A stretch of 34,183 nt of DNA. Source: Chloroflexota bacterium (GTDB lineage Bacteria; Chloroflexota; Anaerolineae; B4-G1; SLSP01). Location: NCBI GenBank assembly GCA_019873725.1, contig JAIOAS010000017.1, forward strand, positions 1 to 34,183, given 5' to 3'. The notes under the pieces were generated by a model that saw nothing but the letters and a program-made list of their open reading frames with translations, had not been told where the DNA came from and made no database searches. Made by a program: the position numbers and the translations under genes. Below, one piece after another: positions 1 to 34,183 of this stretch (the stretch's first letter is position 1; every line of letters starts with the position of its first letter).

Positions 1-2465
1 CGGAATTGTTCCCCGCCGGAGAAGTTTTCGTAGGGGCGCGTGCCCTTCTCGTCGCTGATGATGATGTCCAGCGTTTCGCGCAGGTTGCCCGTCTTGGTCT
101 CGCGCTGCGTGTCGAAGCGGACGTGCATCCGCCCGGCGGTGAGGCTTTGCAGGATGTGGTTGGCCTCGCGTTCCAGCTCCGGTAGCGTGTGCTCGATGAT
201 CATCGCCGGGATGCCGTTGACGCCGAAAGCGTCGCGCAGTTCGGTGAGCAGGCCCACGCGCGTAGCCAGTTCGTCGCGCTGGACACGCATCTCCTGCTGG
301 CGGCGTTCCAACGTCTCCAACGCGGCAAGATTCTGCCGCGCCGCGCCGATCCGCTGGCGGGCGACGGCTTCCTGCTGGCGTGCCTCGTTGAGCAGGTTTG
401 TCAGGCGGGGCGCTTCGGCCAGGGTGGGGCGCAACGCGTCGAGCGCGGCTTCTTGCACAGCGCGCTCGTTTTCCAGCGCAGCAATGCGCCCGTGCTGCGC
501 TTCGATTTCCAACGCGAGCCGTTTGAGCGTCTCCGCTTCCTTCTCGATGCTGACGCGCGCTTTCTCCAACTCGCGGTAGTCGTCCTCGGCGTGCCTGAGG
601 GCCTGGACGCGCTTTTTGACCTCTTGGTGGGCCGCGGCGTCGTAGCCGAGTTCGGCCAGCTCTGCGTGGATGCGGGCCAGTTCGGCGCGCGGGCCGGCGG
701 CGTAATCCTCTTGGGCGAGGCGGGTTTGGAGGGCGAGCGCGGCAGCCTGCGCCTGTTCCAGCGCGGGACGTTCGGCGTCGGCGTAGGCTTCGGCGGCGAG
801 TTGCGCCTCGACTTCGGCGGCCTGTGCCTGCACCACGGTGATGCGCTCGCGGGCAACGTCGCTCTGTTCGATCTGCTGTTGCAGCCGGGCGACGGTTTGC
901 TCTTGCCGGGGACGCGTGCGCAACAGCCGTTCCTGCTCTTGCAGGCGCAGTTGTAGGGCGGCTTTCTCTTCCTTGAGCGTTTGAAGGCGCGCCTCGTTGG
1001 CGCGAAACTCGTCGCCCATCGCTTCGCCTTCGGCCTGGATTTCGTTGAGCAGGCGTTCCTGGTGTTCGGGCGTGAGGGGCTGGCGGCACAAGGGGCACGC
1101 GGCTTCGGCCTGCGCCAGGGTTTCGATGCGAGTCTTGGCTTCGTTCATCGACTCGAAGAGCTGGCGGTTGCGCTCAATGAGGCGGCTGCGTTCGACTTCG
1201 CCGGCTTGCAGCGTTTCGCGGATTCGGGCTTGCTCCTCGGCGACGGCGTCCAATCGCGCCAGTTCGGCGCGCGCGGCATCGAGTTCGGCTTGTAGCGCCG
1301 CATCAACGGTGCGTTCGCGCAGCAGGGTGATTTGCCCGCGCAGGTCGCTGAGCGTGCGCTCCATCGCGGCGCGGTTCGCGGCGATAGTTCGTTCGATGCG
1401 CTCGATTTTCTGTTCCGCCGCGCGCAGTTGCTTGTTGAGCGCCTCACGTTCGGCGGCGATGGCCTGCTCGCACGCGGCTTTCTCGCTTTGCAGCCGGGCC
1501 GCCTGGCCGAGCTTCTCGCCCCAGGCGCGCTCCTCGACGATGGCGGCATGATACGCCGCGTAGTTCGCTTCGATGACGGCGGCTTGCTCCACCATGCTCG
1601 CATAGTACGCCTGCTGGCCTTGATGCGTTTCCTCTTCCTGTTCCAAACGCGCCAACCGGGCCTTCTCTTGGTGGCGACGTTCGTCCAGGTCGGCGATCTG
1701 ACGACGCAGGCCGAGCGCCTGTTCCTGCACACGGTTGACTTCGTCCACCTGCTTCTGGATTTCGGCCAGGCGCGTCTCGGCGGTGCGAACTTGCGCTTCG
1801 GCTTGGGCAAGCAGGGTCTCGTATTCGCCGCGGCGGGCCAACTCCTGCTCCGTCTCGTTCAGGCGGCGATCCATTTCCTGGATGCGTCCCTGCGCGCCGG
1901 AGAGTCGTTTTTTGACGCGATCCTGGTACTCGTTCCAGCGATCCAATCCCAGGATGGCGCCGAGCACGCGCTTGCGGTCGCTGGAGGTTTGGACGGTGAA
2001 CTCGTCGGCGTGGCCCTGGCGCAGGTAGGCGGAATTGACAAAGGTATCGTAATCCAGCCCCAATTGGGCGATGATGCGATTCTGCGTCTCGCGGATGCTG
2101 TCGGCGGTGAGATTACGCCAGCCTTCGGCGCCTTCTACCTGGAAATCCAGAATCGAGCCGGTGGAGCGCCGTCCCTGACGCTCGCGGCGGCGCAGGATGC
2201 GGCACCGCCGCTCATCGCCGCCCTGGTAGGGCATGCGGAAAACGAACTCGACTTCCAGCCCCTCTTCGCCGTGGTAGACGAGGTCTTCATCTCGCCCGTA
2301 AGGCGCGCGCGATCGGCCCCACACCGCCCAGGTGATCGCGTCGAGCAGTGCCGATTTGCCCGCGCCGTTCTCCCCGACCAGGCTGGCGAGGTGAATCCCG
2401 CGCAAGTCCAGGTCGGTCTCGCGGTGCGACAAAAAGTTACGGAGGTGCAGTTCTTCAGGAATCAT
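1..2465 (-). CDS. sbcC: SbcC/Rad50-family DNA repair ATPase (3'-truncated by window edge)
   Basis: This is the large ATPase subunit of the SbcCD (Rad50/Mre11-type) nuclease that processes DNA ends and hairpins. The frame is open for 821 codons from an ATG at 2465 to the window edge. Visible landmarks are a Walker A motif GENGAGKS near the N-terminus (around residue 35), a long Glu/Arg/Ala-rich coiled-coil stretch, the zinc-hook motif CPLC at residues 457-460, and the ABC signature FSGGEQF at residues 815-821, at the very edge. Walker B and the C-terminus lie outside the window. No Shine-Dalgarno precedes the ATG; the upstream 45 bases are a heptad repeat. The start MIPEELHLRNFLSHR fits the family. 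No sbcD is visible next to it on this side; it may lie beyond the left edge. Confidence 0.93.
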   Translation of the reverse strand, partial: MIPEELHLRNFLSHRETDLDLRGIHLASLVGENGAGKSALLDAITWAVWGRSRAPYGRDEDLVYHGEEGLEVEFVFRMPYQGGDERRCRILRRRERQGRRSTGSILDFQVEGAEGWRNLTADSIRETQNRIIAQLGLDYDTFVNSAYLRQGHADEFTVQTSSDRKRVLGAILGLDRWNEYQDRVKKRLSGAQGRIQEMDRRLNETEQELARRGEYETLLAQAEAQVRTAETRLAEIQKQVDEVNRVQEQALGLRRQIADLDERRHQEKARLARLEQEEETHQGQQAYYASMVEQAAVIEANYAAYHAAIVEERAWGEKLGQAARLQSEKAACEQAIAAEREALNKQLRAAEQKIERIERTIAANRAAMERTLSDLRGQITLLRERTVDAALQAELDAARAELARLDAVAEEQARIRETLQAGEVERSRLIERNRQLFESMNEAKTRIETLAQAEAACPLCRQPLTPEHQERLLNEIQAEGEAMGDEFRANEARLQTLKEEKAALQLRLQEQERLLRTRPRQEQTVARLQQQIEQSDVARERITVVQAQAAEVEAQLAAEAYADAERPALEQAQAAALALQTRLAQEDYAAGPRAELARIHAELAELGYDAAAHQEVKKRVQALRHAEDDYRELEKARVSIEKEAETLKRLALEIEAQHGRIAALENERAVQEAALDALRPTLAEAPRLTNLLNEARQQEAVARQRIGAARQNLAALETLERRQQEMRVQRDELATRVGLLTELRDAFGVNGIPAMIIEHTLPELEREANHILQSLTAGRMHVRFDTQRETKTGNLRETLDIIISDEKGTRPYENFSGGEQF

Positions 2466-2467
2466 AG

Positions 2468-2512
2468 TAATGAGTAAAGGGTAAAGAGTAAAGGGTAAAG
2501 GGTAAAGAGTTG
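2468..2512. repeat. 7-bp tandem repeat (GTAAAGG/GTAAAGA)
   Basis: About six tandem copies of a heptamer, GTAAAGG or GTAAAGA, lie immediately upstream of the sbcC start codon. They occupy the place where its ribosome binding site would be expected. On the sbcC strand it reads as CTTTACC/TCTTTAC units. Confidence 0.85.
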
Positions 2513-2534
2513 AGATGGGAGATGGTATTCATAG

Positions 2535-2581
2535 ATTCGCCTATTCGCCTATTCGCCTATTCGCTGATTCGCCATTCGCCC
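2535..2581. repeat. 8-bp tandem repeat (TATTCGCC type)
   Basis: Consecutive degenerate copies of TATTCGCC are followed by looser ATTCGCC units. They fill the gap between sbcC and the deacetylase gene. Together with the adjacent GTAAAGG heptads, two unrelated short tandem repeats make up almost the whole 127-base intergenic region. No promoter or terminator was recognised here. Confidence 0.8.
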
Positions 2582-2592
2582 TTTGCCATTTG

Positions 2593-3747
2593 TTATTTGA
2601 TTCGCTCATCCTGTGGCGCTTCCGGGCAAAACGCTGTACCTTGTCCGCGCCAGGGGAGGTAGGTGATGAGGTCGGTGAGGGTGTGCGCGCCGTGAATTTC
2701 GAAGCGACGCAGGGCGTAGAGGTTGGACAGGCTTTGTTTCGGTGATGCATTCAGGGCGACAGCGGCGCGGTAGCCGGCTTTTTGGGCCAGCGCGACGGTG
2801 CTGCCGCTGTACAGACCGTAGGGATAAGCCATACTCTCGACCGTGATGTCGAGTTTTGCCTCCAGTAGGGACTTCGAGCCGAAAATCTCGTAACGGCCGT
2901 CCTCCGCGCTGACGGCAAGCAGGTTGACGTGCTTGCGGGTGTGTGCGCCGATTTCCATGCCGGCGTCGCGCAATTCCGCCAACTGTTCCCACGTCATAAC
3001 GCGCCCGCCGGTGGTGTAGCTGCTCGGCACATAGAACGTGGCCTTCATCCCATACTTTTGCAGCAAGGGAAAAGCGATGTTGTATTGTTCGACCCAGCCG
3101 TCGTCGAAGGTGATGGCGATGGGACGTTCGGGGAGGGTGCCCTCACCGCGTAGTGCCGCCACGATCTCGGCGACCGTCACCGTCTGGTAGCCCAGCCGGC
3201 GCAGCAGGGCGAGCTGGGCGTCAAAGTTGGCGGCGGTGATGTTGAAGCGGGTGGCGCTGGCGCCGTCTCGTTCCAGGGATTCGCGCCCCACAAAATGGTA
3301 GAGCAGCATCGGCGCGACAATTTCACCTTCGCGCAGGCTTAGTTGCGTATCTGACATGCATAAGGCGGCTTGCAGGGCCGCATCTGCGTGGAGATAGGTA
3401 TCCAGCACCGTCATGTCGGGCGTGGGGGTGAGGGTGGGGAACGGCGTCGCTGTCGGTGAGGCGGTAGGGGTTGGCGATGGCGTCAGGGTCGGTGTTTCGG
3501 TGGGCGATGGGGTGGGGGATGGCGACGGCATGAGGGTAAGCGTCGGCGACGGTGTCGTCACGGGAGAGAGGTCGGCTGTCGCTGTGAAAGGCGCAGCCGT
3601 GGTTGTGGCTGCCGGTTCCGCATTGGCGTCTTGCGGCGCGACGAGCGGTAGCTGGCTGCCGAGGAAGACCAGGAGCGCCAGGGCCGCAGTGCTGCAGAGC
3701 AGCAGGATGTGATGTCGGAAAGATGAAGTAGACTCCTGCTCAGGCAT
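2593..3747 (-). CDS. Secreted/membrane-anchored polysaccharide deacetylase (NodB domain)
   Basis: This 384-aa carbohydrate esterase family 4-like protein is expected to remove N-acetyl groups from a cell-wall or extracellular polysaccharide. A hydrophobic segment at residues about 14-36 is a signal anchor. It is followed by a Pro/Thr/Ser-rich linker (about 60-110) that would hold the domain away from the membrane. NodB landmarks are TFDDGW (213-218; the Asp pair includes the catalytic base and a metal ligand), the metal-binding HTRKH (269-273) and YPYG (308-311). The start was chosen at 3747 because its ATG overlaps the rlmE stop by 8 nt, which implies translational coupling, and because the hydrophobic anchor follows directly. 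Upstream in-frame sequence is rlmE shadow. The exact substrate cannot be told. Confidence 0.9.
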   Translation of the reverse strand: MPEQESTSSFRHHILLLCSTAALALLVFLGSQLPLVAPQDANAEPAATTTAAPFTATADLSPVTTPSPTLTLMPSPSPTPSPTETPTLTPSPTPTASPTATPFPTLTPTPDMTVLDTYLHADAALQAALCMSDTQLSLREGEIVAPMLLYHFVGRESLERDGASATRFNITAANFDAQLALLRRLGYQTVTVAEIVAALRGEGTLPERPIAITFDDGWVEQYNIAFPLLQKYGMKATFYVPSSYTTGGRVMTWEQLAELRDAGMEIGAHTRKHVNLLAVSAEDGRYEIFGSKSLLEAKLDITVESMAYPYGLYSGSTVALAQKAGYRAAVALNASPKQSLSNLYALRRFEIHGAHTLTDLITYLPWRGQGTAFCPEAPQDERIK

Positions 3748-4345
3748 TTCCTTTGAATCCTTGTGCAACGATGAAGGATTCCCAGCTTTCGTTACGGGTA
3801 GCCGCCGGGGTGTGCATTTTGACGGGATGGAAGGCCATTTTGACTTCGTGGAGCAATGCGGGCAAGTCCTCACCCTCAAAGACTTTGATGACCAACTTCC
3901 CGCCGGGCACCAACAGGGTCTTGGCGACCGCCAACGCAGCGTGGCCCAATTCCATCGAAAGCACGTGATCCCGTAGTTTGATGCCCGTCGTCGAGGGCGC
4001 AGCATCGCTGAGGACGACGTTGACCCGTCCACCGACCAGAGCAATCACCTGGGCTTGCACTGCCGGGTCGGTCATATCGCCCTGGAGCGTCGTGACGCCG
4101 GGAATCGGCTCGATGGCCTGCAAGTCCAGAGCGATCACGCGGCCCTTGTCCCCCACCAGTTTCGCCGTCACCTGTGACCACGAGCCGGGCGCGGCGCCCA
4201 AATCCACCACCACGTCGCCCCGCCGGATAATGTGGAATTTCTCCTGAATTTGCAACAACTTGTACGCCGACCGCGCGCGATAGCCTTCCTGTTTGGCCTT
4301 CTGGAAGTATTCTTCCTTGCGTTGCTGCTTCCGCCAATGCGACAA
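3740..4345 (-). CDS. rlmE: 23S rRNA (uridine-2'-O)-methyltransferase RlmE/FtsJ
   Basis: This 201-aa FtsJ-family SAM-dependent methyltransferase is expected to 2'-O-methylate U2552 (E. coli numbering) in the 23S rRNA A-loop. The SAM-binding motif DLGAAPGSW begins at residue 48. The family's K-D-K-E catalytic tetrad is visible as K29, D114 (LSDAAP), K154 (LVIKVFEG) and E189. The length matches the family, about 200 aa. The start codon is TTG at 4345-4343, supported by AGGAG (complement of 4353-4357) with a 7-nt spacer. The 3' end overlaps the deacetylase gene by 8 nt, so the two are probably co-transcribed. Confidence 0.95.
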   Translation of the reverse strand: MSHWRKQQRKEEYFQKAKQEGYRARSAYKLLQIQEKFHIIRRGDVVVDLGAAPGSWSQVTAKLVGDKGRVIALDLQAIEPIPGVTTLQGDMTDPAVQAQVIALVGGRVNVVLSDAAPSTTGIKLRDHVLSMELGHAALAVAKTLLVPGGKLVIKVFEGEDLPALLHEVKMAFHPVKMHTPAATRNESWESFIVAQGFKGNA

Positions 4346-4373
4346 CTCTCAACTCCTGTAAAAACTAAACCAT

Positions 4374-4447
4374 TTCACCACAGAGGCACGGAGAACACAG
4401 AGAAAACCTTATAAAAATCTCTGTGAACTCTGTGTCTCCGTGGTGAA
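4374..4447. repeat. Imperfect inverted repeat, CACCACAGAGGCACGGAG type
   Basis: Two arms of about 29 bases (4374-4402 and 4419-4447) are reverse complements with about five mismatches, separated by an AT-rich 16-base centre. They lie between hflX and rlmE. The sequence resembles the CACCACAGAGRCACAGAG-type dispersed repeats that I associate with several environmental bacterial phyla. A related but more diverged structure is at 27051-27119. It could fold as a long hairpin in RNA; it lacks a clear U-tract. Confidence 0.75.
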
Positions 4448-4471
4448 TTTTACGTTCGCGTTTTGGATACA

Positions 4472-5854
4472 TCAATCTGCTGACAATACGGCCTGTCTGG
4501 TACGGCGCGGCGCGCGGGGCGTGCGGAAAGCCTCGAATTGCAACGCGAGGACTTCCGGCAGCCGCCCGACGATGCGCGTGCCCGTCTCGCGGTACTCTTC
4601 CTTGTCGATGAGGCCACGCTCGTGGAACAGGCCCACCAGTTCCCCACGGTCGAAGGGGATCACCACATCGACGCGCACCATTTCGGATTCCAATACTTCT
4701 TCGATGTGGCTGAGCAATTTGTCCAGCCCCATGCCGGTGAGCGCAGAGACGGCGACGCTGTCTTCCAGATGACACAGTGCCGCGCAGGCCGCCTCCGGAT
4801 CGGCGAGCCGGTCGATCTTGTTCAGCACGTTGATCATCGGGATATCACCTGCCTGGATCTCCTTGAGCGTGGCGTAGACGGCGCGCGCCTGCTCGAGCGC
4901 CTGCGGATGGCTGGCGTCGATGACGTGCAGCAGCAGATCGGCCTCGATGACCTCTTCCAGCGTGGCGCGGAAGGCGGCGATCAGCCCGGTGGGGAGCTTC
5001 TGGATGAAGCCGACGGTGTCGGTCAACAACACGACCGTCCCGCCCGGCAACGTGATGCGCCGCGTGGTGGGGTCGAGCGTGGCGAAGAGTTGGTCGGCGA
5101 TGTAAACGTCGGCCCCACTGAGCGTGTTGAGCAACGTGGATTTGCCCGCGTTGGTGTAGCCGACCAGCGCGACGGTGGGCAATCCACTGCGGCGGCGCTG
5201 GCTGCGATAGCGAGCGCGTTGCGCACGCACGGTTTCCAACTCGCGCTTGATCTGGCTGATGCGGTGGCGGATCACATTGCGGTCCATTTCCAGCTTCGTT
5301 TCGCCGGGGCCGCGCACGCCGACGCCGCCGGTGCTCCCGCCCGCGCGCCCACCGGCCTGCCGGGTGAGCGCCTGCTGCGTCCACGTCTGTGTCAGGCGCG
5401 GCAGGCGATATTCGTACTGCGCCAGTTCCACCTGGAGCGCGCCTTCGCGGGTGTGCGCGTGCTGGGCGAAGATGTCGAGGATCAGCCCGGTGCGGTCGAG
5501 CACCTTCACATCCTTGCCGAACACCTTTTCCAGCTCGCGCTGGTGACCCGGGGTCAGCTCGTTGTCGAAGATGACTACGTCGATGTGCATCTGCTGCACC
5601 GTCGCGGCGATTTCGGCGGCCTTGCCCTTACCGATGAAGGTGGAGGCATTGGGGCGTTCCAACTTCTGCACCGTCTGGCCAAGCACGTCCAGGCCGGCGG
5701 TATCGGCCAGGCGTGCCAGCTCGCTAAGCGATTCCTCGGCAGGCCAGGCGTCAGGTTTATATTTGCCATCGGGGATGGCCTTCCATTCCACCCCCACCAG
5801 ATAAGCTTTTTCTGGCGGGGCAATTGTCTCTTTAATGGATTCGCGTTCGATCAT
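4472..5854 (-). CDS. hflX: Ribosome-associated GTPase HflX
   Basis: This 460-aa HflX-family GTPase binds the 50S subunit and, in characterised bacteria, splits stalled or hibernating ribosomes. The N-terminal HflX domain includes the Gly-rich linker and RGPGETKLEMD (from residue 181). The G domain shows G1 GYTNAGKS (232-239), G3 DTVGF (279-283) and G4 NKID (345-348). The reading frame is open further upstream, but ATG at 5854 is preferred: AGGAG sits 5 nt before it and the upstream residues are repeat-derived. It reads divergently from the epimerase gene. Its leader contains one arm of the inverted repeat described at 5862-5894. Confidence 0.95.
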   Translation of the reverse strand: MIERESIKETIAPPEKAYLVGVEWKAIPDGKYKPDAWPAEESLSELARLADTAGLDVLGQTVQKLERPNASTFIGKGKAAEIAATVQQMHIDVVIFDNELTPGHQRELEKVFGKDVKVLDRTGLILDIFAQHAHTREGALQVELAQYEYRLPRLTQTWTQQALTRQAGGRAGGSTGGVGVRGPGETKLEMDRNVIRHRISQIKRELETVRAQRARYRSQRRRSGLPTVALVGYTNAGKSTLLNTLSGADVYIADQLFATLDPTTRRITLPGGTVVLLTDTVGFIQKLPTGLIAAFRATLEEVIEADLLLHVIDASHPQALEQARAVYATLKEIQAGDIPMINVLNKIDRLADPEAACAALCHLEDSVAVSALTGMGLDKLLSHIEEVLESEMVRVDVVIPFDRGELVGLFHERGLIDKEEYRETGTRIVGRLPEVLALQFEAFRTPRAPRRTRQAVLSAD

Positions 5855-5861
5855 GCAACTC

Positions 5862-5894
5862 CTGGGTAGTCTGATAGTCGTCAGTCGGATAGTC
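5862..5894. repeat. Left arm of ~32-bp inverted repeat (GATAGTC units)
   Basis: This segment sits directly in front of the hflX Shine-Dalgarno. Positions 5873-5894 are the exact reverse complement of 6179-6200, and the match continues outward for about 10 bases with two mismatches. The arm is itself built from degenerate GACTATC/CGACTGA heptads. It therefore resembles the other short tandem repeats in the window. Confidence 0.85.
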
Positions 5895-5955
5895 TTGGAG
5901 GACGACGACTGTGCGTTGTCATGATAACCGGAAATCAAAGATGGGCAAGGTCAGA

Positions 5956-6086
5956 GTTTTGTCATTCTTGTTCCAAGGGGAACGTCAGTTCCCCGGAACG
6001 CCAGTTCCCCGTCTCAAGCTGCGTTTTGTCATTCTTGCTTCAAGGGGAACGCCAGTTCCCCGGAACGCCGGTTCCCCGGAGCGAGA
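5956..6086. repeat. 67-bp direct repeat, two copies, each with GGGGAAC-NNCA-GTTCCCC hairpins
   Basis: Copy 1 starts at 5956 and copy 2 at 6023, both beginning GTTTTGTCATTCTTG. Each holds a perfect 7-bp-stem palindrome: GGGGAAC-GTCA-GTTCCCC at 5977-5994 and GGGGAAC-GCCA-GTTCCCC at 6044-6061. Each palindrome is followed by a smaller GGAAC-GCC(A/G)-GTTCC hairpin (5995-6008 and 6062-6075). The repeat fills most of the 367-base divergent intergenic region between hflX and the epimerase. No coding sequence was recognised in it. Confidence 0.9.
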
Positions 6087-6178
6087 TAGAAAAGTTAGAT
6101 AATTCTGCGACCTATGTTAAAATGAAACTGAAACCATTGTCCACATTCGTTGAACTTTCACGAATTGTCACGAATAAC

Positions 6179-6209
6179 GACTATCCGACTGACGACTATC
6201 TGACTATCC
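6179..6209. repeat. Right arm of ~32-bp inverted repeat (GACTATC units)
   Basis: Positions 6179-6200 are the exact reverse complement of 5873-5894. The arm sits immediately before the AAGGGGG Shine-Dalgarno (6210-6216) of the epimerase gene. Two divergent genes thus carry nearly the same leader directly upstream of their ribosome binding sites. Confidence 0.85.
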
Positions 6210-6221
6210 AAGGGGGTGTTT

Positions 6222-7151
6222 GTGCGCATTTTAGTCACGGGTGGGGCAGGTTTTTTGGGGAGCGCGCTGGCGAACGCTTTGGTACGCCAGGGTCACGAAG
6301 TGTTGGTGTTGGACGACCTCAGCGCCGGAGATCAAACGCGGCTGGATGCGAAGGTGTTTTTTCATCGTGGGGAGATCACCAACCGGCCCAAACTCTGGAC
6401 GCTCTTACAGGGCGTGCAGTGTGTGTACCATCTCGCCGCGCGCGTGTTGGTGGCGGAATCGATCCTCTATCCCCGCGAATACAACGATGTGAACGTCGGC
6501 GGCACCGTCGCGCTGTTGGAGGCGATGCGCGACGTGGGTGTGCCGCGTCTGGTCTTCACCTCGTCGGGGGCGGTCTACGGGGCGCAGGAAACGCAGCCGG
6601 TGTCCGAAACGACCACGCCCAACCCGCAATCGCCCTATGCGGTGAGCAAACTTGCGGCGGAATATTACGTCCACACCATTGGCGCGCTGTGGGGCACGAC
6701 TACCGTGGCGCTGCGGATTTTCAACGCTTACGGCCCTGGGCAACCACTGCTGCCCTCGCACTCGCCGGTGGTTTCGCGCTTCATCTATCAGGCGTTGGGC
6801 GGCGGTTCGCTGGTGATCTTCGGCAGCGGCGAGCAGACGCGCGATTTCGTCTACGTCGATGACGTGGTGCGTGCGCTCATCGCCGCGGCGACCGCGCCTG
6901 ACGTGGCCCGCCGCACGATCAACATCGGCAGCGGCGAGGAGACCTCGATCCAGACGCTGGCCCAACACGTGCTCGATCTGACCGGTTCTTCTAGCAACAT
7001 CATCAACAGCCCGGTGGAGAGCGGCGGCGTGATGCGCCTGCGCGCGGATGTGCGCCTGGCGCGCCAAATTCTGGGCTACGAACCAAAAGTCACCTTGCAG
7101 GAGGGCCTGCGCCGCACGTTGGCGGAAGACCCGCGTTTCCGCAAGACGTAA
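6222..7151 (+). CDS. NAD-dependent sugar-nucleotide epimerase/dehydratase (extended SDR)
   Basis: This 309-aa extended short-chain dehydrogenase/reductase resembles UDP-glucose 4-epimerase and related NDP-sugar enzymes. The Rossmann motif GGAGFLG is at residues 7-13, the catalytic Ser region TSSGAVYG around 113-120, and the YAVSK catalytic pair at Y139 and K143. The NAFNAYGPG-like stretch (here IFNAYGPGQ) and RDFVYVDDVVRA are typical of the GalE-like clade. The start was set at GTG 6222, 5 nt after AAGGGGG; GTG 6216 is in frame but overlaps the Shine-Dalgarno. It stands alone, so the exact substrate (UDP-Glc, UDP-GlcNAc or a dTDP-sugar) cannot be assigned. Confidence 0.88.
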   Translation: MRILVTGGAGFLGSALANALVRQGHEVLVLDDLSAGDQTRLDAKVFFHRGEITNRPKLWTLLQGVQCVYHLAARVLVAESILYPREYNDVNVGGTVALLEAMRDVGVPRLVFTSSGAVYGAQETQPVSETTTPNPQSPYAVSKLAAEYYVHTIGALWGTTTVALRIFNAYGPGQPLLPSHSPVVSRFIYQALGGGSLVIFGSGEQTRDFVYVDDVVRALIAAATAPDVARRTINIGSGEETSIQTLAQHVLDLTGSSSNIINSPVESGGVMRLRADVRLARQILGYEPKVTLQEGLRRTLAEDPRFRKT

Positions 7152-7154
7152 ATT

Positions 7155-7222
7155 CTACCACTAATCTTCACGAATTTACACTAATTTTTTTCTATTCGTG
7201 GAGATTCGTGCGGATTCGTGGT
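7155..7222. repeat. AT-rich inverted/direct repeat of CACGAAT type
   Basis: The gap between the epimerase and ssnA contains interrupted copies of the motif CACGAAT and its complement ATTCGTG. They are arranged as an imperfect hairpin around a T-tract. Related CACGAAT copies occur at 6155-6176. A weak terminator role for the epimerase gene is possible, because the left arm is followed by a run of T, but this is uncertain. Confidence 0.55.
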
Positions 7223-7243
7223 TTATTTTTGTAGGAGGGTTTT

Positions 7244-8575
7244 ATGCTGATCACACATGCGCGCATTGCTACGCTTGGCGATGATCCAAAGGTGCTTGAG
7301 GATGGCGCTATCCTCATCCGCGAGGGGAAGATTGCGGCGATCGATACGACGGTGGCGCTGGCGACGCAGTACCCGCACGAGGAGCGCCTGGATGCCGACG
7401 GACAGCTTGCGCTGCCAGCGCTGCTGTGCGGACACACGCACTTTTACGGCGCGTTTGCGCGCGGTTGGGCCTATCCCGGACCGCCGGCGGCGCGCTTCGG
7501 CGAAATCCTCGAACGGCTGTGGTGGCGGCTTGACAAGGCCCTGACGATGGACGACGTCCGCTATTCCGCGCTGGTCTGTCTGGCCGACGCGGTTCGCCAT
7601 GGCGCGACGACGCTCATCGATCACCACGCCAGCCCCAACGCGATTGAGGGTTCGCTCGACGTGTTGGCCGCAGCGGTGGTGCAGTCCGGCATCCGTGCGG
7701 CGCTGTGCTACGAAGTGACCGACCGCGACGGCCCCGCGCGCGCGGCGGCAGGCATCGCGGAAAACGTGCGCTTCTTGCGGCGGATGCGTGACACACCGCA
7801 CCCGCAGTTGGCGGCCTCGTTTGGACTGCACGCCTCGCTGACGTTGAGCGACGCCACGCTGGCCGACGCCGTTGCCGCTGCTGCCGGACTCGAAACCGGG
7901 TTCCACATCCACGCCGCGGAAGGCATCGAGGACGTGGAGGACAGCCTGGCGAAATCCGGCAAGCGCGTCATCCATCGGCTGTACGACGCGGGCATCCTCG
8001 GCCCCCGCTCCATTGTCGCGCATGCCGTCCATATCGACGAGAGCGAGATGGATGTGTTGGCGGAAACCGGCACGTGGGTCACGCACCAGCCGCGCTCGAA
8101 TATGAACAACGCCGTCGGTTTTGCGCAGGTGGAAGCGATGCTGGCGCGCGGCGTGCGGGTCGCCCTGGGCAACGATGGCTTCAGCAACAACATGGTCGCC
8201 GAAATGAAGATGGCGTATCTCGGCCACAAATTGGTGCAGCGCGATCCGCGAGCGATGCCCGGCGATCTGGTCTTCCGCCTGGCCTACGATGCCAACGCCG
8301 AACTCGCGCGCCTCTTCTGGCCCGCGCAAACCCTGGGCGTGCTCGCGCCGGGCGCGATGGCCGACCTCATCCTCGTGGACTACAAGCCGACGACGCCGCT
8401 GACCGCAGGAAATCTGCCGTGGCACATTCTCTTCGGCTACGAGGCTTCTGCCATCACCACCACCCTCAGCGCCGGGCGTGTGCTGATGCAGGACCGTCGC
8501 CTGCTGACGCTGGACGAGGAGGCCATTACCGCACGCTCGCGCGAATTGGCTGCCGCCTTGTGGACGCGGGTTTGA
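7244..8575 (+). CDS. ssnA: Putative aminohydrolase SsnA (amidohydrolase superfamily)
   Basis: This 443-aa protein is a metal-dependent amidohydrolase of the SsnA subgroup, related to chlorohydrolase/guanine-deaminase-type enzymes. It shows the metal-binding GHTHFYG (H64, H66), LWWRLD and DHHASP blocks shared with E. coli SsnA, HIHAAEG, VAHAVH, and the THQPRSNMNN and LGNDGFSNNM blocks near the active-site Asp. The Shine-Dalgarno AGGAGGG precedes the ATG. In E. coli ssnA lies in a purine/selenium-linked gene group. No such partners (ygfK, xanthine dehydrogenase, selenium-dependent hydroxylase genes) are visible here, so the substrate is unknown. The SsnA assignment rests on remembered sequence blocks. 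Confidence 0.85.
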   Translation: MLITHARIATLGDDPKVLEDGAILIREGKIAAIDTTVALATQYPHEERLDADGQLALPALLCGHTHFYGAFARGWAYPGPPAARFGEILERLWWRLDKALTMDDVRYSALVCLADAVRHGATTLIDHHASPNAIEGSLDVLAAAVVQSGIRAALCYEVTDRDGPARAAAGIAENVRFLRRMRDTPHPQLAASFGLHASLTLSDATLADAVAAAAGLETGFHIHAAEGIEDVEDSLAKSGKRVIHRLYDAGILGPRSIVAHAVHIDESEMDVLAETGTWVTHQPRSNMNNAVGFAQVEAMLARGVRVALGNDGFSNNMVAEMKMAYLGHKLVQRDPRAMPGDLVFRLAYDANAELARLFWPAQTLGVLAPGAMADLILVDYKPTTPLTAGNLPWHILFGYEASAITTTLSAGRVLMQDRRLLTLDEEAITARSRELAAALWTRV

Positions 8576-8606
8576 GCTTTAGAATATAACGTTTATCACT
8601 ATCTTC

Positions 8607-8634
8607 TTGTTCAATCGTTATGTTATGCTAGAAT
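8607..8634 (+). promoter_or_regulatory. Putative sigma-70-type promoter for trmD
   Basis: A -35-like TTGTTC (8607-8612) and a -10-like TAGAAT (8629-8634) are separated by 16 bp. Transcription would start within a few bases of the trmD ATG at 8643. The message would then be leaderless or nearly so, consistent with the lack of a Shine-Dalgarno there. Confidence 0.45.
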
Positions 8635-8642
8635 ACAGTCCG

Positions 8643-9392
8643 ATGCGGATCGACATTCTAACGTTATTTCCAACGATGTTCGGCGGAGTGCTGCAAGTGA
8701 GCATTCTCAAGCGCGCTCAACAACGTGGACTCTTGCATCTGGTCATCCATCAGATCCGCGATTATGCGCTGGACCGGCATCAAATGACCGACGATGTCCC
8801 CTATGGTGGGGGCGTGGGCATGGTGATAAAGCCTGAGCCGGTCTTTCGCGCCGTGCGTTCGGTGTTGGGCGGGACACAAGCGCCGGTGATTCTGTTGACC
8901 CCACAAGGGCGGACGTTCACCCACGCAGTAGCCCAAGAACTGGCCCAACATCCCCGATTGATGCTGATTTGCGGGCATTATGAGGGTGTCGACGAGCGTG
9001 TGCGCGAGCACATCGTCACCGATGAACTTTCCATTGGCGATTACGTGCTGACCGGCGGTGAGCTGGCGGCGATGGTCGTGGTGGATGCTGTGGCGCGATT
9101 CGTGCCGGGCGTGTTGGGGGCCGCCGAGGGCGCGCACGACGATTCCTACGCCAGCGGTTTGTTGGAAGGTCCGCAGTACACGCGCCCGCCGGTGTTCGAA
9201 GGCTGGCAGGTGCCGGAAGTTTTGCTGTCGGGTGATCATGCCCGGATTGCGCGGTGGAAGCGGGCAATGGCTTTGCAGCGGACGGTGATGCGGCGCCCCG
9301 ATCTTTTGCAGACTGCATCCTTGAGCGCCGGGGATGCGGCGCTCTTGGAAGAATTTCGTCGCACGTTGGGTGAACCCGATGAAGTGGAATGA
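8643..9392 (+). CDS. trmD: tRNA (guanine37-N1)-methyltransferase TrmD
   Basis: This 249-aa SPOUT-family enzyme methylates G37 of tRNAs reading CNN-type codons, preventing +1 frameshifting. The N-terminus [10 protein letters not shown], then [23 protein letters not shown] and [13 protein letters not shown] (the knot and SAM pocket), and the C-terminal [11 protein letters not shown] and ARIARWKR blocks are all present. ATG 8643 is chosen over in-frame ATG 8607/8625 because the family begins at this methionine. No Shine-Dalgarno is visible, and a promoter-like element suggests a leaderless mRNA. The usual neighbours (rimM, rpsP, rplS) are absent. Instead trmD overlaps a sigma factor gene by 14 nt. 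Confidence 0.95.
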
Positions 9393-10020
9393 AGTATATT
9401 TATGTAAAGTGTGTGATAAGGGCAAGGTGGGCGGCCCTCCCTCAGGCGTTGAGCCGCGGTTGATCTGGCGATTACAGCAAGGGGACCTCGCGGCGCTGGG
9501 TGAACTTTACGAGTTGTTCAAAGACAACGTTTACCGCACTGCATTGGCCATCACCCGCGATGAGCATGCCGCAGAGGACATTCTACAGGAATGTTTTGTA
9601 CGTTTATATCACTATGCTGCATCCATTGACGTTGAACGCCCGCTGAAACCCTGGCTTTACCGGGTCACGGTCAATCTCTCCTACGACTGGTTCTCGAAAA
9701 AGCGGGTGCTACGACCGCTGGATGATGTTCTCGAATGGCTATCCGGCCTGTCCAATGTCTTTCCGTCGCCCGACCATAAGGCCGAGGAGCGGGAACTACA
9801 CAGTATGGTCCGCGACGTGATCGCGGAACTGCCGATGTCCCATCAGGCCGTTGTTGTTCTTTTCTATTTGGAAAATCTATCGCTCGAGGAAGTTGCTGAG
9901 GTCGTGGAATTGCCGGTTGGGACGGTCAAGTCCCGGCTGCATTATGCGCGCAAGCGTTTACGCGATGCCCTGGCGCAACGCCAGCGGCCTGTACCTGAGA
10001 TGGCGTATGAGTTCACGTGA
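9379..10020 (+). CDS. ECF-like RNA polymerase sigma-70 family factor
   Basis: This 213-aa alternative sigma factor has region 2 at about residues 40-105 ([22 protein letters not shown], then [16 protein letters not shown]) and region 4 at about 150-200 ([19 protein letters not shown], then a helix-turn-helix ending [14 protein letters not shown]). Start assignment is the weak point. ATG 9379 overlaps trmD by 14 nt with only a poor Shine-Dalgarno, and a GTG around 9411 would give a shorter protein beginning closer to region 2. Its downstream neighbour, in the position usual for an anti-sigma gene, also overlaps it by 14 nt. The regulon cannot be predicted. Confidence 0.88.
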
Positions 10021-10369
10021 ATTTGACAGTATGTTGGACGATCTGGTGCGACAAGCCCTTTATCCTTTTAGTGAAGCCGAACCGCCGGCGCGGGTGTGGC
10101 GACGGGCGTGGCGGGCCGTGTGTGCGGTACGCGCCGGGTCTGCGCTCACCAGTTCTCTGGCGCCCGCTGGTCTGCCGTCGCCCGCCAGTCTCCTGGCGGC
10201 CTTTGCTCGTTGGATGCGAGGGCTGGTATTGGCACATGGAGGCACTGTGACGTATGTACCAATGTTCTCGAACCGGTCGTATTACGTCGACTCAAGCGGG
10301 CGCGGTCTGCCATCGCCGTTTTGGGATATTGCCCTGAAGCAGATGTTTGACATGCGTCTGGCATTCTAG
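10007..10369 (+). CDS. Small unknown protein in anti-sigma position
   Basis: This 120-aa protein starts at ATG 10007, overlapping the sigma-factor gene by 14 nt, so coupling is likely. I do not recognise a family. The first 50 residues are amphipathic and Arg/Trp-rich (RVWRRAWRAV). A middle segment (about 65-85) is moderately hydrophobic but not a convincing membrane helix. No zinc anti-sigma HxxxCxxC motif is present. The position suggests, but does not show, a regulator of the sigma factor. Confidence 0.6.
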   Translation: MSSREFDSMLDDLVRQALYPFSEAEPPARVWRRAWRAVCAVRAGSALTSSLAPAGLPSPASLLAAFARWMRGLVLAHGGTVTYVPMFSNRSYYVDSSGRGLPSPFWDIALKQMFDMRLAF

Positions 10370-10375
10370 TGCTGC

Positions 10376-10404
10376 TTGACACTCTTAATTCTTAATGGTA
10401 TATT
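10376..10404 (+). promoter_or_regulatory. Strong sigma-70-type promoter of the first ABC transporter operon
   Basis: TTGACA at 10376-10381 and TATATT at 10399-10404 are separated by an AT-rich 17-bp spacer. The expected start is near 10411, leaving a 5' leader of about 215 nt before the binding-protein gene. This is one of the two best promoters in the window. Confidence 0.8.
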
Positions 10405-10513
10405 AGAGCATCTTTATATTCTATATTCCTGGCCACAGGGCCGCAAGGCGTTGAGCATTGTTTCGACGCTCCTTCACTTGTTTGTGCCGAGGTTGTCGGT
10501 AAGCTAACGTGCT

Positions 10514-10546
10514 ATGATCAAGAAAGGAGGTGATAGCATTTCTTGA
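10514..10546 (+). CDS. Possible leader mini-ORF 1 (10 aa)
   Basis: ATG at 10514 opens a 10-codon frame, MIKKGGDSIS, in the leader of the binding-protein mRNA. It spans the extended Shine-Dalgarno-like element at 10521-10534. Its stop TGA (10544-10546) overlaps the TTG start of mini-ORF 2. Whether it is translated is unknown; its own Shine-Dalgarno is not evident. Confidence 0.25.
   Translation: MIKKGGDSIS
10521..10534 (+). promoter_or_regulatory. Extended Shine-Dalgarno, 14-nt match to 16S rRNA 3' end complement
   Basis: AGAAAGGAGGTGAT is complementary to the textbook bacterial 16S rRNA 3' tail over 14 nt, far beyond a normal 5-6 nt site. It lies about 90 nt upstream of the binding-protein start. 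That start has its own TAGGAGGAG site, so this element would serve the mini-ORF at 10543 or act as a ribosome standby or stalling element. Confidence 0.7.
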
Positions 10547-10599
10547 AAGCTGTAATGAAAACCAGTAAGACCAAGAAGAGTGAGTCGATAATCCATTAA
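10543..10599 (+). CDS. Possible leader mini-ORF 2 (18 aa, Lys/Ser-rich)
   Basis: TTG at 10543 opens an 18-residue basic peptide, MKAVMKTSKTKKSESIIH; an internal ATG at 10555 would give 14 residues. It begins 8 nt after the extended Shine-Dalgarno (12 nt after its GGAGG core) and ends 26 nt before the binding-protein ATG. It could be a leader peptide coupling or gating translation of the operon. I know no family for it. Confidence 0.35.
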   Translation: MKAVMKTSKTKKSESIIH

Positions 10600-10625
10600 C
10601 ACAATCAACTTAGGAGGAGAAACTG

Positions 10626-13220
10626 ATGATTACCAAGAAGTGGATGAACCTTTTGGCTGTGGTCGTACTTCTGAGCATGCTTCTCGCCGCTTGCGGTACA
10701 CCGGAACAAGTGGTTGTCACCGTTGAGAAGACGGTTGAGAAAGTGGTCGAGAAGACGGTCGAGGTCGAGAAGACGGTCGAGGTCGAGAAGGTGGTCGAGA
10801 AGACGGTTGAGGTTGAGGTGACCCCCGAGCCTGTCAAGATTGACCGCAAGGGCGCCTGGCTGGACACCCTCGTCTTCGTCGAAGAGCCGAGCGCGGATGC
10901 CGCTGTGACCCGTCTCGAGGTTGGCGAGATCGATTTGTACGCCTACCAGGTCAGCAACCGCGAGGTTGTGGCCAAGGTGAAGGCGTCTGACGCTCTCGAT
11001 ACCTACCAATCCTCTGGTTCTTACAACGAGCTGACCTTCAACCCCGCCGGTCCCGAACTCGAGAACGGCACGCTCAACCCCTTTGCTGTTCCTGCGGTGC
11101 GCGAGGCGATGAACTGGCTGGTGGATCGCAACTACATCGTCCAGGAAATTATGGGCGGTATGGCGATTCCCCGCTGGTTGCCCTTCAACACGGCGTCTGC
11201 AGACTATGCCCGTCTGGCGGATGTGGCCCGCGGGCTGGAACTGAAGTACGCCTATAACAAGGAAAAGGCGCAGGAAGTCATCGGCGCAGAGATGGAGAAA
11301 CTGGGCGCCACCCTGGTGGATGGCAAGTGGCAGTACAACGGCGCGCCAGTCAACCTGATCGTCCTCATCCGCACCGAGGATGAGCGCCGTGGCATCGGTG
11401 ACTACGTCGCCAATCAATTGGAAGACATCGGCTTCACCGTGACCCGCGACTACAAGACGGCGGCGGAAGCCTCCCCGATCTGGATGCGCGGCAATCCTGC
11501 CGATGGCAATTTCCATGTCTACACCGGCGGGTGGATTACCACGGCAGTGCCCCGCACCCTGGCGGATAACTTCGCGTTCTTCTATACCAATATGGGGTTG
11601 GGTGTGCCCCTATGGCAGGCTTACGTCAACACGCCGGAGTTCTATGAGTTGGCCGATCGCCTGCAACGCAGCGATTTCAAGAATATGGAAGAGCGCTCCG
11701 AAATGATGGCGGAGGCCCTCGAAATGGCATTGCAGGACTCCGTCCGCATCTGGCTGTGTGACCGTACCTCCCTGACCCCCAAGCGCAAGGAAGTCAAGGC
11801 CGCATCTGACCTGTACGGTGGTGTGAGTGGTTCGACCCTCTGGGCTTACACGCTGCAACGCGAGGGTGAGGTCGGCGGTTCTATGACCATCGCCATGCCG
11901 AGCATCCTCACCGAGCCGTGGAACCCCATCGCCGGCACGAACTGGATTTACGACATGATGCTGATTCGTGGTACGGGTGAAACCGCGCTTGTGGCCGATC
12001 CTTTCACCGGCCTTAGTCTGCCACAACGCGTTGAGCGTGCGGAGGTCACCGTGCAGACGGGTCTGCCCGTCTTCAAGACCCTCGATTGGGTCGATTTGCA
12101 ATTCGCGGATTCCATTGAAGTGCCTGCCGATGCGTGGGCGGACTGGGACGCCGAGCAGCAGCGCTTCCTCACCGTCGCCGAGGTCTTCACCGAGACGCAG
12201 ACCGCAATGCGCAAGAGCGTGGTCTATTATCCGGCTGACATGTTCACCAGCGTCAAGTGGCACGATGGCAGCAATCTCTCCATCGGCGACTTCATCATGG
12301 GCATGATCCTCACCTTCGACCGCGCCAAGGAAGCCAGCGCCAACTACGATGCATCGGCTGTGCCAGCCTTTGAATCCTTCATCTCTAGCTTCAAGGGCGT
12401 GCGCATTGTCTCCGAGGATCCCCTGGTCATCGAGACCTACTCCGACGTCTATTACATGGACGCGGAAGATTGTGTCAGCACCTGGTGGCCCTACTACGCG
12501 CAAGGCCAGGGTGCATGGCACACGCTGTCTCTGGGCTTGTTAGCTGATGCCGCCGGCGAAGCGGCTTTCAGCGCCGACAAAGCCGACGAGTTGCAGGTGG
12601 AATGGCTCAGCTACATCGCCGGTCCCACCATCGCCACCCTGAAGGCGCATCTGGATACACTCGTCGTCACTCCCACGTTGCTTTATGAACCGACGATGAG
12701 TCAGTATGTGGACGCCACCGAAGTGCAGGCCCGCTATGCCAATCTCGCGGAGTGGTACCGCCAGCGCGGTCACTTCTGGGTTGGCACCGGCCCCTACTAC
12801 CTGGAGCGCGCGTTCCCCGTCGAAGGTACCGTCATTCTGAAGCGCTTCCTGGACTTCCCCGACATGGCGGATAAATGGATGCGCTTCTCCGAAGCCGCTA
12901 TCCCCGTCGTCGAACTGGATGGTCCTGGTCGCGTGACCATCGGCAAGGAAGCCGAATACGACGTCTTCGTCACCTTCAACGAGCAGCCCTACGCCATGGC
13001 TGACATTGACAACATCAAATACCTGGTGCTCGACGCCAAGGGCGAGGTTGCGCATGTCGGGCAGGCCGAAGCGGTTGCCGATGGTGAGTGGAAGGTCAAA
13101 CTCAGCGCCGACGTTACCGGCAAGCTCGAGGCTGGCTCCAACCGGCTCGAGGTCGTGGTGGTGTCGAAGCTGGTGGCTTTGCCTAGCACGGATGCCCTCA
13201 CGTTCGTGACGGCCAAATAG
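10626..13220 (+). CDS. ABC transporter solute-binding lipoprotein, SBP_bac_5-type, circularly permuted
   Basis: This 864-aa extracytoplasmic lipoprotein presumably captures peptides or similar solutes for the permeases downstream. The signal peptide ends in the lipobox LLAAC (C23). A Val-Glu-Lys repeat linker spans 29-65. The binding-domain landmarks then appear in swapped order: LDTLVF (79), VREAMNWLVDR (158-168), an IGFTV block (268-272) and FHVYTG (296-301), which normally form the C-terminal half; then EPWNP (430-434), KWHDG (544-548) and GTGPY (720-724), which normally form the N-terminal half. Residues about 760-864 form a beta-rich Ig-like tail. Usual family length is 500-650 aa. A TAGGAGGAG site precedes the ATG. 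The second binding protein at 18375 has the normal order. The alternative is an unequal fusion of two tandem binding-protein genes. Confidence 0.9.
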   Translation: MITKKWMNLLAVVVLLSMLLAACGTPEQVVVTVEKTVEKVVEKTVEVEKTVEVEKVVEKTVEVEVTPEPVKIDRKGAWLDTLVFVEEPSADAAVTRLEVGEIDLYAYQVSNREVVAKVKASDALDTYQSSGSYNELTFNPAGPELENGTLNPFAVPAVREAMNWLVDRNYIVQEIMGGMAIPRWLPFNTASADYARLADVARGLELKYAYNKEKAQEVIGAEMEKLGATLVDGKWQYNGAPVNLIVLIRTEDERRGIGDYVANQLEDIGFTVTRDYKTAAEASPIWMRGNPADGNFHVYTGGWITTAVPRTLADNFAFFYTNMGLGVPLWQAYVNTPEFYELADRLQRSDFKNMEERSEMMAEALEMALQDSVRIWLCDRTSLTPKRKEVKAASDLYGGVSGSTLWAYTLQREGEVGGSMTIAMPSILTEPWNPIAGTNWIYDMMLIRGTGETALVADPFTGLSLPQRVERAEVTVQTGLPVFKTLDWVDLQFADSIEVPADAWADWDAEQQRFLTVAEVFTETQTAMRKSVVYYPADMFTSVKWHDGSNLSIGDFIMGMILTFDRAKEASANYDASAVPAFESFISSFKGVRIVSEDPLVIETYSDVYYMDAEDCVSTWWPYYAQGQGAWHTLSLGLLADAAGEAAFSADKADELQVEWLSYIAGPTIATLKAHLDTLVVTPTLLYEPTMSQYVDATEVQARYANLAEWYRQRGHFWVGTGPYYLERAFPVEGTVILKRFLDFPDMADKWMRFSEAAIPVVELDGPGRVTIGKEAEYDVFVTFNEQPYAMADIDNIKYLVLDAKGEVAHVGQAEAVADGEWKVKLSADVTGKLEAGSNRLEVVVVSKLVALPSTDALTFVTAK

Positions 13221-13235
13221 TGCAGTTGGTTTAAT

Positions 13236-13271
13236 GCGCTAGGGGCGAAAGACCGCCCCTAGCGCGCTTTT
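13236..13271 (+). terminator. Hairpin with T-tract after binding-protein gene
   Basis: A 12-bp stem GCGCTAGGGGCG / CGCCCCTAGCGC encloses the loop AAAGAC and is followed by GCTTTT. It lies between the binding-protein and permease genes, where partial termination or 3'-end protection typically keeps binding protein in excess over the membrane subunits. Confidence 0.8.
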
Positions 13272-13300
13272 CTAAATGAGGATAGAAAGCGAGATGCGCT

Positions 13301-14440
13301 ATGACTGAAGCTGCTTTGCCTGTGCCATCGGGCGTTGAAACGTCAAAGACACGACCTTCTCGAAATTCCACGCTCAAACTGATGCGATATGTTGTCATCA
13401 AATTGATCTCTCTTTTCATCGCCGTCACTATCGGTGTGTATCTCACCATCTTGATTGCCAACATGGGCGGGTACGTGGATGAGATTCTCAAAGGTCAGAT
13501 CCGTGAGAGTATTTCTGTCTCGATCAGTATGGATCCAACGAAGAAAAATCTGACGATGGCAGAACGAGGTCGATTGATCGATGAGTTGGTGGCCCTCGAG
13601 GAGCATCGCCTGGGGTTAGACCAGCCTTTTCTGCTGCGCAGTTTCCGTTTCCTCGGCCGCGCGCTGACGCTCAACCTGGGACGCGCGCAACGGATGGCCA
13701 GCGATAGTGGCTCCAAGTTAGTGCGCAACATTATTCTCGAACGTCTCCCCCCCACGTTGCTATTGATGGGGACTTCGAGTATGTCTTTGTTCTTTATCAC
13801 GCTCTTCATTGCCTTGTTTCTTTCCCGCAACTACGGCAGCCTTTTCGATAAATTGGTCATTGCACTGTCGCCGACGTCCGCCGCGCCGGCCTGGTTCTAT
13901 GGAATTTTCCTGTTGTTGCTTTTTGCCGCCGTGCTGGGCTGGTTGCCTTTTGGCGGCATGGTAGACGCGCCGCCACCCGAGTCCCCTGTCGACTATGGGC
14001 TGAGTTTGTTGCGCCATTTGATCCTGCCGGTCATCGCCTGGTTGATCAGCGGATTCTTTGCCGGCGTCTATGGCTACCGCACGTTTTTCCTCATCTTCTC
14101 AATGGAGGACTACGTGGAGCTGGCCCGCGCCAAGGGTCTGACTTCCAGAGAGATTGAACGGCGATATGTGTTGCGCCCGACGTTGCCGAATATCATCACG
14201 AACTTTGCTTTGACCGTGATTGGGCTGTGGAACGGCGCGACCATTTTGGAAACCGTGTTTAACTGGCCTGGGATAGGTCGGCTCATTTATCAGGCGGTCG
14301 GTCTCTACGACTCGCCGGTCATCATCGGTACGACTGTCATCAACGCCTATCTCCTGGCGATCACGGTCTTTCTGTTGGACTTTATCTATGCCCTGGTTGA
14401 TCCACGGGTGCGTGTCGGTAGTGGGGGGCCTCGATCATGA
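13301..14440 (+). CDS. ABC transporter permease, DppB/OppB-like
   Basis: This 379-aa inner-membrane permease of a peptide/opine-type importer has about six membrane segments, for example around 31-52, 155-173, 197-215, 240-258, 300-318 and 345-366. The ATPase-contact EAA loop is at about 269-297 (DYVELARAKGL followed by RYVLRPTLPN). RLGLDQPF (103-110) and LNLGRAQ match the DppB N-terminal pattern. The loop between TM1 and the GLDQP element is longer than usual and charged. The gene is followed by the second permease with an ATGA overlap at 14437-14440. Confidence 0.93.
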   Translation: MTEAALPVPSGVETSKTRPSRNSTLKLMRYVVIKLISLFIAVTIGVYLTILIANMGGYVDEILKGQIRESISVSISMDPTKKNLTMAERGRLIDELVALEEHRLGLDQPFLLRSFRFLGRALTLNLGRAQRMASDSGSKLVRNIILERLPPTLLLMGTSSMSLFFITLFIALFLSRNYGSLFDKLVIALSPTSAAPAWFYGIFLLLLFAAVLGWLPFGGMVDAPPPESPVDYGLSLLRHLILPVIAWLISGFFAGVYGYRTFFLIFSMEDYVELARAKGLTSREIERRYVLRPTLPNIITNFALTVIGLWNGATILETVFNWPGIGRLIYQAVGLYDSPVIIGTTVINAYLLAITVFLLDFIYALVDPRVRVGSGGPRS

Positions 14441-15786
14441 ACGCTCTAAAACGCAGCCTTAAAGAACTGGCAAACTACCCATCTGCGATCGGCGGAGGGA
14501 TCATTATTCTGTTCCTGGTGTTCCTTGCTGTGTATGCCATTGTCACCATTCCGTACAGCGAAGCGATTCGACTGTGGCGCGGTGGTGAGGAGATCTGGGG
14601 CGACAATCCCCGCATTGTACCGCCGGCATGGACCAATTTTTTCCGTCGGGCAAAACAACCCGAAACCATTGTGCTTGATAGTCGGGATCCGGCTGATTTG
14701 ATCTCCAAAACCGTGACGGAGATTTCGGAGGGGATGTGGGACGTGGTGATGACGTTCGATTTCGACTACAACTACGACGCCTTCCCTCAGGAATTGAACG
14801 TCTTCATGAATGCAACCTTTGTCGAAAAGGGGCCGTTTGTCTCCATGTTTTGGATCACGCCGGATGGCCGGGAGATTCGCCTGGGTGAGGTCACCGCTAA
14901 GCGGTCGGAAACCTATCGCTTTGCGCAGGATGAACGGTTGTTGCGCCGTCTCAAAGGGGTCGAGCCGCAGATTGCGCTGTTCGCCGATCCTGACAAGGAA
15001 ACGCCCACGGTGCTCAAAGGCAAGTACCAGTTGCGGATCGACGCCGTCACTTTTGAGGAGAACGCCGACCTGGAGGCGAAATTTATCGCCTATGGCAAGG
15101 TGCATGGCCTGGCGGGCACCGATCATCGCCGCCGCGATCTGACCATTGCGCTGCTGTGGGGAACGCCGATTGCGCTCTCGTTTGGCCTGTTGGCGGCGCT
15201 GGGCACGAGTGTCATTACGATGGCCATCGCAGCTATTGGGGTGTGGTTCGGTGGCGTCGTCGATGAACTGATTCAACGGATTACCCAGATCAACATCTTG
15301 CTGCCAACGCTTCCTATTCTCATTATGGTTGGCACGTTTCAATCCCGGAGCATTTGGGTGATCCTGGGGTGGATTATCTTGCTAAACCTGTTCGGGGGGG
15401 CGATCATCAGCTTTCGCGCCGTGTTCTTGCAGATTAAGGAATCCCCCTATATCGAGGCGGCGCGTTCCTATGGCGCCAGCAGTTGGCGCATCATTTTTCT
15501 TTACCTGGTTCCCCGCATTATTCCGGTGCTGATTCCCAATTTGGTCAACGGTATTCCGGCCTTCGTGTTCCTGGAAGCCTCCCTGGCGCTGTTGGGCCTG
15601 GGGGATCCGGTGCTGCCGACGTGGGGCAAACTGATTGACGATGCACGCTCCAACGGGGCGCTGTATAACGCGCAGTACTTCTGGGTGATGGAGCCGGCCA
15701 TCCTGTTGATGCTTGCGGGCCTGGGCTTTGCGATGATGGGGTTTGCCCTGGATCGCGTCTTTAACCCTCGACTGAGAGAGGTGTAG
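14437..15786 (+). CDS. ABC transporter permease, DppC/OppC-like, with large extracytoplasmic insertion
   Basis: This 449-aa second membrane subunit compares with about 280-320 aa for typical DppC. TM1 is at about 17-38. A hydrophilic, beta-rich segment of roughly 185 residues (about 40-225) then precedes the family element GTDHRRRDLTIALLWGTPIAL (about 217-237). The EAA loop is at 339-358 (YIEAARSYGASSW followed by IIFLYLVP). The C-terminal ASLALLGLGDPVLPTWG block is standard for the family. The extra domain should face the outside, where the binding protein docks. Given the permuted binding protein, it may form a matching docking surface; that is inference. Confidence 0.93.
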   Translation: MNALKRSLKELANYPSAIGGGIIILFLVFLAVYAIVTIPYSEAIRLWRGGEEIWGDNPRIVPPAWTNFFRRAKQPETIVLDSRDPADLISKTVTEISEGMWDVVMTFDFDYNYDAFPQELNVFMNATFVEKGPFVSMFWITPDGREIRLGEVTAKRSETYRFAQDERLLRRLKGVEPQIALFADPDKETPTVLKGKYQLRIDAVTFEENADLEAKFIAYGKVHGLAGTDHRRRDLTIALLWGTPIALSFGLLAALGTSVITMAIAAIGVWFGGVVDELIQRITQINILLPTLPILIMVGTFQSRSIWVILGWIILLNLFGGAIISFRAVFLQIKESPYIEAARSYGASSWRIIFLYLVPRIIPVLIPNLVNGIPAFVFLEASLALLGLGDPVLPTWGKLIDDARSNGALYNAQYFWVMEPAILLMLAGLGFAMMGFALDRVFNPRLREV

Positions 15787-15791
15787 AGCCG

Positions 15792-16751
15792 ATGTCAGAA
15801 ATGCCTTTACTGCATGTCGAAGATCTGAAGCTGTACTTCCGCACCGGAAAAGGTACGGTGCGCGCCGTGGATGGCGTGAACTTTGATCTTGAATCCAACC
15901 ATGCGGTTGTTATCGTCGGTGAGTCCGGCTGTGGTAAGACCTCGATGGCAAAGGCCATTCTGCGGTTGTTGCCGCGCAACGTCGATACCTATTCCGGTCA
16001 CATCTACTTGAACGGCGTTGACACCATGGCCTATAATGAGGAAGAGTACCGCCGCCAGATACGCTGGCGCAAGATGTCGATGGTGCCGCAGGCGGCGATG
16101 AACGCGCTTAACCCGGTTCTCAAGGTTGGCGATCAAGTGGCGGAGCCATCCATCATCCACAGCGCGATGCGCAAAGAAGAAGCTTTGGAACAGGCCAGCA
16201 AGATGTTCCAACACGTGGGGGTCCCCCAGGACTTCCTGCATCGCTACGCTTTTGAATTGAGCGGTGGGATGCGCCAGCGTGTCGCCATCGCTATGGCGTT
16301 GGTGACCTGGCCGGACCTGATTGTGCTTGACGAGCCGACCTCGGCGTTGGACGTTCTGACCCAGGCGAATATCTTCAACGTGTTGAAGGAATTGAAGGGT
16401 GAATTGGGGCTGAGCTTCATCCTGATCACCCACGATATTGCCACTTCCAGTGAATTGGCCGATAGCGTGGCGGTGATGTATGCCGGGCAGATTGTCGAGA
16501 CCGGGGATGCGCACCGCTTTTTTGCCGAGCCGCTGCATCCTTATTCACGCAAATTGATGGACAGCGTACCGCGCTTGCGCGGCACGCAGGAGCCGGATTT
16601 CATCGTCGGCCAACCGCCCAGTTTGATCAATCCGCCGACGGGCTGTCGTTTTGCGGCGCGCTGCCCGCAGTGTTTTTCGCGGTGTGCAGAAGAACCGCCG
16701 ACCGTCGCAGAAGATGGTCGAACCGTCAAATGCTGGTTGCATGTGAAATAG
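15792..16751 (+). CDS. Peptide-type ABC transporter ATPase, DppD-like
   Basis: This 319-aa cytoplasmic ATPase energises the importer. Walker [10 protein letters not shown] is at 43-51, Q-loop VPQ at 98-100, signature LSGGM at 156-160, Walker B LIVLDEP at 176-182, D-loop SALD at 184-187 and switch His H214. The C-terminal oligopeptide/dipeptide region contains C285, C291, C294, C298 and C314. Such a Cys cluster in DppD/DppF-type subunits is known to bind an iron-sulfur cluster in at least some transporters. It pairs with the next gene, as in Dpp/Opp systems. Confidence 0.95.
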   Translation: MSEMPLLHVEDLKLYFRTGKGTVRAVDGVNFDLESNHAVVIVGESGCGKTSMAKAILRLLPRNVDTYSGHIYLNGVDTMAYNEEEYRRQIRWRKMSMVPQAAMNALNPVLKVGDQVAEPSIIHSAMRKEEALEQASKMFQHVGVPQDFLHRYAFELSGGMRQRVAIAMALVTWPDLIVLDEPTSALDVLTQANIFNVLKELKGELGLSFILITHDIATSSELADSVAVMYAGQIVETGDAHRFFAEPLHPYSRKLMDSVPRLRGTQEPDFIVGQPPSLINPPTGCRFAARCPQCFSRCAEEPPTVAEDGRTVKCWLHVK

Positions 16752-16764
16752 AGGAGCTATCGCG

Positions 16765-17805
16765 ATGAATACACCAACAGAAACAGCTCAGACGGAAGGC
16801 GCAGTCGTAGCAGGCACACGCGGCAACGGTGACAACGTGTTGTTGTCGGTTCAGGATTTGCGGGTGTGGTTCGAGTTGCGGCGCTTTGGCTTTGGCCACG
16901 CCGGCTATGTGCATGCCGTGGATGGGGTGAACTTCGACCTGCACTACAGTGAAACTATCGCCATCGTTGGCGAGAGCGGTTGCGGTAAATCGAGCCTCAT
17001 GAAGACGATTTTGGCGTTGCACCGTCCGACAAAGGGGGATATCCTTTTCGAGGGTCAGAGCCTGAATGCGCTGCGAGGCCGTGAGATGCAGAAATATCGC
17101 TCCCAGGTCGGCTATGTGCAGCAGGACCCCTACGGCGCACTGGCTCCCTTCATGAACATCCAACGCATTCTTGAAGAGCCGCAGATTATCAATGGGATCA
17201 AGAACAAGGCGGAACGTGATGATCGTTTGCGCCGTGTCATGGAAGAAGTCAAAATGAGCCCCGTGGATGACTTCTTGCCCAAATTCCCGCACATGCTCAG
17301 CGGTGGGCAGCAGCAGCGGGTGGTGATCGCGCGGGCAATGTTGTTGGAGCCAAAACTCATCGTGGCCGACGAGCCGGTTTCGATGCTGGATGCTTCGGTG
17401 CGGGTGGAGATTCTCAAGTTGTTACGCAGTTTGCAGGAAGCTCACGATCTGGCGGTCATCTACATCACCCACGACCTTTCGACCGTGCGCTATTTCTCGG
17501 AGCGTGTCTTTGTGATGTACGCCGGGAAGATTGTGGAAAACTCCCCCATCAACGCCCTGATCCGCAATCCCTGCCATCCCTACACGGATGCGCTCCTGGC
17601 AGCCACGTCCGATCCGGATGCCAACAATGCCACCCGCTTCCGGGATGTGCCACCGGGCGAGCCGCCCAGTCTGGTGAAGCCGCCCAGCGGGTGCCGTTTC
17701 CATCCACGTTGTGCGCGCAAGATCGAGGGCCTGTGCGAGGTAGAAGAGCCACCCTACTTCGAACCGGAATCTAAGCACTTTGTCGCGTGTTGGTTGTACA
17801 AATGA
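16765..17805 (+). CDS. Peptide-type ABC transporter ATPase, DppF-like
   Basis: This 346-aa partner ATPase has Walker [10 protein letters not shown] (69-77), signature LSGGQ (178-182), Walker B LIVADEP (198-204), D-loop SMLD (206-209) and switch His in THDLS (H236). The C-terminal Cys residues C310, C316, C324 and C342 fall in the oligopeptide-transporter C-terminal region. The start at 16765 follows GAGGAGCTATCGCG. The 20-residue N-terminal extension is not conserved-looking. Its stop overlaps the start of the next small gene (ATGA). Confidence 0.95.
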   Translation: MNTPTETAQTEGAVVAGTRGNGDNVLLSVQDLRVWFELRRFGFGHAGYVHAVDGVNFDLHYSETIAIVGESGCGKSSLMKTILALHRPTKGDILFEGQSLNALRGREMQKYRSQVGYVQQDPYGALAPFMNIQRILEEPQIINGIKNKAERDDRLRRVMEEVKMSPVDDFLPKFPHMLSGGQQQRVVIARAMLLEPKLIVADEPVSMLDASVRVEILKLLRSLQEAHDLAVIYITHDLSTVRYFSERVFVMYAGKIVENSPINALIRNPCHPYTDALLAATSDPDANNATRFRDVPPGEPPSLVKPPSGCRFHPRCARKIEGLCEVEEPPYFEPESKHFVACWLYK

Positions 17806-18008
17806 ACGATATGCTGGCGCATCCCTGGAAATTGCTCGTGCTGGCCTTCGTCCTTCTGCTCCTGGGCCTGCTGCTCCCGTTACTCATGGTGCTTGGAGTT
17901 CTGAATTCCACGTTTTTCTTGAACTTCCTTGCTTATGCGGCATCCTTTTCGGGCATGGTTCTGGGGATGATCGGCGCTGTCTTGTACAGCCGCATACACA
18001 CAAAATAA
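17802..18008 (+). CDS. 68-aa two-helix membrane protein, last gene of the transporter operon
   Basis: ATG 17802 overlaps the ATPase stop codon (ATGA), so it is translationally coupled. The protein has two hydrophobic segments, about residues 11-34 (very Leu-rich) and 42-63, a short N-terminal part and a basic C-terminus (SRIHTK). I recognise no family. Its position suggests a small accessory or stabilising subunit of the importer, but nothing in the sequence proves this. Confidence 0.75.
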   Translation: MNDMLAHPWKLLVLAFVLLLLGLLLPLLMVLGVLNSTFFLNFLAYAASFSGMVLGMIGAVLYSRIHTK

Positions 18009-18022
18009 GGCTCGGTAACTCG

Positions 18023-18145
18023 AAAATGCTTTACGGGGATCGACAGCTCCCTTAAAATGCTCCACGGGGATCGACAGCTCCCTTAAAATGCTCCACGGGG
18101 ATCGACAGATCCCCGTTCTGGTCTGGATCGCCAGATCCAGACCAG
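18023..18145. repeat. 31-bp tandem repeat ending in two GNCA-core hairpins
   Basis: Units start at 18023, 18054 and 18085 and read AAAATGCTCCACGGGGATCG with small changes. The third unit closes into the perfect palindrome CGGGGATC-GACA-GATCCCCG (18096-18115). A further 12-bp stem follows: CTGGTCTGGATC-GCCA-GATCCAGACCAG (18118-18145). The block lies between the transporter operon and its terminator. It resembles the palindromes at 5977-6061 in loop but not in stem sequence. Confidence 0.88.
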
Positions 18146-18187
18146 GCAAAATTGGCTTTATTGAGTCTGGGTACGCCTGGCGTTCAC

Positions 18188-18221
18188 AGCCCCGCATCGC
18201 TTGTGGTTGCGGGGCTTTTTT
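18188..18221 (+). terminator. Intrinsic terminator of first ABC transporter operon
   Basis: The stem AGCCCCGCA (18188-18196) / TGCGGGGCT (18208-18216) is followed by TTTTTT. It ends the run of genes that began at 10626. Confidence 0.85.
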
Positions 18222-18236
18222 GTCTCTCGCGTGCTC

Positions 18237-18264
18237 TTGACTTTTCGATTTTTGTCCTTACAAT
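18237..18264 (+). promoter_or_regulatory. Sigma-70-type promoter of second transport cluster
   Basis: TTGACT (18237-18242) and TACAAT (18259-18264) are separated by 16 bp, directly after the preceding terminator. The leader to the ATG at 18375 is about 100 nt. It contains an 8-bp inverted repeat GTGACAGT (18279-18286) / ACTGTCAC (18313-18320) that could be an operator or RNA hairpin. Nothing else was recognised in that stretch. Confidence 0.65.
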
Positions 18265-18374
18265 GAAATTCGTTTATCGTGACAGTCCCTTTGCTCACAG
18301 GATATCACGAGCACTGTCACAGGTATCGGCCAGGGGTTCAGTCCCAAACGTTATCCCCATGAAGGAAGACACAG

Positions 18375-20315
18375 ATGTCACATAAAAAAACAATGCTCAT
18401 AGGGGGAGCTATCGTGCTGTTGAGCATGATGTGGTCCGCCTGTAATCTCGTTCCCACTCCTGAGAGGATTATCGAGACCGTGGTGGTCGAGAAAACCGTC
18501 GAGACGATCGTGGAGAAGGTGGTCGAAAAGGTGGTCAACAAGACGCCGGAACCGGTTAACGAGGGCCTTAAGACGTTGGTGGTCTGCCAGAGCGAGGAAC
18601 CTGACACGCTCTATCCGTATGGCGAGAGTACGTTGGCTGCGCGCCATATTCAGCAGGCTGTGTACGATGGCCCCATTGATCACCGCAGCTATGCCTACCA
18701 GCCCGTTATCCTGGAGAAATTGCCGAGCCTCGAAGATGGCGATGCGATTATCAACGCCGTTACCGTGCAGGCTGGCGATATTGTCGTGAACGATGCCGGC
18801 GAGCCGGTGGAACTGACCGAGGGGATGATGGTGCGCCCGTTCGGGTGCCGCTCATCGGAGTGTGCCGTGGAGTTCGAGGGCCCGCCGATGGAAATGGACC
18901 AAATGTTTGTGACGTTCAAGCTGATCGGCGACCTCAAATGGTCCGATGGCGCGTATTTGACCGTGGATGATTCTATCTATGCTTTTGAACTGGCAGCCGA
19001 CCCTTCCACACCGGTGAACAAGTTCACGATTGACCGCACTGCCTCTTACGAAGCGGTGGACGACAGGACTGCCATCTGGATCGGCCTGCCGGGTTACATC
19101 GACAAGACGTACTTCACCAATTTCTGGCCGCCCCTGCCGCGCCATCTCTGGCAGGAACAACTCGGCTACGGCGCGGCTGACCTCCTGGAAGCGGAAGAAG
19201 CTAATCGCATGCCGCTCGGCTGGGGGCCGTTCATCATCAAGGAGTGGGTGCCCGGCGATCACATCACCGTGGAGAAGAATCCGCTCTATCACCGCGCCGC
19301 CGAGGGATTGCCTTACGTGGATAACGTCATTTTCCGTTTTGTCGCGGATCCTAACTCTGCTCTGGCTCAATTGATTTCTGGCGAGTGTGATATTCTCACT
19401 CCGGATGTGTTGCCGGCAGACCTGACCCCCTTGCTGCTGAAGCTCGAACAGGAAAACGTGATCAAACTCGCCAGCACCCCCAACACGATGTGGGAACACG
19501 TCAACTTTGGGATCAGCTCCGCGCCGGGGTACAAACGTCCGGATTTCTTTGGTGACGTGCGCATGCGCCAGGCGTTTGCCTATTGTCTCGACCGCCAGGT
19601 GGTAGTGGACACCGTGTTGTACGGGCGTTCGAGCGTCCTCAATTCCTATTTTCCGTCTGCACATCCTTATTACGCTGCGGATCTGGCCGAATACCCCTAC
19701 GACCCCAAGAAGGGCCAGGCTCTGCTTGAAGAAATGGGATGGGTGGATGCCAATGCCGACGGGGTGCGCGAGGCCAAGGGCATCGCGGACATCCCCGACG
19801 GAACACGGCTTGAGTTCACGTGGCTAAGTTTCTCGGATGTGCTGCGCCTGCAATATACACAAATCTGGCAGCAAAATCTGGCCGACTGCGGATTTATGGT
19901 GAACCTGGAGAACGTCCCGGTGGGACAATACTTCGCCAATGGGCCAGATGGCCCGCTGTTCGGTCGGCGCTTCGATGTGGCCTCTTTTGCGAGCAGCGTG
20001 GAGCCATCCTGCGAACGTTATCTGAGCAGCGCCATCCCCTCCGCCGATAACGCCTGGAGCGGGGACAACGTTTCCGGCTTTGCGGATGCCGGCTTTGATG
20101 CGGCCTGCAAGCGCGTGTTGAGTGCGCTTCCGGGGACAGCCGACTATCTCGAAGGACACCGGGAAGCCCAGCGCATTTTCGCCGAGCAACTGCCGGCGCT
20201 GCCGCTCTTTTCGCACTATACGCTGGCGGCGGTCCGCCTGGAGGTTGAGGGCTTCGTTCTGGATGCGACCGAAGATTCTGCGATGTGGAACATCGAGATG
20301 TTTGACACGCGATAA
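18375..20315 (+). CDS. ABC transporter solute-binding lipoprotein, SBP_bac_5, canonical order
   Basis: This 646-aa lipoprotein is expected to bind peptides or related solutes outside the membrane. The signal peptide ends in the lipobox WSAC (C23). A short VEK-type linker spans about 33-56. The SBP_bac_5 landmarks run in the normal order: EPDTLY (75-80), KWSDG (188-192), GWGPF (282-286), YVDNVIF (314-320), VRMRQAFAYCLDR (395-407), CGFMV (505-509) and FDVASF (533-538). GAAGGAAGAC precedes the ATG. Two ATPase genes follow, but no permease gene. It may therefore use the permeases encoded at 13301-15786 or others outside the window. Confidence 0.93.
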   Translation: MSHKKTMLIGGAIVLLSMMWSACNLVPTPERIIETVVVEKTVETIVEKVVEKVVNKTPEPVNEGLKTLVVCQSEEPDTLYPYGESTLAARHIQQAVYDGPIDHRSYAYQPVILEKLPSLEDGDAIINAVTVQAGDIVVNDAGEPVELTEGMMVRPFGCRSSECAVEFEGPPMEMDQMFVTFKLIGDLKWSDGAYLTVDDSIYAFELAADPSTPVNKFTIDRTASYEAVDDRTAIWIGLPGYIDKTYFTNFWPPLPRHLWQEQLGYGAADLLEAEEANRMPLGWGPFIIKEWVPGDHITVEKNPLYHRAAEGLPYVDNVIFRFVADPNSALAQLISGECDILTPDVLPADLTPLLLKLEQENVIKLASTPNTMWEHVNFGISSAPGYKRPDFFGDVRMRQAFAYCLDRQVVVDTVLYGRSSVLNSYFPSAHPYYAADLAEYPYDPKKGQALLEEMGWVDANADGVREAKGIADIPDGTRLEFTWLSFSDVLRLQYTQIWQQNLADCGFMVNLENVPVGQYFANGPDGPLFGRRFDVASFASSVEPSCERYLSSAIPSADNAWSGDNVSGFADAGFDAACKRVLSALPGTADYLEGHREAQRIFAEQLPALPLFSHYTLAAVRLEVEGFVLDATEDSAMWNIEMFDTR

Positions 20316-20333
20316 TTGTGGCGTTTGTGTTGC

Positions 20334-20366
20334 GGTGGCAGCGTTGAGGCGCTGCCACCGTTTTTT
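20334..20366 (+). terminator. Hairpin with T-tract after second binding-protein gene
   Basis: A 10-bp perfect stem GGTGGCAGCG / CGCTGCCACC encloses the loop TTGAGG and is followed by G and six Ts. As in the first operon, it separates the binding-protein gene from the downstream genes and probably allows partial read-through, since no new promoter was seen before 20381. Confidence 0.85.
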
Positions 20367-20380
20367 AGAGGGAGCAGGCT

Positions 20381-21397
20381 GTGGAAAACGTGACCCAGGT
20401 TGATAAAATACTCGAAGTACGTGATCTCAAAACGTACTTTTACACCGACGATGGTGTAGTGAAAGCCGTCGATGGGGTGGATTTTGACGTCCGGCGCGGC
20501 GAAATCGTGGCGTTGGTGGGCGAGTCCGGCTGCGGGAAGAGCGTGACCTCCTTCTCGATTATGCAGTTGGTGGGGACTCCCGGCAAGATTGTCGGGGGCG
20601 AGGTGCTGTTCAACGGGCAGGATTTGTTGAAGCTACCCGAAGCGGATATGCGTTTGATGCGTGGTGATCGGCTGTCAATGATTTTCCAACAGCCCACCTC
20701 GTGCCTGAACCCGGTGTTCCGCGTGGGGGATCAGATTGCGGAAGTTTTGCAGATCCATCGGGGGATGGACAAGAAGGAGGGCTGGAAGAGAGCCGTGCAC
20801 CTGCTGCGCACGGTCGGCATCCCCGAACCCGAGAAGCGCGTCTATGCGTATCCGCATGAGCTTTCGGGCGGCATGGCGCAGCGTGTGATGATCGCGATGG
20901 CGCTGGCCTGTGAGCCGGAATTGCTGATCGCCGATGAGCCGACGACGGCGCTTGACGTGACGATCCAGGCCCAAATTTTGGACCTGATGCGCGGTCTGCA
21001 AAGTCAGCTCGGCGCTTCGATCATCCTCATCACCCACGATATGGGCGTGGTGGCAGAGATGGCCTCGCGGGTGTCGGTCATGTATGCAGGCCGCGTGGTC
21101 GAACAGGCGACCGTCGATACACTTTTCGATAACCCACTGCATCCCTATACGCATGGCCTGTTGGCATCTATTCCGGTGATGGGCGTGGTGAAAGATCGGC
21201 TCGATACCATCCCCGGCACGGTGCCTAACCTGATTGATCTGCCGCCGGGCTGCAAGTTTGCTCCGCGTTGCCTCGCGCGTCTTGAACACAATCTGGAGGT
21301 GTGCACCGAGCGCGAACCCGACCTGGTAGAATATGAACCGGATCACCTCGTGCGTTGCTGGCTTTACCAGAATTCAAGGGAGACATCCGATGACTGA
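20381..21397 (+). CDS. Peptide-type ABC transporter ATPase, DppD/OppD-like (second cluster)
   Basis: This 338-aa ATPase begins at a GTG codon (20381) behind GAGGGAG. Walker [10 protein letters not shown] is at 47-55, Q-loop FQQ at 102-104, signature LSGGM at 161-165, Walker B LLIADEP at 181-187 and switch His in THDMG (H219). The C-terminal oligopeptide-transporter region contains C291, C297, C308 and C326. It resembles OppD/DppD from ordinary peptide importers more than the divergent ATPase at 15792. Its stop overlaps the next gene by 8 nt. Confidence 0.95.
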
Positions 21398-22415
21398 GGC
21401 ACAAAGGCAATCCGCTCATGACAACGGAAAGAAAGACCTGGTGGTCGTGCAAGACCTGGTCAAGTATTTCCCCATCCGCAGTGGGCTCTTGCAGCGCGTT
21501 CATGCGTATGTGAAAGCCGTCGATGGCGTCAGTTTCACCATCAAACAGGGGGAGACGTTAGGGCTTGTCGGCGAGTCCGGCTGCGGCAAAACGACGGTCG
21601 GGCGCACCTTGCTGCGTCTGACCCCTCCGACGAGTGGGCAGGTGTTTTTTGAAGGGCGCGACGTTTTTGCTCTGCGCGGGAAAGCACTCAAGGACATCCG
21701 CAAGGACATGCAGATTGTTTTTCAGGACCCGTACTCCTCGCTGGATCCGCGCATGCCGGTGGGCGAGAGCATCATGGAAGGATTGGTCGTGCATGGCATT
21801 GGATCGCCCGAAGAACGCTGGGAGATGGTCATTCACCTGCTGCGCATGGTCAACCTGGAAGACTTCCATGCCAAGCGTTACCCGCACGAGTTCTCAGGCG
21901 GGCAACGCCAGCGGATTGGCATCGCGCGGGCGCTGGCATTGAACCCTAAGTTCATCGTCGCCGACGAACCGGTATCGGCGCTGGATGTGTCGGTGCAGGC
22001 GCAGGTGCTGAACATTCTCATGGACTTGCAAGACCGGCTGGCATTGACCTATATGTTCGTCGCGCATAACCTGAGCGTGGTGGAACACATCAGCACCCGC
22101 GTGGCGGTGATGTATCTCGGCAAGATGGCCGAACTGGCCGACCGGCACGAAATCTTCGCGCACCCCTTGCACCCCTATACGCAGGCGTTGATGTCGGCCA
22201 TCCCGATTGCCGATCCCCGCAAGGCCGGGTCGCGCGCGCGCATCATTCTCGAAGGCGATGTGCCCAGCCCGATCAACCCGCCCCAGGGTTGCCGCTTCCA
22301 CCCCCGTTGTGCCTATGCCATCAAGGGATTGTGCGATCGGGAAGAGCCGGTTTTCAAGGACTATGGTTCAGGGCATCACGTCGCCTGTTGGTTGGTGGAC
22401 AAGCAAGCCGGCTAA
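21390..22415 (+). CDS. Peptide-type ABC transporter ATPase, DppF/OppF-like (second cluster)
   Basis: This 341-aa partner ATPase has Walker [10 protein letters not shown] (61-69), Q-loop [10 protein letters not shown] (111-120, a typical OppF block), signature FSGGQ (168-172), Walker B FIVADEP (188-194) and D-loop SALD (196-199). The switch position is Asn in AHNLS, as in OppF-type ATPases. ATG 21390 was chosen because AAGGGAG lies 8 nt upstream; the longer frame to 21333 is a shadow of the previous gene. The C-terminal region holds the Cys-rich CRFHPRC element. Confidence 0.95.
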
Positions 22416-22433
22416 AGGACAGCGATTAAGATA

Positions 22434-22465
22434 AAAGCGGAGGGCGTACATTCCTCCGTTTTTTT
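22434..22465 (+). terminator. Intrinsic terminator of second transport cluster
   Basis: AAAGCGGAGG and CCTCCGTTTTTTT form a stem of 6 GC-rich pairs (22438-22443 with 22453-22458) extended by A-T pairs, with a T-tract. It lies 22 bases after the last ATPase stop. Confidence 0.8.
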
Positions 22466-22509
22466 GTCATTGCTGCCTCAGCGTGCTTCCCAAATTTGCT
22501 AAGGCAGGG

Positions 22510-22515
22510 TATAAT
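22510..22515 (+). promoter_or_regulatory. Putative -10 element (TATAAT) for the sensor gene group
   Basis: A perfect TATAAT lies 20 nt before the start of the unknown membrane-anchored gene. No good -35 hexamer is found 16-18 bp upstream, so this is a partial promoter call. Confidence 0.4.
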
Positions 22516-22535
22516 TTATTGTGAGAGGGCATGAA

Positions 22536-23060
22536 ATGATGCGCAAACAACCTGGCGTTTTAAGTGTGCTGGCCGTGTTGGTCATCGCTACCGGCTTGTC
22601 CGTCTGGTGGATTGGCTCTACGGCCAACAGCGACCGACTGTGGTTTTTGCGCACCTTCACTGCTCGTGCGGATTGGATTTCGGTCTATTGGGATGGCGAG
22701 ACGTATATGTTATTCCCCGAAGACCCGGCCTACGAAGCGATCATGGCCACTTTTTCTGACTGCGTGGCGCATTGGGTGAATTATGAGGGGGAAGCGCATC
22801 TTACCGACGCTACGCTAGAAAATTATCGCGCCACGGGGCGCTTGCTGGAACTGCATTACAACAAATCTGTTCAGGTGCATACCCGCCATCTCTATCCCCG
22901 CGCGCGGTGCTTTTTTGTCCCTCTCGCCGGCACCGATGCGCATACACGCCGGGTGTTTGCCGGATGGGATGATACGCCATACGAGGTGGCCTTGAACGTT
23001 AGCGAAGCGCGGTTTGCGCGTCTGGTGGCGGCGGTTGAACAGGCCGTTCCGGGGGAGTAG
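22536..23060 (+). CDS. Unknown membrane-anchored protein upstream of histidine kinase
   Basis: This 174-aa protein has one N-terminal hydrophobic segment (about residues 8-27), which makes it an anchored or secreted protein with the rest outside. I do not recognise the family. The external part has scattered aromatic residues and two Cys (about 76 and 125). The start at 22536 is favoured by GAGAGGG 6 nt upstream; GTG 22521 is in frame but has no ribosome binding site. Only 7 nt separate it from the kinase gene, so it is probably co-expressed and might be a sensory input for it. That link is inference. Confidence 0.7.
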   Translation: MMRKQPGVLSVLAVLVIATGLSVWWIGSTANSDRLWFLRTFTARADWISVYWDGETYMLFPEDPAYEAIMATFSDCVAHWVNYEGEAHLTDATLENYRATGRLLELHYNKSVQVHTRHLYPRARCFFVPLAGTDAHTRRVFAGWDDTPYEVALNVSEARFARLVAAVEQAVPGE

Positions 23061-23067
23061 GGGGAAA

Positions 23068-24690
23068 ATGGTCGATCCGCAAGCACGTATCCTGGTGGTC
23101 GATGACGACCCCAAAATGATCCAACTGGTCAAAGAGGTACTGGATATGATCCCCTGCGAGACGTTGGTCGCCGTCGAGGGGGAGGGGGCGCTGGCGTTGT
23201 TACACCAGGAGTTGGAAAAGGGCATGCCGGTCGATGCCGTGTTGCTGGATGTGATGATGCCCGGCGAAGACGGCTTCCGCATTTTGGAGCGGATGAAGGC
23301 CGACGCGCAGTTGGGACAGACCCCCGTGGTGCTCATCACCGGACTGGATTCTATTCCGTCGAAGACGCGTGGCCTACAGATGGGCGCCGACGATTATGTC
23401 ATCAAGCCTTTCGATCCCCAAGAATTGATGGCCCGCGTGGGCGTGGTGCTGCGCATCCGCCGGACAGAGCAGATGCTCCGGCGGCGCAACCAGGAATTGG
23501 CGGCCCTGGACGACATCAATCGGATGGTGTCCTCGAGCCTGGATTTGGATGAGGTGTTGGCGTCGGCGTTGGAGGGGCTGGGGCGCTTGATCGAAACGGA
23601 CGCACTGGCTGTGGTGCTCAACGACGAGGAATCCCAGGCGTGGGTGGTGCGGACGGCGCGTGCGCACTCTGGGGTCTGGCTCGAAGGCCGTGTGGTTCCT
23701 GCTGACGATGCCATCCTGCGCGACGTAGTCACCGATAGCCGTTCGATGTTGTTCCGCGGCGTGCATGAGAGTTTCTGGAATGAGGCGCTGGCCCGCGCGC
23801 CCCTGGACATTCTGTGTGTGCCGTTGACGAAAGGCAGCACGCGTATTGGTGCGCTGGTTGTACTGAAGCAGACGGCAGGCCTGGACGAGGAATCAATCCC
23901 CCTGGTGGAGCACCTGGCGGCGACCGTCTCGGTGGCAGTCCAGAACGCGCGCTTGTTCCAGGATTTGGAATCTTTCGCCGAAGAAGTCGAGCGTTCCCAA
24001 AATCAACTGATTCAGGCCGAAAAGATGGCGGCGGTGGGACGCCTGGCGGCTTCTCTGGCGCACGAAATCAACAATCCATTGCAGGCGATCCAAAACAGCC
24101 TGCACCTGGCCTTGCACCAGGGGCTGGAGGAGGAAAAGCGCCGCCAATTCCTCGAAATGGCGCAGCAGGAAGTAACCCGCCTGGTGCAGATCGTGCGCCG
24201 TATGTTGGATTTCTATCGTCCTTCGTCGGCCATGCAGCCCCTGGATGTCAATCGCCCGGTGGAAGATGCGCTGGCGATTGCCGGTAAGCGTCTCCAACAA
24301 GCGCGCATCGAGGTGGTATCGCGGCTCTCTGCGAATCTACCGCCGGTACGCGGTGCGCCTAACCAGTTGACGCAGGTATTTCTCAACATCATCATCAATG
24401 CGGTGGAAGCGATGCCGGATGGCGGGACGCTGTGGGTGGGCAGCGCCTATCACGCCGAACGCCGCCAAATCGTGGTAGCGTTCCGCGATAGCGGCCCCGG
24501 CATTGCTCCTGAGATGCGTGAGCACATGTTTGAACCCTTTCACACCTCGAAACCAACCGGCACGGGGTTGGGATTGGCGATCAGCTACGGCATTATCGAG
24601 CGACACGGCGGCATAATCGAAGTGGAAAGCCCGCCAGGCTCTGGGACAACGTTCATTGTGCGTCTGCCACAGCAATACGAGGAGGCTTGA
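23068..24690 (+). CDS. Hybrid sensor: receiver-GAF-histidine kinase
   Basis: This 540-aa cytoplasmic signalling protein has an N-terminal receiver domain (residues 7-125) with acidic D11-D13, phospho-acceptor D61 and K113. A GAF-like domain (about 155-295) and a short coiled coil follow. The HisKA segment carries H332 in LAHEINNPLQ, and the ATPase domain has N440 (FLNIIINAVEAM), DSGPGIA (474-480) and GTGLGLA (498-504). The start at 23068 follows TAGGGGGAAA; the longer frame is a shadow. There are no membrane segments, so the signal is internal or arrives through phosphorylation of its own receiver. The stop overlaps the next start (TGATG). Confidence 0.94.
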   Translation: MVDPQARILVVDDDPKMIQLVKEVLDMIPCETLVAVEGEGALALLHQELEKGMPVDAVLLDVMMPGEDGFRILERMKADAQLGQTPVVLITGLDSIPSKTRGLQMGADDYVIKPFDPQELMARVGVVLRIRRTEQMLRRRNQELAALDDINRMVSSSLDLDEVLASALEGLGRLIETDALAVVLNDEESQAWVVRTARAHSGVWLEGRVVPADDAILRDVVTDSRSMLFRGVHESFWNEALARAPLDILCVPLTKGSTRIGALVVLKQTAGLDEESIPLVEHLAATVSVAVQNARLFQDLESFAEEVERSQNQLIQAEKMAAVGRLAASLAHEINNPLQAIQNSLHLALHQGLEEEKRRQFLEMAQQEVTRLVQIVRRMLDFYRPSSAMQPLDVNRPVEDALAIAGKRLQQARIEVVSRLSANLPPVRGAPNQLTQVFLNIIINAVEAMPDGGTLWVGSAYHAERRQIVVAFRDSGPGIAPEMREHMFEPFHTSKPTGTGLGLAISYGIIERHGGIIEVESPPGSGTTFIVRLPQQYEEA

Positions 24691-25520
24691 TGGAAGATAT
24701 TCGCATTCTGGTTGTCGACGACGAGGCGGCCGAGCGGATCACGCTCGGTGAAGTGCTGCGTCTCGAAGGTTATCACGTCACGTTAGCGGCTTCGGGCGAG
24801 CAGGCACTTGCCATTGTGCGCCAGGAGCCGATATTCGATCTGGCGATCCTTGACCTGCGCCTGCCAGGGATGGATGGCTTGCAAGTGCTGGACGGTATCC
24901 GCAGAATATCGGCGGAAACCATCGTTATCCTCATCACCGGCTACGGCACATTGGAGACGGCAGTTCAGGCGTTGCGCAAGGGTGCTTACGACTTTTTGCT
25001 CAAGCCCAGTCCTGTGGAAGAGGTGTTGGTGGCAGTACGGCGCGCGCTCTCGGAGCTAAAAGCCGGGCGTCATCGCCGCCTGTTGATCAGCCAACTGCAA
25101 AATACGCTGCAAGCTTTGGTCGCCACAACGGATGGCTTGATGGGCATAGAGGCGCTGTCTGATGTGGAAAAGGATGACGGTGCTACCGTTGTCGGTGATA
25201 TTCAGATTGACAAGGGCAAACACCTGGTCACGTATCGTGGGCAGCCCGTTGAACTGACGCCGACGGAGTTCCGCTTGCTGGAATGTTTGATCGGGCGGGC
25301 GGGCGAGGTTTGCACGCCACAAGACCTGGTGCGCTGCGCGCAGGGGTATGACACCGATGCCTGGGGCGCGCGCTCGATCGTACGGGTGCACATCCGGCGT
25401 TTGCGGCGCAAGCTGGAGCCTGATCCGGAGAACCCACGCTACATTTTGAACGTGCGCGGCGTAGGGTATCTGTTCGCCACGTCACCGGAACAGGCGCTGC
25501 AGACGTTAGAAGAGGACTAA
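24690..25520 (+). CDS. Response regulator with OmpR-type DNA-binding domain
   Basis: This 276-aa transcriptional regulator has a receiver domain (about 1-120) with D10-D11, phospho-acceptor D55 and K105. A linker of about 45 residues follows, then a winged-helix OmpR/PhoB-type effector (about 168-263) with ELTPTEFRLLECL and the recognition-helix region SIVRVHIRRLRRKLE, ending NVRGVGYLF. The receiver contains TGYGTLETAVQALRKGAYDFLLKP, a block more usual in NtrC-type receivers, so this is a mixed-ancestry combination. AGGAGG lies 4 nt before the ATG, within the kinase gene's end. The kinase just upstream is the obvious partner. Confidence 0.94.
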   Translation: MEDIRILVVDDEAAERITLGEVLRLEGYHVTLAASGEQALAIVRQEPIFDLAILDLRLPGMDGLQVLDGIRRISAETIVILITGYGTLETAVQALRKGAYDFLLKPSPVEEVLVAVRRALSELKAGRHRRLLISQLQNTLQALVATTDGLMGIEALSDVEKDDGATVVGDIQIDKGKHLVTYRGQPVELTPTEFRLLECLIGRAGEVCTPQDLVRCAQGYDTDAWGARSIVRVHIRRLRRKLEPDPENPRYILNVRGVGYLFATSPEQALQTLEED

Positions 25521-25540
25521 TTGTTGCGGGTGAGCCGCGA

Positions 25541-25559
25541 CCGGCAAAAAACGTGCCGG
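25541..25559 (+). terminator. Weak hairpin after response regulator gene
   Basis: CCGGCA (25541-25546) and TGCCGG (25554-25559) form a 6-bp stem around an A-rich loop. No T-tract follows, so termination is doubtful. Confidence 0.3.
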
Positions 25560-25588
25560 GAACATTCATGATCGATAAGTTTGTTGAT

Positions 25589-25616
25589 TTGCTTTACTGC
25601 GGGTTGGTGTTAGAAT
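25589..25616 (+). promoter_or_regulatory. Putative promoter for the 56-aa gene
   Basis: TTGCTT (25589-25594) and TAGAAT (25611-25616) are separated by 16 bp, with a leader of about 35 nt to the ATG at 25658. Confidence 0.45.
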
Positions 25617-25657
25617 TTGGTTGTGGTTGATGCCTCAAGGGATCGGGAGGGCGGCTT

Positions 25658-25828
25658 ATGGCAGATAAAGAAAATGTCGTGAAGATGCAGAAACTGCGTC
25701 GGGCGGTGGATCGCCTGCGCAATATGCGCTCCACCGGAACCCCTTCGGTCATTCGGAAAACCTCGTGGTTCGCGCGGCTCAAAGCACGTCTGGGCTTGAC
25801 CCCTGTGCCGGAAGGGGCTGAGGAGTAG
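25658..25828 (+). CDS. Small basic protein, 56 aa, unknown
   Basis: ATG 25658 is preceded by GGGAGG with a 7-nt spacer, and the frame ends at TAG 25826-25828, ahead of a clear terminator. The protein is Lys/Arg-rich in its first 45 residues (for example KMQKLRRAVDRLRNMR), probably helical, with an acidic tail (PEGAEE). No family was recognised. Good initiation signals, a candidate promoter and a terminator argue that it is a real gene. Confidence 0.65.
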   Translation: MADKENVVKMQKLRRAVDRLRNMRSTGTPSVIRKTSWFARLKARLGLTPVPEGAEE

Positions 25829-25855
25829 GGCTACAACAACACTCTCATCAGCGAA

Positions 25856-25893
25856 ACAAAAACAGCGCGGTGTGTATCCCGCGCTGTTTTTGT
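25856..25893. terminator. Bidirectional terminator between convergent genes
   Basis: The 15-bp perfect stem ACAAAAACAGCGCGG (25856-25870) / CCGCGCTGTTTTTGT (25879-25893) has A and T tracts on both flanks of the GC core. It can terminate both the 56-aa gene and the minus-strand secreted-protein gene that ends at 25904. Confidence 0.9.
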
Positions 25894-25903
25894 GATGTCC
25901 ACT

Positions 25904-26878
25904 CTACCACCACAATAAGAAAACGTTTTGGGCCGTCGTGGTCAAAGTTCCATAGGTGACAACGGCGCGTACGATAATGTTCGTGCCGGAGCGTCCTTGA
26001 TTGACAGGCAACGAGGCGCTGGCAAAGCCGCGCTTATCCGTGCTGAGCGTCTGCTCGCTGCCGGGCAGAACGGTATTTGTAGACTTGTCGACGAAACTGA
26101 TGCTGACCTGCGCATTTTCCAATGGCCTGCCGGTAGTGTCGTTCACCAGGACGGTCACAATCTGATTGCGCCGGGTGCTCATCACCGAGTAGCGTAACGA
26201 TACCACTGCCTGCAATCCCGTAACTTCAGGCATACTGGCGGGTTTGGCATCTTCAGTGGAATTTCTCTGTTGCTGCCAACGATAGCTATACATCCGCACG
26301 TAGACCTCTCCTAGATTGCCAACGACTACGGTGTTGGTAGTACCGTTAGGCTGCCATTGCAACTTGAGGCGTTGGAAGTATTGGACAATTTGCCCATCCT
26401 CAAAGTACATCTCTGTGATGGGATAGCCGAAGATGTCGATGCCGCCGTGTTGATTGAAGAAATCGAGGAAGGCATACGACACGGTATGGCCCGTCTCGGG
26501 GAAATAGACCTTGCGACGTGAGCGCGGCGTCGGTTCGGGCACCGGAGGTTGCCGGTACTTCAGTTCTTCACCAAGCAATCCCAATTGGACTTTGTACGGG
26601 TTGGGGTTTCCCGGATGCCATTCCAGACGCGCTTTCTGAAAGTATTGTACCCGGAGTCCTTGATCCATAATTTCCTCGGTCAGGGGATAGCCGAAGATCT
26701 CCAACCCACCATGGGTGCGAAAATAGGTGTAAAATTCCCCCCGCACCCATTGTTTGGTTTCTTCGAAGAACTCTTCTGTTTTTTCTTGCGCGAGACTGGG
26801 GCGTGGCACAAGGAATCCTACCACGATGGCGAGCAAGAGCATTATGTTAATTTTTCTAAAAAACTGTATTGGTTTCAT
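25904..26878 (-). CDS. Secreted protein with two HGG-FGYP repeats and an Ig-like domain
   Basis: This 324-aa exported protein has a signal peptide (1-30, cleavage after SLA-Q likely). Two repeats of about 60 residues follow (45-106 and 133-192), each with the pattern HGG(L/I)(E/D)IFGYP(L/I)TE, then VQYFQ, an aromatic (E/Q)W(H/Q)P and a final LGE. They look like LGFP-type wall- or glycan-associated repeats, common in Chloroflexota secreted proteins as far as I recall. A charged linker leads to a C-terminal Ig-like/big-like domain (about 220-324) ending LLWW. It is probably a surface protein; the ligand is unknown. A weak GGGCGAG precedes the ATG. Confidence 0.85.
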   Translation of the reverse strand: MKPIQFFRKINIMLLLAIVVGFLVPRPSLAQEKTEEFFEETKQWVRGEFYTYFRTHGGLEIFGYPLTEEIMDQGLRVQYFQKARLEWHPGNPNPYKVQLGLLGEELKYRQPPVPEPTPRSRRKVYFPETGHTVSYAFLDFFNQHGGIDIFGYPITEMYFEDGQIVQYFQRLKLQWQPNGTTNTVVVGNLGEVYVRMYSYRWQQQRNSTEDAKPASMPEVTGLQAVVSLRYSVMSTRRNQIVTVLVNDTTGRPLENAQVSISFVDKSTNTVLPGSEQTLSTDKRGFASASLPVNQGRSGTNIIVRAVVTYGTLTTTAQNVFLLWW

Positions 26879-26966
26879 GGTATCTCGCCCATAAATTCAG
26901 ATGGAGTGTTCCAATAATGCTTGGCGTATGCGCGTGTGTTGTTGGACATCACTGAGCCTATACCCT

Positions 26967-26995
26967 ATTCTACACGAAAATCACTCATAATGCAA
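26967..26995 (-). promoter_or_regulatory. Promoter of the secreted repeat protein gene
   Basis: On the minus strand TTGCAT (26995-26990) and TAGAAT (26972-26967) are separated by 17 bp. The leader to the ATG at 26878 would be about 80 nt. Confidence 0.65.
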
Positions 26996-27050
26996 TCCTT
27001 TTTTCCCTGGTGATTCCCCTCATATTGTACCATACGCGCGGGCATTCATC

Positions 27051-27119
27051 GCAGAGGTCGCAAAGCGCGCAGAGAAAGCCTTTTTCATAATCTCTCTGTG
27101 GTCTCAGCGTGCCCTGCAG
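27051..27119. repeat. Diverged inverted repeat, GCAGAGGTCGCAAAG type
   Basis: The arms 27051-27078 and 27091-27119 are loosely complementary around CTTTTTCATAA. The left arm, GCAGAGGTCGCAAAGCGCGC, resembles the CACAGAGG-type repeat at 4374-4447. It lies in the 353-base divergent region between the secreted-protein gene and lexA, which otherwise holds only the two promoters. Confidence 0.55.
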
Positions 27120-27151
27120 TGTGAGATGGGTAATCACCAACGATTTGGGGC

Positions 27152-27180
27152 TTGACATAGAACAAATGTGCGACTATAAT
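27152..27180 (+). promoter_or_regulatory. Consensus promoter of lexA
   Basis: TTGACA (27152-27157) and TATAAT (27175-27180) are both perfect hexamers with the ideal 17-bp spacer. The spacer contains a LexA-box-like site, so this promoter is expected to be strong but autorepressed. Confidence 0.9.
27160..27173 (+). promoter_or_regulatory. lexA box: Putative LexA operator (Gram-positive type)
   Basis: GAACAAATGTGC (27161-27172) matches the GAAC-N4-GTTC core of the Bacillus-type LexA box with one mismatch. It sits inside the spacer of the lexA promoter. LexA binding there would block RNA polymerase, the expected autoregulation of SOS repressors. Confidence 0.6.
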
Positions 27181-27231
27181 TGGGATAACTTGGGATAACG
27201 GTATAAAAAACCGTGAGTGTGGAGGTGGATG

Positions 27232-27894
27232 ATGAAGAGGAAGGATACGAAGCTGCCCGAGCGACAAGCGAAAATTTACGCTTTTTTGAGCGATTACATC
27301 AACACGAATGGCTTCCCGCCGACCGTGCGCGAAATCGGCGAGGCATTGAATATTCCTTCGACCTCTCTGGTGTCTTACTATCTCAAAGGACTCGAAGAGC
27401 GTGGTTTGATTGACCGCGAATCTTCCATCTCGCGCGGCATCCGCCTGGTCTCCGATCCCTACCAGTCGAATGATTTCTTGCCCGGTAGCGGTGAGACACT
27501 GTCCATCCCCTTCCTGGGCTATATCGTCGCCAGCGCGCCCATACCGGTGGAAGCCCTCGCCGGTACCGAGACGGTCGAGATCAATCGTGCGCTTTTTGGC
27601 CGGGACGTCAACGGGCTTTTTGCGTTGCAAGTCCAGGGCAACTCGATGATCGACGCGCTGATTCACGATGGCGACACCGTTATCCTGCGCCATCAGGATC
27701 GCGTCGAGAACGGCGAAATGGCTGCCGTGTGGCTGAACAGCAATGCCGAAACGACACTGAAAAAGGTCTACTATGAAGGCGCGCGCGTGCGCTTGCAGCC
27801 GGCCAATCCTACCATGGAGCCGATCTTTGTCCCGGCGAACGATGTGCGCATTCAGGGCAAAGTGGTGATGGTCATCCGCCAACTCTCGAACTGA
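27232..27894 (+). CDS. lexA: SOS repressor LexA
   Basis: This 220-aa repressor-protease has an N-terminal winged helix-turn-helix (about 8-72: LPERQAKIYAFLSDYI, PPTVREIGEALNI, SLVSYYLKGLEERGLI). The C-terminal S24 peptidase domain has catalytic Ser S138 (GNSM) and Lys K177. The putative autocleavage site aligns at A100-S101 in GYIVASAPIP, where most LexA proteins have Ala-Gly. ATG 27232 was chosen because GGAGG lies 6 nt upstream; the ATG at 27229 and GTG at 27217 are less well placed. It stands alone downstream of its own promoter and operator. Confidence 0.94.
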   Translation: MKRKDTKLPERQAKIYAFLSDYINTNGFPPTVREIGEALNIPSTSLVSYYLKGLEERGLIDRESSISRGIRLVSDPYQSNDFLPGSGETLSIPFLGYIVASAPIPVEALAGTETVEINRALFGRDVNGLFALQVQGNSMIDALIHDGDTVILRHQDRVENGEMAAVWLNSNAETTLKKVYYEGARVRLQPANPTMEPIFVPANDVRIQGKVVMVIRQLSN

Positions 27895-27911
27895 GCCTTT
27901 CTCGATCCTGT

Positions 27912-28195
27912 AGGGCGAATTGGCAATTCGCCCTACGGCGATTTGTAGGCGTGCATGGGGGGACGCGACTGCACGCGCACGCCAGGTAATAATGGCGAAT
28001 TGGCAATTCGCCCTACGGCGATTTGTAGGCGTGCATGGTGGGGACGCGATTGCATGCGCAAGCCAGGTAATAATGGCGAATTGCCAATTCGCCCTACAGC
28101 GATTTGTAGGCGTGCATGGCGGGGACGCGATTGCACGCGCACGCCGGGCAATAATGGCGAATTGCCAATTCGTCCTACTGCGATTTGTAGACCAC
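27912..28195. repeat. 81-bp tandem repeat array, about 3.5 copies
   Basis: Units start near 27912, 27993, 28074 and 28155. Each opens with the palindrome GGCGAATTG(G/C)CAATTCGCC, then CTACGGCGATTTGTAGGCG, a GGGGACGCG block and a GCACGCGCACGCC-like end. Unit 4 is truncated, and its CTACTGCGATTTGTAG segment is the end of the subtilase gene on the minus strand (stop codon at 28175-28177). The array fills the whole 280-base gap between lexA and the convergent subtilase gene. Several frames are open through it, but this follows from repetition, not coding. Confidence 0.92.
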
Positions 28196-31100
28196 CGGCA
28201 GATAGCACTGCCACGGTTCCACATTCAACCAGAGCCGGCGTTCCCACCGTTGACCGGCGCCGTCTTCCAGAATCGCATCCACGCGGATTGGCTGTTCCCA
28301 GCTCCACACACGAAGAGGGATGGAGAGCACGTGTGTTTCCTCTACACCCAGAGCGCCTTCCCACACCGTCAGACCCCAACCGCTTACCGGGGGCATGGTT
28401 TCCGTTACCGGCGATGTGCCTGAGGTAAGCCAGGCTTGCATCTTCCCTTCTGTCACGGCGCCTGGCCCGCTGTTGTGCAGCGCGAAGGCGAGCGTCAGTG
28501 GTGTACCGGGATGCACTGTGGCCCATTCCGGCGAAAGCCATGCGCTGGTCGACAAATCTGCACCGGTGATGTGCAGCGCGCTGTCGCGGGTGAACGTAAA
28601 GCCCCACGAGGGTAGTCCCAGGGTGAGGGAGAGCGGAATGACCGTGCCCGGCTCACCCGTTGCGGTGACAGCCCACGTGAGCGTCAGTGGAGTGTGCGGT
28701 TGTAGTGTGCCGCTCCAGGTGATGGCCCGCGATGTGGGGTCGTACTCCAAGGCAGGTAACAGCGTGTCCTGAATGAGTGTCACCGCGGGCGGCAATGTGT
28801 GGGCGAGACGCGCCGGTAACGTCTCCACTGCATCGTTGTAGAGGGTGCAGGTGAGCATCACGCTCTCGCCGGGCAGCAGCGACTGCGGTGTGACCGTCCA
28901 GCGGCTCGTCCCCAGGGGGGAGAGCCAGCCGGCGCCTTGTTCCAATGCTGTGGCGCGCACGTCGAAGGGCAGCGTTTCCAGCGGGAAGGCGTAGAACAGT
29001 GTCCGCGAATTGGCGGTCGCTGTCGTGGCGGCGATGCCGAGCGGCTGCCCCAGTTGCCCTCGCATGACGGGCGCAGCGTCAGGCGTGGGATCGATGGCAT
29101 CGGCCCAATTCCTGAAGGGGAAGTTCAACGCGACCGGTCCCCACGTCCCTCCGGCGGGATGATCCGGAACGCCGAAGGCATGGCTGGGGGCGATGGACTC
29201 ATCCCAATGTAACACACCGAATCGCCGGGCCAACGCGCTGTCGTTGTGATAGTAGAGGAAGTCTTGCGACGTTAGCAGCAGCCGTCCCCCGCCGTCCAGA
29301 TAGTCCAGCAACACCGCGGCTTCCTGGCTGGTCACGGGGGCGTACCAGTCGTAGCCGGTGAACCAGATGATCAGCGGGTAACGGCGTAGCACCCCGAGGT
29401 CAGGTGATTCCGCGCCGGGAATACCACCTAGATTTTCCCCCGTATCCCATATATCGAAGGGGATGTCGCGTGCGTTCAACGCACTGATGTAGCGTTCTTC
29501 CATCGGATACCAGCGGTCGTCATCCACCAAAAGCACCGGCGCGGGGGTCTTGACGTTCAGAGTGATGGTTGTCGGTGTCGTCAAAAAGGGCGAAGTGGCC
29601 GTCACGGTGAGGGCGTTGCTGACGTTGACCCCAATCTCGGCGGGGATGGTGACGACGACGGTGAGCGTGAGCGTATTGCACGCCGATAGCATGGTTGTAG
29701 CGGGCGTCAGCGTGGCAGGCCAGGCGGCGGAATCCAGCGTGAGCGTGACGGGCGTGGTGAGTCCGCCGTAGCCGGTATGGCGCAGACGCATCGTGTGGGT
29801 GACGGCCTGCCCCGGCAGGTCGATGAGCAGGGGATCGCCCAAATGCTTGAGTTCGAGCGCCACAGTGGGGGGCGAGGTCATTAGCCAATCCACACTCCGT
29901 GCGAGCACCGTCTCCCGCTGGTCATCTGTGGAGATGCCTTCGTAGCCGAAGGAAAAGAAGAGGGCGCGGTAGGGCGTGCAGACCGACGCACTCACGCCGC
30001 CAGCGCTGCCGTCCGTATAGCGCCAAAGCAATTCTGCCTTGTCGGGATCATTGACTTTGACCACGTCGGGCCAGTCCTGGTTGTCTGCCCCGTCGCCGCC
30101 CTCGATGGTCACAGTGATGCCGGAGAACGGCCCCAGGCCGGTCAACCGGCGGACTGCTGCATTGTCCGCCATGTAGCCCGCGCCGATGGTTTCCAGCAGG
30201 TAGGGCTGTGCGCCGCCCAGACTCCCGCCGCCGTCGTAATAGGCCACGTCCTGCCCGCTGAGCAGCAACCGTCCACCACTTTTGAGATAGGCGTCCAGTT
30301 CCACACCGCCTCTGACCAATCCGGGCGAACCTTTAGGCGAGGACCAGAGGACGATGTCGTATTGCGCGAGGGTGGTGCTGATGGGGGTTTCAGCGGGCGG
30401 GTACTTGATGCGGTGCTCGTCGTAGGTGTAGGCGAGTGCGTCGAGGGCGGCTTTCCAATAGGCGGTCTGGCTGCCGTAGTACCACGCGCCCTCATCGACC
30501 AGCACCAGTGTCGGCGCTGGGGTGAGGATGAAGTCGTAGGTGGTGGTCTCTCCGGCGATGATGTTGACGGTGGCGGTGAGCACACGATAGCCCAATCCGC
30601 GCGCGGCGATGGTGTAGACGCCTGAGGGCAGCTTGAGGTTGTAGTCGCCGGAGACGCCGACGGTCGTTCTGACCGGCGTGCCGGGGGCTTCTATAGTGAC
30701 GGTGCGCGTGGGGGCGGAGCCTGTTTCCGCGACAACGACGCGACCTTGCAGCGTCCCGGTGGGCAGTGGGAGAAGGGCGAAATCGAGTTGCTGCTGTGTT
30801 CCGGTGAAAACGGGGACGTTTCGCTGCGTGGCGGGCAGGTATCCAAACGCCGAGGCGGTGACGTCATAGACGGTGGGAAGCAGTCGCAATGCGTAGTTCC
30901 CGGATGCGTCGGTGGTCGTGTGGGCCGGACTGCCATCTGGGTTGCGCGGTGCGGCAACGAGTGTGGCGTCGGCGATGCCCTGGCGGTTTGGCCCGGCGAC
31001 GTTGCCGGTGATCAGCCCGGCATGTGTAGCAACGGCAACTGCGGCGAAAGCGTCGACGCGGCCCCAGCCGCTGTCGTTGTTGGGCAAAGGCAGCGCCAGT

Positions 31101-32422
31101 GGGATGGCGGTTTGGGCGATGAGATCGCCGATCTCCGCGACAGAGAGCGTGGGATCGGCGGAACGCAGCAGCGCGGCCAGGCCGGCGACGTGCGGTGTGG
31201 CCATCGACGTGCCGCTGCCGAGTGCGTAGACGCCGCCGGGAACGGAGGAGAGGACGTTGACGCCCGGTGCAACGATGTGCGGCTTCACCTCGCCCCAGGG
31301 CGACGGCCCGCGACTGGAGAAGTAGGCCACCGCGTCATCGGGGTCGCTGGCGCCGACGGCGAAGACGCCCGGATTGCTGGCGGGCGAGCCGACAGAGCCG
31401 CGTGCCGGCCCGTTGTTGCCTGCTGCGAACAGCGGCAGGATACCTGCCGCCTGCAAGAGTGCGATGTCTTCCGCAAAGACGGTGTTTGAGGATAGCGATG
31501 ACGCCCAGGAGTTGTTGATCACATCGGGGGCTAAAGCCGCATCACCGCCGGGTGCCAGCAGCCATTGGAAGCCGGCGTGAATCCAGGATTCGTAACCAAA
31601 GCCTTCGCCGGTGAGTACTTTGACGCCGATCCACTGCGCTCCCGGCGCGACCCCGATACTTCCGGCTCCTACTGCCGTCCCGGCGACGTGGGTGCCGTGC
31701 CCGTGATCGTCATAGGGATAGACACCGCCGTTGACCACATCGAACCACGAGGATGTGTGATCGAAGAGGCCGCGACCTAGATTGCCCCGGTAGTTGTTAC
31801 TCAGGGCCGGATGAAGCATATCCACACCGGTATCCATAATGGCTACCACTGTGCCTGTCCCGGAGATGCCCAGGGTAGCCCAGACTTCAGGAACGTGGAT
31901 TTGCGTCAGACCCCAGGTGGGCGTTGTGACGGTCGCGCTTTCCGGGCCAGGGGCCTGGTCGGCGGTGAGGTACTGCTTGTAGTGATCCAGGCGGATTTCC
32001 GTCACCTCCGGCGACGCGATCAACCGGCGCACGAAATCAGGACTGGCCGTCAACGCGGTCGCCTGGATGCTCCACAAGTCCTGTCGCGCCAGCACCTCAC
32101 CCTGGCGCTGTGCTTCGGCAAGCAGGGGGGCCAGGGAGGCCAGGACGATGGCAAAATCGTCTTGCAGCGTTTCGACCAGCAGCGCGCGCGAAACCGCCCT
32201 TGCCGTCTCCGTTACCGGCGCTACGCCGCTCGCTTCTGCCGGGTGGAGCTTCACGATGATGCGCAGCGGTGTGTCCGGGGCGGTATCCAGCGCGCGCAAT
32301 ACGTCGGGTTCGACGATGGGGGGAGCGGCTGCCGTATTGGCGGCGCTGTACACTGTTGGTGTCACCGGACAGATTAAAAAGAGGATTATCAGGGCGATGG
32401 TCATCCGCACTGGTTTTCGCAT
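28175..32422 (-). CDS. Large secreted subtilisin-like serine protease (S8) with C-terminal modules
   Basis: This 1415-aa exported protease has a signal peptide (about 1-27) and a propeptide-like region (about 50-150). The S8 catalytic domain (about 185-460) has D197 (MDTGVD), H242 (HGTHVAG), oxyanion N336 and S406 (GTSMATPH). Two carboxypeptidase-regulatory-like domains follow (about 468-550 and 555-635). Two copies of a Rossmann-like module (about 638-850 and 962-1170) alternate with CARDB/Ig-like segments, and the tail is CYLPVVYKSQ. ATG 32422 is chosen because AAGGAG lies 8 nt upstream and a signal peptide follows; the longer frame to 32572 lacks both. It is probably a cell-surface or exported protease for external protein, which would fit the peptide importers in this window. 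Confidence 0.93.
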   Translation of the reverse strand: MRKPVRMTIALIILFLICPVTPTVYSAANTAAAPPIVEPDVLRALDTAPDTPLRIIVKLHPAEASGVAPVTETARAVSRALLVETLQDDFAIVLASLAPLLAEAQRQGEVLARQDLWSIQATALTASPDFVRRLIASPEVTEIRLDHYKQYLTADQAPGPESATVTTPTWGLTQIHVPEVWATLGISGTGTVVAIMDTGVDMLHPALSNNYRGNLGRGLFDHTSSWFDVVNGGVYPYDDHGHGTHVAGTAVGAGSIGVAPGAQWIGVKVLTGEGFGYESWIHAGFQWLLAPGGDAALAPDVINNSWASSLSSNTVFAEDIALLQAAGILPLFAAGNNGPARGSVGSPASNPGVFAVGASDPDDAVAYFSSRGPSPWGEVKPHIVAPGVNVLSSVPGGVYALGSGTSMATPHVAGLAALLRSADPTLSVAEIGDLIAQTAIPLALPLPNNDSGWGRVDAFAAVAVATHAGLITGNVAGPNRQGIADATLVAAPRNPDGSPAHTTTDASGNYALRLLPTVYDVTASAFGYLPATQRNVPVFTGTQQQLDFALLPLPTGTLQGRVVVAETGSAPTRTVTIEAPGTPVRTTVGVSGDYNLKLPSGVYTIAARGLGYRVLTATVNIIAGETTTYDFILTPAPTLVLVDEGAWYYGSQTAYWKAALDALAYTYDEHRIKYPPAETPISTTLAQYDIVLWSSPKGSPGLVRGGVELDAYLKSGGRLLLSGQDVAYYDGGGSLGGAQPYLLETIGAGYMADNAAVRRLTGLGPFSGITVTIEGGDGADNQDWPDVVKVNDPDKAELLWRYTDGSAGGVSASVCTPYRALFFSFGYEGISTDDQRETVLARSVDWLMTSPPTVALELKHLGDPLLIDLPGQAVTHTMRLRHTGYGGLTTPVTLTLDSAAWPATLTPATTMLSACNTLTLTVVVTIPAEIGVNVSNALTVTATSPFLTTPTTITLNVKTPAPVLLVDDDRWYPMEERYISALNARDIPFDIWDTGENLGGIPGAESPDLGVLRRYPLIIWFTGYDWYAPVTSQEAAVLLDYLDGGGRLLLTSQDFLYYHNDSALARRFGVLHWDESIAPSHAFGVPDHPAGGTWGPVALNFPFRNWADAIDPTPDAAPVMRGQLGQPLGIAATTATANSRTLFYAFPLETLPFDVRATALEQGAGWLSPLGTSRWTVTPQSLLPGESVMLTCTLYNDAVETLPARLAHTLPPAVTLIQDTLLPALEYDPTSRAITWSGTLQPHTPLTLTWAVTATGEPGTVIPLSLTLGLPSWGFTFTRDSALHITGADLSTSAWLSPEWATVHPGTPLTLAFALHNSGPGAVTEGKMQAWLTSGTSPVTETMPPVSGWGLTVWEGALGVEETHVLSIPLRVWSWEQPIRVDAILEDGAGQRWERRLWLNVEPWQCYLPVVYKSQ

Positions 32423-32523
32423 AGTAAAACTCCTTACATCATCGTTAAAACGGCCCTGATTTGCAGCCCCGAGCACTAACCGAAAGGGTGATTGTTGTAC
32501 GATTGCGTTTTCGCATAGTAAAA
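32414..32523. repeat. 16-bp direct repeat covering subtilase start codon and an upstream copy
   Basis: TTTTCGCATAGTAAAA occurs at 32414-32429 and again at 32508-32523. The first copy contains the subtilase start codon (minus strand). The second opens a 23-codon frame, at complement 32516-32445, whose start MRKRNRTTI resembles the subtilase start MRKPVRMTI. The AAGGAG site is present only at the functional copy. Confidence 0.8.
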
Positions 32524-32583
32524 TATTGCAATTCGCAATCGAAATTTCCAAATCAACAACTAAAACCGGCAATCCAAAGCCGT

Positions 32584-32793
32584 GTGGGGTATTATACCGT
32601 TCTGGGGGAAACTTGCTTACGGCACAACATCATCGCAGACGAAATCGTTGCGCCTGAAGCCATCTCGGAGCCACAACAGCCCGCCATCGGCTTTATCGAT
32701 GAATCGAATAAGCAAGCCTTCTATCAGGTGGCTGTTTCTTTAGAAAACGACCGCCCCCCATCGTCCACGGGTACGCACCATACCTACCGATAG
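32584..32793 (+). other. Unassigned open frame, possibly a gene remnant
   Basis: A 69-codon frame (GTG 32584 to stop at 32793) has coding-like composition in its middle (DEIVAPEAISEPQQPAIGF and following). There is no Shine-Dalgarno, no convincing start and no recognised family. It lies in the 541-base gap between the subtilase and glgX. It may be the 3' remnant of a decayed gene or chance. Apart from this, the repeats at 32414-32523 and the promoter near 32804, I see nothing else in the gap. Confidence 0.2.
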
Positions 32794-32803
32794 TCCGGGA
32801 AAT

Positions 32804-32832
32804 TTTGCATCGCTCACAACTTGGGTTAGAAT
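32804..32832 (+). promoter_or_regulatory. Putative promoter for glgX
   Basis: TTTGCA (32804-32809) and TAGAAT (32827-32832) are separated by 17 bp. The leader to glgX would be about 125 nt and would include the small ORF at 32861. Confidence 0.5.
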
Positions 32833-32860
32833 GAGTATGTAGATGCGGATGGAGGGGGGG

Positions 32861-32962
32861 ATGATTGAAGTGTTACCGAACCTGCGCTACAGCCCCGATA
32901 ATGAAAATGGGTGCGGAACTATTCGACTAACGCCTATAAGACTATTTTCAGGGGAGGGATAA
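32861..32962 (+). CDS. Possible 33-aa upstream ORF coupled to glgX
   Basis: ATG 32861 follows a GGAGGGGGG run and opens a 33-codon frame (MIEVLPNLRYSPDNENG and following). It stops at TAA 32960-32962, one base before the glgX ATG at 32964. The tight junction suggests translational coupling or a leader peptide. The peptide matches nothing I recognise, and the GGAGG run is very close to the ATG, so translation is uncertain. Confidence 0.35.
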   Translation: MIEVLPNLRYSPDNENGCGTIRLTPIRLFSGEG

Positions 32963-32963
32963 G

Positions 32964-34183
32964 ATGGCGATAGAGGTCCATCCGGGTCAGAGTTTCCCGT
33001 TGGGGGCGACGGTGTACCCGTGGGGGGTGAATTTCTCCGTCTTCTCCAAGAACTGCGATGTGGTGGAGTTGTTGCTCTTCGATGACGTGGATGCCGCACG
33101 GCCCTCTTATGTCATTCGCCTCGATCCCCAAAAGAACCGGACGTTCTACTATTGGCACGTCTTCGTGCGTGGAATTGGGCCGGGGCAACTATATGGTTAT
33201 CGTGTGTATGGGCCGTTTGCGCCGGAGCAGGGGCTGCGTTTCGATGGGACGAAGGTGTTGCTCGATCCGTACACGCGCGCGGTGGCGATGGGCGCGCACT
33301 ATGACCGCGAGGCGGCCAAACGGCGCGGCGACAACACGGCCCACGCGCTGAAGAGTGTCGTCGTCGATACGCGCACCTACGATTGGGAGGGCGATTGGCC
33401 GCTGGCGCATCCCTACGCCGGCACCGTCATCTACGAAATGCACGTGGGTGGGTTCACCAAACACCCCAGTTCGGGCGTCGCACCAGAAAAGCGCGGCACG
33501 TATGCCGGCGTGATCGAGAAAATCCCCTATCTGCAATCGCTCGGCATCACCGCGGTGGAGCTGCTGCCGGTGCAGCAATTCGATCCCCAGGACGCCCCCA
33601 GGGGCTTGAGCAATTACTGGGGATACAGTCCGATTGCGTTCTTCGCGCCGCATCGCGGATATTGTCATTGTCCCGATCCGGTCGGGCCGGTGAATGCCTT
33701 CCGTGATATGGTCAAGGCGTTGCACAAGGCGAATATCGAGGTGATCCTGGACGTGGTCTTCAACCATACCGCCGAGAACGACCATACGGGGCCGACGTTG
33801 TCGTTCCGCGGATTGGAGAACCGCGCCTATTACCTGCTCCAGGAGAACCAGGCCCGCTATGCCGATTACAGTGGTACCGGCAACACGATCAATGCCAGCA
33901 ACTCGATTGTGCGGCGGATGATTATCGACTGCCTGCGTTATTGGGTTGCCGAGATGCACGTCGATGGTTTTCGCTTCGATTTGGCCTCGGTGCTATCGCG
34001 CGACAAGCGCGGGCAACTGCTGGAGGACCCCCCCATTCTGTGGGAAATTGAGTCCGATCCGGTGCTTGCGGGCACGAAGATCATCGCCGAGGCGTGGGAC
34101 GCGGCGGGATTGTACCAGCTCGGCTCGTTCATCGGCCATCGCTGGGCGGAGTGGAACGGGCAGTTCCGCGACGACGTGCGCCG
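32964..34183 (+). CDS. glgX: Glycogen debranching enzyme GlgX/isoamylase-type (3'-truncated by window edge)
   Basis: The first 406 residues of a GH13 alpha-1,6-debranching enzyme are present, acting on glycogen or limit dextrins in the cytoplasm. An N-terminal CBM48-like domain (about 8-100: GATVYPWGVNFSVFS, YGYRVYGPF) precedes the catalytic barrel with YEMHVGGFT, EVILDVVFNHT and the nucleophile D339 in DGFRFDLASVL. The acid/base E376 lies in IIAEAWDAAG. The third catalytic Asp lies beyond the edge. GGGGAGGG precedes the ATG. The family is usually 650-720 aa, so about 40% is missing. No other glycogen genes are visible inside the window. Confidence 0.94.
   Translation, partial: MAIEVHPGQSFPLGATVYPWGVNFSVFSKNCDVVELLLFDDVDAARPSYVIRLDPQKNRTFYYWHVFVRGIGPGQLYGYRVYGPFAPEQGLRFDGTKVLLDPYTRAVAMGAHYDREAAKRRGDNTAHALKSVVVDTRTYDWEGDWPLAHPYAGTVIYEMHVGGFTKHPSSGVAPEKRGTYAGVIEKIPYLQSLGITAVELLPVQQFDPQDAPRGLSNYWGYSPIAFFAPHRGYCHCPDPVGPVNAFRDMVKALHKANIEVILDVVFNHTAENDHTGPTLSFRGLENRAYYLLQENQARYADYSGTGNTINASNSIVRRMIIDCLRYWVAEMHVDGFRFDLASVLSRDKRGQLLEDPPILWEIESDPVLAGTKIIAEAWDAAGLYQLGSFIGHRWAEWNGQFRDDVR

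Follow-up and report, generated by a model that had tools for sequence, protein, structure and literature searches.

The window, by which we mean the whole stretch of 34,183 nucleotides of Chloroflexota DNA analysed here, carries on its forward strand an open reading frame at 10626-13220, annotated as a permuted SBP_bac_5 (cluster C) binding lipoprotein of 864 aa. In this protein the C-terminal half of the solute-binding protein (SBP) fold (residues 73-408, 10842-11849) comes ahead of the N-terminal half (residues 409-757, 11850-12896). The chain starts with a signal peptide predicted from the sequence (10626-10694), with a lipobox, LAAC, whose Cys at residue 23 would be lipidated, followed by a VEK-rich linker of residues 24-72 (10695-10841). 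The joint between the old C-terminus and the old N-terminus was placed by alignment at about residues 393-416 (11802-11873; DLYGGVSGSTLWAYTLQREGEVGG), these limits being approximate, and a tail of residues 758-864 (12897-13217) closes the protein. All the motif blocks listed in the initial annotation were recovered at their residues, both in this protein (LDTLVF 79, VREAMNWLVDR 158, FHVYTG 296, EPWNP 430, KWHDG 544 and GTGPY 720) and in the neighbouring binding protein at 18375 (EPDTLY 75, KWSDG 188, GWGPF 282, YVDNVIF 314, VRMRQAFAYCLDR 395 and FDVASF 533).

The two terminal additions were read differently from before. The VEK-rich stretch does lie between the lipid anchor and the C-terminal half, but it is not specific to this protein: canonical paralogues of the same genome also carry it and many permuted orthologues lack it, and we rejected it as part of the permutation design in favour of an ordinary lipoprotein linker. 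The tail, about 107 aa, forms an all-beta domain in the AlphaFold model and is 106-110 aa long in nearly all lipoprotein-type relatives. A Pfam search of residues 758-864 returned no match, and the proposed Ig-like identity, which its appearance fits, is plausible but unproven.

The permuted SBP is the first gene of a conserved operon on the same strand, and is followed by an OppB-type permease (13301-14440), an OppC-type permease of 449 aa (14437-15786), an OppD-type ATPase (15792-16751) and an OppF-type ATPase (16765-17805). One operon therefore holds an SBP, two permeases and two OppD/OppF-type ATPases, the gene set of an Opp/Dpp-type importer, and its order is kept in near relatives, distant Chloroflexota, a metagenome-assembled genome (MAG) labelled Bacillota and Bipolaricaulota. 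Further along the forward strand lie a canonical-order SBP_bac_5 lipoprotein (18375-20315), which is a conserved neighbour in near relatives and served as our internal control, a second OppD-type ATPase (20381-21397) and a second OppF-type ATPase (21333-22415). The region 10626-22415 thus contains two SBPs, one permuted and one canonical, and two ATPase pairs with a single permease pair. Since the canonical SBP and the second ATPase pair come without permeases of their own, the two SBPs may share one permease pair.

In the OppC-type permease TM1 and TM2 are separated by a non-membrane insert of about 185 aa (codons 45-230, 14569-15126, forward strand). The insert has no Pfam match and is present in full-length relatives of this permease, and most other OppC proteins of the genome align to the window OppC only from about residue 210-227 onward. 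A fused OppB-OppC permease of the window type, 921 aa long and including the insert, was observed on another contig of the same genome (L143:5657-8422, G000:C190). It is flanked by trpE, trpG and trpD before and by trpC and trpF after, names that we assigned by reading the proteins, and no SBP or ATPase was found beside it on contig C190. On the reverse strand of the window, at 28175-32572, lies a secreted-type subtilase of 1465 aa that contains CarboxypepD_reg repeats and might supply peptides close to the importer.

Order of the two halves of the fold

On searching the intact permuted protein with PF00496 we obtained a single match, residues 73-306 against profile positions 142-349 of 368 (E 2e-24; 86.9 bits against a gathering cut-off of 32.4), which covers the C-terminal half only. 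The N-terminal half of the window copy, excised and searched separately, matched profile positions 27-139 weakly (E 0.002), and the same half of the relative L086, from a single-contig assembly, scored above the gathering cut-off (33.7 bits, profile 25-150, E 2.8e-8). Matches at E ≤ 0.01 were seen in 10 of 20 aligned N-terminal halves, the best at 6e-7. The two stretches join at about profile position 140, neither overlapping nor leaving positions uncovered between them. The canonical neighbour at 18375 covers the profile in a single run (15-326); in the permuted protein the collinear order is absent, positions 142-349 coming before 27-139.

The same order was observed against the PDB. With the window sequence alone, chain A of 7fi3, the Thermococcus kodakaraensis OppA (Yokoyama et al. 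2022, doi 10.1002/prot.26324, as cited in PMC12136057), was matched twice in swapped order. A family profile of the C-terminal half matched 7fi3_A residues 329-570 (E 1e-29), and one of the N-terminal half matched residues 67-307 (E 4e-15) as its sole match, the first 86 residues of that half having no solid counterpart in 7fi3. We also compared the permuted family profile, in a rotation scan, with 15 canonical-order paralogues encoded in this genome. The hhalign score rose from 144 in native order to 177 when the profile started at about residue 409, and with the rotated profile a single collinear alignment crossed both the GTGPY and the LDTxxF block. The cut falls between the strands of these two blocks, as first proposed. 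Each half is therefore present in one copy, the copies are swapped and the match improves on rotation, as in a natural permutant. The swapped order is a direct observation, as is the homology between each half and the corresponding part of a canonical SBP; so too are the conservation of this order, the operon and the placement on a single side of the tree.

Most SBPs are shorter than this protein of 864 aa, whose length could suggest two complete SBP domains in tandem, one or both of them eroded. This is highly improbable, and it was the outcome named at the start as fatal to a permutation. PF00496 gives one stretch per half, and these are complementary parts of the family, neither half containing a complete domain. 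Because the halves show no resemblance to each other (hhalign probability 0.0), we ruled tandem duplication out; the extra length is contributed by the linker, an expanded N-terminal half and the beta tail.

The structure predicted by AlphaFold2 for residues 70-864 from 22 sequences (mean pLDDT 83, pTM 0.67, with low pLDDT past the joint) gave 7fi3 as its first Foldseek match (E 8e-20, 401 columns of 724). It was followed by canonical cluster C proteins whose TM-scores, relative to the target, were about 0.4-0.5. Foldseek is unable to follow a circular permutation, and such values would be expected if only one part can be aligned at once. When the N-terminal half was modelled alone (pLDDT 78), the only significant PDB match was again 7fi3 (E 2e-12, 263 columns, rmsd 3.3 Å, TM 0.57 of the query), which disposes of the earlier concern that this half might adopt an unrelated fold. 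The cluster C fold was thus recovered in Foldseek matches to 7fi3 both by the whole model and by the N-terminal half alone, and the PDB matches listed for the full model were cluster C proteins, not the cluster B sugar-binding fold. The two halves would be expected to pair into one fold.

Relatives, spread and secreted forms

Using a separate profile for each half, we found 98 ORFs (redundant) with the C-terminal half first and none with the N-terminal half first. Removal of identical ORFs left 78 rows. One of these repeats the window gene in truncated form; the other 77 distinct ORFs, from Chloroflexota, Bipolaricaulota and the Bacillota-labelled MAG, all have the permuted order. The orthologues to be looked for in Chloroflexota were found in many genomes, every one that has both halves being permuted, and the spread beyond that phylum, to the MAG labelled Bacillota and to Bipolaricaulota/Acetothermia, comes from one contig scan. 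Both halves are nearly complete in 71 of the 78 rows, and in most of these the profile limits of the two halves lie 0-1 residues apart. A lipobox-like motif is present in 52 of the 71.

This constancy bears on a further reading, in which the C-terminal half and the N-terminal half come from two different SBPs and fold as separate or domain-swapped units. The C-terminal half does match its families far more strongly than the N-terminal half, as halves of different source might. The two are contiguous, however, with constant spacing in nearly all relatives; their Pfam stretches abut at a single profile position, and their nearest solved relative is the same protein. We consider a fusion from two sources improbable. 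An assembly chimera or misjoined contig might also be suspected, as most of the sequences come from MAGs, but its likelihood is close to nil: the same order recurs in independent genomes, at identities as low as about 28%, and assembly error is excluded because four permuted relatives come from single-contig assemblies (G073, G294, G225 and G363).

In a tree of the C-terminal half, all permuted rows fell on one side of one branch (SH-aLRT 99), against canonical paralogues of the same genome; this was a quick search with long canonical branches. Neither a close canonical-order relative nor a duplicated intermediate turned up in 60 relatives, in 150 genomes of the class or in 201 of the phylum, and a plasmid collection yielded only a weak match of the C-terminal half, in a Sinorhizobium SBP. 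Weak relatives that at first looked canonical (L079-L083, L118-L120) were rejected as such, the order being permuted there too. Some of them (L079, L080, L118-L120) belong to a divergent permuted clade of about 28-30% identity and have a hydrophobic C-terminal segment and no N-terminal lipobox. As this segment replaces the lipobox, the anchor has switched ends while the permutation was kept. Three other permuted relatives (L084, L085 and L122) have an additional insertion of about 85-115 aa in the N-terminal half, near profile position 115-125. In an Acetothermia MAG the permuted gene (L051:7896-10359) is split into two overlapping frames of 498 and 369 aa, through either a frameshift or a sequencing error.

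One clade of the C-terminal-half tree (SH-aLRT 100) carries the permuted unit within secreted, often giant proteins. The unit is combined with FG-GAP repeats in L048 (1238 aa, ended by a contig edge), with TIG, PKD and CARDB domains in L053 (2454 aa) and with DUF11 and a beta-helix in L052 (2821 aa), and it stands alone in the secreted L058 (881 aa). In L052 it spans both halves and stops at query residue 757; the beta tail is left out, so that the permuted pair is what behaves as a transferable domain. No Opp genes were found beside L048, L052, L053 and L058 in the available sequence.

Four secreted permuted proteins (L053, L054, L056 and L058) end in a common short motif, with the forms FLPLVMRSFP, IYLPLVMHN and IYLPLVVR, which might serve Chloroflexota as a signal for surface sorting. 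A similar ending, VYLPLALRH, is seen in the canonical SBP immediately upstream at the L058 locus.

These secreted forms raise the question of whether the window protein still serves transport or, like its giant relatives perhaps, has become a sensor or an adhesin. The subclade with its FG-GAP, TIG, PKD, DUF11 and beta-helix domains and no neighbouring ABC genes would fit such a role, as would a histidine kinase and a response regulator encoded about 600 bases past the second ATPase pair of the window. The window gene itself leads an operon that also encodes the two permeases and the two ATPases, in an order conserved into other phyla, and we find a sensor or adhesin quite improbable here. For the family as a whole we tentatively raise a combined idea, which we hold to be rather less than an even prospect: the permutation would have made the binding unit a free module, which in the secreted clade would bind or capture ligands at the surface outside transport, and the copies that serve transport would dock in a new manner, matched by the large extracytoplasmic insert in OppC.

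Proposed explanation and comparison with known systems

Taking the gene and its operon together, we consider it very probable that 10626-13220 encodes a cluster C (SBP_bac_5) SBP that has undergone natural circular permutation and most likely acts as the oligopeptide-binding lipoprotein of the Opp importer encoded downstream. We infer the ligand class, the transport function and the evolutionary route as follows. The permutation would have arisen in a single ancient event, presumably a duplication and fusion followed by loss of the outer halves, which would have tied the old C-terminus to the old N-terminus by about 25 residues and opened new termini in the loop past the GTGPY strand. The protein would be exported and then lipid-anchored at its new N-terminus through the flexible linker, with the all-beta tail at the new C-terminus, and its ligand would pass to the products of the genes that follow, the OppB/OppC permease and the OppD/OppF ATPases. 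Going by the domain limits of OppA, domain I would contain the old termini as well as the new cut, all in the same lobe, and both lobes and the hinge strands would therefore be intact. With the lobes unchanged, closure on the ligand would be expected as in other Venus-flytrap proteins. The new termini may alter how the lobes hang from the membrane, as suggested in the initial annotation. Proteins of cluster C (SBP_bac_5) bind many ligands, including nickel, sugars and opines; for this protein oligopeptides are the most likely, because 7fi3 was crystallised with a pentapeptide and the partner genes are of Opp type.

ABC binding proteins are rarely permuted in nature. Among the open-licence papers searched in full text, one SBP family, Cluster Bc, proved to be naturally permuted, and none described a permuted protein of cluster C. 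The claim that no permuted member of this family had been described is consistent with this for cluster C, where an earlier description is possible, but the precedent in cluster B tempers it. The CIRPIN paper, which deals with permutation search, makes no mention of binding proteins. The present case would be a permutation that is conserved across phyla within cluster C, the large group of peptide-binding SBPs, and a canonical relative of solved structure is at hand for comparison. It would offer a natural test of how chain order and anchor position affect a Venus-flytrap protein and the docking of an SBP to its permease. It also shows that profile searches return half-domain matches for permuted SBPs and overlook the other half of the fold.

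The precedent, TpMglB-2 (Tp0684; Cluster Bc, Type Ic), is an ABC binding lipoprotein in which a natural circular permutation extends across the lineage and ligand binding was kept, and tethering has been proposed as a reason for it (PMC4990184). Unlike the window protein it has the cluster B sugar-binding fold, is cut elsewhere in the fold and requires a fourth hinge crossing (PMC4990184). The two permutations are independent events in unrelated SBP clusters.

Within cluster C, the Thermococcus kodakaraensis OppA (7fi3) is the closest solved relative of both halves, a large protein with a bound pentapeptide that shares about 19% identity with the permuted protein over the structural alignment; its order, in contrast, is canonical, the N-terminal half (67-307) preceding the C-terminal half (329-570). 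DppA, OppA, AppA and NikA likewise have both halves of the fold, are lipid-anchored and adjoin Opp-type permeases and ATPases, but they keep the canonical order, as do at least 15 paralogues of the same genome. Judged by the homology of both halves, the permuted protein belongs with these cluster C proteins, yet it lacks the canonical order that defines their domain model.
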